Shown here one piece after another: positions 1-64,000 of a DNA stretch of 64,000 nucleotides (the stretch's first letter is position 1; every line of letters begins with the position of its first letter). The stretch comes from Hyphomicrobiales bacterium. Lineage in GTDB: Bacteria; Pseudomonadota; Alphaproteobacteria; Rhizobiales; Rhizobiaceae. The position numbers were made by a program, and so were the translations under genes. The stretch spans positions 1 through 64,000 of the forward strand of contig UCMT01000022.1 of NCBI GenBank assembly GCA_900473795.1, written 5' to 3'. The notes below the pieces were generated by a model, which was given only the letters and a program-made list of their open reading frames with translations, was not told the origin of the DNA and made no database searches.

Positions 1-33
1 CCTAAAATCATCCGGCACTAGAATCAACGCAGT

Positions 34-83
34 AGAGCATGATGTCGTCCGAAAACCGCTTACACTTTTCGGCATCATGCTCT
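34..83. repeat. Rhizobiales-type extragenic palindrome
   Basis: Near-perfect inverted repeat. The outer arms agagcatgatg (34-44) and catcatgctct (73-83) are perfect complements. Inner arms ccgaaaa (49-55) and ttttcgg (66-72) extend the stem, with a 4-nt bulge (tcgt) on the left side only and a 10-nt loop. Palindromes of this type recur in intergenic DNA of Rhizobiaceae. The right arm overlaps the stop codon (82-84) of the leftward DUF2244 gene, so it may also act as that gene's terminator or 3' mRNA stabiliser. Confidence 0.7.
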
Positions 84-585
84 AGCGGCGCTTCACTGTC
101 GCCAGCGCGCAGGCAAAGGCCGTGGCGAAGGTTTCCCGGTCGTCGCGGTTGAGGAAGGAGCCGACATCGGTTGCCCGGCGCCGGTCGCTGATCTGCATGG
201 AGACGATGCCGATCTCCTCGTGGCGGGAAATGCTGAACCGCGCCCAGAAGGTATTGAAACGATGCTCGGTCATGCGGCCTGCCGGCGTGAACTTGCGCAC
301 GGAAACGTCGGTGCGCGAGACACTCACCTCTTCACGGGCGCGGGCAGACCGGTAGTTCAGCCAGAACGCCCCGAAGAGCAGCAGGAAATCCAGCCCGAAA
401 AAGAAAACGATCGGCCAGGCACCGATGACGACGAAGACGAAGATGTGGACGAGGCTGAGCAGGCCGGCGATCAAAAGCAAAACCTTGAAGCCTTTGAGGC
501 CGAGCGAACGATGGGGCGTCAGCTCGGCGGCGAAAACCGGCTGCTCGTCCGTCGCTATCTCGGCGTTGCCATCGTTCATGACCAA
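82..585 (-). CDS. DUF2244 domain-containing membrane protein
   Basis: A 167-aa protein with two hydrophobic segments around residues 32-52 and 56-76 (LLLIAGLLSLVHIFVFVVIG and the following FFFGLDFLLLFGAFWL stretch), then a soluble C-terminal part with an RFNTFWARF motif. The length and the two-helix plus conserved-Trp layout fit the DUF2244 integral membrane family of alphaproteobacteria, whose function is unknown. It diverges from nth with only 16 bp between the start codons. That placement is typical of this family in rhizobia and may be mere linkage. The stop codon lies inside the palindrome at 34-83. The family call is recognised from sequence character; no function can be claimed. Confidence 0.85.
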   Translation of the reverse strand: MVMNDGNAEIATDEQPVFAAELTPHRSLGLKGFKVLLLIAGLLSLVHIFVFVVIGAWPIVFFFGLDFLLLFGAFWLNYRSARAREEVSVSRTDVSVRKFTPAGRMTEHRFNTFWARFSISRHEEIGIVSMQISDRRRATDVGSFLNRDDRETFATAFACALATVKRR

Positions 586-601
586 TGACTATAGATGCAT
601 C

Positions 602-1360
602 ATGAAAAACGTGAAATCAAAATCAGCGATTGCGGTGGTGAGACCCGCGACCGTCAGCCGCGCCAGAACCAGGCCGAAGACCGCCTACAGCAAGGCGGAA
701 ATCGAGGAGATTTTCCGCCGCTTCTCGATCCAGCGTCCCGAGCCGAAGGGAGAGCTGGAACACGTCAATCCGTTCACGCTCGTCGTCGCGGTGGCGCTGT
801 CGGCACAGGCGACGGATGCGGGTGTCAACAAGGCGACACGGGCGCTGTTTGCCGTAGCCGACACACCGGAGAAGATGGTTGCGCTCGGCGAGGAAAAGGT
901 TCGCGAGTACATCAAGACGATCGGGCTCTACCGCAACAAGGCGAAGAACGTCATCGCGCTCAGCGAGAAGCTGATTGCCGATTTCGACGGCGAGGTGCCG
1001 CGCACGCGCGAAGAGCTGATCACCCTGCCCGGCGTTGGCCGCAAGACCGCCAATGTGGTTCTTTCGATGGCCTTCGGACATGCGACGATGGCGGTCGATA
1101 CGCACATCTTCCGCATCGCCAACCGGCTCGGCCTGGCGCCGGGAAAAACCCCGGACGAGGTCGAGGAGCAGCTGATGCGGATCGTGCCGGATCACTACCT
1201 CTACCATGCCCATCACTGGCTGATCCTGCACGGCCGCTATTGCTGCAAGGCGCGCAAGCCCGAGTGCCAACGCTGCGTCATTGCCGATATCTGCAAGTCG
1301 GCGGAAAAGACCAACGAAATTCCAGCACCACTGGTCGAACTGCCGGCGCAGGTCATTTGA
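602..1360 (+). CDS. nth: endonuclease III (DNA glycosylase/AP lyase)
   Basis: A 252-aa base-excision repair enzyme that removes oxidised pyrimidines and nicks the abasic site by beta-elimination. The helix-hairpin-helix LPGVGRKTA is at about residues 141-149 and carries the catalytic Lys. The catalytic Asp is in the VDTHIFR motif (about residue 166). A C-x6-C-x2-C-x5-C [4Fe-4S] ligand set sits at residues 215-231. An Arg/Lys-rich N-terminal extension of about 25 residues precedes the core. The ATG at 602 is preferred; an in-frame ATG at 578 would overlap the start of the divergent DUF2244 gene. The 3' end overlaps the convergent TetR gene by 8 bp. Confidence 0.96.
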   Translation: MKNVKSKSAIAVVRPATVSRARTRPKTAYSKAEIEEIFRRFSIQRPEPKGELEHVNPFTLVVAVALSAQATDAGVNKATRALFAVADTPEKMVALGEEKVREYIKTIGLYRNKAKNVIALSEKLIADFDGEVPRTREELITLPGVGRKTANVVLSMAFGHATMAVDTHIFRIANRLGLAPGKTPDEVEEQLMRIVPDHYLYHAHHWLILHGRYCCKARKPECQRCVIADICKSAEKTNEIPAPLVELPAQVI

Positions 1361-1931
1361 CGGAAATGCCGTCGATCAGCGCTGCGATCGCCCTTTCATA
1401 GTCTTCGCGATTGCCGCCGTCTTCGATGGCAAGCGCGGCCCGATCAAACGCCGCGGCGAGAAGACCTGTAAAAGCATCGAGCAGGTCCGGAGCCTTGCCG
1501 CTGGCGGCGAGGAGTTCTTTGAGGCCCGCCTTGAGGCTCGCTTCCGAATATTCCGCATCCACCTGCCGCATGGCGGTCGATCCAAGAACGGCAGGGCCGT
1601 CCAGCAGCAAGAGCCGGGTGCGCCCCGGCACGGCCAAGGAATCGAAATAGGCACGAGTGCCGTCCAGAATAGCCTGGCGCGCGGTCGCCGAGGCCGCCGA
1701 GGCCGTCTCGATTTCCTCACTTACTTTCCTTGCTTCGTCGGCGATAACGGCAGCGAAGAGCGCTTTTTTGTCCTCGAAGTGATGATAGAGCGCGCCGCGG
1801 GTCACGCCCGCCGCCTCGACGATGTCCGGGGTCGTCGTATCCGCATAACCCTTTTCGATGAAGAGGTTCCGGGCTGCCGCGATCAGCGCAGCCCGCATCG
1901 TTTCTGTCCGTTCGCTGTTGCTACGCCGCAT
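1353..1931 (-). CDS. TetR/AcrR family transcriptional regulator
   Basis: A 192-aa repressor-type protein. The N-terminal helix-turn-helix reads ALIAAARNLFIEKGYADTTT, followed by VEAAGVTRGALYHHFEDKKA, the standard TetR recognition-helix region. The C-terminal two thirds is the variable ligand-binding and dimerisation domain, and its ligand cannot be told from sequence. It diverges from a VOC-family gene; the 80-odd bp between them hold two palindromic half-site arrays (1942-1991). This suggests autoregulation plus control of the VOC protein, with induction by a small toxic or electrophilic molecule. The last codons overlap nth tail to tail. Confidence 0.93.
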   Translation of the reverse strand: MRRSNSERTETMRAALIAAARNLFIEKGYADTTTPDIVEAAGVTRGALYHHFEDKKALFAAVIADEARKVSEEIETASAASATARQAILDGTRAYFDSLAVPGRTRLLLLDGPAVLGSTAMRQVDAEYSEASLKAGLKELLAASGKAPDLLDAFTGLLAAAFDRAALAIEDGGNREDYERAIAALIDGISVK

Positions 1932-1941
1932 TCCCCACCTT

Positions 1942-1991
1942 TACATACAATCTGTATGTATGTTAGTTAAAGATACAAACAGATTGTATGT
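1942..1991. promoter_or_regulatory. symmetric TetR operator region
   Basis: Two nested symmetries are visible. TACATAC-N5-GTATGTA is a 19-bp palindrome at 1942-1960. In addition, acatacaatctgt (1943-1955) is exactly the inverse complement of acagattgtatgt (1979-1991) across a 23-bp spacer. The array lies between the divergent starts of the TetR gene (1931) and the VOC gene (2015), the expected place for a repressor operator. The TACATACA/TGTATGTA half-sites resemble those known for AcrR/TtgR-type TetR proteins. Binding itself is inferred. Confidence 0.75.
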
Positions 1992-2014
1992 GGATTTCGA
2001 AGGAGAAGAAAGCC

Positions 2015-2440
2015 ATGAAGATCACCAGCTACTATCCCGTCATCATGACCGGCAACGTCAAGGGAACGGTCGATTTCTACAAGCGCCATTTTCGCTTCGA
2101 GGCGCTGTTCGCCAGCGACTGGTACGTACACCTGCAATCGACCCTGGACGAGCACGTCACGCTGGCTGTCCTCGACGGCAACCACCACACTATTCCGGAA
2201 AGCGGCCGCGGTACCGTTTCCGGGTTGCTCCTGAATTTCGAGGTCGAAGACCCGGACGCACTCTATGCCGAATTCCAGGCAGCAGGCCTGCCGATCCTTC
2301 GAACCCTCCGCGACGAGGATTTCGGTCAGCGGCACTTCATCACGGCCGACCCGAACGGCGTGCTGATCGACGTGATCAAGCCGATCCCGCCGACCGAAGA
2401 ATATGCTGCGCAGTTTGACGCGTCCGTCTTGCCCGTCTGA
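2015..2440 (+). CDS. VOC (glyoxalase/bleomycin-resistance) family protein
   Basis: A 141-aa protein of the vicinal oxygen chelate fold. It has two beta-alpha-beta-beta-beta units: an N-terminal [13 protein letters not shown] followed by [12 protein letters not shown], and a C-terminal [10 protein letters not shown] followed by [18 protein letters not shown], typical of metal-binding VOC proteins. Members act as glyoxalases, dioxygenases, or antibiotic-binding or -modifying proteins; the substrate here is unknown. The start at 2015 is chosen because a good ribosome site (aaggag) precedes it; the upstream ATG at 1988 lies inside the operator. Divergent pairing with a TetR gene suggests ligand-induced detoxification. 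Confidence 0.88.
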
Positions 2441-2599
2441 CGAAACACGGTGCCGGCGCCACTTGCCCGCGCAATCCCAAAGGCAGATATCCGGGCAAAA
2501 TCCGGACTGTCGCGCCCTTTCGTTCTTTTCCCTTCCAAACCGCGGAAAATCCGCTATTACCGGTCACCGGCTGACACAAACACTTCAGGCGGTTTCCGA

Positions 2600-3592
2600 A
2601 TGACCAAATTCGACGTGCTCACGATCGGTAATGCCATCGTGGATATCATTGCGCGCTGCGACGATGCATTTCTTGTCCACAACGGCATCATCAAAAGCGC
2701 GATGAACCTGATCGATGCCGATCGGGCCGAGCTGCTCTATTCGCGCATGGGTCCGGCGCTGGAAGCCTCCGGCGGCAGCGCCGGCAACACGGCCGCGGGT
2801 GTCGCCAGCCTCGGCGGCCGCGCCGCCTATTTCGGCAAGGTCGCCAATGATCAGCTCGGCGAGATCTTTACCCACGATATCCGCGCGCAGGGCGTTCATT
2901 TCGAAACGGCGCCGCTCGACACGCATCCGCCAACCGCCCGTTCGATGATCTTCGTGACCGAAGACGGCGAGCGCTCGATGAACACCTATCTCGGCGCATG
3001 CGTCGAACTTGGTCCGGATGACGTCGAGACCTCCGTCGTCGCGGACGCGGCCGTCACCTATTTCGAGGGCTATCTCTGGGATCCGCCGCTTGCCAAGGAC
3101 GCGATCCGCGACTGTGCCCACATCGCCCACGAAAACGGTCGGGAAATGGCGATGACCCTGTCCGACAGTTTCTGCGTCCATCGCTACCGGGCGGAATTCC
3201 TCGAGCTGATGCGCTCCGGCACCGTCGACATCGTCTTTGCCAACCGTGCCGAGGCCTTGGCACTCTACGAGACGGACGACTTCGAGCATGCGCTGTCGAT
3301 GATCGCCAAGGATTGCAAGCTTGCCGCAGTGACGCTCAGCGAAGAAGGGTCGATCATCGTAAGGGGATCCGAACGCGTCAAGGTCGAGGCAACGACGATC
3401 AGCAACGTCGTCGATACGACGGGCGCCGGCGACCTCTATGCGGCCGGCTTCCTGCATGGCTATACGACCGGCAGGACGCTTGCCGATTGCGGCAAGCTTG
3501 GAAGCCTGGCTGCCGGCATCGTCATCGAGCAGATTGGCCCGCGCCCGATGATTTCGCTGGCGGCAGCGGCAAAAGAAGCCGGCCTTCTCTGA
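2600..3592 (+). CDS. PfkB-family kinase, probable adenosine kinase
   Basis: A 330-aa ribokinase/PfkB-type sugar or nucleoside kinase. The N-terminal motif is FDVLTIGNAIVDI. The first PfkB signature is in GGSAGNTAAGVASLGGRAAY (about residues 65-84). The second carries the catalytic Asp in DTTGAGDLYAAGFLHG near residue 280. The AGNTA pattern and overall length match the adenosine-kinase-like subgroup common in Rhizobiaceae, which phosphorylates adenosine to AMP. The ATG at 2600 follows an aggcgg ribosome site; an upstream in-frame extension to 2450 has no family similarity. The exact substrate is inferred from subgroup resemblance. Confidence 0.9.
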   Translation: MTKFDVLTIGNAIVDIIARCDDAFLVHNGIIKSAMNLIDADRAELLYSRMGPALEASGGSAGNTAAGVASLGGRAAYFGKVANDQLGEIFTHDIRAQGVHFETAPLDTHPPTARSMIFVTEDGERSMNTYLGACVELGPDDVETSVVADAAVTYFEGYLWDPPLAKDAIRDCAHIAHENGREMAMTLSDSFCVHRYRAEFLELMRSGTVDIVFANRAEALALYETDDFEHALSMIAKDCKLAAVTLSEEGSIIVRGSERVKVEATTISNVVDTTGAGDLYAAGFLHGYTTGRTLADCGKLGSLAAGIVIEQIGPRPMISLAAAAKEAGLL

Positions 3593-3610
3593 AGGCCGAC
3601 AGCCGCTCGC

Positions 3611-4150
3611 TTACTTGAAGGCCTCGCCCGGATAGGCGCCCCAGATTTCACCCTGGGCGATCCAGCCGTCCACGCCTTGCGCTTCAGCGCGGCACCAGTC
3701 GCCATTGCATTCGCCGACATGCACGACGACACCCGGCTCCATGCGCGCGACAATGGCACTGTTGGATTGCGGATGGTGCCGCATGTTGACGAAAATACCC
3801 TCGCCCTTGCCGCGCATCCAGGGCGCCGTAATTGCGGTACGATCCCCGGAGAGCAGGGCCTGGTTGACCCAGCCCTCCGTGCCGTCGGCGTCGCGAATGC
3901 GCCGCCAGTTGTCATATTCCTGGATGATCTCCACCGGCACGCCGGCCTTCATGTAACGCCAGGCAACCGCATAGTCGACGCTCGGCCCGACACGCAGGTT
4001 GACGCTCTTGGATTTCAGGCTGACGAAACGCGGCAGCGGCAGTCCGCTTGCGCCCTTGGCGGCCTGGGCGAAAGCCGGCATTGCATCGATTGCGGCGACA
4101 GACAGGAGGGCTGCTGTGACGAAAGCGAGCCTGGAAAGGAACTGACGCAT
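3611..4150 (-). CDS. exported SH3-domain protein
   Basis: A 179-aa protein with a signal peptide (MRQFLSRLAFVTAALLSVAA..., cleavage probably after PAFAQA near residue 30). Two bacterial SH3 modules follow. The first is KSVNLRVGPSVDYAVAWRY with DNWRRIRDADGTEGWV. The second, divergent, is MRHHPQSNSAIVARMEPGVV with GDWCRAEAQGVDGWIA. Such proteins are periplasmic or envelope-bound and often bind peptidoglycan, but this one carries no enzymatic domain. It is convergent with the PfkB gene and divergent from the hydroxyacid dehydrogenase. The domain call is firm; the role is unknown. Confidence 0.88.
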   Translation of the reverse strand: MRQFLSRLAFVTAALLSVAAIDAMPAFAQAAKGASGLPLPRFVSLKSKSVNLRVGPSVDYAVAWRYMKAGVPVEIIQEYDNWRRIRDADGTEGWVNQALLSGDRTAITAPWMRGKGEGIFVNMRHHPQSNSAIVARMEPGVVVHVGECNGDWCRAEAQGVDGWIAQGEIWGAYPGEAFK

Positions 4151-4347
4151 GACGAAATCCGTTTTCCAAATTGATTCAGGAACTTGCAGCCAAATCTCTG
4201 ACCGGTTCTGCCAAAGACAGGCAAATCGTCAGGGAGCACCTAGAGTTTTGTTTGTCTTCCACACCGGGTCTGGTAGAAAATGAACTGCAGGGAGAACGAT
4301 CACTCATCTTGGTTAAAAACCCGTCAACAAGGGCTCGGCAAGCAGCG

Positions 4348-5352
4348 ATGACAAACAAGAAAAAGCCCAAGGTCTACATCACCCGCGGATTGCCCGATGT
4401 CGTCGAAACGCGCATGCGGGAACTGTTTGACGCCGAGCTCAACATCGATGACACACCGCGCAGCCAGCCGGAGCTCGTCGCTGCGGTAAAGCGGGCCGAC
4501 GTGCTCGTTCCGACCCTTACCGACCGGATCGATGCGGCACTGATCGAACAGGCCGGACCGCAGCTGAAACTGATCGCCAGCTTTTCGAACGGCGTCGACC
4601 ACATCGACATCGACGCCGCTGCGCGCCACGGCATCACCGTTACCAACACGCCGAACGTTTTGACGGAAGACACCGCCGACATGACGATGGCGCTGATCCT
4701 TGCCGTTCCGCGCCGCCTGATCGAAGGCGCCAACATCCTGACCGACCCCGGCGGCGATTGGGCGGGCTGGTCGCCAACCTGGATGCTGGGGCGGCGCATC
4801 TCCGGCAAGCGCATCGGCATCGTCGGCATGGGCCGCATCGGCAGCGCCGTCGCCCGCCGCGCCAAGGCTTTCGGGCTTTCAATCCACTATCACAACCGCA
4901 AGCGCGTCAGCGCCGAGACCGAGGAGAAGCTGGAGGCGACCTATTGGGACAGCCTCGACCAGATGCTCGCCCGCGTCGATATCGTATCGGTCAATTGCCC
5001 CTCGACGCCCGCCACCTTTCACCTCCTGTCGGCACGGCGGCTCGCGCTGATGCAGCCGACCAGCTACATCGTCAACACCGCACGCGGCAGCATCGTCGAC
5101 GAAACGGCGCTGATCAAATGCCTGCGCGAAGGCAAGATCGCCGGCGCCGGCCTCGACGTGTTCGAAAACGAGCCTGCCGTGAACCCGAAGCTGGTGAAGC
5201 TTGCGACCGAAGGCAAGGTCGTGCTGTTGCCGCATATGAGCTCGGCGACGCTCGAGGGACGCATCGACATGGGCGACAAGGTGGTGATCAACATCCGCAC
5301 CTTCTTCGACGGGCACCGACCGCCGGATCGCGTTCTGCCGGGCAGGGTGTGA
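4348..5352 (+). CDS. D-isomer-specific 2-hydroxyacid dehydrogenase (glyoxylate/hydroxypyruvate reductase type)
   Basis: A 334-aa NAD(P)-dependent reductase of 2-oxoacids. The Rossmann motif GIVGMGRIGSAVARRAKAFG is near residue 155. The catalytic set is Arg in VNTARGSIVDE, Glu in DVFENEPAV, and His in LLPHMSSAT. Family members of this length reduce glyoxylate or hydroxypyruvate; the precise substrate cannot be told. I chose the ATG at 4348 because the N-terminal strand KKPKVYITRGLPD begins there; an in-frame opening back to 4171 has no family similarity. The stop codon ends one base before the convergent, frameshifted GNAT gene. Confidence 0.92.
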   Translation: MTNKKKPKVYITRGLPDVVETRMRELFDAELNIDDTPRSQPELVAAVKRADVLVPTLTDRIDAALIEQAGPQLKLIASFSNGVDHIDIDAAARHGITVTNTPNVLTEDTADMTMALILAVPRRLIEGANILTDPGGDWAGWSPTWMLGRRISGKRIGIVGMGRIGSAVARRAKAFGLSIHYHNRKRVSAETEEKLEATYWDSLDQMLARVDIVSVNCPSTPATFHLLSARRLALMQPTSYIVNTARGSIVDETALIKCLREGKIAGAGLDVFENEPAVNPKLVKLATEGKVVLLPHMSSATLEGRIDMGDKVVINIRTFFDGHRPPDRVLPGRV

Positions 5353-5821
5353 TTACAGCGGCTTGCGCATCTCGAGAAAGGTGGGGCGCGTAAAGCCGGG
5401 ATGCGACGCTTCGGCGGCCCTGACAGCCCCACCGCGCGAACAGGCGGTGATTCTCTTCAAGCTCGATTCGCGTTTCCAGGCGGAGGCATGACAAGCCGCA
5501 TTCGATGGCATAGGCCTCTGCTGCCTGCAGCAGCAGTCGCCCGACGCCTCTGCACTGCGCGTCCGGAGCAACCGCGAGTTTGCCGACATAGAGGCAATCC
5601 GGTGGTTCCGGCTTGCAGAAGATGCAGCCGGCCAGATGACCGTTTTCGATGGCGGCATAGGCTTTCTCGGTTTCGGCCTTCTGCTTCAGCGACTGCGGCG
5701 TCAGGTGGAGAGCCGATGATGGCGGGTCGATCCGCGGGTGCATATAGGCGAAGGAGGCGAGGATCAACGACAGCAACGTATCCCAGTCCTCGAACGCCCG
5801 ATCGATCGGCACGAGCTTCAT
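5353..5821 (-). pseudogene. GNAT family N-acetyltransferase, frameshifted near its 3' end
   Basis: The N-terminal 130 or so codons give a normal GNAT fold: MKLVPIDRAFEDWDTLLSLI at the start, the acetyl-CoA loop VAPDAQCRGVGRLLLQAAE, then LEENHRLFARWG. In that frame the protein runs on into Arg/Cys-rich sequence ending at 5288, inside the neighbouring gene. The expected C-terminus, AAEASHPGFTRPTFLEMRKPL, lies in the next frame and stops at 5353. The shift point is about 5417-5430 and corresponds to loss of 2 nt or gain of 1 nt after the FARWG codons. It could be a real mutation or a sequencing error. The start overlaps the moeB stop by 4 bp, so it is the last gene of the recF-moeB unit. Confidence 0.7.
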
Positions 5822-6579
5822 CTGACCTTCCGGCCATATTTGATCGTATCGAATCGCGCCGTGAGCGCATCATACATCAGCAAGCGGCCGACCAGCGGTT
5901 CGCCCGCGCCGGTGATGAGCTTGATGACTTCCATCGCCTGCAATGTACCAATCACGCCGGTCAACGCGCCGACGATGCCGGCCTCCGCACAGCTGGGCAC
6001 GACGCCGGGCGGCGGCGGCGTGGGGAAGAGGTCGCGGTAGGACGGGTTCTGCCGCCCATCGCTCGCACTTTTCCATGGCTGGAGGACGGTGAGCGAGCCG
6101 TCGAAGCGACCGACGGCACCGGTCACCAGCGTGATCTGCAGATGCTCGGCCGTATCGGCGGCGAGGTAACGCGTCTCGAAATTGTCGGAGCCATCGACGA
6201 CGATATCGTAGCGGGAAAACAGCGTCTGCGCATTGGAGGCGTCAAGTCGTACGCCATGCTGGATCACCGCGACATGCGGGTTGATGCGGGCAATGAACTC
6301 GGCTGCGCTATCGGCCTTGGGCCTGCCGATATCGGGCGTGCCGTGGATCACCTGCCGCTGCAGGTTCGACAGCGAAACGGTATCGTCATCGACGATCCCG
6401 AGCGTGCCGATGCCGGCAGCGGCCAGATACTGGAGCACCGGCGCGCCAAGACCGCCGGCACCAATGACGAGGACGCGCGCGGCCTTCAGCGCCTGCTGAC
6501 CGGCCCCGCCGATCTCCGGCAGGATGATGTGGCGCGCATAGCGTTGGATTTCTTCGGAATTGAGAGGCTCTGTCGTCAT
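5818..6579 (-). CDS. moeB: HesA/MoeB/ThiF-family adenylyltransferase
   Basis: A 253-aa E1-like enzyme that adenylates the C-terminal Gly of a ubiquitin-like sulfur carrier (MoaD or ThiS). The ATP-binding Rossmann loop VIGAGGLGAPVLQYLAAAGI is near residue 35, and VDGSDNFETRYL holds the conserved Asp. The conserved Cys is in VPSCAEAGIVGAL, followed by GVIGTLQAMEVIKLI. The zinc-binding CxxC pairs of E. coli MoeB are missing: the first is replaced by PSYRDLFP, and the C-terminus (ARFDTIKYGRKVR) has none. There is no rhodanese domain. It lies 12 bp downstream of recF. MoeB versus ThiF cannot be separated from sequence alone. Confidence 0.88.
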   Translation of the reverse strand: MTTEPLNSEEIQRYARHIILPEIGGAGQQALKAARVLVIGAGGLGAPVLQYLAAAGIGTLGIVDDDTVSLSNLQRQVIHGTPDIGRPKADSAAEFIARINPHVAVIQHGVRLDASNAQTLFSRYDIVVDGSDNFETRYLAADTAEHLQITLVTGAVGRFDGSLTVLQPWKSASDGRQNPSYRDLFPTPPPPGVVPSCAEAGIVGALTGVIGTLQAMEVIKLITGAGEPLVGRLLMYDALTARFDTIKYGRKVR

Positions 6580-6591
6580 GATGGCCGAATG

Positions 6592-7716
6592 TCACCCGGA
6601 AACGGTGCCATTGGCAACCGTAAGATAACGCGCGCGCGGGCCAAGCGCCGAAAACATCGACTGGTCGGTGCCGGTCATGAAGGCCTGGCCGCCGAGATCA
6701 TCGACGAGATCGAACAGTGCCGCCCGCCGCCCTTCATCGAGATGCGCGGCGATCTCGTCGAGCAGCAGCACGGGCGCATGGCCGGTCATGTTGGCAACGA
6801 GGCGGGCGTGGGCAAGCACAAGGCCGACGAGGAGCGCCTTCTGCTCGCCGGTCGAACACCGCTCGGCCTCCATGTTCTTGGCGCGGTGGCGGATCAGGAG
6901 ATCACTTCGATGCGGGCCATCGAGCGTGCGACCGGCCGCCGCATCGCGATAACGGCCGTTCTTCATCATTTCGAGATATTGTTCCTCCAGATCGAAGGCG
7001 GGACGGTGCCATTCGCCGTCGAGAAAACCGGACAGCGCAAGGTCTGCAGCCGGGAAGACGCCGCCCTCGTGATTCTTGTCCACCAGCGCTGCCAGAAGAC
7101 CCAGCATCTCCTGCCGCGCCAAGGCCATCGATATCCCGAGTTCGGCCATCTGGCGCTCCAGCCCCGTCAGCCAGACGGGATCCGCTCGCCCCTCGGACAG
7201 GAGCTTGTTGCGGCTGCGCATGGCGCGCTCGTAGTCGCTGGCGCGACGGCCATGCTCCGGATCGAGCGACAGGACCAATCGGTCAAGGAAGCGGCGGCGA
7301 TCGCTGGAGCCGCCGGTGAAAAGCCCGTCCATGGCGGGCGTCAGCCAGAGCACCCGCAGATGATCGAGAAGCTCATCGACCGTTTTTGCCGTTGTTCCGT
7401 TGATGCGCAGGCGCCGCGCCTGCCCCTCCTCGGCCCCGGCCGTGCCGGTACCGATCTCGACCGGACCATCCATGCCGTCCAGCTCCGCAAAGACGGAGAA
7501 CCCGGTTTCCACACCGACCCGGGCCACATCGGCATAGGCGGCTCGGCGCAGGCCACGCCCGGGAGACAGGAGGGAAACGGCTTCCATCAGGTTGGTCTTG
7601 CCCGCGCCGTTCTCGCCCGTCAGCACCACATGGCGCGCGTCGAGCTGCAGCGACAGGCCTGCATAGTTGCGGAAATCGCTGAGCTTCAGGCGGCTGAGAA
7701 AAACCTTGTGCGGCAT
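6592..7716 (-). CDS. recF: DNA replication and repair protein RecF
   Basis: A 374-aa SMC-like ATPase that helps load RecA at gapped DNA through RecFOR. Walker A is GENGAGKTN at about residues 34-42. The lid motif TLDGPHRSDLLI is near residue 285. The ABC signature is STGEQKALLVGLVLAHARL, and Walker B with the D-loop is PVLLLDEIAAHLDE. Length and motif order match RecF. It is not next to dnaN/gyrB as in enterobacteria; in rhizobia it commonly stands apart, here heading recF-moeB-GNAT. Confidence 0.96.
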   Translation of the reverse strand: MPHKVFLSRLKLSDFRNYAGLSLQLDARHVVLTGENGAGKTNLMEAVSLLSPGRGLRRAAYADVARVGVETGFSVFAELDGMDGPVEIGTGTAGAEEGQARRLRINGTTAKTVDELLDHLRVLWLTPAMDGLFTGGSSDRRRFLDRLVLSLDPEHGRRASDYERAMRSRNKLLSEGRADPVWLTGLERQMAELGISMALARQEMLGLLAALVDKNHEGGVFPAADLALSGFLDGEWHRPAFDLEEQYLEMMKNGRYRDAAAGRTLDGPHRSDLLIRHRAKNMEAERCSTGEQKALLVGLVLAHARLVANMTGHAPVLLLDEIAAHLDEGRRAALFDLVDDLGGQAFMTGTDQSMFSALGPRARYLTVANGTVSG

Positions 7717-7915
7717 GGCGAATCCGGTTGCGTATCCGGGTGAGAGCTATGCCGAACCGCGCCGGATGGCAAGATGAAAGGGCAGCGCGACCAAGACCGG
7801 AACACCGCGCCGCCCGTGTGACCCTAGATATTGCAAGCGGCAATCAAAGACGCCAGCGTCCATCCTCCAGGGACTTCCCGGAAGGTTGACGAAAACGCCG
7901 ATGAGCTTGCGTGGA

Positions 7916-8392
7916 TCAGGCGTGAATATTTTCCGCGTCAGCGGGCGAAACGCGCAACGGAAGTTCCCGCGCCACCTCCCGCGCGACGACGCCGACAGTT
8001 TCTGCAACCGACAGCGTATCGGCAAATTCCGTCAGTTCGACGACCCGTCCATCCCGGAACGTGAATTTATCGACCAACTCAGTGTCGAAGCTCGTATTTG
8101 TCGGGATGAACCGAACCTGCCCCACGCGGTGGACAAATGCCGTATCGCCATCAATACAAAGACCGGTATTTACGAGGCCGGAAAGGTCCCAATTTTCCAT
8201 AAGCGCCGTCAAGGTTGCGCGCAGAGATACCGGATCCTCCACCCTCTGCGTTATTGGTCCCAGACGGTCGGTTCCCACGATGCGGAAACGACAGGCGGGA
8301 TCCATCCAGTTCATCAAGGCATCGACGTCATTGAAATCGCGCGCGCGGTACATTTCCTGAACTATGCTTTCAAGTGTGCTTCGATCAGTCAT
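7916..8392 (-). CDS. NTF2-like / SnoaL-like domain protein
   Basis: A 158-aa protein with the cone-shaped NTF2-like pattern. An N-terminal helix (STLESIVQEMYRARDFNDVD) leads into MNWMDPACRFRIVG, then a sheet region with DGDTAFVHRVGQVRF and DKFTFRDGRVVELTEFADTL. The family includes ketosteroid isomerases, polyketide cyclases and non-enzymatic binders, so function is open. The start at 8392 is preferred over the longer 8440 option because GGGAGG lies 7 nt before it. Neighbours (recF unit, GST) give no clear context. Confidence 0.78.
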   Translation of the reverse strand: MTDRSTLESIVQEMYRARDFNDVDALMNWMDPACRFRIVGTDRLGPITQRVEDPVSLRATLTALMENWDLSGLVNTGLCIDGDTAFVHRVGQVRFIPTNTSFDTELVDKFTFRDGRVVELTEFADTLSVAETVGVVAREVARELPLRVSPADAENIHA

Positions 8393-8557
8393 CGACGAGC
8401 CTCCCTTTTTACCCTGGGATCGATCTTGCGCTTGTTTCACCTGCTCGGCAACCGGCGCGAGAGCCTGACGTCGCGGCTTACGGCAGAAGCAACGGATGCT
8501 CTGGCGGTAAGCGACACGCCGCAGTGAGATGGGGGCGAACGTCCAATACGAGACGGG

Positions 8558-9280
8558 TCAGCCAGAGGATCGGTCGAGTTCCGGATAATAGCGGAAGATG
8601 CCTTCCTCGTTGAAAGCAAGCCGGCGCTTGGACGCGAGATAGGCCTTGATCCGGGGCAGTTCGCGTACCTGCGCGTTGAGCGCGACGAGAAGCGGATAGT
8701 CCGGTTCGGCCGCCTGCATTGCCTTCGGGAAGGCATAGCGCAGCCCCTCCAGAAGGTGAAACAGAGACAGGTCGACATAGGTCAGCGCAGCGCCGACGGC
8801 ATGGACCTGTCCCTCGCCATTGCCGAGCTTCCTTTCGAAGTAGCCGAGGAATTTGGGCAGACGTTCGTCGCGGAAATTTTCGGCCCGCCGAAGCGCCTCG
8901 TCCCTCTGTTCGTGATAATAGAGCGAGACGCCGATCGGGTGATGGACGTCGTGAATTTCACCGACGAGATCGGTGATGGTCAGTTGCAGCCCATTTGCCT
9001 CGAACCGCCCGGCTTCGTCCTTGGGCGCAAGCCCGAGCCTGCCGCCGAGATAGAGCAGGATATTGGCGACGTGGGAGACGACGACATCTCCATCCTTCAG
9101 GAAAGGCGGTGCAAAGGGCGTGAATGTCCCCGCTTTGCCTTTCATCATCGCCATCATGCGCCCCATGCCGCCCTCCGTGCGGGCGACGTCGATGTAGTCT
9201 GCACCCGCCTGTTCCAGTGCGAGACGGACGAACTCACCGCGGCCGGGTATGCCGTCCCAATAAAAGAGCTCATAGGTCAT
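8558..9280 (-). CDS. glutathione S-transferase family protein
   Basis: A 240-aa soluble GST. The N-terminal thioredoxin-fold starts TYELFYWDGIPGRGEFVRLA, which resembles sigma/mu-type GSTs, with the Tyr near residue 7-8 as the likely catalytic residue. The cis-Pro and Ser/Val-Ser motif PPFLKDGDVVVSHVANILLY binds glutathione. The all-helical C-terminal domain includes AALTYVDLSLFHLLEGLRY. The Met-rich stretch GGMGRMMAMMKGKAG between the strands is unusual. The start at 9280 follows aaggttttccc; the longer upstream opening reads into the dnaJ terminator region. Detoxification is the likely role. Confidence 0.88.
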   Translation of the reverse strand: MTYELFYWDGIPGRGEFVRLALEQAGADYIDVARTEGGMGRMMAMMKGKAGTFTPFAPPFLKDGDVVVSHVANILLYLGGRLGLAPKDEAGRFEANGLQLTITDLVGEIHDVHHPIGVSLYYHEQRDEALRRAENFRDERLPKFLGYFERKLGNGEGQVHAVGAALTYVDLSLFHLLEGLRYAFPKAMQAAEPDYPLLVALNAQVRELPRIKAYLASKRRLAFNEEGIFRYYPELDRSSG

Positions 9281-9331
9281 GGGAAAACCTTTCGCGTGTG
9301 AACGCCATGCCGGCGGCACCGGCGAATGGAC

Positions 9332-9362
9332 AAAAAAAGCCGGAGGCATTGCTGCCTCCGGC
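9332..9362 (-). terminator. dnaJ intrinsic terminator
   Basis: On the minus strand there is a perfect 10-bp stem GCCGGAGGCA/TGCCTCCGGC with a 4-nt loop (stem arms 9339-9348 and 9353-9362). It is followed directly by seven T residues (9338 to 9332). It lies 33 bp beyond the dnaJ stop codon. Confidence 0.92.
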
Positions 9363-9394
9363 CGGAATATATTGCCGATTGTCGGCTTGACCAG

Positions 9395-10528
9395 TCACTC
9401 AATGTCGAAGAAATCCTTCATGCGGGAAAAGAACCCGGCGGATTCCGGATTGTTGTCTTTGGAAGACAGCTCTTCGAACTCCCTCAACAGCTCGCGCTGG
9501 CGCTTGGTGAGCTTCTGCGGCGTTTCGATCTGGATCTGGATGTAGAGATCGCCGATCTGGCTGGAGCGCAGCACCGGCATGCCCTTGCCCTTCAGGCGAA
9601 ACTGCTTGCCGGCCTGCGTGCCTTCCGGCACCGAGACGCGCGACTTGGTGCCGTCGAGCGTCGCCACATCGAACTTGCCGCCAAGCGCTGCCGTCGTCAT
9701 CGAGATCGGCACGCTGCAATAAAGGTCCGCACCGTCGCGCTGGTAGAACTCATGCGGCTTGACCGACAGGAAGATGTAGAGATCGCCGGCGGGGCCGCCA
9801 CGCAGGCCTGCCTCGCCTTCGCCCGAAAGGCGAATCCGCGTTCCGTCCTCGATACCGGCCGGAATGTTGACCGACAGCGAACGCTCCTCGGTCACGCGGC
9901 CCTGGCCGTGGCATTTCCCGCACGGATCGGTGATGGTCTGACCGCGACCATGGCAGGTCGGGCAAGTCCGTTCGATGGAAAAGAAGCCCTGGGCAGCGCG
10001 CACGCGGCCCGAGCCCTGGCAGGTGCCGCAGGTCTGCGGCTTCGTACCCGGCTTGGCGCCCGAGCCCGAGCAGACATCACACGTGATCGACGTCGGCACA
10101 CGGATCTGTGCCGTCTTGCCGGAATAGGCCTCTTCCAGCGAGATTTCCATATTGTAGCGCAGATCGGCGCCGCGTTCGCGTCCACCCGACGACCGCCGTT
10201 GGCGGCCGCCGCCCATCATCTCGCCGAAAATGTCCTCGAAGATATCGGAGAAGCCACCGGCGCCCGCACCGCCGAAACCGCCGCCACCACCACCCATGCC
10301 GCCATTTTCGAAGGCTGCATGGCCATAGCGATCATAGGCCGCCCGCTTCTGCGGGTCCTTGAGGGTTTCGTAGGCGTGGCTGATATCCTTGAAAGTCTTT
10401 TCCGCTTCCGCGTCGCCGGGATTCTTGTCCGGGTGATACTTCATCGCCAGTTTGCGGAAAGCGCCCTTGAGCTCTTTCTCGTCCGCTGTTTTCCCAACGC
10501 CGAGCGTTTCGTAAAGATCACGTTTCAT
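9395..10528 (-). CDS. dnaJ: chaperone protein DnaJ (Hsp40)
   Basis: A 377-aa co-chaperone that stimulates DnaK ATPase and delivers substrates. The J domain has HPD at residues 32-34 ([11 protein letters not shown]). A Gly/Phe-rich linker ([18 protein letters not shown]) follows. Four CxxCxGxG zinc repeats come next ([32 protein letters not shown]), then the two C-terminal substrate-binding barrels ending KDFFDIE. It lies downstream of dnaK in the same direction, but 321 bp away and beyond the dnaK terminator, so it probably has its own promoter or depends on read-through. A strong terminator follows. Confidence 0.98.
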
Positions 10529-10849
10529 ACTTGCAGGTTGTCCTGTTGAATAGGCATGCCGAAAAAGGCCGCCCGATGGTCGCCTGATTTCCTTGCAACA
10601 GGATTTAGTGAACCTTCAAGCGTGATACCATAGGCAATACACTATCCGTGCAGGTTTTTGTCGAAAAAGCGCAGATTCAGACCGCCGCATCTGCGCTCCG
10701 GCACCGGACGGAGCACCTGTCGCTGCCGAAGAGCGGTGGCAACATCCTCAGTCAAGGCACGCGGCGCATTTCAAAGCCATCGTCATGAGCAAAGAAAAAG
10801 CCCGGAGCGTGTGGCCCCGGGCTCGGATACTTTCCAGATCGAAGAAGGC
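10529..10849. other. dnaK-dnaJ intergenic region
   Basis: 321 bp without a convincing gene. It holds the dnaK terminator at its dnaK side and must contain any dnaJ promoter. I could not pick out a good heat-shock -35/-10 pair for dnaJ by eye. Confidence 0.6.
10792..10823 (-). terminator. dnaK intrinsic terminator
   Basis: The minus strand reads AGCCCGG, an 11-nt loop, then CCGGGCT followed by a T-rich run (ttttcttt). Stem arms are at 10799-10805 and 10817-10823. The position is about 25 bp past the dnaK stop. Confidence 0.85.
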
Positions 10850-12772
10850 TTATGCGGACTTCTTGCGATCGTCCTCGTCATTGACTTCTTCATAGTCGGC
10901 GTCAACGATATCACCATCGCGGGCAGCGTCAGCGGCCGCATCGGCATTGGCCGCATCCGTCTGCTGGGCTTCGTACATCGCCTGGCCGAGCTTCATCGAT
11001 GCCTCGAGCAGCGTCTGGGTCTTGGCCTTGATGTCTTCAGCATCGGGTTCCGAGGCTTCGACGGCGGTCTTCAATGCAGCGATCGCATCGGAGATCGCGG
11101 TGCGCTCGGCTTCTGTGACCTTGTCGCCATATTCCTTCAGCGACTTTTCCGAGGAATGAATCAGGCTTTCGGCCTGGTTCTTGGCTTCGACGGCTTCGCG
11201 GCGCTTCTTGTCGGTTTCGGCATTGGCCTCGGCATCCTTGACCATCTTCTCGATATCCGCGTCGGACAGACCGCCCGATGCCTGGATCCGGATCTGATGT
11301 TCCTTGCCGGTGCCCTTGTCCTTGGCGGAAACCTGCACGATGCCGTTGGCGTCGATATCGAAGGTGACTTCGATCTGCGGAACGCCGCGCGGTGCCGGCG
11401 GGATGCCGACGAGGTCGAACTGGCCCAGCAGCTTGTTGTCGGCCGCCATTTCGCGCTCGCCCTGCGAGACGCGGATGGTCACGGCGGACTGGCTGTCCTC
11501 GGCCGTCGAGAAGGTCTGGCTCTTCTTCGTCGGGATCGTCGTGTTGCGCTCGATCAGGCGGGTGAAGACGCCACCCAGCGTTTCGATGCCGAGCGACAGC
11601 GGGGTCACGTCGAGAAGCAGGACGTCCTTGACATCACCCTGCAGAACGCCGGCCTGGATGGCGGCGCCGAGGGCAACCACTTCATCCGGATTGACGCCCT
11701 TGTGCGGTTCCTTGCCGAACAGCTGCTTGACGGTTTCCTGCACCTTCGGCATGCGGCTCATGCCGCCGACCAGAACGACTTCGTCGATCTCGGCCGCCGT
11801 GACGCCGGCATCCTTGAGAGCGGCCTTGCACGGAGCAACGGTGCGCTGGATGAGGTCGTCGACCAGGCTCTCGAACTTGGCGCGCGACAGCTTCATCGTC
11901 AGGTGCTTCGGACCAGAGGCGTCTGCCGTAATGAACGGCAGGTTGATTTCAGTCTGCTGCGAGGACGACAGCTCGATCTTTGCCTTTTCGGCAGCTTCCT
12001 TGAGGCGCTGCAGGGCAAGCTTGTCGTTCTTCAGGTCGATGCCCTGATCCTTCTTGAACTCGGCTGCGAGGTATTCGACAAGACGCATGTCGAAGTCTTC
12101 ACCACCGAGGAAGGTGTCGCCGTTGGTCGACTTCACTTCGAAGACGCCGTCGCCGATTTCAAGAACCGAGATATCGAACGTGCCGCCACCCAAGTCGTAA
12201 ACGGCGATGGTCTTGCCGTCCTTCTTGTCGAGGCCATAGGCGAGCGCTGCTGCCGTCGGCTCGTTGATGATGCGCAGGACTTCCAGACCGGCGATCTTGC
12301 CGGCATCCTTGGTTGCCTGGCGCTGCGCGTCGTTGAAGTAGGCGGGGACCGTGATGACGGCCTGCGTCACCTTTTCACCGAGATAGGATTCGGCGGTTTC
12401 CTTCATCTTCTGAAGGATCATGGCGGAGATCTGCGACGGGGAATACTTCTCGCCGTGCGCTTCGACCCAGGCGTCGCCATTGTCTGCCTTGATGATCTTG
12501 TAGGGTACCATGCCCTTGTCTTTTTGCGTGGTCGGATCAGCGAACGTGCGGCCGATCAGGCGCTTGATTGCAAAAAGCGTGTTTTCCGGATTGGTGACGG
12601 CCTGACGCTTGGCCGGCTGGCCGATCAGGCGCTCGCCATCATCGTTGAATGCAACGATCGACGGGGTCGTGCGCGCACCTTCCGCATTTTCAATGACCTT
12701 CGCGTCCTTGCCGTCCATGACGGCGACGCAGGAGTTGGTCGTTCCCAAGTCAATACCGATTACTTTAGCCAT
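10850..12772 (-). CDS. dnaK: molecular chaperone DnaK (Hsp70)
   Basis: A 640-aa Hsp70. The N-terminal ATPase starts [20 protein letters not shown]. Phosphate loop 2 is [20 protein letters not shown], and the adenosine motif is [20 protein letters not shown]. The substrate-binding domain contains [14 protein letters not shown]. The acidic C-terminal tail [18 protein letters not shown] is of the alphaproteobacterial type. It folds nascent and stress-damaged proteins with DnaJ and GrpE. A sigma-32-type promoter lies about 110 bp upstream and a hairpin terminator follows. No grpE is next to it. Confidence 0.99.
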
Positions 12773-12882
12773 GTCGTTCTCTCCTTGCAGCGGACTGTCA
12801 GAACCCGGTCAGGCATTCATTTGACAGCCCCTAACGGGATGGTCTGTGGAATATTCGCAGCGGAAGCCGCGGTGATGGGGCG

Positions 12883-12912
12883 TATATAAGGAGCAGCGTT
12901 TCGGACTGCAAG
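12883..12912 (-). promoter_or_regulatory. RpoH (sigma-32)-type promoter of dnaK
   Basis: The minus strand reads CTTG (12912-12909), 18 nt, then CTTATATA (12890-12883). This matches the alphaproteobacterial RpoH consensus CTTG-N17/18-CYTATNT. The inferred transcription start is near 12875, giving a leader of about 100 nt before dnaK. Confidence 0.75.
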
Positions 12913-12982
12913 GCATCTGAGGGGGCGAAAACACGCAAAAACCGAGCCGTAAACGACAAGCAGGCAGAAAAACCCACCCTTC

Positions 12983-13016
12983 CAAACGCAGGCATTTCGC
13001 ACTCAGCCTGCGTTTG
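12983..13016 (-). terminator. perfect inverted repeat, possible terminator of the PBP gene
   Basis: CAAACGCAGGC (12983-12993) and GCCTGCGTTTG (13006-13016) are perfect 11-bp arms around a 12-nt loop. On the minus strand a ggttttt run lies about 10 nt past the stem, about 100 bp beyond the penicillin-binding protein stop. The gap before the T-run makes termination uncertain. Confidence 0.5.
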
Positions 13017-13084
13017 ACGGCAACGGGTTTCACCCGGCAGCGCCTCTCCTGCGCTGCAAAACGTAGGAAGGAAATGAACAACGG

Positions 13085-15319
13085 TCAACCGCCGGTGAGG
13101 ATGTCGAGCAGCGTGGTCCGTCGTGTCGCGCCGGTCGTCTCGCCGACATCGGCCGGCGGCACAAGCCCAGAATTCGCCGGCTGTGCCAGGTCCTGCTGGG
13201 CAGCGGCCTGCCCGTTGCCGACCGGCGCCTGCGGAAACTCCTCCGTGCCGCCATTGCCGAAAGTACCGGAAATGACATCGCCGACGGTCTCGGGTGCGGC
13301 CTGATTGTCCTCGAATGTCGGCTGGACACCGGTCGTGCCGAACACCGGCGACGGTGACAGGCCCTCATGCGCGGCCGTCATGTAGTCGTGCCAGGCCTTG
13401 GCCGGAAGACCGCCGCCAGTCACCTTCTTCATCGACTTGCCATCGTCATTGCCGAACCAGACGCCGGTCGTCAGATTGCTGGTGAAGCCGACGAACAGCG
13501 CATCGCGGAAGGACTGCGTCGTGCCCGACTTGCCGGCCGCCTGCCAGCCCTTGAGCTTGGCGCTCTTGCCGGTGCCATGCTCGATCACGCCCACCATCAT
13601 CTGGTTCATCTCGCTGACGACGGCGGGATCAAGCACGCGGGGCGGATTGTCATAGGTGTTTTCGTAGAGAACCGTGCCATCGGCCGTCGAGATCCGCTTG
13701 ATGACGTGCGGCGTCGCCTTGAAGCCGCCATTCATGAAGGGAGCATAGGCGGATGTGAGTTCGACCAAGCTGACCTCGGATGTGCCGAGCGCGATCGAGG
13801 CATTGGCCTGCATTTCCGATTCGATGCCGAGCCTGTGGGCAAGTTTGATGACGTTCTGCGGCCCGACTTCCATGACAAGCTGGGCGGCGATCGTGTTCAG
13901 CGAATTGGCGAGCGCCGTCGAAAGCGAGACCTCGCCGCGATATTTCTCGTCATAGTTCTCCGGCGTCCAGTTGCCGATCCGGACCGGCGCGTCGTTGCGG
14001 ATCGACATGGGCGTGCGGCCGATTTCCATGGCGGCGGCATAGACGAAGGGCTTGAAGGCCGAACCGGGCTGGCGCTTGGCCTTGACGGCGCGGTCGAACT
14101 GGCTGTCGGCATAATCGCGGCCGCCGACCAGTGCGCGGATGGCGCCGGTTCCGTCGATCGATACCAGGGCAGCCTGGCTGACGTTCAGCTTCCCACCCGA
14201 TTCGTCGAGGCTGGCGGCGAGCGTCTCTTCCGCCTTCTTCTCGAGGTCGAGATCAAGCGTGGTATCGACGACGAGGTCCTGGCTGATTTCGCCGACCATG
14301 CCCGGCAACTGGTCCATGACCATGTCGGCCACATAATATTGTGCGCCGGACCAGAAGCTCTTCGCCTTGGTCGGCGGCTGCGACATGGCCGTCTTGATCT
14401 CGGCGTCGGTGATGAAGCCTTCCTCCCGCATGGCGCCGAGCACCACCTGCGCGCGCTCTTCGGCAGCCTTCGGATCGCGTGCCGGCGACAGGCGCGACGG
14501 CGCCTTGAGCAGGCCCGCAAGAAGCGCCGCCTCGCCGAGGTTCACATCCCGCGCCGACTTGTTGAAATAGCGCCGCGATGCCGCCTCGACGCCATAGGCG
14601 TTCGAGCCGAAAAACACGCGGTTCAGGTACATGGCCAGGATCTGGTCCTTGGTATATTTCTGCTCCAGCCAGACGGCGAGCAGCACTTCCTGCACCTTGC
14701 GCTCGAGCGTGCGCTCCGGCGAGAGGAACAGGTTCTTGGCAAGCTGCTGAGTGAGCGTCGAGCCGCCCTGCACCATGCGGCCGGTGGTGATGTTGGTCAG
14801 CATCGCACGCGCCAAGCCGAGCGGATCGACGCCGAAATGCGAATAGAACCGCCGGTCCTCGATGGCGATGACCGCCTGCGGGATATAGGGCGACATGTTT
14901 TCGAGCGACAGCGCCTCGCCGCCGGTGGCACCACGATTGGCAATGATATCGCCGCTGACGGCAAGGATCTTGACGTTTGGCGGACGGTCGGGGATGGCCC
15001 AGCTCGTCGCGCTCGGCATGCGAGAGCCGTAATAGAGCACCAGCCCGCCGACGCCGATGGCGCCCCAGATGCCGAGAACGACGCACCAATAGACCATCGA
15101 GCGGATGAGGCCGGTCAATCCGCCGCCACCGCGCGAGCCGCCGCGGCCGGAGCCTCTCTTCGATCTGTTCGTTTTCGCCGCCGATTTCGAGCTTCCAGAC
15201 TTGCGGCCTCCACCACCGACGCGATCTCCGGCATCGACCCGCAGTTCGCCATCGTCACGGCCCCGCCCGCCCTCGAAAGAAGGTTCTATTCTCTGCGGTG
15301 ATTTGCGATTTCCTGCCAT
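13085..15319 (-). CDS. PBP1a-family class A penicillin-binding protein
   Basis: A 744-aa bifunctional peptidoglycan glycosyltransferase/transpeptidase. A basic, Gly/Ser-rich cytoplasmic tail (residues 1-70) precedes one membrane helix (about 73-95). The GT51 domain has the catalytic Glu in AIEDRRFYSHFGVDPLG and the motif GGSTLTQQLAKNLFLSPERT. The transpeptidase has SAFK (Ser420), NSLNT as the SxN motif, and KSGTT. The C-terminus is a Pro/Gln-rich disordered tail of about 90 residues. The start at 15319 is preferred: an in-frame start at 15370 adds only 17 residues of non-family sequence. Confidence 0.94.
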   Translation of the reverse strand: MAGNRKSPQRIEPSFEGGRGRDDGELRVDAGDRVGGGGRKSGSSKSAAKTNRSKRGSGRGGSRGGGGLTGLIRSMVYWCVVLGIWGAIGVGGLVLYYGSRMPSATSWAIPDRPPNVKILAVSGDIIANRGATGGEALSLENMSPYIPQAVIAIEDRRFYSHFGVDPLGLARAMLTNITTGRMVQGGSTLTQQLAKNLFLSPERTLERKVQEVLLAVWLEQKYTKDQILAMYLNRVFFGSNAYGVEAASRRYFNKSARDVNLGEAALLAGLLKAPSRLSPARDPKAAEERAQVVLGAMREEGFITDAEIKTAMSQPPTKAKSFWSGAQYYVADMVMDQLPGMVGEISQDLVVDTTLDLDLEKKAEETLAASLDESGGKLNVSQAALVSIDGTGAIRALVGGRDYADSQFDRAVKAKRQPGSAFKPFVYAAAMEIGRTPMSIRNDAPVRIGNWTPENYDEKYRGEVSLSTALANSLNTIAAQLVMEVGPQNVIKLAHRLGIESEMQANASIALGTSEVSLVELTSAYAPFMNGGFKATPHVIKRISTADGTVLYENTYDNPPRVLDPAVVSEMNQMMVGVIEHGTGKSAKLKGWQAAGKSGTTQSFRDALFVGFTSNLTTGVWFGNDDGKSMKKVTGGGLPAKAWHDYMTAAHEGLSPSPVFGTTGVQPTFEDNQAAPETVGDVISGTFGNGGTEEFPQAPVGNGQAAAQQDLAQPANSGLVPPADVGETTGATRRTTLLDILTGG

Positions 15320-15597
15320 GCCGGGGTAGGGTTGCTCCAGATGAGCGTTTCGGGAAGCCAAGCCGGCCATTCCGCCGCCACGCCGATTTTCAACAGTGCG
15401 ATGAAGTGTAAATGCGGCGATTTAAGGGGGAGTTAAATTCCCGTTTGAATAAAATCGTGCGCTTTCAACTCGTTGCGTGGAACCGTTTTCGGTGCACTCC
15501 CGGGCGGGGAAGGCCGGTATGGCGCGGCATTGCACAGCGCGCACCTTCGAGGCGCCCGCACGTTCGCAAGTGCACCCGCAGATTCTCGCAGATTTCC

Positions 15598-15750
15598 TCA
15601 GTTCGCGTCCGCCTTCGCGATGCGGTGCGTTGCGTCGTCCAGGGCATTGCTGGTCTGCACGCCGTCCTGCTTTAAACCGCGCGCGGTGTTGCCGCATGCG
15701 GCGAGCGTCAACAAGGACAGGCAGGCAACGGCGATCACGACTTTCGACAT
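15598..15750 (-). CDS. entericidin-like small lipoprotein
   Basis: A 50-codon gene read directly from the minus strand. It starts MSKVVIAVACLSLLTLAACG, a lipoprotein signal with lipobox LAAC, followed by NTARGLKQDGVQTSNALDDA and a short tail ending KADAN. The CGNTxxGxxxD pattern after the lipid-anchored Cys is the entericidin A/B family, small stress-related membrane lipoproteins once proposed as an antidote/toxin pair. A strong ribosome site (gggaggaat) precedes the ATG. Only one copy is present, so a toxin-antidote role is not supported here. Codon choice is normal for the region. Confidence 0.85.
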   Translation of the reverse strand: MSKVVIAVACLSLLTLAACGNTARGLKQDGVQTSNALDDATHRIAKADAN

Positions 15751-16133
15751 GGTTATTCCTCCCGTGAATTCGGCAATGAGAGGAACATGATGCGCATCGC
15801 CGAGAAATCAATTCGGCCGACCAAAAAACTGGCACTCTTCCCCGACGCTTTCAGAACAGCGACGTCTCAGCGCCGCAAAATAAACTCTGCAGATCTTCGG
15901 TCCTGGCGCTATAAAAACCAAACGAAAACAACGAACATCGCAAAATAAAAATAATAAAACTTGACTGCGCAGCCCCGGTAACCTATCTGAGCTTTGGTCG
16001 ATATTTGTTAGATGACTTTGGTTTTTGCGACATAGAGCGCAATCGGACGAACTTTCCTTCAGATTCGAACATCAAGCCTCGCTGTAATATCTACGGCTTG
16101 GTTCACTATAATTTGCTAGAGAAAGGGATCGTT
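15751..16133. other. intergenic region and cold-shock leader
   Basis: 383 bp. The left part is AT-richer and holds no gene. A sigma-70-type promoter at 15961-15989 opens a leader of about 140 nt that runs to the cold-shock gene. Long structured leaders are usual for cspA-type genes. Confidence 0.6.
15961..15989 (+). promoter_or_regulatory. probable sigma-70 promoter of the cold-shock gene
   Basis: A TTGACT box (15961-15966), a 17-bp spacer and TATCTG (15984-15989). It is preceded by an A/T-rich stretch that could serve as an UP element. The predicted start is near 15996, leaving about 138 nt of untranslated leader. Confidence 0.6.
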
Positions 16134-16343
16134 ATGGCCACTGGCACAGTAAAATGGTTTAATTCCACCAAGGGCTTCGGCTTCATTCAGCCGGACGACG
16201 GCAGCCAGGACGTTTTCGTCCACATTTCCGCTGTCGAGCGCGCTGGCATGCGCAGCCTCAACGACGGTCAGAAGATCAGCTTCGAGCTGGTTCGTGACCG
16301 CAAGTCCGGCAAGATGTCGGCAGACAGCCTCCAGGCTGCCTAA
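16134..16343 (+). CDS. cspA: cold-shock protein, CspA family
   Basis: A 69-aa single OB-fold nucleic-acid chaperone. It starts [20 protein letters not shown], containing RNP1 (KGFGFI), and has RNP2-like [12 protein letters not shown], then [18 protein letters not shown]. It binds single-stranded RNA/DNA and melts structure at low temperature or during growth transitions. The ATG at 16134 follows gaaaggga; upstream in-frame codons belong to the leader. A bona fide hairpin terminator lies 90 bp downstream. Confidence 0.97.
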
Positions 16344-16432
16344 TACCAATCTGGCGCGATCATCCGCGCCGGAGAAATGCGCTTCCGCGGTTGACCACGG
16401 ATGTACTGGCAGGTGTGTCGAAGCGCGTTGTG

Positions 16433-16463
16433 AAAGGTCGGGTTTTCCCGGCCTTTTTGTTTT
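16433..16463 (+). terminator. cold-shock gene terminator
   Basis: Stem aaaggtcggg (16433-16442), loop tttt, arm cccggccttt (16447-16456), with one G-U pair. It is followed by a T-rich run (ttgttttt). This ends the short cspA transcript. Confidence 0.88.
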
Positions 16464-16554
16464 TCTGGACTTGGGTCAGCCTTCACAAAATGGGCCACGA
16501 CCTTCAAATCGCCTTATCCGCATTGAAACTTCCCTGAACGCCAGGAGCAATGCG

Positions 16555-17049
16555 ATGAAAACCATCCCTACCTCCCTGATGACCGCGGCCGTGCTGACCG
16601 TTTCCTGCCTCAGTGCAACGGCGCAGGACAAGACCGCCTATGTCGATGACCGCTCCGATGGGCCGGCGCTGATCCGCTCGCTCTACAATGCGATCAACCG
16701 CAAGGAATATGCCCGCGCCTACAGCTATTTCGCCGACCGGAAACCCTTCGCCGACTATCAGTCATTCGTTAAGGGCTATGCAAAGACGGTGGATGTCGAG
16801 GTGATCACCGGCACGGTGACGCCCGAAGGCGCGGCGGGCAGCATCTACGCGCCAGTGCCGGTCGCGATCAAATCAACGGAAAAGGGTGGCAAGGAGCGTA
16901 TTTTCGCCGGCTGCTACGTCACCCGCATCGTCAACGCCGCGATCCAGGAGCCGCCCTTTGCGCCGCTGCATATTGAGAGCGCCGAACTGGAAGAGGTCGA
17001 TGGGCCGCTGGAGAAGGCGCTGCCGAAGGTTTGCTATCCGCCCTCGTGA
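16555..17049 (+). CDS. secreted protein of unknown function
   Basis: A 164-aa protein with a clear signal peptide (MKTIPTSLMTAAVLTVSCLS, cleavage near ATAQ/DK). The mature part has LIRSLYNAINRKEYARAYSY, FADYQSFVKGYAKTVDVEVI and VPVAIKSTEKGGKERIFAGC. It recalls DUF-type periplasmic proteins with an NTF2-like alpha/beta layout, and two Cys (in FAGCYV and KVCYPPS) could form a disulfide. The start is supported by caggagc 8 nt upstream. I do not recognise a named family. It is convergent, 9 bp apart, with the YbhN-like gene. Confidence 0.8.
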   Translation: MKTIPTSLMTAAVLTVSCLSATAQDKTAYVDDRSDGPALIRSLYNAINRKEYARAYSYFADRKPFADYQSFVKGYAKTVDVEVITGTVTPEGAAGSIYAPVPVAIKSTEKGGKERIFAGCYVTRIVNAAIQEPPFAPLHIESAELEEVDGPLEKALPKVCYPPS

Positions 17050-17058
17050 GAGGAAAAC

Positions 17059-18021
17059 CTATTCGTCCTGCTTGCGCCCGCTGCCCTCCTGTCTGCCGGC
17101 GAGGAATTGCGAATGCTCGAAAACGATCACGACGAGGAGCGCGAAGAGGAAGGGCACGATCAGGTAGAACAGCCGGAAGATGGCAAGTGCGGCCAGAACA
17201 CCCGCTGGATCCATTTCCGGCAGGCCGGCAATGAAGACCAGTTCCAGCACCCCGAGCCCCCCCGGCGCATGCGACAAGAGTGCGGCCGAAAAGGAGGCGA
17301 GAAAAACGCCGAGGATCACCATGTAGCCCGGATTTCCGGCTTCCGGCAGGGCGAAGTAAATGATTGCCGCCGCGGCGATCAACTCGACAGGCGCGATCAG
17401 CAATTGCCGCAGCGCCAGCGAAGGCTTCGGATATTCCAGTTGAAACCAGCGGGTTTTCAACGGCTGGAAGCCGACGAGGCTGCCGACGACGTAAAGCGTG
17501 ATCAGCGCAAGAATGATCAGCCCCGTCGAGAGGGACGCGCCGATCGGCAGGAAGGCGGCAAAGCGGGCGGTGATCTCCGGCTCGATCAACAGCACGATGG
17601 CTGCCAGCATCAAGGTTCCGAGCAGGAAGGTGAAGGAGCAGAAGGCGACGAGAACACCGGTTTCACCGGCCGAAAGACCCTTCGAACCATAGGCGCGATA
17701 ACGCACCACCGCGCCGGAAAAAACCGATGCGCCGACCGTGTGCGACAGCGCATAAGCGGTGAAGGAGCAGATGGTGATGAACCACAGCGAAATCCTGTGA
17801 CCGAGATGCTCCAGCGCCAGGTGATCATAGGCCGCCAAAGCGGCATAAGCCGCAAGGGTTGCGCAGCCGGCCAGTATCCACCCCTTGACGGACACGGCTT
17901 TCAGGCTTTCGACGAAATCATGGGCCGAAAGGCCATGCAGTTCGTGATAGAGGCCGTAGACGGAAAACAGAATCGCGGCCAGTCCTATGACCGGCCAGGC
18001 GAATTTACGCACCAGGTTCAT
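17059..18021 (-). CDS. YbhN/AglD-like (UPF0104) integral membrane protein
   Basis: A 320-aa polytopic protein with about eight hydrophobic helices, for example FAWPVIGLAAILFSVYGLYH at the start and GTLMLAAIVLLIEPEI in the middle. The conserved SHTVGASVFSGAVVRYRAYG and HAPGGLGVLELVFIAGLPEM motifs are those of the lysylphosphatidylglycerol-synthetase membrane domain / UPF0104 family. Members without the catalytic domain are thought to be flippase-like. The last helix (FRLFYLIVPFLFALLVVIVF) precedes a short basic tail. The start at 18021 is chosen from family fit; its ribosome site is weak, and upstream starts to 18129 remain possible. Confidence 0.85.
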   Translation of the reverse strand: MNLVRKFAWPVIGLAAILFSVYGLYHELHGLSAHDFVESLKAVSVKGWILAGCATLAAYAALAAYDHLALEHLGHRISLWFITICSFTAYALSHTVGASVFSGAVVRYRAYGSKGLSAGETGVLVAFCSFTFLLGTLMLAAIVLLIEPEITARFAAFLPIGASLSTGLIILALITLYVVGSLVGFQPLKTRWFQLEYPKPSLALRQLLIAPVELIAAAAIIYFALPEAGNPGYMVILGVFLASFSAALLSHAPGGLGVLELVFIAGLPEMDPAGVLAALAIFRLFYLIVPFLFALLVVIVFEHSQFLAGRQEGSGRKQDE

Positions 18022-18165
18022 GAGGCCGGAATTCTCGGAGGCTGCAGGCAAAACATCATCCTGACGATGAGTACACCGCCAGCCAAACGGGTCAAGGGTG
18101 CTAACCGTTAACAACAGCCCTTGCGGCACGCGGCAGCAATACCGCAGCGCACCGGGCGACAGCCA

Positions 18166-19563
18166 TCAGCCGGCGAGTGCGGCGAGTGCGGCGAGAATCC
18201 GGATCCACGAGCGGATACCCTTGTGGAAGGACTGCAGCTCGTATTTCTCGTTCGGCGAATGGATGCGGTCGTCCGAGAGGCCAAAGCCGACGAGCAGCGA
18301 TTCCATTCCGAGCATCTTCTGGAAATCCCCGACGATCGGGATCGATCCGCCCATGCCGATCAGCACGGCAGGTTTCGGCCATTCGTCGGACAGGGCAGAT
18401 TTCGCCGTGTTCAGCAGGGCCGAATCATAGGGAAGCTGGATCGCCGGCGAGCCGCCATGCTCGTGGAATTCGACCGAGCAATCCGCCGGGATTTTCGACG
18501 CCACATAGGAACGGAAAGCGGCCCGGATCTTGTCGGGATTCTGGGTGCCGACGAGCCGGAACGAAACCTTGGCGGACGCCTGCGCCGCGATCACCGTCTT
18601 GAAGCCTTCACCGGTGTAGCCACCCCAGATGCCGTTGACCTCGGCCGTCGGCCGGGCCCAGGTCAGTTCCATCACCGAACGGCCCCTTTCACCGGAGGGA
18701 ACGGCAAGGCCGATCTCTCCGAGGAATTTTTCCGTCGTCATGCCAAGCGTTTCCCAGGACGCCTTGATCTGCGACGGCGTTTCCTCGACGCCCTCGTAAA
18801 AACCGTCGAGCGCGACGCGGCCGGTCTCGTCGTGAAGGCCGGCAAGAATAGTGGCGAGGATATGGATCGGATTGGCCGCAGCGCCGCCGAAATAACCGGA
18901 ATGCAGATCGCGGTCGGCCGCGGTGATGACGATCTCCTCGCCGACCAGGCCACGCAATCCGGCCGAGATGGCCGGCGTGTCGCGGTCCCACATATTGGTA
19001 TCGCAGACCAGCGCATAGTCCGCCTTCAGCTCGGCGGCATTGGCTTCCAGGAAGGGCTTCAGCGATGGTGAGCCGGATTCTTCTTCGCCTTCGAACAGGA
19101 TCGTGACTTCGCAGGGCAGCGAACCGTTGATGTCCTTATAAGCGCGGCAGGCTTCGACGAAGGTCATCAACTGACCCTTGTCGTCGGCCGTTCCGCGGCC
19201 GGTGATGACCTTGCGGCCCCCGTCCAGTTCCTTGATCGACGGCTCGAAGGGCGCCGTGTCCCAGAGGTTGAGCGGATCGACCGGCTGGACATCGTAATGG
19301 CCGTAGAACAGCACATGCGGCGCGCCGGCCTTGCCGGCTGCGTGATGGGCGACCACCATCGGGTGACCGGGCGTATCGCGCACCGAGGCGTCGAAACCGA
19401 GGCCCGTCAGTTCGGCCACAAGCCATTCCGCTGCCTTGCGGCATTCCGCCTTGTAGGCCGGGTCGGTGGAGATCGACTGGATCCGCACCAGATCGAAAAG
19501 CCGCTCCAGGCTCTGGGGGAGATTATCGTCCGCGCGGGTAAGAGTGCTGGCCGTGTCTGTCAT
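18166..19563 (-). CDS. M20 family metallopeptidase (dipeptidase-like)
   Basis: A 465-aa zinc hydrolase of the M20/M25/M40 family. Zinc ligands are in YGHYDVQP, GRGTADDKG, EGEEESGSPS (which also carries the general base Glu), CDTNMWD, and DDRIHSPNEKY near the C-terminus. A dimerisation (lid) domain lies between about residues 200 and 330 and contains DLHSGYFGGAAANP. Relatives cleave dipeptides or acylated amino acids in the cytoplasm. No signal peptide is visible. The start at 19563 follows aaggattcggac. Confidence 0.93.
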   Translation of the reverse strand: MTDTASTLTRADDNLPQSLERLFDLVRIQSISTDPAYKAECRKAAEWLVAELTGLGFDASVRDTPGHPMVVAHHAAGKAGAPHVLFYGHYDVQPVDPLNLWDTAPFEPSIKELDGGRKVITGRGTADDKGQLMTFVEACRAYKDINGSLPCEVTILFEGEEESGSPSLKPFLEANAAELKADYALVCDTNMWDRDTPAISAGLRGLVGEEIVITAADRDLHSGYFGGAAANPIHILATILAGLHDETGRVALDGFYEGVEETPSQIKASWETLGMTTEKFLGEIGLAVPSGERGRSVMELTWARPTAEVNGIWGGYTGEGFKTVIAAQASAKVSFRLVGTQNPDKIRAAFRSYVASKIPADCSVEFHEHGGSPAIQLPYDSALLNTAKSALSDEWPKPAVLIGMGGSIPIVGDFQKMLGMESLLVGFGLSDDRIHSPNEKYELQSFHKGIRSWIRILAALAALAG

Positions 19564-19665
19564 GTCCGAATCCTTGTTGTGCGGGCGAAACCTAGACAAA
19601 GATCGCAGCAGCTTTAAGCGAAATATTTTGATCGTCCGATCATGGCCGGCGACCGGGGCGATTTC

Positions 19666-20097
19666 TCAACCGCGCGCGCCATTGGCGATCGCCATGCGCA
19701 TATATTCCAGCATCAACTCCCGCTCGAAGTGCCGAAAGCCGGAAAAGAGCGACTGATCCGCAGCCAGCGCCGCCGCCTTGGCTTCCGCCTCCATCACCCG
19801 CGCCTTGTCGGTCAGGAAAATCTGCTGGGCGCGTTTGTCGGTCGGGTGTTTTTTGCGGAGAATCAGCCCGTCACGCTCCATCCGCGCCAGCGTATTGGCC
19901 ATCGTCGCCTGCTCGATGTCGAGGCGATCGAGAAGCTGCTTCTGGGTGAGGCCCTCTTCGCTCCAGAGTTCCAGAATAACGGGAAACTGGCCGGGCGCGA
20001 AGCCGAGCTTCTGACCCCTCTCCTGCAACGCACGGGAGAAGCTTTTTGCCAGGAGGCTCGCCAGGTATGTCGCCGAATCCATGCGGTCGAAGGCCAT
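19666..20097 (-). CDS. MarR family transcriptional regulator
   Basis: A 143-aa winged-helix repressor. The recognition region LTQKQLLDRLDIEQATMANT and the wing RMERDGLILRKKHPTDKRAQ are typical of MarR/SlyA. MarR proteins dimerise and respond to phenolics, oxidants or antibiotics. It is 100 bp upstream of the M20 peptidase and in the same direction, so it may be co-transcribed. The effector is unknown. Confidence 0.93.
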   Translation of the reverse strand: MAFDRMDSATYLASLLAKSFSRALQERGQKLGFAPGQFPVILELWSEEGLTQKQLLDRLDIEQATMANTLARMERDGLILRKKHPTDKRAQQIFLTDKARVMEAEAKAAALAADQSLFSGFRHFERELMLEYMRMAIANGARG

Positions 20098-20523
20098 GGG
20101 TATGGGTACCTCTCACCAAGCCGGAGCACAAGTTCATTGCAGGCGATGGAAACCCGCAGGCCGCCTTTTTTCAGGGACGCGATGGCTTGCGGCGCGCAAA
20201 CAAAAACCGCCATGGCGGAGGCGGGGCCACGGCGGTCTTGTCATAATTCGGACAAAGGCCCGGAGAGGGGGGATAGGCCTTTGTCCTAACATCTGGCTTC
20301 GGCGGGGGACAGGCCTTGTGCCAGACGACGGCGTGTTCAATTGCCGTTGCCTATGATTTGTGGTGTGAAATGTGGCTTTTCAAGGGAGACGCGCCCGAAG
20401 GCGACATTACAAATTGGTAACGTTCTCGTGAGGGCCCTCAGTTTTCCCCGGGGCGATAAAATTCCTCGTGGTCCCGGAATGAAATATGGACGCCCATCGC
20501 GGCCCACGCTATCCCTTGTCGCC
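20098..20523. other. marR-polA intergenic region
   Basis: 426 bp without a convincing gene. It contains a perfect 11-bp inverted repeat (20250-20286) and the upstream region of polA. The in-frame opening ahead of polA (back to 20341) lacks family similarity and is treated as leader. Confidence 0.6.
20250..20286. repeat. perfect inverted repeat upstream of polA
   Basis: GGACAAAGGCC (20250-20260) and GGCCTTTGTCC (20276-20286) pair perfectly around a 15-nt G-rich loop (cggagaggggggata). No T-run follows on either strand, so it is not a plain terminator. It could be an operator, a structured RNA element or a decayed repeat. Confidence 0.6.
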
Positions 20524-23500
20524 ATGAAAAAAGGTGATCATCTCTTCCTCGTCGACGGCTCCGGTTTCATTTTCCGGGCGTTCCACGCCATTCCACCACT
20601 GAATCGCAAATCGGATGGCCTGCCGGTCAATGCCGTTTCCGGTTTCTGCAATATGCTGTGGAAGCTCCTGACCGACGCACGCGATACCTCCGTCGGCGTC
20701 ACGCCGACCCATTTCGCGGTAATTTTCGACTATTCCTCGAAAACGTTTCGCAACGCGCTCTACGACCAATACAAGGCGAACCGCACGGCACCGCCGGAAG
20801 ACCTGATCCCGCAATTCGGCCTCATTCGTCATGCGACGCGCGCCTTCAACCTTCCGTGCATCGAGAAGGAAGGCTTCGAGGCCGATGACCTGATCGCCAC
20901 CTATGCGCGGCTGGCGGAGGCGGCGGGCGCCGGCGTCACTATCGTGTCGTCCGACAAGGACCTGATGCAGCTCGTCACGCCCAATGTGTCGATGTACGAC
21001 AGCATGAAGGACAAGCAGATCTCGATCCCGGACGTGATCGAGAAATGGGGCGTGCCGCCGGAGAAGATGATCGACCTGCAGGCGATGACCGGCGATTCGA
21101 CCGACAACGTGCCCGGCATCCCCGGCATCGGCCCGAAGACGGCGGCGCAGCTTCTGGAGGAATTCGGCGATCTCGACACGCTGCTTGCCCGCGCCGGCGA
21201 GATCAAGCAGCAGAAACGCCGCGAGAACATCCTCGCCAATGCCGAGCTTGCCCGGCTGTCGCGTCAGTTGGTCATGCTGAAAACCGACACGCCGATCGAC
21301 GTTCCGCTCGAGAACTTCGAACTTCACACACAGGACGGGCCAAAGCTCATTGCCTTCCTCAAGGCGATGGAATTCACCTCGCTGACCCGTCGCGTCGCCG
21401 CTGCGACGGAAACCGATGCGGATGTGGTGGAAGCGTCGACTGTGCCGGTCGAATGGGGTGCGGCAGCCCACGGACCCGACCTCGACAAGGGCGAGCTCTC
21501 GCCACCGCCGCCGCCGTCCGAGCTGTCCTCGGCAACATCGCCGGCGCGCGGTAGCGCCGCCGAGGCCGCAACCGCCCTTGCTGCCGTCAAGACAGTCGAG
21601 CCACCGGTCGCGACGCCGCAAACCCTTGCTCAGGCGCGCGCTGAAGCCTTTGCCGCGGCAAAGATCGACCGCAGCGCCTACGTGACAATCCGCGATATAG
21701 CCACGCTCGATGCGTGGATCGCCATGGCGCGTGAGAGCGGCATCGTCGCCTTCGACACCGAGACGACCTCGCTCGACGCCATGCAGGCCGAACTGGTCGG
21801 CTTTTCGCTGGCGATTGCCAACAACAGCAAGAACCCGACCGGCACCGACATCCGCGCCGCCTATGTTCCAATTCTTCACAAGACGGGCGGCCATGATCTT
21901 TTCAGCGACGGCGTGAAGCTGGCGCCGGATCAGATCCCGGCGGCGGTTGCCCTCGAACGGCTGAAGGACCTGCTGGAGGATCCGTCCGTCCTGAAGGTGG
22001 CGCAGAACCTCAAATACGACTACCTCGTGGCGCGCCGCCACGGCATGACCATTACCAGCTTCGACGATACGATGCTGATGTCCTATGTGGTTGACGCGGG
22101 CGCCGGTGCCCACGGGATGGATTCGCTTTCGGAAAAATGGCTCGGCCACCCGCCGATCCCCTACAAGGACGTCGCCGGCAGCGGCAAATCCGCGCTCGGC
22201 TTCGACTATGTAGATATCGACAAGGCGACCGCCTACGCGGCGGAAGACGCCGACGTGACGCTGCGGCTCTGGCAGGTGCTGAAGCCGCGCCTTGCAGCGA
22301 AAAAGCTCAACACTGTCTATGAGCGACTGGAGCGGCCGCTGGTACCGGTTTTGGCGCAAATGGAAGAGCGCGGCATCACCATCGACCGGCAGATCCTGTC
22401 GCGCCTTTCGGGCGAACTGGCGCAAGGTGCGGCCCGCCTCGAACACGAAATCTATGCCATTGTCGGCGAGAGCTTCAACATCGGTTCGCCGAAACAGCTC
22501 GGCGACATCCTGTTCGGCCGCCTCGGCCTGCCCGGCGGCGCGAAGACCAAGACCGGCCAATGGTCGACCTCCGCCTCGGTGCTCGAAGACCTGGCCGCAG
22601 AGGGACACGAACTGCCGCGCAAGATCGTCGACTGGCGACAGCTGACCAAGCTCAAATCCACCTATACCGACGCTCTTCCCGGCTTCGTGCATCCAGAAAC
22701 CAAGCGCGTGCACACGTCCTATGCGCTGGCCGCCACGACTACGGGCCGCCTTTCCTCCTCGGATCCCAACCTGCAGAACATTCCGGTGCGCACCGCCGAA
22801 GGCCGCAAGATCCGTACCGCGTTCATCTCCACGCCTGGGCATAAGCTGGTTTCGGCCGACTACAGCCAGATCGAGTTGCGCGTACTTGCCCACGTTGCCG
22901 AAATCCCGCAGCTGAAGCAGGCGTTTTCCGACGGCATCGACATTCACGCAATGACTGCCTCGGAAATGTTCGGCGTGCCGGTCGAGGGCATGCCGAGCGA
23001 GATTCGCCGCCGTGCCAAGGCGATCAACTTCGGCATCATCTACGGCATCTCGGCTTTCGGCCTTGCCAACCAGCTTTCGATCGAGCGCTCGGAAGCGGGC
23101 GATTACATCAAGAAATACTTTGAGCGCTTCCCCGGCATCCGCGACTACATGGAAAGCACCAAGGCGTTTGCCCGCGAGAACGGCTATGTCGAAACCATTT
23201 TCGGCCGCCGCGCCCACTATCCGGACATCCGCTCCTCCAATCCCTCGCACCGCGCCTTCAACGAGCGCGCGGCGATCAACGCGCCGATTCAGGGCTCGGC
23301 CGCCGACATCATTCGCCGGGCAATGATCAAGATGGAGCCGGCGCTGGAAAAGGCCGGGCTATCCCAGCGCGTGCGCATGCTGCTGCAGGTGCATGACGAA
23401 CTGATCTTCGAGGTCGAGGATGGCGACGTCGAAACTTCGATCCCGCTGATCGTCTCGGTGATGGAGAACGCCGCGATGCCGGCGCTCGACATGAAGGTGC

Positions 23501-23550
23501 CGCTCAAGGTCGATGCCCGCGCCGCGCATAACTGGGACGAGGCCCACTGA
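20524..23550 (+). CDS. polA: DNA polymerase I
   Basis: A 1008-aa polymerase that fills gaps and removes Okazaki primers. The N-terminal 5'-3' exonuclease starts HLFLVDGSGFIFRAFHAIPP and includes EADDLIATYA and GDSTDNVPGIPGIGPKTAA. A Pro/Ala-rich linker spans about residues 310-370. The 3'-5' proofreading domain keeps its metal-binding DTETTSLDA motif, so proofreading is probably active. The polymerase domain has DPNLQNIPVRT, SADYSQIELRVLAHV, RRRAKAINFGIIYGIS and the final QVHDELIFEV. The ATG at 20524 starts the family N-terminus exactly. Confidence 0.98.
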   Translation: MKKGDHLFLVDGSGFIFRAFHAIPPLNRKSDGLPVNAVSGFCNMLWKLLTDARDTSVGVTPTHFAVIFDYSSKTFRNALYDQYKANRTAPPEDLIPQFGLIRHATRAFNLPCIEKEGFEADDLIATYARLAEAAGAGVTIVSSDKDLMQLVTPNVSMYDSMKDKQISIPDVIEKWGVPPEKMIDLQAMTGDSTDNVPGIPGIGPKTAAQLLEEFGDLDTLLARAGEIKQQKRRENILANAELARLSRQLVMLKTDTPIDVPLENFELHTQDGPKLIAFLKAMEFTSLTRRVAAATETDADVVEASTVPVEWGAAAHGPDLDKGELSPPPPPSELSSATSPARGSAAEAATALAAVKTVEPPVATPQTLAQARAEAFAAAKIDRSAYVTIRDIATLDAWIAMARESGIVAFDTETTSLDAMQAELVGFSLAIANNSKNPTGTDIRAAYVPILHKTGGHDLFSDGVKLAPDQIPAAVALERLKDLLEDPSVLKVAQNLKYDYLVARRHGMTITSFDDTMLMSYVVDAGAGAHGMDSLSEKWLGHPPIPYKDVAGSGKSALGFDYVDIDKATAYAAEDADVTLRLWQVLKPRLAAKKLNTVYERLERPLVPVLAQMEERGITIDRQILSRLSGELAQGAARLEHEIYAIVGESFNIGSPKQLGDILFGRLGLPGGAKTKTGQWSTSASVLEDLAAEGHELPRKIVDWRQLTKLKSTYTDALPGFVHPETKRVHTSYALAATTTGRLSSSDPNLQNIPVRTAEGRKIRTAFISTPGHKLVSADYSQIELRVLAHVAEIPQLKQAFSDGIDIHAMTASEMFGVPVEGMPSEIRRRAKAINFGIIYGISAFGLANQLSIERSEAGDYIKKYFERFPGIRDYMESTKAFARENGYVETIFGRRAHYPDIRSSNPSHRAFNERAAINAPIQGSAADIIRRAMIKMEPALEKAGLSQRVRMLLQVHDELIFEVEDGDVETSIPLIVSVMENAAMPALDMKVPLKVDARAAHNWDEAH

Positions 23551-23854
23551 GGGAACAATCGCGGCGTCCAACGCGCCTTCGCGCTGGACGCCTGCCTTGA
23601 CCAGATCGCGCACCGCCGGAGCCAAAATCAAACGCGCGAGAATCCTGTCATGGCCTGACAGTTTTCGCGCCACGATTCTTGCATTTTCGACCATCAGATC
23701 CGTCATCAACCTGCCCGCCCCTCAGGATGATAGAAACGGAACCGCCGACCCCGCGAAACGGTTGCCGTCGTGGCTATCCGGCGATACCGGCGTGTACTTC
23801 CGGGTGGAACTGACCTTGATCCTTCCGGCCCCTCACGTCGATTTGGAGGAAATC
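23551..23854. other. polA-purU intergenic region
   Basis: 304 bp. Just after polA is a strong hairpin (23563-23592: 8-bp arms ggcgtcca/tggacgcc extended by gcgc/gcgc) without a T-run. The rest shows no convincing gene. A minus-strand reading frame begins at 23709 but runs mostly antisense to polA. Confidence 0.55.
23563..23592 (+). terminator. hairpin after polA
   Basis: Arms ggcgtcca (23563-23570) and tggacgcc (23585-23592) with an inner gcgc/gcgc pairing and a small bulge. It lies 12 bp past the polA stop. No U-tract follows, so termination would be weak or Rho-assisted; it may instead stabilise the mRNA end. Confidence 0.4.
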
Positions 23855-24709
23855 ATGGCGTTTCAGACTTTCATACTCATCCTGTCCTGTGACGACAAAC
23901 CCGGCATCGTTGCTGCCGTGACGACGGAGCTTTCCGCCGCCGGCGCCAATATTGCCGAGAGCAACCAGTTCTGGGACAGGCAGACGAACCGCTTTTTCAT
24001 GCGGATTGCCTTTCAGGTGCCGATCGGCGTCTCGCGGGAGGATCTGGAGCGGGCCTTGAAGGCGCCGATCGATCGCTTCGGCATGAAGGTCAGCATCACC
24101 GATGGCGGCCGCAAGCCGCGCATCCTCATTCTCGTCTCCAAGTTCGATCATGCACTGCTGCACCTGATCTACCAGATCCGTGTCGGTTGGCTGCATGCCG
24201 ACGTGGTCGCCATCGTTTCCAATCACAACGACAGCCAGCGCACGGCGGAACTGGAGGGAATTCCATTCTATTGTTGGCCGATGAACAAGGAAAACAAGGC
24301 GGAGCAGGAAGAGAAGCTGTTGCAGCTCGTCCAGGAAACCGGCGTTGATCTCGTCATCCTCGCCCGCTACATGCAGGTCTTTTCCGACAACCTGTCGAAG
24401 CGGCTCTACGGCAAGGCGATCAACATCCATCACTCGTTCCTGCCGAGCTTCAAGGGCGCCAAGCCCTATCATCAGGCCCATGAGCGCGGCGTCAAGCTGA
24501 TCGGCGCCACGGCCCATTACGTGACGCCGGATCTCGATGAAGGCCCGATCATCGAGCAGGAAACCGAGCGCGTGACACATGCGATGAACGCCGAGGATTT
24601 CGTCGCCGCCGGCCGCGATATCGAGAGCCGGGTGCTTGCCCGCGCAGTCAAGCTGCATCTGGAAGACCGCGTGATGCTCAACGGTCACAAGACCGTGGTG
24701 TTCCGCTAG
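23855..24709 (+). CDS. purU: formyltetrahydrofolate deformylase
   Basis: A 284-aa enzyme that hydrolyses 10-formyl-THF to THF and formate, balancing one-carbon pools. The N-terminal ACT domain (about residues 5-80) starts FILILSCDDKPGIVAAVTTE. The formyltransferase-like domain holds the catalytic Asn-His-Asp set in INIHHSFLPSFKGAKPYHQA and VTPDLDEGPIIEQ. The C-terminus is DRVMLNGHKTVVFR. The ATG at 23855 follows a very good ggagga site. Length and motif order match PurU. Confidence 0.96.
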   Translation: MAFQTFILILSCDDKPGIVAAVTTELSAAGANIAESNQFWDRQTNRFFMRIAFQVPIGVSREDLERALKAPIDRFGMKVSITDGGRKPRILILVSKFDHALLHLIYQIRVGWLHADVVAIVSNHNDSQRTAELEGIPFYCWPMNKENKAEQEEKLLQLVQETGVDLVILARYMQVFSDNLSKRLYGKAINIHHSFLPSFKGAKPYHQAHERGVKLIGATAHYVTPDLDEGPIIEQETERVTHAMNAEDFVAAGRDIESRVLARAVKLHLEDRVMLNGHKTVVFR

Positions 24710-24713
24710 CTAA

Positions 24714-24755
24714 TGCATGTCGTCCAACTCTGCGGCTTTGGGACGACGCCATGCA
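24714..24755. repeat. Rhizobiales-type extragenic palindrome after purU
   Basis: tgcatgtcgtcc (24714-24725) and ggacgacgccatgca (24741-24755) form an imperfect inverted repeat. It is followed by aaaagacaaaagcctgaagc, a flank often seen next to this palindrome type in rhizobial intergenic DNA. It lies 5 bp past the purU stop and could also terminate purU. Confidence 0.6.
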
Positions 24756-24791
24756 AAAGACAAAAGCCTGAAGCGCATCCCATCAATTCCG

Positions 24792-25451
24792 TTAGGCGAT
24801 TGAATGGACATCGGCGGGAGCGCGAGCAGCCACGTCGATGGTTGCCGGCCTGAAGCTGGCGAACAACCGCTTCAGCCCCTCCCGGCCTTCGGCCGCCAGA
24901 TCGAAACGGCGACCGAAGAGAAGCCATTCGGTGCACAGTCCACCCACCATCCACCACAGCGCCTTGGTCGCCGATTGCGGCGTCCAGTTTGCACTGAGAT
25001 AGCCCTCGTTCCCTGCCCTTGCGAAGGCGCTTTCGAGCGAAGCGATGTGCCTGTCATCGACCTCCTGCTGTCTTTCGAGAACCGGCATGAGATCCTCGCC
25101 ATAGCCGCAGCGCAGGAGGATGGTGAAGATGCGCTGTCGATGCTCGTCGCTTGCCAGCTCGTCCAGCCAGTCGACTGTCAGTTTTTCGATGAACGCGAGG
25201 ACACCGGAGGCCGGTTGCTCGATATCGCGCGCAATCATGTCTTCCAGCGGCAAGGACACCGAATTGTAGAGTTCGAGAAACAAGTCGGTCTTGTTGGAGA
25301 AATGCCAATAGATGGCGCCGCGCGTTACGCCGGCCGCCTTGGCGACATCGTCGAGCGTCGCATTGGAGACGCCCTTCTCATAGAAAACCCGCTCCGCCGC
25401 ATGGAGGATGCTGTTGCGTGTTTCTTCCGCCTCGGCCTTGGTTCTGCGCAT
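24792..25451 (-). CDS. TetR family regulator of the RND efflux pump (AcrR/TtgR-like)
   Basis: A 219-aa repressor-type protein. The helix-turn-helix is in ILHAAERVFYEKGVSNATLD plus VAKAAGVTRGAIYWHFSNKT, very close to AcrR/TtgR. The C-terminal ligand domain includes VDWLDELASDEHRQRIFTIL. It lies directly downstream of the RND permease in the same direction, separated by a terminator hairpin whose T-run ends just before this gene's ribosome site (aggagcggcg). The presumed operator is the palindrome at 29996-30015 before the adaptor gene. Drug-induced derepression is the likely circuit. Confidence 0.92.
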   Translation of the reverse strand: MRRTKAEAEETRNSILHAAERVFYEKGVSNATLDDVAKAAGVTRGAIYWHFSNKTDLFLELYNSVSLPLEDMIARDIEQPASGVLAFIEKLTVDWLDELASDEHRQRIFTILLRCGYGEDLMPVLERQQEVDDRHIASLESAFARAGNEGYLSANWTPQSATKALWWMVGGLCTEWLLFGRRFDLAAEGREGLKRLFASFRPATIDVAARAPADVHSIA

Positions 25452-25461
25452 CGCCGCTCCT

Positions 25462-25488
25462 AAAAAAGGGCTCGCCGTAGGCGAGCCC
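25462..25488 (-). terminator. terminator after the RND operon, before tetR
   Basis: On the minus strand a 9-bp perfect stem GGGCTCGCC/GGCGAGCCC with a 3-nt loop (25468-25488) is followed by TTTTTT (25467-25462). It separates the permease stop (25498) from the regulator start (25451), so regulator expression needs read-through or a promoter inside the permease gene. Confidence 0.88.
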
Positions 25489-25497
25489 CTATCATCA

Positions 25498-28400
25498 TCA
25501 TTCGCCCGGTGCTGCCACTGTCTCGGCTGTCTGCGCGGCCGGCTTTGCCTTCGTCCGCCCGAAGATCTTCATCACGAAGACGAAGAAGATCGGCACGAAG
25601 AAGACTGCCAGAACCGTCGCCGAGATCATGCCGCCCATGACGCCGGTCCCGATGGCGCGCTGGCTGCCCGAGCTTGCACCGGTGGCGATCGCCAGCGGCA
25701 GAACGCCGAGCGTGAAGGCAAGCGAGGTCATCAGAATCGGCCGGAAACGCAGATGCGATGCCTCGATCGTTGCTTCCAGCAGCGATTTGCCGGCTTGCAT
25801 CTGCTCCTTGGCGAACTCGATGATCAGGATCGCATTCTTCGCCGAAAGGCCGATGATCGCGATCAAGCCCACCTTGAAGTAGACGTCATTCGACATGTCG
25901 CGCAGGATGACGGCAAGGACCGCGCCGATGACGCCGAGCGGCACCACCATGATCACCGAGACGGGGATCGACCAGCTTTCATAAAGCGCGGCCAGGCACA
26001 GGAACACCAGGAGGCAGGACAGCGCGATCAGGATCGGCGCCTGCGAGCCCGACTGGATCTCCTGTAGCGACTGGCCGGTCCATTCATAGCCGAAACCGGC
26101 CGGGAGCTGCTTGACGAGGTTCTGCATCTCGGCAATCGCATCACCCGAGGAATAACCCGGTTTGGTATCGCCGCTGATGCGCACGGCCGGATAGCCATTG
26201 TAGCCAACGGTCTGCGTCGGCGCCTTCACCCATTCGACGGTTGCGAAGGAGGAGATCGGCACCATGCCGCCATTCGAGTTGCGAACGTTCAGATTGAGCA
26301 GATCGGCCGTCTGCATGCGCTTGTTCTCGTCCGCCTGCACCGTCACGCGCTGCATGCGGCCGGCATTCGGGAAGTCGTTGACATAGGTCGAGCCGAGGTT
26401 GGTGGAAATCGTCGCGTTGATATCGGCGAAGGTCACGCCGAAGGTGTTGGCCTTTTCCCGGTCGATGATCACGTTTGCCTGCGCTGCGTCCGGCATGCCC
26501 TCGAAGCGCACGCCGGCGACGACCGGGCTCTGGGCCGCAAGACCGAGCAACTGGTCGCGCGCCTGGGCAAGGGCTGCCTCGCCGAGACCGCCGCGATCCT
26601 GCAGGCGGAAGGAGAAACCACCCGTCGTGCCGAGACCCTGGATCGGTGGCGGCGACAGCGCAAAGCTGATCGCATCCTTGATCTGGCTCATCGCCATGCT
26701 GGCGCGGCCGGCGATCGCCTGCGCCGCATTTTCCGGACCGCGCTCCGCCCAGTCCTTGAGCGTCACAAAGGCAAGCGCCGCGTTCTGGCCGGCGCCGAAG
26801 AAGGAGAAGCCGTTGATCGCGACGATGCGATCGACACCCTGTTCCTTGCTGAAGATATCCTCGGTCTGCTTGATCACCTCGTCGGTGCGATGTCCGGTCG
26901 CTTCGGACGGCAGCTGCATCATGACGATGACATAGCCCTGGTCCTCATCCGGCAGGAAGGAGGACGGCAATTTGAGGAACAGATAGCCGAGCCCGGCCAG
27001 CACCGCCAGATAGATGATCATGAAGCGACCGGTTCGGCGGGTGAGCCATGACACGGAACCGCTGTAGCGATGCGAGGTGCGCTCGAACAGGCGGTTGAAC
27101 CAGCCGAAGAAACCGCTCTTGGCGTGATGATGACCCTTCGGGACCTGCTTCAGGAAGCTGGCGCAGAGCGCCGGTGTCAGCGACAGGGCAAGCAGCGCCG
27201 AGAACAGAATCGACACCACCATCGTCAGCGAGAACTGGCGATAGATGACGCCGACAGCGCCCGGGAAGAATGCCATCGGGATGAAGACCGAAGCCAGAAC
27301 CAGCGTGATGCCGATAACGGCGCCGGTGATCTGCTTCATCGCCTTGCGGGTCGCTTCGCGCGGCGTCAGCCCTTCTTCCGACATGATGCGCTCGACGTTT
27401 TCAACGACGATGATCGCATCATCGACGAGAATACCGATCGCGAGCACCATGCCGAACATAGTGAGCACGTTGATCGAGAAGCCCATGAAATACATCACGG
27501 CACAGGTGCCGAGCAGAGCCACGGGAACGACGATCGTCGGAATGATCGTATAGCGGATGTTCTGCAGGAACAGGAACATCACCAGGAAGACGAGGCCGAC
27601 CGCTTCAAGCAGGGTGTGCAGCACCTTCTCGATCGACACCTTGACGAAGGGCGAGGTGTCGTAGGGGATCGAATATTCCAGACCCTGCGGGAAATAGGCC
27701 GAAAGCTCGTCCATGCGCGCCTTGATCGCCGCCGATGTCTCCATGGCATTCCCGGTCGGCGACAGCTGAACGCCGATCGCAGCAGAAGGCTTGCCGTTGA
27801 GGCGGGTCGAGAAGGAATAGCTTTCGCCGCCCACCTCGAGCCGCGCCACGTCGCGCAGGCGCACGGCCGATCCATCCGGATTGGCGCGAAGAACGATGGC
27901 GCCGAACTCCTCCGGCGACGACAACTGGCCCTTGATGATGACGGGCGCTGCGATCTGCTGGGTGATCGGGTTCGGCTGCGCACCGATCGAACCGGCCGCG
28001 ACCTGCGCATTCTGTGCGCCGATCGCCGTCGTCACGTCTGCCGCCGTCAGGTTGAGGCCGAGCATCTTGTCCGGATCGAGCCAGACACGCATGGAGCGCT
28101 GGGTGGCAAACAGCTGGGCGCGGCCGACGCCGGGAACGCGCTGGACTTCACTCAGCACGTTGCGGTTCAGGTAGTCGCCGAGGCCGATGGCGTCCATCGA
28201 ACCGTCAGTGGAGGTCAGCGCAATGATCAGGAGGAAGCCTGAGCCGGCTTCCTCGACCTGCACGCCCTGCTGCTTGACACTGTCGGGAAGCCGCGCTTCG
28301 ACACGGCGGACGCGGTTCTGCACGTCAACCGCTGCCTGCCCCGGGTCGGTGCCCGGCTCGAAGGTGACGTTGATTTCGGTCGACCCTTGAGCGCTTGACG

Positions 28401-28641
28401 TGGATTCGAAGTAGAGAAGCCCGTCGACGCCATTCAACTCATCCTCGATGAGGCGCGTAACGCTCTGGTACGTGTCCTGCGACGAGGCGCCGGGATAGGT
28501 GGCGGTGATCGAGATCTGCGGCGGCGCCACGTCCGGATATTGGGAGATGGGAAGCTGCGGGATGGCGATGGCGCCGGCCACCATGATGAAGATCGCAACC
28601 ACCCAGGCAAAAATCGGCCTGTCTATGAAGAAACTTGGCAT
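25498..28641 (-). CDS. RND multidrug efflux permease (AcrB/MexB-like, HAE1 family)
   Basis: A 1047-aa inner-membrane proton/drug antiporter. It starts PSFFIDRPIFAWVVAIFIMV, the conserved first helix. The porter domain begins YPDVAPPQISITATYPGASS. The TM4 proton-relay pair is present in GMVLAIGILVDDAIIVVENV (adjacent Asp residues). The second half includes YVIVMMQLPSEATGHRTDEV and the helix motif KVGLIAIIGLSAKNAILIIE. The start at 28641 matches the family exactly; the upstream in-frame region is not conserved. It is 10 bp downstream of the adaptor gene. No outer-membrane channel gene is present nearby. Confidence 0.97.
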   Translation of the reverse strand: MPSFFIDRPIFAWVVAIFIMVAGAIAIPQLPISQYPDVAPPQISITATYPGASSQDTYQSVTRLIEDELNGVDGLLYFESTSSAQGSTEINVTFEPGTDPGQAAVDVQNRVRRVEARLPDSVKQQGVQVEEAGSGFLLIIALTSTDGSMDAIGLGDYLNRNVLSEVQRVPGVGRAQLFATQRSMRVWLDPDKMLGLNLTAADVTTAIGAQNAQVAAGSIGAQPNPITQQIAAPVIIKGQLSSPEEFGAIVLRANPDGSAVRLRDVARLEVGGESYSFSTRLNGKPSAAIGVQLSPTGNAMETSAAIKARMDELSAYFPQGLEYSIPYDTSPFVKVSIEKVLHTLLEAVGLVFLVMFLFLQNIRYTIIPTIVVPVALLGTCAVMYFMGFSINVLTMFGMVLAIGILVDDAIIVVENVERIMSEEGLTPREATRKAMKQITGAVIGITLVLASVFIPMAFFPGAVGVIYRQFSLTMVVSILFSALLALSLTPALCASFLKQVPKGHHHAKSGFFGWFNRLFERTSHRYSGSVSWLTRRTGRFMIIYLAVLAGLGYLFLKLPSSFLPDEDQGYVIVMMQLPSEATGHRTDEVIKQTEDIFSKEQGVDRIVAINGFSFFGAGQNAALAFVTLKDWAERGPENAAQAIAGRASMAMSQIKDAISFALSPPPIQGLGTTGGFSFRLQDRGGLGEAALAQARDQLLGLAAQSPVVAGVRFEGMPDAAQANVIIDREKANTFGVTFADINATISTNLGSTYVNDFPNAGRMQRVTVQADENKRMQTADLLNLNVRNSNGGMVPISSFATVEWVKAPTQTVGYNGYPAVRISGDTKPGYSSGDAIAEMQNLVKQLPAGFGYEWTGQSLQEIQSGSQAPILIALSCLLVFLCLAALYESWSIPVSVIMVVPLGVIGAVLAVILRDMSNDVYFKVGLIAIIGLSAKNAILIIEFAKEQMQAGKSLLEATIEASHLRFRPILMTSLAFTLGVLPLAIATGASSGSQRAIGTGVMGGMISATVLAVFFVPIFFVFVMKIFGRTKAKPAAQTAETVAAPGE

Positions 28642-28651
28642 GGTCCGGCCC

Positions 28652-29878
28652 TCACTTCTGCTCGGTGGCGGGCTTTGCGCCATCCGCCTGCGCCGACTGA
28701 GCCGCACCCGCCTCACCGGCAGGCTTGCCGTTCGGGTCCCATTCGGCCGGAACAACCTCCGCTCCGGGGCCGATCTTCTGGAAGCCCTCGACAATCACCT
28801 TTTCGCCAGCCTTCAGGCCTTCCGTCACCATCCAGCGATTGCCGACGGTGCGCCCGAGCGTGATGCTGCGGAACTCCACCTTGTTCTCGGCGTTCACGAC
28901 ATAGACCTGCGACTGGCCGCTATTGCTGCGCTGGACAGCCTGTTGCGGGATGGCGATCGCGTTCTTTTCGACACCCTGCTGGATCTGCACGCGGACATAC
29001 ATGCCGGGCAGCAGATCGCTGTCGGGGTTGGGGAACTCGCCCCGCAGCGTCACCTGCCCGGTCGTTTCATCGACGGCAGCCTCCGAGAAGAGCAGCTTGC
29101 CCTTCTGGGCATAGGGCGTGCCGTCATCGAGGATCAGCTGTACAGACGCTTCATTTTTCGCCGTCATCATCTGGCCATCCTGCAGCGCTCGGCGCAGGCG
29201 GATGAGATCGGTCGCCGGCTGCGTGAAGTCGGCATAGACGGGATCCAGCTGCTGGATCGTTGCCAGGTTTTCCGTGCCATTGGCGCTGACCAGCGCGCCT
29301 TCGGTGATCAATGCGCGGCCGATCCGGCCGCTGATCGGCGCGGTGACGCTTGCATATTGGAGATTCAGCTTGGTGGTCGCGAGACCGGCTTCGGCAACCG
29401 CGACGTCAGCATCCGCCTGCGCCAGTTGTGCGATCGCATCGTCATACTGCTGCAGCGCCGCCGCGCCGGATTTGCGCAACTGGGTCTGCCGGTCGGCAGC
29501 CTGCTTGGCCTGAAGCTGCACGGCCTTGGCGCGTGTCAGTGTCGCCTCGGCGCTGTCGACCTGGACCTGGAAGGGGGCCGGGTCGATCTTGTAGAGTACC
29601 TCGCCTTCCTTGACCATCGAGCCCTGCTGGAACACGCGATCGACGATAATGCCGGTGACGCGCGGACGGACCTCGGCGATCCGGGTTGCAGCGATTCGGC
29701 CCGGAAGCTCGTTTGTTATCGGCAGATCCTCGGTCTTCGTCGTGACGACCGCGACCTGGGAGGGAGGAAATGCGGGAGCAGCCTGCTGCTCTTCCTGTTT
29801 CTGGCATCCGGCAAGCAAAGCCAGTGCTGCCACAGCCGCCGTCAAGATCAGTCCATTCATCCGCATCGTCGGTTCCAT
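28652..29878 (-). CDS. RND efflux periplasmic adaptor (AcrA/MexA-like)
   Basis: A 408-aa membrane-fusion lipoprotein. The signal reads MRMNGLILTAAVAALALLAG with the lipid-anchor Cys in LAGCQKQ. The barrel/lipoyl halves begin PITNELPGRIAATRIAEVRP and VSANGTENLATIQQLDPVYA. A coiled-coil hairpin (SAEATLTRAKAVQLQAKQAA...) spans about residues 100-170. It bridges the permease to an outer-membrane channel. Starts at 29878 or 29866 are both possible; the lipoprotein signal begins at the second. The palindromic operator is about 120 bp upstream. Confidence 0.95.
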   Translation of the reverse strand: MEPTMRMNGLILTAAVAALALLAGCQKQEEQQAAPAFPPSQVAVVTTKTEDLPITNELPGRIAATRIAEVRPRVTGIIVDRVFQQGSMVKEGEVLYKIDPAPFQVQVDSAEATLTRAKAVQLQAKQAADRQTQLRKSGAAALQQYDDAIAQLAQADADVAVAEAGLATTKLNLQYASVTAPISGRIGRALITEGALVSANGTENLATIQQLDPVYADFTQPATDLIRLRRALQDGQMMTAKNEASVQLILDDGTPYAQKGKLLFSEAAVDETTGQVTLRGEFPNPDSDLLPGMYVRVQIQQGVEKNAIAIPQQAVQRSNSGQSQVYVVNAENKVEFRSITLGRTVGNRWMVTEGLKAGEKVIVEGFQKIGPGAEVVPAEWDPNGKPAGEAGAAQSAQADGAKPATEQK

Positions 29879-29995
29879 GCAAAAGTCCGGCGCGAACCAG
29901 CTTCTCGCGTAAGGGAAGCGGTAGCGGCCGGAAGTTTAAGAAATATCAGTGAGATACGGGACGCCGAACACCGTGTCGAGGCGGCCATATCAAGC

Positions 29996-30015
29996 CATAC
30001 AAACAGATATGTATG
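29996..30015. promoter_or_regulatory. probable TetR operator before the efflux operon
   Basis: CATACA (29996-30001), 8-bp spacer, TGTATG (30010-30015) is a perfect inverted repeat upstream of the adaptor gene. The stretch tacaaacagatatgtatgt matches the right-hand operator arm at the TetR/VOC locus (tacaaacagattgtatgt, 1974-1991) apart from one inserted base. Confidence 0.7.
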
Positions 30016-30065
30016 TTAAAATCGAAGGGAGCGCAAGCCAATGAGGCGGCGCACAAATAAACGTG

Positions 30066-30095
30066 ATCGAGCGATGGACTTCGCCATCGCTCGAT
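30066..30095 (-). terminator. hairpin after the ABC ATPase gene
   Basis: ATCGAGCGATGG (30066-30077) and CCATCGCTCGAT (30084-30095) pair perfectly over 12 bp with a 6-nt loop. It lies 20 bp beyond the ATPase stop codon. The T content after the stem on the minus strand is modest (acgtttattt), so it is a probable rather than certain intrinsic terminator. Confidence 0.65.
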
Positions 30096-30114
30096 AAAAA
30101 TCGTTATTTGAAAA

Positions 30115-31116
30115 TCAGCGTTGAACGCGATCGTCGGCGCCAAAACGATGCATGAGCGCCCTGTCCGGCGTTGCGTAGACGACGTCATCGACGTCGTAGC
30201 GGTGCTCGCCAAAGAGCCGCACCGTCAAAAGACCGGTAACCTCGGTCTCCAGATAGAGGATGGTATCGGCGCCAAGGTGTTCGACGTGGATGACCTTGCC
30301 TTTCCAGTCGCCGCCTTCGCGCGACAGGGTGATGTGTTCGGGCCGGATGCCGATGGTTTTCGCCTGGCCGTCGCCGAGCCTGCCCGCCTCGATGAAGTTC
30401 ATCTGCGGCGATCCGATGAAACCGGCAACGAAGACGTTTGCCGGCTTGCTGTAGAGCTCCATCGGCGAACCGACCTGCTCGATCTGACCGGCATTGAGCA
30501 CGACGATCTTGTCGGCGAGCGTCATGGCTTCGACCTGGTCGTGCGTCACATAGATCATCGTCGCCTTGAGGCTGCGGTGAAGCCTGGCGATTTCGAGCCG
30601 CGTGTTGACGCGCAGCGCTGCGTCGAGATTCGACAGCGGCTCGTCGAACAGGAAGAGCTTCGGTTCGCGCACGATGGCGCGTCCGATCGCGACGCGCTGG
30701 CGCTGACCGCCGGACAGTTCGGCCGGACGGCGGGCGAGATAGGGGTCCAGCGACAGCATCGAGGAGGCCTTGCCGACCTTGGCGTCGACCTCGGCCCTGG
30801 GGGCGCCCATCTGCTTCAGGCCGAGGCCCATATTGTCCTTCACCGTCAGGTGCGGATAAAGCGCGTAGGACTGGAACACCATGGCGATGCCGCGTTTGGC
30901 GGGTGGCGTGGTGATAACTTCCTTTCCGTCGATCTGGACGCTGCCGGAGGTCGCATCCTCGAGACCGGCGATCACCCGCAACAGCGTGGACTTGCCGCAG
31001 CCGGAAGGGCCGACGAAAATGACGAACTCGCCGTCCTTCACCTCAAGATCGATGCCCTTCAGGACCTCATGGGTGCCGAAGGCCTTGCGGATGGATTTCA
31101 GATTCAAAGATCCCAC
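30115..31116 (-). CDS. ugpC: sugar ABC transporter ATP-binding protein (UgpC/MsmK type)
   Basis: A 333-aa ATPase. Walker A is [17 protein letters not shown] near residue 36, the signature [19 protein letters not shown], Walker [17 protein letters not shown], and the switch His is in [12 protein letters not shown]. The C-terminal TOBE/regulatory domain starts near residue 240 and includes [10 protein letters not shown]. Such ATPases energise carbohydrate importers and may be shared between systems. It is the last gene of the murQ-binding protein-permease unit, so it probably powers that amino-sugar importer. The symbol names the subtype, not a proven glycerol-phosphate role. Confidence 0.92.
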
Positions 31117-31184
31117 GTGAGGTGCCTCTTCTTTGTCGCATATGCTTTCGTTCCGCTGCCTGGCATCGGGACGAACATACTTCG

Positions 31185-32243
31185 TTACAGCTTGACCGGA
31201 CGGCCGGTGCGCACGCTTTCATCGGCCGCAAGGCAGATGCGCAGCGACTGGACGGCATCGTCCATGTGTCGTTCCAGATTAATGTTTTCGGTGATGGCTT
31301 TCAGCACATAGGCCTGTTCGAGATCGCAGAGTTCCTGGTGACCCGGCTCCCCGTCCATCTTCAGGTCTTCGTCCTTGTGGAGAAATTTGCCGTCCGGCCC
31401 GGTCTCGGCCTTGTGGACGCGAATGACGGCTGTCTTGGTATGCGTGTCGATGTCGTCGGACTTGGCGTTCGGATCCATGACGATCGAGACCGAACCGTTC
31501 GGCGACATCACGTCCTTCACGAAGAAGGCCGTTTCCGAAATCATCGGTCCCCAGCCCGCCTCGTACCAGCCGACCGAGCCATCCTCGTAGATCACCTGCA
31601 GATGGCCGTAATTGTACATGTCCGGCGCGATCTCGCTGGAGAGCCGCAGGCCCATGCCGCGGACCTCGACCGCCCTGGCATCGGTGATCTGGCACATGAC
31701 ATCGACATAATGCACGCCGCAATCGACGATCGGCGGGGTGGTGCCCATCAGCGCCTTGTGGGTCGCCCAGGTCGGGCCGCTCGATTGCTGGTTGAGGTTC
31801 ATCCGGAAGACATAGGGGCCGCCGAGCAGCCTCGCCTCGGCGATCAGCCGCACCCAGGACGGGTGATGGCGTAGAATATAGCCGACGATGAGTTTCCTGC
31901 CGGCTGCCTTCGCCGCTGCCACCACCCGCTCGGCGTCGGCGACAGTCGTTGCCAGCGGCTTTTCGACGAAGACGTCACAGCCGGCCTCGAACGCCATCAC
32001 CGCATAGTCCGCGTGACTGTCGGAATAGGTGCAGATCGAGCAGAGATCAGGCTTCAACTCCTTCAGTGCGGCTTCGAAGCTCGGATGAATCGTGTAGCCT
32101 TGGAGTTCAGGCACCAGATCCACCTTCGAACGGTTGACGAGGCCAACGATCTCGAAGCCGGGATTGTTGTGATAGGCGAGCGCGTGGCTGCGGCCCATAT
32201 TGCCGAGGCCGGCGACGAGTACGCGGATTGGCTTGGCGCTCAC
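31185..32243 (-). CDS. Gfo/Idh/MocA family oxidoreductase
   Basis: A 352-aa NAD(P)-dependent sugar dehydrogenase-like protein. The Rossmann start is [20 protein letters not shown]. The catalytic Lys lies in the [15 protein letters not shown] motif near residue 95. The C-terminal alpha/beta domain includes [20 protein letters not shown]. Members oxidise or epimerise sugars and sugar acids, and some open MurNAc- or GlcNAc-type glycosides by redox chemistry. Its start overlaps the permease stop by 4 bp, so it is co-translated with the importer and likely acts on the imported sugar. The substrate is inferred from context only. Confidence 0.92.
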
Positions 32244-33079
32244 TTCACTGCTCCTGCGGTGATGCCGCGGATCAGCTGCCGCGAGAAGATGACGTAGAGG
32301 ACGAGAACCGGGAAGATCGCCAGCGACAGGGCGGAAAGCACCGCGTTCCAGTTGGTGACGAACTGGCCGATGAAGACCTGTGAGCCGAGCGTGACTGTCT
32401 TGGTCGCTTCTCCGGGCGCCAGGATCAACGGGAACCAGAGATCGTTCCAGATCGGGATCATCGTGAAGACCGCAACCGTTGCCATGGCCGGCCTGACGAG
32501 CGGCAGCACGAGACGGAAGAAGATCGCATATTCCGACAGGCCGTCGATGCGCCCGGCATTCTTGAGATCGTCCGAAACAGTGCGCATGAACTCCGACAGG
32601 ATGAAGATGGCAAGCGGCAGACCTTGCGCAGTATAAACGAGGATCAGCGCCGTCAGCGTGTTCACCAGACCGGCCGCGACCATTCCCTGCAAAATCGCCA
32701 CCGTGCCGAGGCGGATCGGGATCATGATGCCGATGGCGAGATAAAGCCCCATCATCGTATTGCCCCTGAAGCGATATTCAGACAGCGCGAAGGCCGCCAT
32801 CGCGCCGAACAGCAGCACGAAGAAGATCGAGACGACGGTGACGATCAGGCTGTTCTGGAAATAGCCGACGAAATCACCCTGTTTCAGCACCGTCTCGTAA
32901 CCGACAAGGCTGAAGGTGCTTGCCGTCGGCGGTGCAAGTGGCGTGCGGAAGATGGCGTTCCGGTCCTTGAACGAATTCAGGATCGTCAGCAGCACCGGGA
33001 ACAGGGCGATGACCGTGTAGCCGGCGAGCACCAGATGCACGAAGCCGGAACGCAGGGGCGATACGCGTGCTTTTGACAT
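32240..33079 (-). CDS. carbohydrate ABC transporter permease (MalG type)
   Basis: A 279-aa inner-membrane protein with six helices. The first is FVHLVLAGYTVIALFPVLLT. The ATPase-coupling EAA loop appears as NAGRIDGLSEYAIFFRLVLP. It ends with FPVLVLYVIFSRQLIRGITA. It pairs with the permease encoded just upstream (12-bp gap) to form the channel of a CUT1-type sugar importer. It overlaps the oxidoreductase start by 4 bp. Confidence 0.95.
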   Translation of the reverse strand: MSKARVSPLRSGFVHLVLAGYTVIALFPVLLTILNSFKDRNAIFRTPLAPPTASTFSLVGYETVLKQGDFVGYFQNSLIVTVVSIFFVLLFGAMAAFALSEYRFRGNTMMGLYLAIGIMIPIRLGTVAILQGMVAAGLVNTLTALILVYTAQGLPLAIFILSEFMRTVSDDLKNAGRIDGLSEYAIFFRLVLPLVRPAMATVAVFTMIPIWNDLWFPLILAPGEATKTVTLGSQVFIGQFVTNWNAVLSALSLAIFPVLVLYVIFSRQLIRGITAGAVK

Positions 33080-33091
33080 TTGCCTTCTCCC

Positions 33092-34042
33092 TTAGAACTG
33101 GTAGCGGCGGACGCGCCGCTGGATGCCGAAGAGATAAAGCGACACGCCGGCAAGGATGATCAGGAACATGACCGTGGCGATGGTGGCGCCCATCGAGCGG
33201 TCGCCGAGCTGCAGCTGGAAGCCGAAGAACGTGCGGTAGAGCAGCGTGCCGAGAATGTCGGTCGATCCGTCCGGCCCCGCAAGCGCCCCCTGCACCGTAT
33301 AGATCAGGTCGAAGGCATTGAAGTTGCCGACGAAGGTGAGGATCGACACCATGCCGATCGCCGGCAGCACCAGCGGCAGCTTGATCTTCCAGAACTGGCT
33401 CCAGCCGGTGACGCCGTCGCATTCCGCCGCCTCGATCACCTCGTCCGGGATGTTGAGCAGCGCCGCATAGATCAGCATCATCGGGATGCCGATATTCTGC
33501 CAGACGGAGATCAGCGATACCGCGATCAGCGCCGAGCCGGGTTTGCCGAGCCAGGGCGCAAAAAAGGATTTCAGCCCGACCAGATCCATGAAAAACGGCG
33601 TGATGCCCCAGATCGGCGACAGGATCAGCTTCCAGATGAAGCCGACGATGACGAAGGACAACAGCGTCGGCAGGAAAATCGCGGTGCGATAGAAGGTTGC
33701 GAGCCTGAGCTTCGGGATCGACAGCATCGCGGCAAGCGCGATGCCGACCGGGTTCTGGACCAGCATGTGAATGGCAAAGAAGAGGAAATTGTTCTTCAGT
33801 GCCCGCCAGAAATCCGCCGCCCAGCGCTCTTCGCCGAACAGCACCTGAAAATTGGCAAAGCCGACGAAGGTCGACTGGCCGTCAACGGTGTTGAACAGCG
33901 ACAGGCGCAGCGTCTCCACCAGCGGCAGGATCATCACGGCCGAATAGATGATGAAGGCCGGCAGCAGGAAAACCAGAATATGCCAGCGTTTCGGCCGTGC
34001 CAGTGTTTGGATGCTGTCCTCAGACATTGTGGCGCTGCTCAT
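33092..34042 (-). CDS. carbohydrate ABC transporter permease (MalF type)
   Basis: A 316-aa permease. The N-terminal helix is WHILVFLLPAFIIYSAVMIL. The central helices begin GIALAAMLSIPKLRLATFYR, and the EAA loop EAAECDGVTGWSQFWKIKLP lies near residue 215. It ends RRVRRYQF. It forms the translocation pore with the MalG-type partner. It is separated from the binding-protein gene by a 327-bp spacer with two strong hairpins. Confidence 0.95.
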   Translation of the reverse strand: MSSATMSEDSIQTLARPKRWHILVFLLPAFIIYSAVMILPLVETLRLSLFNTVDGQSTFVGFANFQVLFGEERWAADFWRALKNNFLFFAIHMLVQNPVGIALAAMLSIPKLRLATFYRTAIFLPTLLSFVIVGFIWKLILSPIWGITPFFMDLVGLKSFFAPWLGKPGSALIAVSLISVWQNIGIPMMLIYAALLNIPDEVIEAAECDGVTGWSQFWKIKLPLVLPAIGMVSILTFVGNFNAFDLIYTVQGALAGPDGSTDILGTLLYRTFFGFQLQLGDRSMGATIATVMFLIILAGVSLYLFGIQRRVRRYQF

Positions 34043-34369
34043 GGCTCTGCCGCTCCGACCCGTTTTTCGTCGATTGCCGCGAAATGCGGCAAGGCGCTGC
34101 GCCGCCGGTCCCCGCCGCGCATGCCTGAACCAGCGGAAAGCCGCCGGTGGGATGTGATTTCAGATTACATGTTTTCCGCGGAACGCCTTGCCTTTTCGCA
34201 TCGGAACATCCCGCACGTGGCGCCCCTCATTCGCCCTTCCTTCCTTATTAAAGGAGGCGGGCACCTTCTCCCCGCAGGCAGGGAGAAGGAACAAGTGGCG
34301 AACTCCGATAGTCCCCTCTCCCCGCGTGCGGGGCGAGGTTAGGGCGACGGGCAAAGCCCCAAGCCCGAC
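34043..34369. other. spacer between binding-protein and permease genes
   Basis: 327 bp inside the operon with no gene. It contains the hairpin-rich mosaic repeat at 34225-34345. Such spacers after a binding-protein gene commonly protect the upstream mRNA and lower downstream expression. Confidence 0.6.
34264..34338. repeat. hairpin-rich intergenic mosaic repeat (RIME-like)
   Basis: Two hairpins in tandem: CCTTCTCCC/GGGAGAAGG (34264-34272 and 34281-34289, perfect, 8-nt loop), and CCTCTCCCCGC/GCGGGGCGAGG (34315-34325 and 34328-34338, one mismatch). The surrounding text (cccctcattcgcccttcc ... gcaccttctccccgcaggc) is the kind repeated many times in rhizobial intergenic DNA. Confidence 0.65.
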
Positions 34370-35629
34370 TTACTTCGCCGGCTTGTACCAGCTGTCGAGA
34401 CCCTTCTGCAGTTTCTCGGCGGCGACTTCCGGCGTATCGGTGCCGTTGATGACGTTGGCCGATTCAACCCACGTCTCGTTTTCGAGGCTCGGGGTGCCGC
34501 GCGCCAGGATCTGGTAGGTCGAGCGGATGGTCGGCTTGCACTTTTCGCGCCAGGACACGAATTCCTGCGCGAGCGGATCGGCCATCTTCACCGGTGTCGA
34601 ATTCAGGCTGAAGAAGCCCGGCAGCGCGTTGGCGTAGATGTCAGCGAATTCCGGCGAGGCAACCCAGCTCAGGAACTTCTTGGCTTCTTCCGGATGCGCG
34701 CTCTTGGCATTCAGGCCAACGCCGATGTCGGTGTGGTCTGAGATATAGCAGGTATCGCCAGCGGCCTTAACCGGCGGCGGGAAGGCGCCCATCTTGAACT
34801 GGGCCTGGGTGTTGAACAGGCCGATTTCCCATGAGCCGGCCGGATAGATGGCGGCGCGGCCGAGCGTGAACAGGTTCTGGCTGTCCGGATAGGTCTGGGC
34901 CTCGAAACCGTCGCCGAGGTAATCCTTCCACTTGGCAAGAACCTTGTACGGCTCGACCCAGGGCGCGTCGGTCAGCTTCTGCTCGCCCTTGATCAGGGCA
35001 GCGCGGCCTTCCTCACCCTTCCAATAGGTCGGGCCGATGTTCTGATAGCCCATGGTTGCGGCTTCCCAGAGATCCTTCGTGCCCATGGCCAACGGGATAT
35101 AGGTGCCATCGGCCTTGATCTTGTCGAGCGCGGCGAAGAATTCTGCTTCCGTCGTCGGAATGGCGATACCGAGCTTGTCGAAGGCATCCTTGTTGTAGAT
35201 GAAGCCGTGAATGACCGATGCCATCGGCACGCAGAAGGTCGCCGAACCGTCGTCCGTCGTCCAGGCGGATTTGGCGACCGGAGAGAAATTCTCCATGCCG
35301 GCAAGACCCGTAAGGTCGGCGAGGTGCTTCTTGTTGTAGAGTTCGAGCGAGACGTCGAACGGACGGCAGGTGACGAGGTCACCAGCGGAGCCGGCGTCGA
35401 GCTTGGCGTTCAGCGCGGCGTTGTATTCTGTCGGCGCCGTCGGCGCGAACTTCACCTTGATACCGGGGTTCTTCGCTTCGAAGGCCGGGATCAGTTTTTC
35501 CTGCCAGATGGTCAGGTCGTCGTTGCGCCAGCTTTCGATCGTCAGCGTGACGTCTTCTGCATGCGCCAGCCCGGCGGAGCCGAGGATGCTGGATGCAAGC
35601 AGCAAGCCTTTCAAAGTCGTGCGGGTCAT
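34370..35629 (-). CDS. extracellular solute-binding protein of a sugar ABC importer
   Basis: A 419-aa periplasmic protein of the CUT1/family 1 type. The signal peptide is TRTTLKGLLLASSILGSAGL with cleavage near AHA/EDV. The mature N-terminus VTLTIESWRNDDLTIWQEKL and the hinge-region signature FTLGRAAIYPAGSWEIGLFN are typical of sugar-binding proteins. Two Cys (CYISDHTDIG and REKCKPTIRS) may pair. The start at 35629 follows gggagaacgta. It is 53 bp downstream of murQ, which suggests the ligand is a MurNAc- or GlcNAc-containing sugar. Confidence 0.93.
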   Translation of the reverse strand: MTRTTLKGLLLASSILGSAGLAHAEDVTLTIESWRNDDLTIWQEKLIPAFEAKNPGIKVKFAPTAPTEYNAALNAKLDAGSAGDLVTCRPFDVSLELYNKKHLADLTGLAGMENFSPVAKSAWTTDDGSATFCVPMASVIHGFIYNKDAFDKLGIAIPTTEAEFFAALDKIKADGTYIPLAMGTKDLWEAATMGYQNIGPTYWKGEEGRAALIKGEQKLTDAPWVEPYKVLAKWKDYLGDGFEAQTYPDSQNLFTLGRAAIYPAGSWEIGLFNTQAQFKMGAFPPPVKAAGDTCYISDHTDIGVGLNAKSAHPEEAKKFLSWVASPEFADIYANALPGFFSLNSTPVKMADPLAQEFVSWREKCKPTIRSTYQILARGTPSLENETWVESANVINGTDTPEVAAEKLQKGLDSWYKPAK

Positions 35630-35682
35630 TACGTTCTCCCTCTTATATGCGCCGGCATGGCGCGGTTTTGGAACCCTTGAAA

Positions 35683-36582
35683 TCAATGTGCCGCGACGCT
35701 TGACAAAGCGCGGCGCAAGTTCTGACCGGCCTCGGCAAGCGCGGCCTCCGCCGCCGCCACATCCCTTGCCCCAGCAGCAAGAAGGATGGCGATCTTTACC
35801 GAGCCCGATGACGTGGTGAGATGGCGGCCCGCTTCCGTCGCGCCGATACCGGCGATATCGGAGACGATACGAACGGCGCGGCCGCGCAGCTTGGCATTGT
35901 CGGCCTTCAGATTGACCATGTGTCCATCGTAGACATGGCCGAGATGGATGCCGACAAGGGTCGAAAACATGTTGAAGGCGATCTTCTGCGCCGTGGCCGC
36001 CCCCATGCGGGTCGATCCGGAGATCACCTCGGGCGGCGTCTGCAACAGGACCGCCACGTCGGCACCTTCAAAGAGCACGGCGCCTGGATTGTTCGCCATG
36101 GCGATGACACGCGCCCCGCGCTGCCGCGCTTCATCGGCGGCAGCCAGCGCATAGGGCGTCGAACCGCTGGCGGACACGGAAATCAGGCAATCGCCGTTGC
36201 CAATGCCGGCATCACGCACATCCTTGCGGGCCAGATCCATATCGTCTTCGTAACCGCCGGCGAGATCGGTCAGGCTTGCGGCACCGCCGGCCAGCAGGAC
36301 AACGACCTTGTCGTGGGCAATTCCATAAGTCCCGGGCAATTCCAGCGCATCGGTCATGGCCATCAGACCCGAACTGCCGGCACCAGCATAGGCGAGGCGG
36401 CCACCGCCGGCGAGCACGTCGGCGGCGATCTGCGCAGCAATGGCAAGCGGCTCGATTGCGGCATCGACAGCCTTGGCCGCGGCCTGCTGGCCGGACGCAA
36501 GCAGACGAAGCGCCAAGCCCGGATGCATCACATCCAATCCCACCGATTTGTCATGTCGCTCTTCGGTCTTCACTGACGGCAT
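35683..36582 (-). CDS. murQ: N-acetylmuramic acid 6-phosphate etherase
   Basis: A 299-aa SIS-fold lyase that cleaves the lactyl ether of MurNAc-6-P to give GlcNAc-6-P and D-lactate. The SIS core has GGGRLAYAGAGSSGLMAMTD near residue 55. The second motif GDCLISVSASGSTPYALAAA follows, and the MurQ signature is TPPEVISGSTRMGAATAQKI. A small C-terminal helical domain follows. The start at 36582 is preferred because gagggag lies 9 nt before it; a GTG at 36603 is an alternative. It heads the leftward importer operon, so peptidoglycan-derived sugars are the likely substrate. Confidence 0.92.
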   Translation of the reverse strand: MPSVKTEERHDKSVGLDVMHPGLALRLLASGQQAAAKAVDAAIEPLAIAAQIAADVLAGGGRLAYAGAGSSGLMAMTDALELPGTYGIAHDKVVVLLAGGAASLTDLAGGYEDDMDLARKDVRDAGIGNGDCLISVSASGSTPYALAAADEARQRGARVIAMANNPGAVLFEGADVAVLLQTPPEVISGSTRMGAATAQKIAFNMFSTLVGIHLGHVYDGHMVNLKADNAKLRGRAVRIVSDIAGIGATEAGRHLTTSSGSVKIAILLAAGARDVAAAEAALAEAGQNLRRALSSVAAH

Positions 36583-36609
36583 GCGCTCAATCTCCCTCTT
36601 CACAAATTA

Positions 36610-36626
36610 ATGCCAAAAAAATACCA
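36610..36626 (-). promoter_or_regulatory. candidate GntR operator copy 1 (before murQ)
   Basis: The minus strand reads TGGTAT-TTTTT-TGGCAT (36626-36610), ending 27 nt before the murQ ATG. It matches copy 2 at 16 of 17 positions, in mirror orientation. The two TGGYAT boxes are 11 bp apart, one helical turn. Confidence 0.65.
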
Positions 36627-36742
36627 ATTGTCTAGGGAAAATTAACGTTCGAGCGAAGAAAATTTTCAACGGACAAAATAAACTCATTCTTTCAATTATT
36701 TAAATGATAATTCCAATTAAAGACCAAATCCCCCTTGGTTAA

Positions 36743-36759
36743 TGGTATTTTTTTGGTAT
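36743..36759 (+). promoter_or_regulatory. candidate GntR operator copy 2 (before the kinase gene)
   Basis: TGGTAT-TTTTT-TGGTAT at 36743-36759, ending 20 nt before the kinase ATG. It is a mirror-placed copy of the motif before murQ. The regulator most likely to bind is the GntR protein encoded two genes downstream. Confidence 0.65.
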
Positions 36760-36779
36760 CCTTCTTCTCGGAGGTATCC

Positions 36780-37664
36780 ATGCCACACTACATTCTGGGA
36801 ATCGATGGCGGAGGCACGAGTTGCCGCGCGGCCGTAGCGGACGCCGAAGGGCGTATCCTCGGGCGCGGCAAAAGCGGCGCCGCCAACATTCTGACCGATC
36901 CCGACAATGCCCTGATCCATATTGTCGGCGCGGCCACGGCCGCGTTCGAGGACGCGAGTATCGCCTCCTCGAAGATCGGCTCAGCCTGCGCGCTCCTCGG
37001 GCTGGCCGGCAGCAATGTCGGCGACGCCGTGCACTATGTGAAAGAGCGCCTGCCGTTTGCGAAGGCCGATATCGAATCCGACGGGCTGATCGCGCTTCAG
37101 GGCGCTCTCGGCGACAGCGACGGTGCAGTCGCCATCCTCGGCACCGGCTCGATCTATATCGCCCGGCAGGGAAGCGACATCCGCTATATCGGCGGATGGG
37201 GTTTTCAGATCGGCGATCTCGGCAGCGGCGCCCGTCTGGGCCATGCTCTTCTGCAGGAAAGCGTGCTGGCTTTCGACCATATCCACCCGTCCTCGCCGCT
37301 GACCGATGCCGTGATGGCGGAATTCAACGCTGATCCGCGCGACGTGGTGGAGTTCGCGCGCGTTGCACGGCCCGGTGAATTCGGCCGGTTTGCGCCGAAG
37401 GTCTTCACGTTCGCGGAACACAACGACCCGGTAGCGATGACGCTGCTGCGGGCATCGGCGCAAACGATCGACGAGGCGCTCGACGTGGTCGTGGCGCGCG
37501 GCAGCCGCAGGCTTTGCCTGCTCGGCGGGCTGGCACCACTCTATCGCCCCTGGCTGGCAGAGCGGCACCAGCCCTTGTTCGTGGAGCCGGAAGCGGACGC
37601 GCTGACCGGCTCGGTGGCGCTCGCCGCCAAGCGTTTTGCGGCTGACGCGAGGGAAAGGGCATGA
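36780..37664 (+). CDS. BadF/BadG-type N-acetyl-amino-sugar kinase
   Basis: A 294-aa kinase of the BadF/BadG/BcrA/BcrD ATPase family, which includes GlcNAc kinases. Phosphate-1 motif HYILGIDGGGTSCRAAVADA is at the N-terminus. The phosphate-2 region is AVAILGTGSIYIARQGSDIR, the adenosine motif RRLCLLGGLAPLYRPWLAER, and GGWGFQIGDLGSGARLGHAL is typical of the GlcNAc-kinase branch. It would phosphorylate incoming GlcNAc (or MurNAc) at O6. The ATG at 36780 follows a strong ggaggt site. It is first in the rightward operon and overlaps the GntR gene by 4 bp. Confidence 0.9.
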   Translation: MPHYILGIDGGGTSCRAAVADAEGRILGRGKSGAANILTDPDNALIHIVGAATAAFEDASIASSKIGSACALLGLAGSNVGDAVHYVKERLPFAKADIESDGLIALQGALGDSDGAVAILGTGSIYIARQGSDIRYIGGWGFQIGDLGSGARLGHALLQESVLAFDHIHPSSPLTDAVMAEFNADPRDVVEFARVARPGEFGRFAPKVFTFAEHNDPVAMTLLRASAQTIDEALDVVVARGSRRLCLLGGLAPLYRPWLAERHQPLFVEPEADALTGSVALAAKRFAADARERA

Positions 37665-38425
37665 CCCAGCGTCTCGAGGCCATACTGCCACTGGACGGCC
37701 TGCAGGGTGGAGGTTCCGGCCCGCTGTATCTGAAACTGCGGCAATCGCTGGAGGAGGCGATCCTGTCGGGCAAGCTCAATCATGGCGATGCGCTGCCGCC
37801 GGAACGCGATCTGGCCGACTATGCCAATATCAGCCGGGTGACGGTGCGCAAGGCGGTCGACGATCTGGTCAAGGACGGGCTCTTGGTGCGCCGGCATGGC
37901 TCCGGGACCTTCGTGGTCAAGCCGGTGAACCGTGTGCAGCAGTCGCTCTCACGGCTGACCTCCTTTACCGAGGACATGGCGCGGCGCGGGCTGACGACAA
38001 CGGCGCAGTGGATCGAGCGCGGGCTGTTTCACCCGTCACCGGATGAAATGATGGTGCTCGGCCTTGCCGCCGATTCGCTCGTGGCGCGCCTCGGTCGCCT
38101 GCGTATTGCCGACGACATGCCGCTCGCCATCGAGCGGGCGAGCATTTCCGCCGAATTCCTGCCCGACCCTATCCGGATCGGCCCATCGCTCTATGCTGAA
38201 CTCGACAAGACGAAATCGCGGCCGGTGCGCGCCGTGCAGCGGATTTCCGCCTGCAGCCTGAAGGATCCGGACGCGGCAATGCTCGGCGTACCGGTGGGAT
38301 CGGCGAGCCTTTCGATCGAGCGTATTTCCTATCTCGCCTCCGGCCGCGTCGTGGAATTCACCCGCTCGCTCTACCGGGGCGACGCCTACGACTTCGTAGC
38401 GGAACTGACCCTGCCGGAATCGTAA
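37661..38425 (+). CDS. GntR family regulator, HutC/NagR-like
   Basis: A 254-aa regulator. The winged helix near residues 25-90 contains LYLKLRQSLEEAILSGKLNH, ISRVTVRKAVDDLVKDGLLV and RRHGSGTFVV. A UTRA effector domain follows (RLRIADDMPLAIERASISAE to GRVVEFTRSLYRGDAYDFVA). HutC-subfamily members of amino-sugar operons sense GlcN-6-P or GlcNAc-6-P. It overlaps the kinase gene (ATGA) and lies upstream of the deaminase and nagA genes, so it very probably controls both divergent units through the TGGTAT motif. Confidence 0.93.
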   Translation: MTQRLEAILPLDGLQGGGSGPLYLKLRQSLEEAILSGKLNHGDALPPERDLADYANISRVTVRKAVDDLVKDGLLVRRHGSGTFVVKPVNRVQQSLSRLTSFTEDMARRGLTTTAQWIERGLFHPSPDEMMVLGLAADSLVARLGRLRIADDMPLAIERASISAEFLPDPIRIGPSLYAELDKTKSRPVRAVQRISACSLKDPDAAMLGVPVGSASLSIERISYLASGRVVEFTRSLYRGDAYDFVAELTLPES

Positions 38426-38434
38426 GAACGGCCA

Positions 38435-39475
38435 ATGAAGAAAGACATGACCATGCAGACCAACATGCGGCGCGAAATCGATGAGATTCCCGAAGCGGCG
38501 GCTCGCCTTCTCGACCAGTCCGAAGACGCGATCAAACAGGCCGGCGCGGCACTGCGCGAAAAGGATCCGGCCTTCCTCGTCACGATCGCCCGCGGCTCGT
38601 CCGACCATGCCGCCCTGTTCCTGAAATATGCGATCGAGCTTTCGACCGGCCGCCCCGTCGCCTCGCTCGGCCCATCGCTCGCGTCGATCTACGGCGCGAA
38701 GATGCAGCTTTCCGGCGCCGCCTCGATTGCGATTTCGCAGTCCGGCAAGAGCCCGGACATCGTCGCCATGGCTGACGCCGCCACCAAGGCTGGCGCGGTG
38801 ACGATTGCACTCACCAACACCCTGCCCTCGCCGATTTCGCAAGCCAGCACCCATCCGCTCGATATCCTTGCCGGCCCGGAAATCGCCGTTGCCGCGACCA
38901 AATCCTACGTCAACTCGATTGTCGCCGGGCTTGCCATCCTCGGCGAATGGACCGGCGACGAGGCTCTGCAGCGCGCTGTCGCCGACCTGCCGGTCCAATT
39001 TGCCAAGGCCGTGAAGCTCGACTGGCAGATCCTGGCGGATGAATTGGGCGACGCGGAATCGCTTTTCGTGCTCGGCCGCGGGCCGGCGCTTGCCATTGCC
39101 AGCGAGGCGGCGCTGAAATTCAAGGAAACCTCCGGCATGCATGCCGAGGCCTATTCGGCGGCGGAAGTGCTGCACGGGCCGGTGGCGCTGGTCGAGAAGC
39201 GCTTCCCGGTCATCGGCCTTGCCGCGCGCGACGCAGCGGAAGGCTCGGTCACCGGCATTCTCGATGGTCTCAGTGGCAAGGGCGCGCTTGCCTTCGTCAC
39301 GTCCTCCAACGCCAAGGCAGCGAAGGTGCTGCCTTTCGTCGAGACCGGCCATCCGATCACCGACGCGCTAACGCTGATTCTCCCATTCTACGGCTTCGTC
39401 GAATCCTGGTCGCGATCGCGCGGCCTTAACCCTGACGCGCCCGTCGCCCTCAAGAAGGTAACGGAGACACGATGA
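38435..39475 (+). CDS. SIS-domain glucosamine-6-phosphate deaminase (NagB-II type)
   Basis: A 346-aa protein equal to the isomerase half of GlmS without the glutaminase domain. It has two SIS domains. The first has FLVTIARGSSDHAALFLKYA and ASIAISQSGKSPDIVAMADA; the second has LFVLGRGPALAIASEAALKF and SGMHAEAYSAAEVLHGPVAL. Such stand-alone versions act as NagB-II deaminases, turning GlcN-6-P into fructose-6-P and ammonia. It ends overlapping the nagA start by 4 bp, and no classical NagB is present. Starts at 38435 or 38447 are both possible; neither has a strong ribosome site. Confidence 0.9.
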   Translation: MKKDMTMQTNMRREIDEIPEAAARLLDQSEDAIKQAGAALREKDPAFLVTIARGSSDHAALFLKYAIELSTGRPVASLGPSLASIYGAKMQLSGAASIAISQSGKSPDIVAMADAATKAGAVTIALTNTLPSPISQASTHPLDILAGPEIAVAATKSYVNSIVAGLAILGEWTGDEALQRAVADLPVQFAKAVKLDWQILADELGDAESLFVLGRGPALAIASEAALKFKETSGMHAEAYSAAEVLHGPVALVEKRFPVIGLAARDAAEGSVTGILDGLSGKGALAFVTSSNAKAAKVLPFVETGHPITDALTLILPFYGFVESWSRSRGLNPDAPVALKKVTETR

Positions 39476-40632
39476 CCGCACAGACAGCAATCACCGGCGC
39501 CCGGATTTTCGACGGCCTCTTGTGGCACGACGGTCAGTCCCTGCTCGTGGACGGCGGAACCGTCACCGGCATTTTGCCGGAGAACGACCTGCCCGCCGGC
39601 ACGGAAACGACCGCTGCCCAGGGGCAACTGCTGGTCCCCGGCTTCATCGACCTGCAGGTCAATGGCGGCGGCGGCGTGATGCTGAACGATCGCCAGGACG
39701 TCGATGCCATCCGCACCATCTGCGCCGCCCACGCGCAATTCGGCACGACGGCGCTTTTGCCGACACTCATCACCGATACGTTCGAGGTTCGCGCACGCAC
39801 GATCGAGGGCGGACGGCAGGCAAAGGCTGAGGGCGTGCCCGGTTTCCTCGGACTTCATCTGGAAGGACCGCATCTTTCCGTTGCCCGCAAGGGCGCGCAT
39901 GACCCGGCGCTCATCCGTCCGATGGACGAGGCGGATCTCGATGCCATGCTCGCCTGCGCCGGTGTATTCGACGCGATGATGGTGACTATAGCGCCCGAAA
40001 ATACGACGGCCGCCCAGGTGAAGGCACTGGCAGCAGCCGGCCTCGTCGTCAGTCTTGGCCACACAGATACGGGCTATGGGACCGTTGTGGACTACGCGGC
40101 CGCCGGCGCGCGCACTGTCACCCATCTGTTCAACGCCATGAGCCCGCTTGGCCACCGTGAGCCCGGCGTCGTCGGCGGCGCCCTCGACACCGGCAGTCTC
40201 TACGCCGGGATCATCGCCGATGGTTTCCATGTCGATCCGGTGTCGATGGGTGTGGCGCTACGCGCCAAGACCGGGCCGGGGCGGATTTTCATCGTCACCG
40301 ATGCGATGTCGACGATCGGCTCCGACCAGACCAGCTTCCTGCTCAACGGTCGCGAGATCTTCCGCAAGGACGGGCGCCTGACGCTGGCCGACGGAACGCT
40401 CGCCGGCGCGGACATCGATATGCTGTCGTCGGTACGCTTTGCGCATGAAAAGCTGAACCTGCCGCTCGACGAGGCGATCCGCATGGCCTCGGCCTATCCG
40501 GCAGACGCCGTCGGCATCGCGGCCCGCAAGGGCCGGCTGATACCCGGCCTCGACGCCGACTTCGTTGTGCTGACGGAGGGGCTGGAAATGGTTTCGACAT
40601 GGATCGGCGGCAAACGCATTTTCCAGGCATAA
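39472..40632 (+). CDS. nagA: N-acetylglucosamine-6-phosphate deacetylase
   Basis: A 386-aa metal-dependent amidohydrolase that removes acetate from GlcNAc-6-P. Motifs in order: VPGFIDLQVNGGGGVM, FLGLHLEGPHLSVARKGAHD (metal Glu/His), VVSLGHTDTGYG, ARTVTHLFNAMSPLGHREPG, AGIIADGFHVDPVSM, and the catalytic Asp in FIVTDAMSTIGSDQ. With the kinase and NagB-II deaminase it completes GlcNAc to fructose-6-P. Its stop is 12 bp from the convergent cutC stop. Confidence 0.96.
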   Translation: MTAQTAITGARIFDGLLWHDGQSLLVDGGTVTGILPENDLPAGTETTAAQGQLLVPGFIDLQVNGGGGVMLNDRQDVDAIRTICAAHAQFGTTALLPTLITDTFEVRARTIEGGRQAKAEGVPGFLGLHLEGPHLSVARKGAHDPALIRPMDEADLDAMLACAGVFDAMMVTIAPENTTAAQVKALAAAGLVVSLGHTDTGYGTVVDYAAAGARTVTHLFNAMSPLGHREPGVVGGALDTGSLYAGIIADGFHVDPVSMGVALRAKTGPGRIFIVTDAMSTIGSDQTSFLLNGREIFRKDGRLTLADGTLAGADIDMLSSVRFAHEKLNLPLDEAIRMASAYPADAVGIAARKGRLIPGLDADFVVLTEGLEMVSTWIGGKRIFQA

Positions 40633-40644
40633 ATCGGGCGGTTT

Positions 40645-41373
40645 TCAGGGCGTGGGGGTCAGCCGCGCCTTCAGTTTGCGGACGACACCTGCATCCGTGC
40701 GCTTGGCGCTCGGCGCGACAAAGCCGAGCGCCACCAGCCGCGGATCATGAGCCGGCTGATCGATCGAGCATGACGAATGAACCTCACCCACGGTAAGCCG
40801 TGAGAGGAGTCCGTCGATCGTATCCAAGGTCACGCCTGACCCCGGCATGATGGAGATGCGGCCCCCGGCTGCCGTGACGATCGATGCCAGGGCGTCGACA
40901 CCATCCAATGCCTTTTTCGCTCCACCCGACGTCAGGATTCGCTCGAAGCCGAGATCGACCGCGATTTCCACCGCCTCGGCAAAGTCCGGCACCAGATCAA
41001 AGGCCCGGTGCAGCGTCAGGCCCAGTCCCCCAGCATGCTCGACCAACAGCCGTAATGTGGCCACATCCAAACCACCATCTCGACCGCTTACCCCAAGGAC
41101 GACACCGGCAAGACCCGCGGCGCGAACTGCGTCGATCTCCGCGCGCATGACGCTGATATCGTCGGCATTGAAGACGAAATCGCCGGGACGCGGCCGGATC
41201 ATCGCATAGACCGGAATGTCAAGTTTGGCTGCAATGACCATCAGCCCCGGCGAGGGCGTGAGGCCACCGACCGACAGCGCCGAGCACAGCTCGATGCGAT
41301 CGGCGCCACCTTCGACAGCTGCCGTCAGGCCGGCCGCATCGTCAACGCAGACTTCCAGAAGAATGTTCGTCAT
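40645..41373 (-). CDS. cutC: CutC family protein
   Basis: A 242-aa TIM-barrel of the CutC family, classically annotated for copper homeostasis but of disputed function. Motifs: LLEVCVDDAAGLTAAVEGGA, RIELCSALSVGGLTPSPGLM, IPVYAMIRPRPGDFVFNADD, LTLHRAFDLVPDFAEAVEIA, RILTSGGAKKALDGVDAL and RISIMPGSGVTLDTIDGLL. The start at 41373 overlaps the ROK kinase stop by 4 bp. It is the last gene of amidase-ROK-cutC and faces nagA. No copper gene is near, so a role in sugar or cell-wall metabolism is at least as likely as copper handling. Confidence 0.92.
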   Translation of the reverse strand: MTNILLEVCVDDAAGLTAAVEGGADRIELCSALSVGGLTPSPGLMVIAAKLDIPVYAMIRPRPGDFVFNADDISVMRAEIDAVRAAGLAGVVLGVSGRDGGLDVATLRLLVEHAGGLGLTLHRAFDLVPDFAEAVEIAVDLGFERILTSGGAKKALDGVDALASIVTAAGGRISIMPGSGVTLDTIDGLLSRLTVGEVHSSCSIDQPAHDPRLVALGFVAPSAKRTDAGVVRKLKARLTPTP

Positions 41374-42281
41374 TGTGCTTCTCCGCCAAGGCCGAGGACG
41401 GCGGCACCGATCAGTCCCGGCTCGATGCGACATTCACCCGGCACGACCAGAGGCCGATCGAATTTCCGCAGGATGCGCGCGCGCACGGTTTCGTCGATCT
41501 GGGCAATGAGCGCAGTAACGTTTGAAAGGCCGCCGCCAACCGGAACGATCGTCGCGCCGGTAATGTTGACGGTAAGCGCCAGCGGCGAACTGACGAGATC
41601 GACCAGCACATCGATGGTCCGGACAGCGTCGGCATTGCCCTGCTGCCAGAGCGTCGTTATCTCTTCGCTCATCAGCGCGTTGCCATGCAGCGTCTGGTGC
41701 AGGCGCTCCATGCCGCGGGCACCACCGATCGTATCGACGCAGCCGCGCTGGCCGCAACCGCAATCGAAGGCGGGGATGGCAATCGGCGGCGTGCCGGCCA
41801 TCGAGGCGACCGCCGGACCGTGACCCCATTCGCCGGCGAAACCACCGTCCTCATTGATCAGCCTGCCATCCACCACAACCCCGCCGCCGACACCAGTGCC
41901 GAGGATGACGCCGAGCACGATCCGGTGGCCGCGTCCGGCCCCGGCACCGGCCTCCGCCAGCGCGAAGCAGTCTGCATCATTGGCGACGAGCACGGGCAGG
42001 CCAAGGAGAGCGGACAGGTCGGCAGAAAGCGTGCGGCCGTCGATGCAGGGAATATTGGCGCATTTGATCGCTTGGCTTTGCGGATCGACGACGCCGGTGA
42101 TCGATATGGCGATGCGGTCGGGCTTGCCGCCCGCTTCATCAATGACATCGCGGATTGTCGCAGCAAAGGCGTTGAAATCATCAAGCGGCGTCGCCCGGCG
42201 CTCCAGCGTCTGGATGCTGTCGGCGGAATGGGCGACGGCACCCTTGATCGCCGAACCGCCGATGTCGAAACAGACAATCAT
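41370..42281 (-). CDS. ROK family sugar kinase
   Basis: A 303-aa ROK kinase. The N-terminal ATP motif is IVCFDIGGSAIKGAVAHSAD. The active-site motif LPVLVANDADCFALAEAGAG holds the catalytic Asp. The ROK signature is GVILGTGVGGGVVVDGRLIN. The zinc site appears as EWGHG and DCGCGQRGCVDTIGG. ROK kinases of this type phosphorylate GlcNAc, ManNAc or glucose. It overlaps cutC and the amidase by 4 bp on each side, so the three are translationally coupled. It duplicates the kinase capacity of the BadF-type gene, or acts on a different epimer such as ManNAc or anhydro-sugar. Confidence 0.92.
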   Translation of the reverse strand: MIVCFDIGGSAIKGAVAHSADSIQTLERRATPLDDFNAFAATIRDVIDEAGGKPDRIAISITGVVDPQSQAIKCANIPCIDGRTLSADLSALLGLPVLVANDADCFALAEAGAGAGRGHRIVLGVILGTGVGGGVVVDGRLINEDGGFAGEWGHGPAVASMAGTPPIAIPAFDCGCGQRGCVDTIGGARGMERLHQTLHGNALMSEEITTLWQQGNADAVRTIDVLVDLVSSPLALTVNITGATIVPVGGGLSNVTALIAQIDETVRARILRKFDRPLVVPGECRIEPGLIGAAVLGLGGEAQ

Positions 42282-43654
42282 GCGTCACCACGGATCACGG
42301 CTTCGGCCGAAAGCGCAGCAGCCAAAAGCCGTTCGTCCTCGTTCCGCTGGCCGGAAAGCAGAAAGCCGACCGGCATGCCTGCATCGCCCGTGCCGCAAGG
42401 AATGGAGACGCCGCAACCGTCGAGAAAATTGCCGATCAAGGTGTTGCGCAGCGTCTTGCCGTTGATCTTGAAAAACAGTTCGTCATCCGCCAGCAGCGGC
42501 GCGATCGGCGGCGCCACATGCGGCAGAGTCGGATGCGCCATCAGTTCGCCGGCTTCGAGATTGTCGGCCAAGGCCGCGATCAACCGCTGGCGGGCATCGA
42601 GAATCGCGACATAGTCCGTCATGCCGATCCTTTCACCCAGCCGGGTGCGCGCGACCACGCGCTGATCCATCCGTTCGGCATCAGCGCCCTGCAGGCGCTC
42701 CTTGTGAAGGGCATAGGCCTCGGCCGTAACCAAGGCGCCATGACGCGCCATCAGCGCAAAAATCTCGGCAAAGATCGGCAAGGCGCGCCGCGTGATCCGG
42801 GCCCCCGCCTTTTCGAGCCGGGAAATCGCCGCTTCGAAAGCGGTGACCACACCACTCTCGGCATCATCGAAAACGACGGTTTCCGGAATGACGAGCTTCA
42901 GGCCGCCGAGGTCAGTGCGGCCGATATCCGGCGCCGCGCGGCCGCGCATCGCCGCGTCCACCCATACTGCGTCCTGCACTGTGCGGCAGAGCGGCCCGAG
43001 CGAATCGAGGCTCTTCGCCAGAGGATAGACACCCTGCATCGAATAGCGGCCGCGCGTTGCCTTGTAACCAACGATGCCGTTGAGGGCTGCGGGGATACGG
43101 ATGGAACCACCGGTATCCGTGCCGATCGCAACAGGCACCAGACCGGCAGCCACCGCCACCCCGGAACCGGCCGAGGAGCCACCCGGAATGCGCGGCAGGT
43201 CGCGGGAGGCCGCGTTGTGGGGCGTGCCGTAATGGGGATTGATGCCGAGACCGGAAAAGGCGAATTCGCTCAGATTGGTGCGTCCGACACTGATCATGCC
43301 GGCCTCGGCGAGCGCCGTGACGACGGCCGCGTCATCCGCTGCCGGAGCGCTGTCCGCCAGGACGGCGGAACCGGCCGTCGTCACCGCGCCCTTCGTGTCG
43401 AACAGATCCTTCCAAGCGACCGGAATGCCATCGAGAAGACCGCGGGACCGGCCTGAGCGGATGCGCTCGCGCGAAGCCTTCGCCTCCGTCAGCGCCCGCT
43501 CTCCCAGCAAAGCGGTAAAGATCGCCTGATCCTGATAGCCGGCTATTCTTTCCAGCGTCGTCTCTGCCAGTTGCACCGGATCGAGGGTACCCGCCTGCAG
43601 CAGGACGGAAAGGCCCGCAATCGATATGTTTCCGTCCAATCCGTCCATCGCCAT
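42278..43654 (-). CDS. amidase (amidase signature family)
   Basis: A 458-aa amide hydrolase with a Ser-cis-Ser-Lys triad. Lys lies in DGIPVAWKDLFDTKGAVTTA, the cis-Ser in IPGGSSAGSGVAVAAGLVPV, and the nucleophile Ser in AIGTDTGGSIRIPAALNGIV. The C-terminal part ends with a GNFLDGCGVSIPCGTGDAGM motif. It has no signal peptide, so it acts in the cytoplasm. It is the first gene of the amidase-ROK-cutC operon. The substrate could be a muropeptide or an N-acyl amide; this is inference. Confidence 0.92.
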   Translation of the reverse strand: MAMDGLDGNISIAGLSVLLQAGTLDPVQLAETTLERIAGYQDQAIFTALLGERALTEAKASRERIRSGRSRGLLDGIPVAWKDLFDTKGAVTTAGSAVLADSAPAADDAAVVTALAEAGMISVGRTNLSEFAFSGLGINPHYGTPHNAASRDLPRIPGGSSAGSGVAVAAGLVPVAIGTDTGGSIRIPAALNGIVGYKATRGRYSMQGVYPLAKSLDSLGPLCRTVQDAVWVDAAMRGRAAPDIGRTDLGGLKLVIPETVVFDDAESGVVTAFEAAISRLEKAGARITRRALPIFAEIFALMARHGALVTAEAYALHKERLQGADAERMDQRVVARTRLGERIGMTDYVAILDARQRLIAALADNLEAGELMAHPTLPHVAPPIAPLLADDELFFKINGKTLRNTLIGNFLDGCGVSIPCGTGDAGMPVGFLLSGQRNEDERLLAAALSAEAVIRGDA

Positions 43655-43820
43655 CTTCTCCGGAGTTTCTTCGCGGCAGCATCATATCGGTGTGACACGT
43701 TGAATGGCAGCGCATTCCGCCTCGTTCACACATGATTTTCGCCATGACCTTGCCCGCTGATGCGCGCCCTCCTACATGCCCAAGGCGGCGAAGGGGCCGC
43801 TGTTACCACGGAGATGACAG

Positions 43821-44558
43821 ATGATATTCGACGCGGCCCGGCTTTCCTTTGCCAATCTCTTTGCACCGGAGACGCGTTCGGCTTTCTGGAAGGTCCTGGG
43901 CCTGACGCTGCTGGCGCTTGTCGGACTGTGGCTGGCGCTGCGCGAACTCTTCGTCTACCTCGCCCTGCCGTGGCTCGACGGACTCATCCCCGGCACAGCC
44001 GGTTGGGAAGGTTGGCTCGCCTTCGTCATCGGCATATTTGCAAGCCTCGGCATTGCGCTGGCGCTGGCGCTGCTTCTGGCGCCTGTCACGGCGCTGATCG
44101 CCGGCTTCTTTCTCGACGATGTGGCGGAGGTTGTCGAGAAGCGTGACTACTCACAGGAACCGGCGGGCCGTCCGCTGCCGTTGCGCGAAGCGATTGCGGG
44201 AACCATAAAGTTCCTTGGCGTCATCATAGCCGGCAACATCGTGGCGCTATTCCTGCTGCTTGTCCCGGGCATCAACCTTATCGCCTTCTTCCTGGTCAAC
44301 GGCTATCTGCTCGGTCGGGAATTCTTCGAGTTCGCCGCCATGCGCCACCGCCCGCCCGCCGAGGCGCGGCTGTTTCGCGCCAAGCATGCGGGCACGGTCT
44401 TTATGGCAGGCCTCATTCTCGCAGCCTTCCTTGCCGTGCCAATTCTCAATCTGCTGACGCCTCTCTTTGCTGCCGGGATGATGGTGCATCTTCACAAGAA
44501 GCTATCCCAGCGCGATCCGGCCTTTCGCCAGCAACTAAGCCAGGGCGCAATGCCATAA
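43821..44558 (+). CDS. CysZ/EI24-like integral membrane protein
   Basis: A 245-aa membrane protein with four to five hydrophobic helices: LGLTLLALVGLWLALRELFV, GIFASLGIALALALLLAPVT, LGVIIAGNIVALFLLLVPGI and a last segment FMAGLILAAFLAVPILNLLT. The FLVNGYLLGREFFEFAAMRH motif matches the CysZ/EI24 family. Family members are linked to sulfate uptake, but no cys genes are near, so transport of sulfate is unproven. It diverges from the amidase and is 51 bp from the YheO-type gene. Confidence 0.85.
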   Translation: MIFDAARLSFANLFAPETRSAFWKVLGLTLLALVGLWLALRELFVYLALPWLDGLIPGTAGWEGWLAFVIGIFASLGIALALALLLAPVTALIAGFFLDDVAEVVEKRDYSQEPAGRPLPLREAIAGTIKFLGVIIAGNIVALFLLLVPGINLIAFFLVNGYLLGREFFEFAAMRHRPPAEARLFRAKHAGTVFMAGLILAAFLAVPILNLLTPLFAAGMMVHLHKKLSQRDPAFRQQLSQGAMP

Positions 44559-44561
44559 TTT

Positions 44562-44590
44562 ACAATTCGTCTATATTGACTAATTGTCAA
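44562..44590. promoter_or_regulatory. palindromes before the YheO-type regulator
   Basis: TTGAC-TAATT-GTCAA (44576-44590) is nested within ACAATT ... AATTGT (44562-44567 and 44582-44587). It is an AT-rich island 20 nt before the regulator start and could be an autoregulatory operator. The evidence is symmetry and position only. Confidence 0.4.
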
Positions 44591-44609
44591 AATCGTTGGA
44601 TAAGACTGC

Positions 44610-45254
44610 ATGTCTCATCCATTGACACCCTTCATCCCCGTCTGCGACGCGATCGCCACGCTGTTCTCGCCGCATGTGGAAGCCGTTCTGCACGATCTCG
44701 ACAGCGGACTGATTTTCCATATCGCCAATGCCTTCTCGAAGCGGCGGCCGGGGGACAGCTCGCTCAACGAGGCTGGCCTGGCTTCCTCGCTCGAAAGCGA
44801 TGTGATCGGACCCTACGGCAAATCCAATTGGGACGGCCGCCGGCTGAAGGCGATCACGGCGGTGCTGCGCGATGCCGAGGGCAGGCCGATCGGGCTGCTC
44901 TGCATCAACCATGACATCGAAGCCTTTGCCGGCGTCTTCGACCAGTTGAAATCGATGGTCGACATCGCCGCACCCCTGCCGAAGACGTCGGCACTGATGG
45001 CGGAGGATTGGCGCGAGGCGGTCAATTCGGTGATTGGCGACTTCCTTGGCACACGCAGGGCCGCGCTCGCGGGTCTCACCAGCGCCGACATGGACGAGCT
45101 GATCGGCATGCTCGACGCGCGCGGCGTCTTTGCCATCCGCAAGGCCGTTCCCTACGTCGCGGAGATTCTGAAACTGTCGCGGGCGACGATCTACAACCGC
45201 CTCGGCGTCATCCGCCAGAAACAGGAAACCGCCAATCAGGGAGAACCGCGGTGA
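44610..45254 (+). CDS. YheO-like PAS plus helix-turn-helix transcriptional regulator
   Basis: A 214-aa regulator. The N-terminal YheO-like PAS domain includes FIPVCDAIATLFSPHVEAVL and HDLDSGLIFHIANAFSKRRP. The C-terminal helix-turn-helix is ADMDELIGMLDARGVFAIRK then AVPYVAEILKLSRATIYNRL. This architecture is that of DauR/YheO-type regulators, several of which control amino-acid catabolism. It is translationally coupled to the aminotransferase (stop and start overlap), so it almost certainly regulates it or senses its substrate. Confidence 0.9.
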   Translation: MSHPLTPFIPVCDAIATLFSPHVEAVLHDLDSGLIFHIANAFSKRRPGDSSLNEAGLASSLESDVIGPYGKSNWDGRRLKAITAVLRDAEGRPIGLLCINHDIEAFAGVFDQLKSMVDIAAPLPKTSALMAEDWREAVNSVIGDFLGTRRAALAGLTSADMDELIGMLDARGVFAIRKAVPYVAEILKLSRATIYNRLGVIRQKQETANQGEPR

Positions 45255-46390
45255 TAAAGCCGATGCGTGACTTTGCGCTGGAAACCTACATGTCCAAGTG
45301 GGAGTTCGTCGCGAAATACAACATGACCGCCTCGGACGCGGAAAGCATGCGGCTGCCGGAATTGCTTGCCATGGCAAACGACGAGGATCGGGCCGATTTC
45401 GCAAATCTGAGCCTCGGCTATACCGAAACCTTTGGCGCGCCCGCACTCCGCCAGGAGATCGCCGGCACCTATGACACGGTCGAGCCGGAAAACCTGATCT
45501 GCTTTGCCGGCGCAGAGGAGGCGATCTATGTGGCGATGAAGGTGCTGCTGACCGCGGACGACCACGCCATCGTCATCACGCCGAACTATCAGGCCGCCGA
45601 AACCATTCCGCTCAGCATCTGCGCCGTGACCGGCGTGGCGCTCGACATCAATAATGATTGGGAGCTCGACATCGGCCTTGTCGAAAAGGCGCTGCGGCCG
45701 AACACCAAACTGATCTCGGTCAACTTCCCCAACAACCCGACCGGCAGGATTCTGCCGCGTGCGACCTTCGATGCGCTCATCGATCTCTGCCGCAAGCATG
45801 ACATCTGGCTGTTCAGCGACGAGGTTTACCGGCTGATCGAGAAGGACGAAACGCTTCGTCTGCCCCAGGCGGTCGACGTCTATGAGCGCGGCATTTCCCT
45901 CAACGTCATGTCGAAGGCCTATGGCCTGCCGGGGCTCCGCATCGGCTGGCTGGCATCCAAGGATCGCGACTTCCTGGTGCACTGCGAGCGCTACAAGCAT
46001 TTCCTCTCCATTTGCAATTCTGCACCATCGGAAGTCCTGGCGCGGATCGCGCTGAAGAACCGCGACCGGATTCTGGCGCGGACGCGAGGGGTCGTCCGCG
46101 ACAACATTGGCGTGTTGAATGCATTCTTCGCCGAGTTCCCGCATCTGTTCGACTGGCGCGAGCCCGATGGCGGCTGTGTCGCCTTCATCCGCTACAAGGG
46201 CGCGGATGGCGTCGAGGAGTTTACCAGGCGGGTGGTCGAGGAAGCGGGCGTGTTCTTCCTGCCCTCAAGCGTCTATCGCTCGGATCTGACGCCCGTTCCG
46301 GAAAACTGCCTGCGCATCGGTTTCGGCCGCCTGCATGTCCCGGAAGGACTTACCGCCTTGCGCAACTGGCTCAGGCGCAACAAAGCCTGA
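45251..46390 (+). CDS. class I/II PLP-dependent aminotransferase
   Basis: A 379-aa fold-type I aminotransferase. N-terminal RLPELLAMANDEDRADFANL; PLP ring contact LGYTETFGAPALRQEI; substrate loop VNFPNNPTGRILPRATFDAL; the PLP Lys is in ISLNVMSKAYGLPGLRIGWL; and the C-terminal Arg in LRIGFGRLHV binds carboxylate. A GTG start at 45251, overlapping the regulator stop, is preferred since agggag lies at the right distance; ATG at 45263 is too far from it. The amino acid used is unknown. Partner with the YheO-type regulator. Confidence 0.92.
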   Translation: MIKPMRDFALETYMSKWEFVAKYNMTASDAESMRLPELLAMANDEDRADFANLSLGYTETFGAPALRQEIAGTYDTVEPENLICFAGAEEAIYVAMKVLLTADDHAIVITPNYQAAETIPLSICAVTGVALDINNDWELDIGLVEKALRPNTKLISVNFPNNPTGRILPRATFDALIDLCRKHDIWLFSDEVYRLIEKDETLRLPQAVDVYERGISLNVMSKAYGLPGLRIGWLASKDRDFLVHCERYKHFLSICNSAPSEVLARIALKNRDRILARTRGVVRDNIGVLNAFFAEFPHLFDWREPDGGCVAFIRYKGADGVEEFTRRVVEEAGVFFLPSSVYRSDLTPVPENCLRIGFGRLHVPEGLTALRNWLRRNKA

Positions 46391-46406
46391 CCGGAAGACG
46401 ACGCGG

Positions 46407-47102
46407 CTAATTATCGGCTTCGCGCAACCGGTACCCGACACCGGTCTCGGTGGTGATATATTGCGGTTGGTCGGGACTCGCCTCGATCTTCTGGCGAAGC
46501 TGGCGGACATAGACGCGCAGATACTGCACGTCTGCGGCATTGCCCCAGACCTGTTTCAGCAGGAACTGGTGGGTCAGCACCTTCCCGGCGTACTGCACCA
46601 GAATGCGCAGGATATCGTATTCCTTCGGAGACAGCTTCACCTCGCGGCCATCGACCCTGACGATACGCTTGACGAGATCGACGGAGAGGCCGCCGGTCTG
46701 GAACAGCGGCTTTTCGCCCTGCTGCTGCAGCCGGTGGCGCAGCGCGACGCGAATGCGCGCCACCAGCTCATTCATGCCGAAAGGTTTCGTCACATAATCG
46801 TCGGCACCGAGCTCCAGTGCCTTGACGATCCCCGCTTCGTCGGTGCGGCTCGACAGGATGATGATCGGCAGCGTCAGGCCCTCGTCTCGCCAGCCGCTCA
46901 ACAGCTCATGGCCGGGAATGTCGGGCAGGCCGAGATCGAGAAGGATGAGGTCGGGCAGCTCTGTTCTGACCATATCCTGCGCGGACCGGCCATTACCCGC
47001 TTCGCTGACCGCATAGTCCTGTGTCGCCAAACCAACGCGCAACAGCCGGCGAATGGGCGGCTCGTCGTCGACGACGAGAATCTTGACGGCCGAAAGGGTC
47101 AT
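46407..47102 (-). CDS. kdpE: response regulator KdpE
   Basis: A 231-aa OmpR/PhoB-type regulator. Receiver with acidic pocket ILVVDDEPPIRRLLRVGL and phospho-acceptor Asp56 in LILLDLGLPDIPG; the switch region has LELGADDYVTKPFGMNELVA. The C-terminal winged helix ends VWGNAADVQYLRVYVRQLRQ. It is phosphorylated by KdpD under K+ limitation and activates the kdp operon. It overlaps kdpD by 4 bp and lies at the operon end. Confidence 0.97.
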   Translation of the reverse strand: MTLSAVKILVVDDEPPIRRLLRVGLATQDYAVSEAGNGRSAQDMVRTELPDLILLDLGLPDIPGHELLSGWRDEGLTLPIIILSSRTDEAGIVKALELGADDYVTKPFGMNELVARIRVALRHRLQQQGEKPLFQTGGLSVDLVKRIVRVDGREVKLSPKEYDILRILVQYAGKVLTHQFLLKQVWGNAADVQYLRVYVRQLRQKIEASPDQPQYITTETGVGYRLREADN

Positions 47103-49804
47103 GGCATGTCCTTCAGATTGGGCGCATCCGGCAAGAGTGGCAGGCTGACGGTAAAGACGGCGCCGGAGCGATCCGTCCTGTTTTCGGCGGCGATGGTTCC
47201 GCCCATCGCTTCGACGAAGCCCCGGCAGATCGACAGGCCGAGTCCGGTTCCCGCCCGGACGTGGTCCCCTTTGCGCACCCGGTAGAACGTGTCGAAGACA
47301 CGCTCGAGATCGGTGGGCGGAATGCCCGGCCCCTCGTCGGAAATCCTGAGAAGAATACGCGCACCGCCGGTATGCGCCTGTACGGCGACGGTCGAGGCCT
47401 CCGGCGCATATTTGGCGGCGTTGTCGAGCAGGTTGAACAACACCTGTTCCAACAACACCGGATCGACCTTGACCATCGGCAGTTCCGCCGGAACCCGGAC
47501 ATCGACCGGGTGATCAGCCATGATCTTTCGCGCCCGGCGCAACGCGCTGCCGACGATGTCGCCGATATAGTGGAAGGCCACATTCGGCTCCATGGCGCCG
47601 GATTCGATCCGTGTCATGTCGAGCAGATTGACGATGAAGCGGTTCAGCCGTTCCGATTCGTCGGTCACTGTCGTCAACAGCTCGACGCGGTCTTGTTCCG
47701 GCAACGCCGACTGATAGTCGCGCAAGGTGCCGGCGGCCCCCATGATGGCGGCGAGCGGCGTCTTTAGGTCGTGAGAGATCGAGGTCAGCAGCGCCGAACG
47801 GAGTTTTCCGGCCTCTTCGGCCAGCCGCGCGGCGTCGATGTCGGCCACAAGCTGGACACGCTCGATGGCAAGTGCCGCCTGATCGGCAAGCGCATCGAGC
47901 AGACGCTGCTGTTCCGGAGTGAGCAGCGGTCCCTGCCGGTCATCATCAAGGCCAATGACGCCGACAGCAGTGCGCGCCGTGCGCAGGGGCACGTAGAGCC
48001 GCTTGGCCCCCGGCAAGGTATCGGCGCCACGGCCGGCAGCACGATTGTGCTCCCAGGCCCAGCGTGCGGCAGCGATATCGGCATCGTCCAGCGTATCGTC
48101 CGGAGGATAGCCGGCTTTGACCGCAATCGTGCCGTCTTCCGGCAGAAGCAGCACGACGCGCACCTTCAGCATGGAGGCGAGCTGAAATGCCGTTGCCCAG
48201 AGTACGTCGTCCAGCGTGCCGGTGCCCGCCAGCTTCTTGCTGAACAGATAGAGGTCTTCAGTGGTGCGGGCGCGCAAGCGCGCCGCCGCCGCCTGGCGCT
48301 GCACGCTCGCTGTCAGATTGCTCGCAATAACCGCAACCACAAAGAAAAAGCCGAATGCAACCACGCTTTCCGGGTCACTGATGACAAACGTATAAAGCGG
48401 GTGAAGGAAGAAGAAATTCAAGGCGAGCGCGCCGATAACGCTGGCATAGAGGGCCGGCTTCAACCCTTCCGTTACCGCCGTCGTCAGAACCGCCATCAGA
48501 AAGACCAGCGCGATGTTGCGCACATCGAGCGACTGGTCGAGCAGAAAGCCCACGCCCAGCGCGCAGCCGACATAGAGGGTCGCAAGCATATAGGGCCAAA
48601 TCTTCAACGGCACCGGTGTCGGCACCGTCTTGACGCCTGTTGCGGCCGGATCGCCCTCGCGGTCCCCAGCAAGGACATGGACGCTGATATCGCCTGCACG
48701 GCGGATAAGCGTGTCGGTCACCGAACCCTGGAGCCACAGCCGCCAGCGAGATTTTTTGGGGCTGCCGACGATGATATGCGTAACATTGCTCGCCGCTGCG
48801 TGCCGCACGATTTCCTCGGCCTCATCGGAGCCCGGCCGGGTGATCGCCTCACCGCCCAAATGTTCCGCGAGACGCAAGGTCGCGGCGATCCTGTCGCGCG
48901 CGGCCTCAGGCAAATGCACGGATCGCGCCGTTTCGACATAGAGCGCCACCCAAGGCGCACGCAAGCGGTCAGCGAGGCGGGCGGCATAGCGCACCAGCGA
49001 AGCGCAGCGCGGATGATCGTCGATGCAGACAAGCACCCGGTCGCCGGCCGCCCAGGGACCCGATATGGCATGCGCCTGCATATGGGTCAGCAACTGCTCG
49101 TCAACCCGTTGTGCCGTGCGGCGAAGCGCGAGCTCACGCAGGGCCGTCAGGTTTCCGGGCGAAAAATAGTTCTCGATCGCCCGCTGCGCCGTGTTCGGCA
49201 CATAGACCTTGCCGTCATGCAGCCGCTTGATCAGGTCGTCGGGCGTGAGGTCGATGATCTCGACATCGTCGGCGCGATCGATGATCGAATCGGGAACCGT
49301 TTCGCGCACCCGGATACGGGTGATCTGGGCGACGACGTCGTTGAGGCTTTCGACATGCTGGATATTGAGCGTCGAGTAAACATCGATGCCGCGCGCGAGA
49401 AGCTCCTGCACATCCAGATAGCGTTTGGGATGGCGGCTGCCCGGCGCGTTGGTGTGCGCCAACTCGTCGACGAGGACGAGGGCGGGACGCCGGGCAATGA
49501 TGGCGTCAATGTCCATTTCATCGAGAGTGCGGCCCTTGTAGTCGATCATCCGACGCGGGATCACCTCCAGGCCGTTGACCAGTGCCTGTGTTTCCCTGCG
49601 GCCGTGCGTCTCGACGACGCCGACGACGACATCGACGCCATCCGCTTTGCGCGCATGGGCGGACGTCAGCATTTCATAGGTCTTGCCGACGCCGGGAGCC
49701 GCTCCCAGAAAGATCTTCAGGCGGCCGCGCGTTTCCCGTTCCGCCCGCTCCAAGAGCGCGTCCGGTGATGGCCTGCCATCCATGTCGCGGCTGTCATCTC
49801 GCAT
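47099..49804 (-). CDS. kdpD: sensor histidine kinase KdpD
   Basis: A 901-aa sensor. N-terminal KdpD domain with Walker A-like FLGAAPGVGKTYEMLTSAHA, then VLVDELAHTNAPGSRHPKRY, a UspA-like domain (about residues 245-370), four membrane helices (about 395-495), a GAF domain, and the kinase core. The phospho-acceptor is His678 in SISHDLKTPLAAIMGA. The ATP site has FNLLDNAAKYAPEAST and GTGLGLSICRGFVEAMGG. It senses K+ limitation and controls KdpE. The start at 49804 is preferred over 49843, which adds unrelated residues. Confidence 0.96.
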   Translation of the reverse strand: MRDDSRDMDGRPSPDALLERAERETRGRLKIFLGAAPGVGKTYEMLTSAHARKADGVDVVVGVVETHGRRETQALVNGLEVIPRRMIDYKGRTLDEMDIDAIIARRPALVLVDELAHTNAPGSRHPKRYLDVQELLARGIDVYSTLNIQHVESLNDVVAQITRIRVRETVPDSIIDRADDVEIIDLTPDDLIKRLHDGKVYVPNTAQRAIENYFSPGNLTALRELALRRTAQRVDEQLLTHMQAHAISGPWAAGDRVLVCIDDHPRCASLVRYAARLADRLRAPWVALYVETARSVHLPEAARDRIAATLRLAEHLGGEAITRPGSDEAEEIVRHAAASNVTHIIVGSPKKSRWRLWLQGSVTDTLIRRAGDISVHVLAGDREGDPAATGVKTVPTPVPLKIWPYMLATLYVGCALGVGFLLDQSLDVRNIALVFLMAVLTTAVTEGLKPALYASVIGALALNFFFLHPLYTFVISDPESVVAFGFFFVVAVIASNLTASVQRQAAAARLRARTTEDLYLFSKKLAGTGTLDDVLWATAFQLASMLKVRVVLLLPEDGTIAVKAGYPPDDTLDDADIAAARWAWEHNRAAGRGADTLPGAKRLYVPLRTARTAVGVIGLDDDRQGPLLTPEQQRLLDALADQAALAIERVQLVADIDAARLAEEAGKLRSALLTSISHDLKTPLAAIMGAAGTLRDYQSALPEQDRVELLTTVTDESERLNRFIVNLLDMTRIESGAMEPNVAFHYIGDIVGSALRRARKIMADHPVDVRVPAELPMVKVDPVLLEQVLFNLLDNAAKYAPEASTVAVQAHTGGARILLRISDEGPGIPPTDLERVFDTFYRVRKGDHVRAGTGLGLSICRGFVEAMGGTIAAENRTDRSGAVFTVSLPLLPDAPNLKDMP

Positions 49805-49867
49805 GAAACGTGTTCTTCCTCCTCCGGCAGCGGATAACGGCATTTTACCGCTTCCGTTTCAGCCGTG

Positions 49868-50440
49868 TCAGGGCGTCGTTACAGCTTTATCAAGCGCCAT
49901 GTTGAGCGCCAAGACATTGACCACCGGTTCCCCGAGAACACCCAGTTCGCGCGCATCGATGGCCTGATCGACCAGCATGCGGACCTCACCTTCATCCATG
50001 CCACGAGCCCTGGCGACACGCGGCACCTGGAAATAGGTGGCCTCGGGCGTGATGTCTGGATCAAGGCCGCTGCCCGAGGCAGTGACCAGATCCATTGGCA
50101 CGGCGGCGGCCGGGTTGGTGGTTTTCAACGCTTCGGCTTCCGTCTTGATCCGGTCAAGCAGCTTCGGATTGGTCGGGCCGAGATTGGAGCCGCTGGATGC
50201 GGCGGCATTGTAGCCATCTCCGGCAGCGGAGGGGCGACCATGGAAATAGCTATCTCCCGTAAAGACCTGGCCGATCAGCGTCGAGCCAACGACGGCTCCA
50301 TCCTTTTCCACGAGGCTGCCATTGGCTTGATGCGGGAACAGCGCCTGGGCGATGCTCGTCATGCCGAGCGGATATGCAAGGCCCGTGATGAGCGTGATGG
50401 CGACGATCATGACAAGGGCCGGTCGCAGTTGTTTCAGCAT
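49868..50440 (-). CDS. kdpC: potassium-transporting ATPase KdpC subunit
   Basis: A 190-aa assembly and ATP-affinity subunit. One N-terminal helix [20 protein letters not shown], then a periplasmic domain with the conserved [20 protein letters not shown] and [20 protein letters not shown] motifs. C-terminal [20 protein letters not shown] is typical. It lies 11 bp after kdpB. Confidence 0.96.
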
Positions 50441-50451
50441 GGGTGAATTCC

Positions 50452-52506
50452 TTAAACGAGGCCAAGGGCGGTGATGGCCACATCGATGGCCTTGATGCCG
50501 ATGAACGGCACGATGACGCCGCCGAGGCCGTAGACGAGCAGGTTGCGCGACAGCAGCGCACCGGCGCCGACGGCACGATACTTCACCCCCTTCAGCGACA
50601 GCGGGATCAGCGCCACGATGACCAGCGCATTGAAGATAATGGCCGACAGGATGGCGCTTTGCGGTGAAGAGAGCCCCATGATGTTCAGTGTCGACAGCTG
50701 CGGATAGAAAGCCAGGAACATCGCCGGGATGATCGCGAAATATTTGGCGATGTCGTTGGCGATCGAGAAGGTGGTCAGCGCGCCACGGGTCATCAGGAGT
50801 TGCTTGCCGATCTCGACGATCTCGATCAGTTTCGTGGGATCGGAATCCAGATCAACCATGTTGCCGGCTTCGCGGGCCGCCACCGTGCCGGTGTTCATCG
50901 CCACGCCGACATCGGCCTGGGCGAGTGCAGGGGCGTCGTTGGTGCCATCGCCACACATGGCAACGAGCTTGCCCTTCGCCTGTTCCTCGCGGATCAGCGA
51001 CAGCTTGTTTTCAGGCGTCGCCTGGGCAAGGAAGTCATCCACGCCGGCTTCGGCAGCGATCGCCGCTGCCGTCATCGGATTGTCGCCGGTAATCATCACG
51101 GTGCGGATGCCCATCCGGCGTAGTTCGGCGAAACGCTCGCGAATGCCGCCCTTGACGATGTCCTTGAGATGCACGACACCCATCAAGCGGCCGTCGCGAA
51201 CGACGGCGAGCGGCGTGCCGCCGGACTTGGCGATCTCGTCGGCAATGGCCTGGATTTCGCGCACGCTTTCCGGGTGCGCCGAGGCAGCCCCGCCGACATA
51301 GCTCAGCACCGCGTCCACCGCACCCTTGCGGATCGACGATCCCTCCACATCGACGCCGCTCATCCGGCTCTGTGCCGTGAAGCGAACGAAGCTCGCGTGC
51401 AACTGCGCCATGTCGCGCGCACGGATAGCGTACTTTTCCTTGGCGAGCACGACGATCGACCGGCCTTCCGGCGTTTCGTCGGCTAAGGATGCGAGCTGCG
51501 CAGCATCGGCCAGATCCCGTTCCGAGACACCGGCGATCGGCCGCAGCTCGGTTGCCTGACGGTTGCCGAGCGTGATGGTGCCCGTCTTGTCGAGCAGCAG
51601 CGTATCGATATCGCCTGCGGCTTCGACGGCGCGACCCGACATGGCGAGCACGTTGAAGCGGACGAGGCGATCCATGCCGGCAATGCCGATGGCCGAGAGA
51701 AGCGCGCCGATCGTCGTCGGGATCAGCGTCACGAACAAAGCGACGAGAACGATCACGGGAATAGCGCCGCCAGCATAGGTGGCGAAGCTCGGGATCGTCG
51801 CCACGGCAAGCACGAAGATCAGCGTCATGCCGGCGAGAAGGATGTTGAGCGCGATCTCGTTCGGGGTCTTCTGGCGTTCTGCCCCTTCAACCAGCGCGAT
51901 CATCCGGTCGATGAAGGTGGAACCGGCGGCGGCGCTGATGCGCACCCGGATCCAGTCCGAGAGCACCTGCGTGCCGCCGGTGACGGCCGAGCGGTCGCCG
52001 CCGGATTCGCGGATGACCGGAGCGGATTCGCCGGTGATCGCCGCCTCGTTGACGGAGGCGACGCCCTCGATGACTTCGCCGTCCGACGGAATGATGTCGC
52101 CGGCCTCGACGAGCACGACGTCACCGACCTTGAGGCTGGTGCCGGGAACCATCTTGTAGCTCTTGAGATCGCTGCCAGTCAGCAGCTTCGCCTGCGTTTC
52201 GGTGCGCGTCTTGCGCAGTGAATCCGCCTGCGCCTTGCCGCGGCCTTCGGCGACGGCTTCGGCGAAATTGGCAAAAAGCACGGTGAACCAAAGCCAGATA
52301 TTCAGCTGCAGCGAAAAGCCGAGGCCTTCGCCGCCGGTGACGAGATCACGCAGGAACAGAATAGTCGTCAGCGTCGAGACGACGGCGACGACGAACATCA
52401 CCGGGTTTTTCGCGAGCGTACGCGGGTTGAGCTTGGCAAAAGCCGAGCCAATCGCGGGAACGAGGATGCGCGAGTCGATGAGGCTCGCAGATTTGGACTG
52501 GCTCAT
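50452..52506 (-). CDS. kdpB: potassium-transporting ATPase KdpB subunit
   Basis: A 684-aa P-type ATPase catalytic subunit. The phosphorylated Asp306 is in [20 protein letters not shown]. The actuator motif is [20 protein letters not shown], the hinge [20 protein letters not shown], and membrane helices frame both. The start at 52506 fits family length; longer in-frame starts at 52539 or 52656 lack a ribosome site. KdpB energises K+ uptake through KdpA. Confidence 0.97.
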
Positions 52507-52553
52507 GAGAGAACGCCTGTTTCCTTTGTTTTGTGACATCACGGCGACTGCGG

Positions 52554-52721
52554 TCAGCCGCGGAACAATTCGGTGAAGGCAAGGGCAAGACCGGTGGCCA
52601 TCAGGAGGACCAGCATCATCGCCAGGACGATATCGGTAGCCGGCGTTTCCCGACACCCTCGCGGCAGGCCGCCGCCGCGAGGGTGAAGAAACTTTCCGAA
52701 CGTTATCAGGGAACGATCCAT
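52554..52721 (-). CDS. small membrane peptide between kdpA and kdpB (unrecognised)
   Basis: A 55-codon frame starting [14 protein letters not shown], with a Gly/Arg/Cys-rich middle, then one predicted membrane helix [20 protein letters not shown] and the end TELFRG. It begins 12 bp past the kdpA stop with aagg about 10 nt upstream, and ends 48 bp before kdpB. A 12-bp hairpin lies in the middle of the frame. The hydrophobic helix and in-operon location favour a real Kdp-associated peptide, but the GC-rich hairpin could be an inserted repeat, and no family is recognised. Treat as probable rather than sure. Confidence 0.4.
52654..52685. repeat. strong hairpin inside the kdpA-kdpB spacer
   Basis: CACCCTCGCGGC (52654-52665) and GCCGCGAGGGTG (52674-52685) pair perfectly for 12 bp around an 8-nt loop. 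No T-run follows, so it is an mRNA-processing or stabilising element, or a palindromic insertion, not a terminator. Confidence 0.7.
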
Positions 52722-52732
52722 GGTCAGCGGCC

Positions 52733-54436
52733 TTAGAACGTCTGGCCGGAGATCATTGCCAGGTGCTCGGCGATCGGCCCGAGCGCAAGCGCCGGGAAGA
52801 AGGTGAGACCGCCGACAATCAGGATGACGCCGCAGAGCAGGCCGACGAACAGCGAACCGTCGGTCGGGAAGGTGCCGGCCGAAGCGGGCACCGTCTTCTT
52901 CATCACCAGCGAACCCGCGATGGCGAGCGCCGGGATGATCACCAGGAAACGGCCCATCAGCATCGCGATGCCGATGGTAATATTGTACCAGGGCGTGTTG
53001 CCGGTAAGCCCGCCGAACGCCGATCCGTTATTGGCGGCAGCAGAGGTGTAGGCATAGAGGATTTCCGAAAAGCCGTGCGGACCGGGATTGCCGATCGAAG
53101 CGACGCCTGTCGGCAGGATGACGGCGATTGCGGTGAAGACCAGCATGGCCGTCGGCAGGCAGAGGATGGCGAGAACAGCCATCTTGACCTCCTTGGCCTC
53201 GATCTTCTTGCCGAGATATTCCGGTGTGCGCCCGACCATCAGGCCGGCGACAAAGACCGTAAGAACGACGAACAGAAGGATGCCGTAGAAACCGGCGCCG
53301 ACGCCGCCGACGACGACTTCGCCAAGCTCCATGTTGATCAGCGGGATGAGGCCGCCCAACGCCGTGAACGAGCCATGCATGGCATTGACCGCACCGCAGG
53401 AGGCAGCGGTGGTGACGACAGCAAACAGCGACGACAGCGCGATGCCGAAGCGGACTTCCTTGCCTTCCATGTTGCCGCCCTCGATACCCATGGCATGAAC
53501 CAGCGGATTGCCGGCGACTTCCGCCCAATAGGTCACGACGACGCCGATGACGAAGAGCACGCCCATCGTCGCGAAGATCGCCCAGCCCTGGCCCTCATTG
53601 CCGACCATGCGGCCGAAGACGTTGGTGAGACCCGCGCCGAGCGCGAAGATCGTGACCATCTGGATGAGATTGGAGATCGCATCCGGATTTTCGAACGGAT
53701 GAGCCGAGTTGGCATTGAAGAAGCCGCCGCCATTCGTGCCAAGCATCTTGATGGCCAACTGCGAGGCGACCGGACCAAGTGCGATCGTCTGCTGCGCCCC
53801 CTCGAGCGTCGTGGCCGTCACATAGGCGCCCAAGGTCTGGGGAACGCCGAGATAGACGTAGACAAGGGTCAGAATGATGCAGGCCGGGAGCAGAATGTAG
53901 AGCGTGGTTCGGGTCATATCGACCCAGAAATTGCCGATCGACCTGGCCGAAGCGCGCGCAAAACCGCGAATGAGCGCGACGGCGATGGCAATGCCGGTCG
54001 CGGCCGAGGCGAAGTTCTGCACCGTAAGACCAGCCATCTGCACGAGATAGGACATCGTGCTTTCGCCGCCGTAGTTCTGCCAGTTCGTATTGGTCATGAA
54101 GCTGGCGGCCGTGTTGAAGGAAAGCTCCGGTCCAACCGCATTCATGCCGGCAGGATTGAAGGGCAGCAAGCCTTGAAAGCGCTGCAAGAGATACAGAAGA
54201 AGGAAGCCGGCGAGATTGAACAGCAGCAGCGCGAAGGCATAGCTCGTCCAATGCTGCTCTTCCTTTTCATGGGTTCCCGCCAGCCGGTAAAGGCCGCGTT
54301 CGACCGGCACGAGGAGCGGCGACAACGGCGTGCGCTCGCCGTTGAAAACACGCGTCATATAGGCGCCGAGCGGCTTGACGAGCAAAATGACGATGCCGCA
54401 GAAGACGAGGATCTGGATCCATCCATTGAGTGTCAT
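52733..54436 (-). CDS. kdpA: potassium-transporting ATPase KdpA subunit
   Basis: A 567-aa channel-like subunit with about ten helices. It starts [20 protein letters not shown]. Selectivity-filter-like loops are seen in [60 protein letters not shown], and [20 protein letters not shown]. It binds and conducts K+ coupled to KdpB. The ATG at 54436 gives the normal family length; 23 bp separate it from kdpF. Confidence 0.97.
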
Positions 54437-54459
54437 GACTGACTTTCCAAGCCCGGCGG

Positions 54460-54549
54460 TTAGAACCGTTCGGGACGAATGAGGGCATAGGTCAGGTAGG
54501 CGAGCAGAAACACGGTCACGCCGGCGCCAAGAACATAATCGACAAGCAT
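54460..54549 (-). CDS. kdpF: KdpF subunit
   Basis: A 29-aa single-helix peptide reading [20 protein letters not shown] then YALIRPERF. The pattern of one helix ending in Y-A-L-x-R-P-E-x-F is diagnostic for KdpF, which stabilises the KdpABC complex. It starts at 54549 and is placed directly before kdpA, as expected. Confidence 0.92.
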
Positions 54550-54565
54550 CTTCCGATCCTTCCAA

Positions 54566-54649
54566 CTAAAGCCTGTCGCATGCCAGGGTGTAGGCGAACG
54601 ACAGTGCGAAAAACAAAACGCCGACGCCGATCAAGACGATATCCAGCAT
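54566..54649 (-). CDS. 27-aa membrane peptide at the head of the kdp operon (ACDRL type)
   Basis: Reads MLDIVLIGVGVLFFALSFAY then TLACDRL, one membrane helix with the ending ACDRL. Peptides with this ending occur upstream of kdpF in other proteobacterial kdp operons; their role is not defined. It ends 16 bp before the kdpF start, and is the first frame of the operon. Recognition is from the C-terminal motif and position. Confidence 0.75.
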   Translation of the reverse strand: MLDIVLIGVGVLFFALSFAYTLACDRL

Positions 54650-55123
54650 CGATGCAGGCTCCCTTTGTTGAATTTCAGGTTTCCCTCTCCTTCGAGGGAG
54701 GTGACGCGAAGCGGCCCTGCCGAGCTTGCTCAGCACAAGATCCGAGGCCTGAATTCCACGCTGACTATGCTGCCGAACCGCATAAGGGTTCGAGACGGGC
54801 CGCCACGGAGAGAAATAAAAATCTCATAGGATTCTGGGGCGTTTGAGTGAGACGACCGAGCTGGTCGCATCGCCCCGGGCGGCGCCCCGATGGCACCAAG
54901 ACACGTCACGCTTGATCGTCGTTGAATAGATCGCTGCTCACGAACGTCTTAGAAACATTACAACCACACTTTCATAATGCATCACCCGGAAATACTCGCC
55001 AGTGTTGTATTGTGTTTCTCCATTTCTACACCGCTCCTGCAAAACAGCGCGCGCACGCCCATCCGGCTTGACTTTTGGGGTGGCCAAATCCAGTGATCAT
55101 CTGTGCATTGTTGGGGAATTTGC
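54650..55123. other. divergent promoter region, kdp operon and FecR-TPR gene
   Basis: 474 bp without a gene. It must contain the leftward kdp promoter and KdpE site and the rightward promoter of the FecR-domain gene. It includes a short hairpin ccctc/gaggg near 54685-54702 and an AT-richer patch around 54940-55020. I could not identify a KdpE box by eye. Confidence 0.55.
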
Positions 55124-58100
55124 ATGAAATACGCATCCGCGGGGGTTGGGTATGCGTTGGGAGCGCTCTGTCTCGCCATGCCGGCGCAGGCTGACCCCTT
55201 GCCGCGCCTGCTCCCCGCCGCCGGCTCGGTCATCGCCCGCAAGTCGGGCGAGGAAGTGCGTTTCGTCGATGTCTCCAACTGGCGCTATGTCGACCTCAAG
55301 CAGGATCTTTTGACCGGCGACGTGCTGCGCACGAATGCCACAGGCCAACTGGCCGTCCTGTTTTCCGACCGCACCCAGGTCCGTCTCGGCCGCAATACGT
55401 CACTTCTCGTCAAGCAGATGGGCGGCAGCGGCGACACCGGGCTCGAACTGCAGTCCGGTACGATCTGGGCCCGCGCCGAGCGCGGCGGCGACGGCGTATC
55501 CATCGACACCCCTGCCGCAACAGCCGCCATTCGCGGCACCGACTGGACGATGACGGTCGGCGCCGACGGCAAGACCTCGCTGATCGTGCTGGAAGGGCTG
55601 GTCGAACTGTCAAATGCGCAGGGTTCAGTAACGGTCAGTCAAGGGGAAGGCGCCGTCGCGGCGATTGGTCAGGCGCCCTCGAAGATCATCATTGCCAAGC
55701 CGAAAGACCGGGAGCAGATGCTGTTCAGCCTGCAACTGCGGACCGCCTTCCAGTGGATGCCGGCAACGCCACTGATCGTGCCGCAGATGCGCAGCGAGCG
55801 ACGCCGCATCGAGGCCGAGGAGGCTGGCGTCCGCTCGGCAGAAGATTGGCTGACCCTGTCGGAAATCTATCTCGCGCTCGATGGAAAGCAGAAGGCAAAA
55901 GCGGCTCTCGATGAGGCGCGCCTCCGAGGCCTGCGCGGCACCGAGCTTGCGCGCGCCGATCTGATCGAGGCACTGATCGCCGGCTCCGAGAACCGTTATA
56001 ACGATGCAGCGAGGCTGTTTGAAAGGGCGAGGCCTGGGCTTGACGCAAAGCGCCGTGCGATCGCTGCCTACGGCGGTTACTTCGCCCGGTCTCTTGCCGA
56101 CCCCAACCACGTCGAAGAACCGCCACAGGCGGCCAATGGCGGTTATGCCGCTATGGCGAGGGCCTGGACCGCCGGTTTCCGCGAGGACATCCGTGCAGCA
56201 CTTGCGGTCATCAAGGAGGGCGAGCGCAATACGCCCAACGATCCGACCCTGCCCGCCATGCGCGCCCAACTCGGCATTCTGCTCGCCGATGAAAAGGAAG
56301 TTGTCGACGGGTTTGAACGCGCCTTGGCGATCGACCCGAATGATCCCACCGGGCTGGAAGCGCGGGCGCACTACAAACTCCACATCTTGCACGACCGGCA
56401 GGGCGCGCTTGACGATCTGAACCGTGCTCTGAAAACGGCGCCGGGCTCCAGCACCATCTGGAGTACGATCGGCGGCGTGCAATCCGATCGGGATGCCAAC
56501 CGCGAGGCGGAGGCTGCCTACAAGAAAGCGATCGAACTCGACCCGCGCGACCCCACCGACCACGCCAATCTTGCTTTTCTATATCTCGATGAAATGCGCA
56601 TGGCGGAAGCCAAGCGCGAGATCGATGAGGCGAGGAAGCTAGATCCGTCCTTCGACATCGCCTTGGTGGCCCGCGGCCGGTATCACCTGCAGACCGGCGA
56701 GATGGAAAAGGCGGTGGAAGACCTGTTGGCCGGATCGACCTCCAATCCAGGCTATTCCCAGGCGCAATTGCTGCTCGCCGCCGCTCACTATGAAAAGGGC
56801 GATCGCCTGCCTGCGGCCCAGGCGCTCGACAATGCCGAGCGGCTCGATCCCGACGATCCCATTGTCCCGGTCGTTCGCACCGCGATCGCCATCGATGAAT
56901 ATGATTCCGATGCCGCGATCCGCAACGCCCAGGAGATCATGCGCCGGACGCGCGCTCGGGGCGGCGACTACGCACCGCTCGGTGCCAACCAGCAGGCCGG
57001 TTCGACGCTCAACGACGCCTTCCGCCTGCAGGGGCTCGATGCCTGGGGGCAATATTACGGCGACGTGGTGTTCGATCCCTTTACGGGGTCAAGCTATATC
57101 GACCAGGCGGTGCGCGGCAGCGTCAATCCGTTCACCAGCGAAGACGGCTATGACGGCAAGATCATCGAAAACAGCTTCAATGACACGTCGTTCTCGTCCT
57201 ACATTCAAGGGTTGCTGATTGAGCCCCATATGCTCGCCAGCCGCGATCGGACCGCCAATCTCGTCCAGAGACCGTTCGTGGAAGCATCAATCGGCGGCGG
57301 CCTCGTCTCAGGCGACGGCGAACTTGGATATATTGCCGAAGCAGAGCTTCGCGGATTGGTTAATTCGCCCTTCCCTGTCAGCGTCTATGGCGCACTGCAA
57401 TGGGAAACCACCCCGCAGGGCCGCGCGCTTGACGATATTACCGGCAACTTTTCAAACGAGACGGACCTTCTCGGCGGTATCGGCTATCTGACAGCAACGC
57501 CGACGCCTGACGACCGGTTCGTGTTCTACACGAACTACGAGCGCAACGATCTTTCCCTGGACGCAAGTGGCGTAACATTACTATCACCGTTTCCGGTTCC
57601 GGGGCTTGTAGACCGCACAGTGGACGTGTCTGCCAACACGCTGAACATCGGCGCTGGTTGGAGCCACACTATTGCCTACCAGAATATCGTCAATGCCGGC
57701 CTCTTTTATTCATCCAGTGAAGCGCGTGTTCAGAACAACAGCGCCTCCCTGAGGATTCCCCTAATCGAGGAAAGCTCCGAGCAGGAACAAATCAGCGTCG
57801 TCGCCGCCGTTGGCCATATCTATGGGGAGGGCGATCTGACCTTTCGCTACGGGTTGGAGGGTGGCGCGCTGAAGCTGAAATCGCACGTGACAACGAGCGA
57901 CATCCGGCCTCCAGTCACATTTATCGACACGACGTCCAGCGAGACGTCGCCTCTCGGCCGGGCCTATGCCTCCGTGCTTGCCGAATTGACGCCTTCCCTC
58001 AAAGCAGAGGCGTCCCTCTTCGCCACCTATCTGGAAAGCGGCGGCGCCAGCATCGAGAGACTGGAGCCCCGCGTCGGTCTCGCCTGGAACCCCTTCGAGG

Positions 58101-58771
58101 GGCAATGGCTGAGGGTCGCCTATTTGCGCGAAGGCGCTGCCTCGGACACACCCACGCTCGCTCCAATCGGAGTGCTCGGCGTCCAGTCAAACCAGCTCGA
58201 TCTCGCACTGGACGGCAAGGTGGACACCTTCGCGTTTCGGTGGGACGCGGAATGGACCGATCGCTTTTTCACGTCGGTCGATGTCCAGCACCAGGAATTC
58301 GATTTCATAACGGCGACGTTGCCCTATACGGTTGATACGATCGCGATCGATGAGGGGCGGCTGGACAGGGCAAGCTTGACGGCAAATTTCTGGCTTGGGC
58401 ACGGCTTCGGGCTTTCTGCCACCATCGCCGCCAACGAGTCCAGCGGCCACGGCGCCGTGGTCGGAGACACCTTCGACAGCGCCTTGCCGTTCGTTCCGGA
58501 TACGGCGGGCCGCATTGCCCTGACGTGGGTCAACACCAACAGTATCCGCGCCACGCTTGCTGCGAACTACACCGGCGACCGCCTCGACAATTCGGGAAAC
58601 CGCCTTGAAGACTACTGGACACTTGACGCCGGGGTGAAATGGGAATCCTTCGACAAGCGCATCGAGGTCGATCTCGCCGCCTTCAACCTGCTGGATGAGG
58701 ATTTTGACATCGCGTTTGCCCTTCCCGGTTGGGGGCCAACCTTCAAGGGAACGGTGAAAGTGCGCTTCTGA
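55124..58771 (+). CDS. FecR-domain, TPR-repeat and outer-membrane barrel protein
   Basis: A 1215-aa secreted protein. Signal peptide KYASAGVGYALGALCLAMPA with cleavage near AQA/DP. FecR-type domain at about residues 35-185 (DVLRTNATGQLAVLFSDRTQ, AAIRGTDWTMTVG, SLIVLEGLVELSN). TPR repeats at about 235-610 (AAYKKAIELDPRDPTDHANL, AREIDEARKLDP-like units). The last 550 residues look like an outer-membrane beta-barrel (alternating strands such as FVFYTNYERNDLSLDAS) ending in the aromatic KVRF. No TonB box or plug was seen. It overlaps the downstream cyclase gene by 1 nt, so the two are co-expressed. The combined architecture is unusual. Confidence 0.85.
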   Translation: MKYASAGVGYALGALCLAMPAQADPLPRLLPAAGSVIARKSGEEVRFVDVSNWRYVDLKQDLLTGDVLRTNATGQLAVLFSDRTQVRLGRNTSLLVKQMGGSGDTGLELQSGTIWARAERGGDGVSIDTPAATAAIRGTDWTMTVGADGKTSLIVLEGLVELSNAQGSVTVSQGEGAVAAIGQAPSKIIIAKPKDREQMLFSLQLRTAFQWMPATPLIVPQMRSERRRIEAEEAGVRSAEDWLTLSEIYLALDGKQKAKAALDEARLRGLRGTELARADLIEALIAGSENRYNDAARLFERARPGLDAKRRAIAAYGGYFARSLADPNHVEEPPQAANGGYAAMARAWTAGFREDIRAALAVIKEGERNTPNDPTLPAMRAQLGILLADEKEVVDGFERALAIDPNDPTGLEARAHYKLHILHDRQGALDDLNRALKTAPGSSTIWSTIGGVQSDRDANREAEAAYKKAIELDPRDPTDHANLAFLYLDEMRMAEAKREIDEARKLDPSFDIALVARGRYHLQTGEMEKAVEDLLAGSTSNPGYSQAQLLLAAAHYEKGDRLPAAQALDNAERLDPDDPIVPVVRTAIAIDEYDSDAAIRNAQEIMRRTRARGGDYAPLGANQQAGSTLNDAFRLQGLDAWGQYYGDVVFDPFTGSSYIDQAVRGSVNPFTSEDGYDGKIIENSFNDTSFSSYIQGLLIEPHMLASRDRTANLVQRPFVEASIGGGLVSGDGELGYIAEAELRGLVNSPFPVSVYGALQWETTPQGRALDDITGNFSNETDLLGGIGYLTATPTPDDRFVFYTNYERNDLSLDASGVTLLSPFPVPGLVDRTVDVSANTLNIGAGWSHTIAYQNIVNAGLFYSSSEARVQNNSASLRIPLIEESSEQEQISVVAAVGHIYGEGDLTFRYGLEGGALKLKSHVTTSDIRPPVTFIDTTSSETSPLGRAYASVLAELTPSLKAEASLFATYLESGGASIERLEPRVGLAWNPFEGQWLRVAYLREGAASDTPTLAPIGVLGVQSNQLDLALDGKVDTFAFRWDAEWTDRFFTSVDVQHQEFDFITATLPYTVDTIAIDEGRLDRASLTANFWLGHGFGLSATIAANESSGHGAVVGDTFDSALPFVPDTAGRIALTWVNTNSIRATLAANYTGDRLDNSGNRLEDYWTLDAGVKWESFDKRIEVDLAAFNLLDEDFDIAFALPGWGPTFKGTVKVRF

Positions 58772-60762
58772 TGGCGATACTCAAAGCGCTTCACCGACAC
58801 ACAGGCGGCCCTTCGACCGAAACAGCCGCCACCCGCATTCGGCGGCGGCGCACCCACTTGGGCCTGCTCGCCGCCCTCACCGTCGTTGCCCTTGCCCTCG
58901 CCTCGCTGACCTCCCCCTTCTCGCTCGTCGAACTGCGCAGCTTCGACTATCTCTCCACCTTCGCACCGCCGCCGCTGCCGAAGGACGGGCCGGTGATCGT
59001 CGCGATCGACGAGCCGTCCATGGCGCAGATCGGCAGCCAGTGGCCCTGGCCGCGCGCGCTGCATGCAAGGCTGATCGAAGCGCTGCGCGGGGCCGGGGCG
59101 AAAGCCATCGGCGTCGATATCATCTTTGCCGAACCTTCGGTCGCTCCGGAAAACGATGCTGCCCTTGCTGCGGCGGTGGGCCCGGATGTGGTGCTGGCGG
59201 GCGACGAGACGCTGATCGAGACGCCGCAGGCCGATCAATTCGTGCGGACGGAACCGCTGGCCCAACTTATCGAGCGTGGCGCGAAAACCGGAATCGCATC
59301 GGTGCAGTTAAGCGGCGACGGTACGTTTCGGCAGGTGCCTGCCTATGCGGACGGCTTTGCCGCGCAACTGGCGCAGACCGCCGGACGGCAACAAAAGGCG
59401 CGGTCCGGCCCCGCACTGCTCCAGATGTTCGGGCCGGCGCGAGCCTATCCGACCGTGTCGTATTACCAGGCGCTCGACCCCGGCCAGTTCCTGCCGGAGG
59501 GTTTCTTTCGAAACCGCGTCGTCATCGTCGGGCTCAGCCTGCAGAATGCACCAACCCTTCAGGCCGGCGGCGCGGACGCGTTTGCGACGCCATTTACGGT
59601 GCACACCGGCCAATTGATCTCCGGCGCCGAAATCCAGGCGACGATCTTCGACAACATCACCGAAGGCCTGTTCATCGAAAGGGCCGGGCGGCCGATCGTG
59701 ATTGCCGCGATTGCCTTTGGTGCCTTGCTGGCGGCCGGCATGGCCTTTCGTTCGACCGGGTGGCTGACGGCGGCCCTCAGCGCCCTGGTCCTGCTCCTTT
59801 TTGCGGCTGCGAGCTATGCGCTGCTGAGGCTCGGCCACGTCTTCGTGTCGCCGGTGGGTCCGCTGCTATCCTATGTCTGCGTCGTTGCGGGTCAGACCGG
59901 GCTCGATTATGCCGCGGAGCGGCGCAGTCGCCGGGACATCACGCGCGCCTTTTCGCGCTATCTTTCTCCGGCGCTGGTCGAGCGTCTCGCCAACGATCCC
60001 TCGCAGTTGAAACTTGGCGGCGAGCGGCGGACGCTGACCATTCTTTTCTGCGACGTGCGCGGCTTCACCACGATTTCCGAGACACTGAAGGATGATCCAG
60101 AGCAACTCACGACCCTGATCAACCGGCTGCTCACGCCGCTTTCGGAAATCGTCCTCGAAAGCGGCGGTACGATCGACAAATTCATCGGCGACTGCCTGAT
60201 GGCTTTCTGGAACGCGCCGCTCGACGATCCGGACCATGCCAGCCATGCGGTGGGTGCTGCGCTACACACGCTGGCGGCGATCGAGACGCTGAATGCCGAA
60301 CTGCGCCGGGAAGCAGAAGGCGAAGGCACGACGCCGCATGTGCTGAAGATCGGCATCGGCATCAACACCGGCGATTGCGTCGTCGGCAATATGGGCTCGT
60401 CGCGCCGCTTCGACTATTCGGTGCTCGGCGATGCCGTCAATCTCGCCTCGCGGCTCGAAGGTGAATCGAAGAATTACGGCGTGCCGTTGCTGATCGGCGA
60501 GCAGACGGCAAGACTGGCCGCGGCCGATTTCACCAGCGCCGAACTCGACAGCATCACCGTCAAGGGCCGCACCGCGCTGTCGCCGATCTTCACCATCCTG
60601 CAGCCCTCCCCCACACAGCAGGCTCTGGAGAACCACAAGCAGCTGCTTGCAGCCAAGTACGCCGGAACACTGCACGCGCGGGATCCGACCCTTGATCAAC
60701 TGGAACGGGAAATTCCGCAGCTTAGCGGCTACTACCGCCTGCTGCGATCGCGCCTTACTTGA
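58771..60762 (+). CDS. CHASE2-domain adenylate cyclase (class III)
   Basis: A 663-aa signalling enzyme. N-terminal helix LGLLAALTVVALALASLTSP, a periplasmic CHASE2 domain (about 60-300; VIVAIDEPSMAQIGSQWPWP, GAKAIGVDIIFAEPS, RNRVVIVGLSLQN), three membrane helices (about 305-385), then the cyclase. Metal Asp residues are in TILFCDVRGFTTISE and KFIGDCLMAFWNAPLDDPDH; the Lys before IGD suggests ATP as substrate; transition-state motif is DYSVLGDAVNLASRLEGESK. It overlaps the FecR-TPR-barrel gene stop by 1 nt (TGATG), pointing to a functional pair. Confidence 0.93.
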   Translation: MAILKALHRHTGGPSTETAATRIRRRRTHLGLLAALTVVALALASLTSPFSLVELRSFDYLSTFAPPPLPKDGPVIVAIDEPSMAQIGSQWPWPRALHARLIEALRGAGAKAIGVDIIFAEPSVAPENDAALAAAVGPDVVLAGDETLIETPQADQFVRTEPLAQLIERGAKTGIASVQLSGDGTFRQVPAYADGFAAQLAQTAGRQQKARSGPALLQMFGPARAYPTVSYYQALDPGQFLPEGFFRNRVVIVGLSLQNAPTLQAGGADAFATPFTVHTGQLISGAEIQATIFDNITEGLFIERAGRPIVIAAIAFGALLAAGMAFRSTGWLTAALSALVLLLFAAASYALLRLGHVFVSPVGPLLSYVCVVAGQTGLDYAAERRSRRDITRAFSRYLSPALVERLANDPSQLKLGGERRTLTILFCDVRGFTTISETLKDDPEQLTTLINRLLTPLSEIVLESGGTIDKFIGDCLMAFWNAPLDDPDHASHAVGAALHTLAAIETLNAELRREAEGEGTTPHVLKIGIGINTGDCVVGNMGSSRRFDYSVLGDAVNLASRLEGESKNYGVPLLIGEQTARLAAADFTSAELDSITVKGRTALSPIFTILQPSPTQQALENHKQLLAAKYAGTLHARDPTLDQLEREIPQLSGYYRLLRSRLT

Positions 60763-60779
60763 AGAGGCATCTTGTCTCC

Positions 60780-61250
60780 TCAGGACCGCATCGGAACAAA
60801 CATGCCCAGTTTTATGTCTTTGAGCACGACATTCGTGTGGATGCGCTTGATCTGCGGGTTCTGCGACATGATCTGTGCGGTGATTTCATCATATTGGCCA
60901 ACGTCTTGTGCCGTGATGATGGCGACAAGGTCTACGGAACCGGTCACATAATAGACCTGCTGTATGTGGTCTTGCTTGTCGACCCAGACGCGGAATTTCG
61001 AAAGCGCATCGTAGTTTTCGCGCTCGATCTCCATTCCCGCTATGAACGTCATCGGATTTCCGGCAACCTTTCGATCGACCAGAGCGATTTCCGCTGAAAT
61101 GATCCCTTCCTCGCGCATCCGCTTCAGGCGGCGTTGAACAGCAGACGCTGAAAGGCCGATCATCTCGCCGACCGCCTCCGCCTTGATCTGACAATCGCGC
61201 TGCACGATCTCAAGGATGTTTCGGTCGAATTGATCCAGTGGTTCCGTCAT
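60780..61250 (-). CDS. Lrp/AsnC family transcriptional regulator
   Basis: A 156-aa amino-acid-responsive regulator. Helix-turn-helix LDQFDRNILEIVQRDCQIKA, then EMIGLSASAVQRRLKRMREE. The RAM effector domain includes AGMEIERENYDALSKFRVWV and VYYVTGSVDLVAIITAQD. It diverges from the homoserine-dehydrogenase-like gene, so it probably controls it in response to an amino acid. Start at 61250 follows the family; the longer frame to 61322 adds unconserved residues. Confidence 0.94.
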   Translation of the reverse strand: MTEPLDQFDRNILEIVQRDCQIKAEAVGEMIGLSASAVQRRLKRMREEGIISAEIALVDRKVAGNPMTFIAGMEIERENYDALSKFRVWVDKQDHIQQVYYVTGSVDLVAIITAQDVGQYDEITAQIMSQNPQIKRIHTNVVLKDIKLGMFVPMRS

Positions 61251-61582
61251 CTGCTCCTCGTCGCATGCGCATAAACCCTTAAACCGGAGTGATTTAAGGG
61301 AAAGGATTGTGCACGGCTTCAACGTGCGACCGCATCCCTGGCACGTCCAAAGGACTGAGTAGGGCTGTAGTGATTTGCCGCAGCCTATCCTAGATCAGCG
61401 CGGCGATTCATCAAAAATTGACCGAGGTGCGCCTCCTCTCCGCGTCTTCTGCTCAATTTTATATGCCATCGGGCTTTTCGGCATGAAGCAGGCAGAATGA
61501 CCAATTCTTTGGCCATTTAGCACCCTTCAACCCGCCGCTGTCGTCGTCCACCATTCGCCATATCGCTCAGAGAGGAAATGGC
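61251..61582. other. divergent regulatory region, lrp and dehydrogenase genes
   Basis: 332 bp without a gene. The right half is AT-richer and contains tgaccaattctttggccat (61498-61516), an imperfect palindrome (CCAA/TTGG) that is a candidate Lrp-family site before the dehydrogenase gene. Binding is conjecture. Confidence 0.4.
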
Positions 61583-62644
61583 ATGGCACAGTACAATATC
61601 GCACTCATCGGTTTCGGCGGCGTCAACCGTGCATTGGCCCAGCTGGTCGCTGACAGCAATGATCGCTGGGACGCCGAACTTGGATTGCGGCTGAACATCG
61701 TGGCGGTGAGCGATCTCCATCTCGGTTCTGTCATTTCTCCGATCGGCATCGACGCGCGCATGCTCGTCGAGACCAAGTTCGCCAAGGGCGGGTTCGAACA
61801 GCTGTCCGGCGGCAACGCCGAGGCTGACAATGAAGCGGTGATCAAGCATGCCTCCGCGGACATCATCGTCGAGGCAACCTTCACAAATCCCGTCGACGGC
61901 GAACCGGCCATATCCCATTGCCGCTGGGCGCTCGAGAGCGGCAAGCACGTTGTCACCACCAACAAGGGCCCCGTCGCCCTGGCGTCTGCTGAACTGAAGG
62001 CTCTGGCGGCGCGCAATGGTGTCATGTTCGAATATGAAGGTGCCGTCATGAGCGGCACGCCGGTCATTCGCATGGCGCAAAAGACGCTTTCCGGAGCCGG
62101 CATCCATGGTTTCGAGGGTATTTTGAACGGCACCTCGAACTTCGTGCTCGGCCGCATGGAAGGCGGGCTCGGTTTCGCCGATGCCGTCAAGGAAGCCCAG
62201 AGCCGTGGCTACGCGGAAGCGGACCCGACCGCCGATGTCGAGGGCTACGATGTCCGGCTGAAGGTCGTCATTCTCGCCAATGAGCTGCTCGGCGGCAAGC
62301 TGACGCCGAAAGACGTCGCCTGCCAGGGCATTTCGGGCCTGACTGCAGCAAATATCGAAACTGCGGCGCAGGAAGGCTGTCGCTGGAAGCTGATCGGCTC
62401 GGCATGCCTTGCCGAAGACGGCCGTATCGAAGCACGCGTTACTCCTCAGCGCCTGCCGCTCGATCATCCGCTCGCAGGCGTCGGCGGGGCGAACAACGCC
62501 GTCTCGTTCAAGACCGGCCTTCTGGGCGCCGTGACGGTGACCGGACCCGGTGCCGGCAGGATCGAGACCGCCTACGCGCTCCTTTCCGACATCATTGCCA
62601 TCCACCAGGCTGGTTTTGGTGTCGATAAGAAGGACGCTGCATAA
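61583..62644 (+). CDS. homoserine dehydrogenase family protein
   Basis: A 353-aa oxidoreductase. NAD(P) site [54 protein letters not shown]; the catalytic region [20 protein letters not shown], then [20 protein letters not shown], the classic homoserine dehydrogenase signature. It lacks the C-terminal ACT regulatory domain of biosynthetic enzymes. The stop overlaps the aldehyde dehydrogenase start (TAATG). With an Lrp regulator next door it is more likely catabolic (homoserine to aspartate semialdehyde) than biosynthetic. Confidence 0.9.
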
Positions 62645-64000
62645 TGACCGCTGCAAAACTCCATATCGCCGAGATGAACGAGCAGATCGCTATTCGCAAC
62701 CCCTTTGACGGAACAGCGGTCGGCAGCGTTGAAAGCACGGATGCCGGCCAAATTGATGTGCTCATGGCGCGTGCAAAAGCCGGTGCTGCATTGTCCCGCG
62801 CCTTGCCGAGACATCAGCGCGCAACGATCCTCGAAAAAGCGGCACAGGCGATCGAGAACCGGCGGGAGGAATTCGCCCGGCTGATCGTCCGGGAAGCTGG
62901 CAAAACGATCGTTCAGGCCCGCAAGGAAGTGTCGCGCTGTGTCAATACGCTGAAACTCTCTGCCGAGGAAGCAAAACGAAATGCCGGCGAGGTCATCCCG
63001 TTCGACGCCTATGCCGGTTCCGAGGCGAGACTTGGCTGGTTCACGCGCGAGCCGCTCGGCATCATCGCGGCGATTACCCCTTACAACGATCCGCTCAATC
63101 TCGTTGCCCATAAACTCGGACCGGCGATTGCCGGCGGTAACGCTGTCCTGTTGAAACCATCCGAACTGACCCCGCTTTCGGCGATCCGCCTGGTCGACAC
63201 ACTGGTCGAGGCCGGATTGCCGGAGGAGATCGTCACGATCGCCATCGGCGGCGCCGATCTCGGACGGGCGATCGTCTCTGCGCGGGATGTCAGGATGGTG
63301 TCGTTCACCGGCGGCTTTGCGACCGGAGAAGCAATCGCGAGGACGGCGGGTTTGAAAAAACTCGCCATGGATCTCGGCGGCAACGCACCGGTCGTCGTCA
63401 TGTCGGACTGCGATTTCGCGCAGGCCGTGGAGGCCTGCGTCTCGGGCGCTTACTGGGCGGCCGGCCAGAACTGCATCGGCACGCAGCGCATTCTCATTCA
63501 GGCGCCGCTTTATGAACGCTTCCGCACCGCCTTCGTGGCCGGCACACGAAAGCTGCGCACCGGCAATCCGGATCAGGAGGATACCGATGTCGGCCCGATG
63601 ATTTCGCAACGGGCAGCCGAACGGGCAGAATCGATGGTCAACGACGCCATCGCTGCCGGCGCGACGCTTCTGTGCGGGCATCGCCGGGAAGGAACCGTCT
63701 ATCATCCGACTGTGCTGGAAGGCGTGCCGCAGAGCTGCAAACTATGGACAGAGGAAGTCTTCGCGCCCGTGGTCATGCTGCAGCGCTTCGACGCGCTCAA
63801 CGACGCAATCGCAATGGCCAATGATCCGGAATACAGCCTGCACGCCGGCATATTCACCAGCAGTATCGGCGACGCCTTGCATGCCGCCGCGAGGATAGAA
63901 GCGGGCGGCGTGATGATCAACGACTCTTCCGACTACCGTTTCGACGCCATGCCGTTCGGTGGTTTCAAATATGGGAGCATGGGCCGAGAGGGTGTCCGTT
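62644..64000 (+). CDS. NAD(P)-dependent aldehyde dehydrogenase (3' end cut by window)
   Basis: At least 452 codons, still open at the window end. Start [20 protein letters not shown]. Cofactor/active-site motifs in order: [40 protein letters not shown], the Glu-containing [19 protein letters not shown] region, and the catalytic Cys277 in [11 protein letters not shown]; later [14 protein letters not shown] and [17 protein letters not shown]. The Glu of the usual ELGG motif is replaced by Asp (DLGG), which is seen in some non-phosphorylating semialdehyde types. It is translationally coupled to the homoserine-dehydrogenase-like gene and could oxidise aspartate semialdehyde to aspartate. Confidence 0.93.

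Follow-up and report, generated by a model that had tools for sequence, protein, structure and literature searches.

An NsrA–CyaK receptor gene pair in a rhizobial genome with an apparently exchangeable sensor half

The window analysed here, a 64,000-nucleotide stretch of contig UCMT01000022.1 from a Hyphomicrobiales bacterium, contains two overlapping genes at 55124–60762, which raise the question whether a protein combining a FecR domain with an outer-membrane barrel relays a signal to the adenylate cyclase encoded beside it, and whether such a pair forms a new system. The extent of the gene pair given in the initial annotation holds up; all coordinates below refer to the + strand. The first gene is an open reading frame at 55124–58771 that starts with ATG and encodes 1215 residues ending in phenylalanine, and the second, at 58771–60762, encodes a CHASE2 class III adenylate cyclase of 663 residues. 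The one-nucleotide overlap that had been claimed is seen as TGATG at 58769–58773, with one base common to the stop codon of the first gene, nsrA (TGA, 58769–58771), and the start codon of the second, cyaK (ATG, 58771–58773).

Judged by sequence, this is the NsrA–CyaK receptor pair of the rhizobial genome, a known system whose identity was not noticed in the initial annotation. The first product is homologous to NsrA of Sinorhizobium meliloti 1021 over its full length (61.6% identity, 1214 columns), and the second is the counterpart of S. meliloti 1021 CyaK (66.8% identity, 642 columns). The idea of a new system was rejected on the evidence of S. meliloti pSymB (CP140934.1, found among the 40 listed of 86 records in a plasmid search), which carries an annotated nsrA with adjoining cyaK and a one-nucleotide overlap identical to that in the window. 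Garnerone 2018 and Tian 2012 are said, in portions of citing papers, to describe the system directly.

Gene 1 starts with a putative signal peptide (residues 1–23, 55124–55192; MKYASAGVGYALGALCLAMPAQA), read by eye from the translation, with a cut at AQA/DP and an alanine at position 23 that is invariant in the 17 sequences aligned; this peptide and the terminal phenylalanine agree with the initial annotation. The FecR domain (PF04773, residues 66–161, 55319–55606) is matched with a Pfam E-value of 1.4e-15, or 1.1e-16 in a six-frame search, and is the sole FecR-type region among the Pfam matches at E ≤ 1. It is followed by a TPR-type helical solenoid (residues ∼219–612, 55778–56959), assigned from Pfam TPR families, six models of which exceed their cut-offs, and from predicted helices at 196–589 of the mature protein. 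A conserved linker (residues ∼613–717, 56960–57274) with many invariant residues and partly low model confidence connects the solenoid to the C-terminal barrel, and possibly serves as a plug substitute.

In the AlphaFold2 model of mature NsrA (mean pLDDT 81.6), the C-terminal part (residues ∼718–1214, 57275–58765) is predicted to form an outer-membrane β-barrel, as expected of an NsrA, with 22 strands of at least eight residues, counted from the model listing between mature residues 695 and 1191; its blocks mostly score 80–94. The fold matches include TonB-dependent receptors such as FecA and BtuB (3m8b for BtuB; Z 22.0, rmsd 3.1, 423 residues). Confidence is lowest in the FecR region (pLDDT below 50 for mature residues 1–54, then ∼50–80), with a second low stretch at 166–178. 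The 18 Pfam families matched at E ≤ 1 include no plug family; the HMMER filters already remove weak matches at this limit. NsrA is predicted to have the 22-strand barrel of a TonB-dependent receptor, and by these matches it has no recognisable N-terminal plug. Nor is it an inner-membrane anti-sigma protein of the FecR type with a cytoplasmic sigma-binding region, because its N-terminus reads as a signal peptide and its C-terminal part is predicted to form a barrel. The initial annotation, which had looked to the C-terminal part for a barrel, is supported in placing a FecR domain, TPRs and a barrel without visible plug in one protein; it missed the receptor-type fold that the model predicts.

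Directly 3′ of nsrA, the product of cyaK combines a CHASE2 domain (PF05226, residues 38–315, 58882–59715; E 2.1e-40), predicted to lie between one N-terminal helix and three further long helices, with a class III cyclase catalytic domain (Guanylate_cyc, PF00211, residues 421–602, 60031–60576; E 9.7e-22), in agreement with its earlier assignment as a CHASE2 adenylate cyclase. The model superimposes on CyaB of P. aeruginosa (3r5g) with Z 24.2 and rmsd 2.6 over 189 residues; such structure matches span mainly residues 373–650 and are uninformative on the CHASE2 fold. Residues D428, K470, D474, D554, N557 and R561 are invariant across 42 sequences, and presumably are catalytic, given the roles known for class III cyclases.

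S. meliloti, a symbiont of alfalfa, is reported in the available portion of PMC7529298 to need both NsrA and CyaK for the cAMP-dependent response of a reporter to a plant signal, and a further signal, 1′, which acts via CyaD1/D2, also requires NsrA; CyaD1/D2 are not encoded together with NsrA. When this genome is compared with S. meliloti, the best matches reach 62% identity for NsrA and 67% for CyaK (strain 1021), 75% for Clr, 68% for CyaD1, 61% for the FecR protein adjoining cyaD1, and 77% for a second CHASE2 cyclase (strain 4H41). NodC and NifH have no match past the cut-off in this genome, so that the role in legume nodules is not simply transferable to it; the presence of the pair with counterparts of Clr and CyaD1 in such a genome suggests that NsrA–CyaK can serve more than nodule control. 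Control of nsrA by Clr was also considered, and rejected: in the upstream region (54566–55123), nothing comes within one mismatch of GTNNCNNNNGNNAC, the Clr motif given in the accessible part of PMC10127613, whereas the frequency of such sites in the window predicts ∼2.5 for a region of this size.

The coupling of the two genes is conserved in relatives, as the initial interpretation required. A CHASE2 cyclase gene lies directly downstream of gene 1 in all 82 named loci examined (the best 80 of 355 and two more), with an in-frame one-nucleotide overlap in 77 of them. Three NsrA-like copies, in two relatives, have no CHASE2 match alongside, and for one of these only ∼670 bases of contig remain downstream. 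Three matches to CHASE2 and three to FecR occur both in this genome and in S. meliloti 4H41, and in each case the FecR match is within ∼4 kb of a CHASE2. In a 100-genome sample of the phylum, this genome included, 44 of 150 FecR lie within 6 kb of a CHASE2 among the matches listed, with ∼1.0 expected, and the outputs of the linked CHASE2 proteins are cyclase, kinase, GGDEF or EAL domains; 106 of 150 CHASE2 among the matches listed have no FecR within 6 kb.

Comparison with relatives suggests that the sensor half of NsrA is exchangeable while the FecR coupling domain stays with CyaK. Homolog distances correlate best between FecR and CHASE2 (r 0.88), followed by TPR and CHASE2 (0.78) and barrel and CHASE2 (0.75). 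The order on the DNA is the opposite, the barrel adjoining cyaK and FecR being farthest from it. FecR correlates equally with the catalytic domain of the cyclase (0.88), which indicates that FecR travels with CyaK rather than defining an interface with CHASE2. Set against the FecR–TPR correlation, the excess is borderline: it is zero or negative in 4.6% of 500 resamples, and it shrinks to 0.89 versus 0.87 when seven divergent or swap-like rows are removed. As a demonstration of contact, co-evolution thus holds only partly, the correlation being not specific to CHASE2 and its excess borderline.

Locus L057 has a FecR domain and CyaK of the usual type, its FecR domain being 92% identical to the nearest CyaK-linked copies, and a TPR solenoid that is 70% identical to copies without an adjoining CHASE2 gene and at most 46% to others; the TPR data reject its placement within its CyaK clade (p 1e-69). 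A clade of L072, L073 and L093, which has a support of 100 in the barrel tree, is rejected by the CyaK data (p 3e-5). The TPR tree also groups L072 with L073/L093 (99), but the TPR data do not reject L072 within the window's clade (p 0.06), a disagreement according to which the exchange in L072 may begin inside the TPR part. The CyaK data do not reject L053 + L092 (p 0.053) or L080 + L091 + L088 + L054 (p 0.17), and the FecR tree (171 columns) rejects no tested clade; for the grouping of L057 with the CyaK-less copies, the AU p is 0.79. These tests used quick trees and were run on CyaK, FecR and part of the TPR data; the clades were named after the trees were seen, and the p values are therefore flattering. 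The history of the sensor module appears to differ from that of FecR–CyaK, with apparent exchanges supported by trees in two cases, L057 and L072, and suggested by identity tables in L053, L080 and L071.

With a probability of about 0.74, NsrA–CyaK acts as an outer-membrane receptor that relays an outside signal via FecR and CHASE2 to cAMP. The TonB-receptor-like barrel would bind the signal, for which the candidate published for S. meliloti is a protein (PMC7529298, in its available portion), and the resulting change would pass through the periplasmic TPR solenoid to the N-terminal FecR domain. This domain would engage CHASE2 of the inner-membrane CyaK, cAMP synthesis would rise, and cAMP would act through Clr, a counterpart of which is present in this genome. 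What is observed here is how the domains are arranged (in part by prediction), that the genes are orthologous, that their coupling is conserved and that pathway counterparts are present; that FecR touches CHASE2, which way the signal runs and what acts as ligand in this species are inferred. The predicted barrel and the conserved adjacency support the initial interpretation of an outer-membrane sensor that signals across the periplasm.

NsrA might instead be mainly a gated channel or importer that admits the signal or a fragment of it to the periplasm, with CHASE2 as the true sensor and the FecR and TPR parts just positioning the proteins. Import receptors have the same fold as the barrel, and a common entry port would explain why signal 1′ needs NsrA; however, no Pfam plug domain is matched at E ≤ 1, the signal proposed in print is an entire ribosomal protein (both points on the signals from the accessible part of PMC7529298), and a mere port would need no FecR domain that follows CyaK during sensor-half exchange, and we regard import as unlikely. 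The adjacency in all 82 loci (best 80 of 355 and two), the FecR–CHASE2 linkage among the matches listed from the 100 genomes, and the joint requirement published for S. meliloti (PMC7529298, same portion) all argue against the view that the two genes are co-expressed but act separately, NsrA as an adhesin or scaffold and CyaK in answer to another cue. This view could appeal to the three copies without CHASE2, but it is very improbable.

The relay from NsrA to CyaK may be one version of a more general arrangement. The chances appear evenly balanced that FecR and CHASE2 form a widespread envelope relay of Proteobacteria, in which a neighbouring FecR protein, LysM- or barrel-tethered, is the periplasmic partner of a large subset of CHASE2 receptors with any output (cAMP, synthesis or breakdown of c-di-GMP, histidine kinase). 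In its NsrA–CyaK form, the relay would use a barrel of the TonB-receptor type that lacks a recognisable plug, and strains would swap the sensor half (TPR and barrel, or barrel alone) like a cartridge but keep the FecR–CyaK link. The available excerpts of the open-licence literature, including PMC5192318, PMC9239204 and PMC5498481, state no general FecR–CHASE2 link, and recognition by CHASE2 is called unknown in the 2016 paper (PMC5192318). If FecR proteins do partner many CHASE2 receptors, these receptors gain a testable upstream component, and the natural exchanges in NsrA provide ready chimeras for separating the part that sets ligand specificity from the part that communicates with the cyclase.

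Compared with known systems, the pair shares gene order, one-nucleotide overlap, domains and 62% and 67% identity with NsrA–CyaK on S. meliloti pSymB, but the barrels are only ∼51% identical, and NodC and NifH are below the cut-off in the present genome. In FecA–FecR–FecI iron-citrate signalling, a barrel of the TonB-receptor fold and a periplasmic FecR domain pass a signal inward. NsrA likewise joins a predicted outer-membrane barrel of this fold to a periplasmic FecR domain; unlike in that system, FecR resides within the outer-membrane protein itself, no plug family is matched at E ≤ 1, and a cyclase rather than an anti-sigma factor is the partner in the inner membrane. A Burkholderia operon, as described in the accessible part of PMC5192318, similarly encodes a protein with a FecR domain beside a CHASE2 receptor, but there a peptidoglycan-binding LysM domain replaces the TPR and barrel parts and the output is a histidine kinase. 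In Campylobacterota, in contrast, clusters with a CHASE2 adenylate cyclase have separate genes for the FecR outer-membrane protein and the TPR protein, accompanied by a cAMP phosphodiesterase (PMC9239204, available excerpts).

The two genes of the pair lie on the forward strand, the nsrA ortholog at 55124–58771 (1215 aa) and the cyaK ortholog at 58771–60762 (663 aa), and are joined by the sequence TGATG at 58769–58773, which holds the stop codon of the former and the start codon of the latter. Pfam assigns a FecR domain (residues 66–161, E = 1.4e-15) and TPR families to NsrA, and a CHASE2 domain (residues 38–315, E = 2.1e-40) and a class III cyclase domain (residues 421–602, E = 9.7e-22) to CyaK, which confirms the domain set and the gene overlap of the initial annotation. 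The claim that NsrA has no visible plug is supported at the sequence level, as none of the 18 Pfam families listed for the protein (E ≤ 1) is a plug family. The barrel matches are weak, with OMP_b-brl_3 (E = 0.047) under its own Pfam cut-off and an NCBIfam TonB-dependent-receptor match at residues 1130–1208 (E = 7e-4) far under cut-off. On the reverse strand, frames resembling a kdp potassium-transport operon (47099–54565, recognised by eye from the translations) are divergent from nsrA, and the kdp-like listed frame lies about 560 bases away from it. An Lrp/AsnC-like regulator frame (60780–61322, reverse strand, also recognised by eye) is convergent with cyaK at a distance of 17 bases.

The model of the mature NsrA protein (residues 24–1215; input alignment of 47 sequences) has a mean pLDDT of 81.6 and a pTM of 0.75. 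It consists of a FecR part with strands of low to middling confidence, a TPR-like solenoid of about 23 helices, a linker of partly low confidence and a C-terminal region with 22 predicted strands of at least 8 residues each, a number that was counted by us from the model listing and says nothing on closure of the barrel. In the 50 rows shown, the Foldseek hits consist solely of TonB-dependent receptors and models of such proteins, including FptA as the first row (E = 7e-16) and FecA, and a second structural comparison aligns BtuB over 423 residues (Z 22.0, rmsd 3.1). The predicted strands and these fold matches support the outer-membrane barrel proposed for NsrA. The linker, encoded at 56960–57274 upstream of the barrel, contains many invariant residues despite its unsure model, and may be plug-like inside the barrel. 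The CyaK model (mean pLDDT 83.5, pTM 0.58) comprises a helix at residues 19–44, the CHASE2 region, three long helices within residues 307–395 and a catalytic domain, which matches Pseudomonas aeruginosa CyaB over 189 residues (Z 24.2, rmsd 2.6).

In a survey of 61 genomes, with at most 11 candidates scored per genome and presence read from the table by us, a clear NsrA-type protein is found in 23 of the 26 genomes of the genus (own included), in 2 of 11 from other genera of the family and in 1 of 24 from other families of the order. G002 has an NsrA-type fragment at a contig end, and the gene is split into frames in G014, G019 and G036. The broken frames in G014 (L064) and G019 (L058), whose assemblies are 78% and 87% complete, are likely sequencing errors. 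A CHASE2 cyclase match adjoins the NsrA-type gene in 24 of the 27 fetched regions; the other three hold extra copies, two in G009 and one in G015, and next to one of them the contig ends after only about 670 bases. The extra NsrA-like genes of these genomes (L061, L062 and L063), with no CHASE2 match beside them, are 37–40% identical to that of the window over the main part, L063 being in two frames; a LuxR-type regulator frame was recognised by eye upstream of L061, and none was seen beside L062. In a scan of named genomes, covering the best 80 of 355 relatives and two S. meliloti plasmid loci, the cyclase is directly downstream of nsrA on the same strand at all 82 loci, one of them cut by a contig end, and an in-frame ATG overlaps the nsrA stop by one base at 77 of the 82. 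The names on the scanned records include Rhizobium, Sinorhizobium/Ensifer, Neorhizobium, Pararhizobium, Pseudorhizobium, Ciceribacter, Gellertiella, Xaviernesmea and Mesorhizobium. The scan and the fetched regions both bear out the proposed conserved adjacency of the two genes.

For 90 homolog rows, identity to the window has medians of 75% (FecR), 54% and 63% (the two TPR parts) and 48% (barrel), and in the cyclase gene of 66% (CHASE2) and 73% (cyclase domain). In homolog L057, the segments that span the first 200 residues match the window at 85–91% identity and those further on at 22–53%, while its TPR solenoid is 70% identical to L061/L062, copies without CyaK, and at most 46% to every other row. 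This locus (genome G021) is a chimera, with a FecR domain and CyaK of the usual type and TPR and barrel parts like those of the copies without CyaK. The barrel of L072 groups with L073/L093 (SH-aLRT 100) and its CyaK with the window (99); an AU test on CyaK rejects the grouping seen for the barrel (p = 3e-5, for a group picked after the trees were seen). Since the TPR tree also joins L072 to L073/L093 (99), the exchange may begin inside the TPR part. Three further loci (L080, L053 and L071) have an exchange-like pattern in the identity tables only, and the tree tests run do not establish exchange.

Distance correlations were taken over the 84 rows left after the removal of five whose cyclases are short, truncated or duplicated (L103, L130, L142, L146 and L147). 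FecR distances correlate with those of CHASE2 and of the cyclase domain (r = 0.88 for both) more strongly than with the TPR part (0.80) and the barrel (0.76) of their own protein. The FecR–CHASE2 correlation exceeds both TPR–CHASE2 and barrel–CHASE2 in 500 of 500 row resamples, and FecR–TPR in 95% of 500. When seven divergent or swap-like rows are removed, the values are 0.89 for FecR–CHASE2, 0.87 for FecR–TPR, 0.86 for FecR–cyclase and 0.82 for FecR–barrel, and the FecR–CHASE2 effect is therefore small. Judged from these sequence comparisons, the evolutionary behaviour of the FecR domain is rather that of a component of the cyclase's machinery, and that of the TPR/barrel part resembles an exchangeable sensor.

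Pairing of FecR with CHASE2 extends beyond this locus. The genome of the window and S. meliloti 4H41 alike have three matches to each domain, paired place by place. In a phylum sample of 100 genomes (own included), 44 of the best 150 FecR rows have a listed CHASE2 row at a distance of no more than 6 kb, where about 1.0 would be expected at random if every genome is taken as 3.5 Mb. The 44 come from 37 genomes and 19 family codes (the latter counted by eye), and a CHASE2 is listed for the genomes of 117 of the 150 FecR rows. Conversely, for 106 of the best 150 CHASE2 rows no FecR is listed within 6 kb. Sixty regions were fetched, and in the 26 linked pairs whose frames were read, 23 are on the same strand and 3 on opposite strands; one same-strand pair (L214) is doubtful, as one frame was taken for both domains. 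Ten CHASE2 frames chosen by us carry a cyclase (3), histidine kinase (4), GGDEF (1) or EAL (2) output. Ten FecR frames comprise one of NsrA type, three with LysM, one that weakly matches fn3 and Ig-like domains, and five in which nothing further passes cut-off. Two such arrangements have been published (PMC5192318 and PMC9239204); searches of the open-licence literature found no statement of a general FecR–CHASE2 link.

In a plasmid collection, NsrA matches 86 records (E ≤ 1e-20), 67 of them Sinorhizobium. One of the 40 records listed, CP140934.1, carries nsrA, annotated 'signal perception protein NrsA'; cyaK comes next and begins on the final base of nsrA. Direct comparison with the S. meliloti 1021 proteins gives identities of 61.6% (NsrA) and 66.8% (CyaK). 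The genome of the window has pathway counterparts to genes in stretches of S. meliloti 4H41, for which chromosomal gene names were assigned, without an annotated record, by gene order and from PMC5498481. The identities are 75% for Clr, 68% for CyaD1, 61% for the FecR protein adjoining cyaD1, and 77% and 52% for a second CHASE2 cyclase and its FecR neighbour; the ORF taken to occupy the smc02178 position is matched only in part, at 53% over 140 residues. The second CHASE2 cyclase of S. meliloti is presumably CyaD2. In the genome of the window, the locus G000:C66:190000-206000 (L066) resembles the S. meliloti clr–cyaD1–FecR gene region, and G000:C24:1-9000 (L065) holds a third CHASE2 cyclase with an adjoining FecR gene on the opposite strand, the two being 77% and 52% identical to a pair in S. 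meliloti. NifH and NodC gave nothing above cut-off in this genome; both have weak sub-cut-off matches, as in most control genomes.

Given the domain anatomy and the genetic results published for the ortholog, the best account is a relay in which the signal would pass from the barrel through the TPR part to FecR, and by a putative FecR–CHASE2 contact to the cyclase. PMC7529298 presents NsrA as an outer-membrane receptor, with residues 600–1200 as its barrel portion, and assigns to signals 1 and 1′ the cognate cyclases CyaK and CyaD1/D2, respectively; candidate signal 1, the ribosomal protein uL2, needs nsrA and cyaK. NsrA is described in the same sense in PMC13001267, PMC10463352 and PMC9927233. 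The hypothesis of the initial annotation, an outer-membrane protein relaying a signal across the periplasm to a coupled CHASE2 cyclase that makes cAMP, is therefore near to the model published for S. meliloti, to which the present comparison adds the apparent evolutionary tie of FecR to the cyclase and the exchangeable character of the TPR/barrel part.
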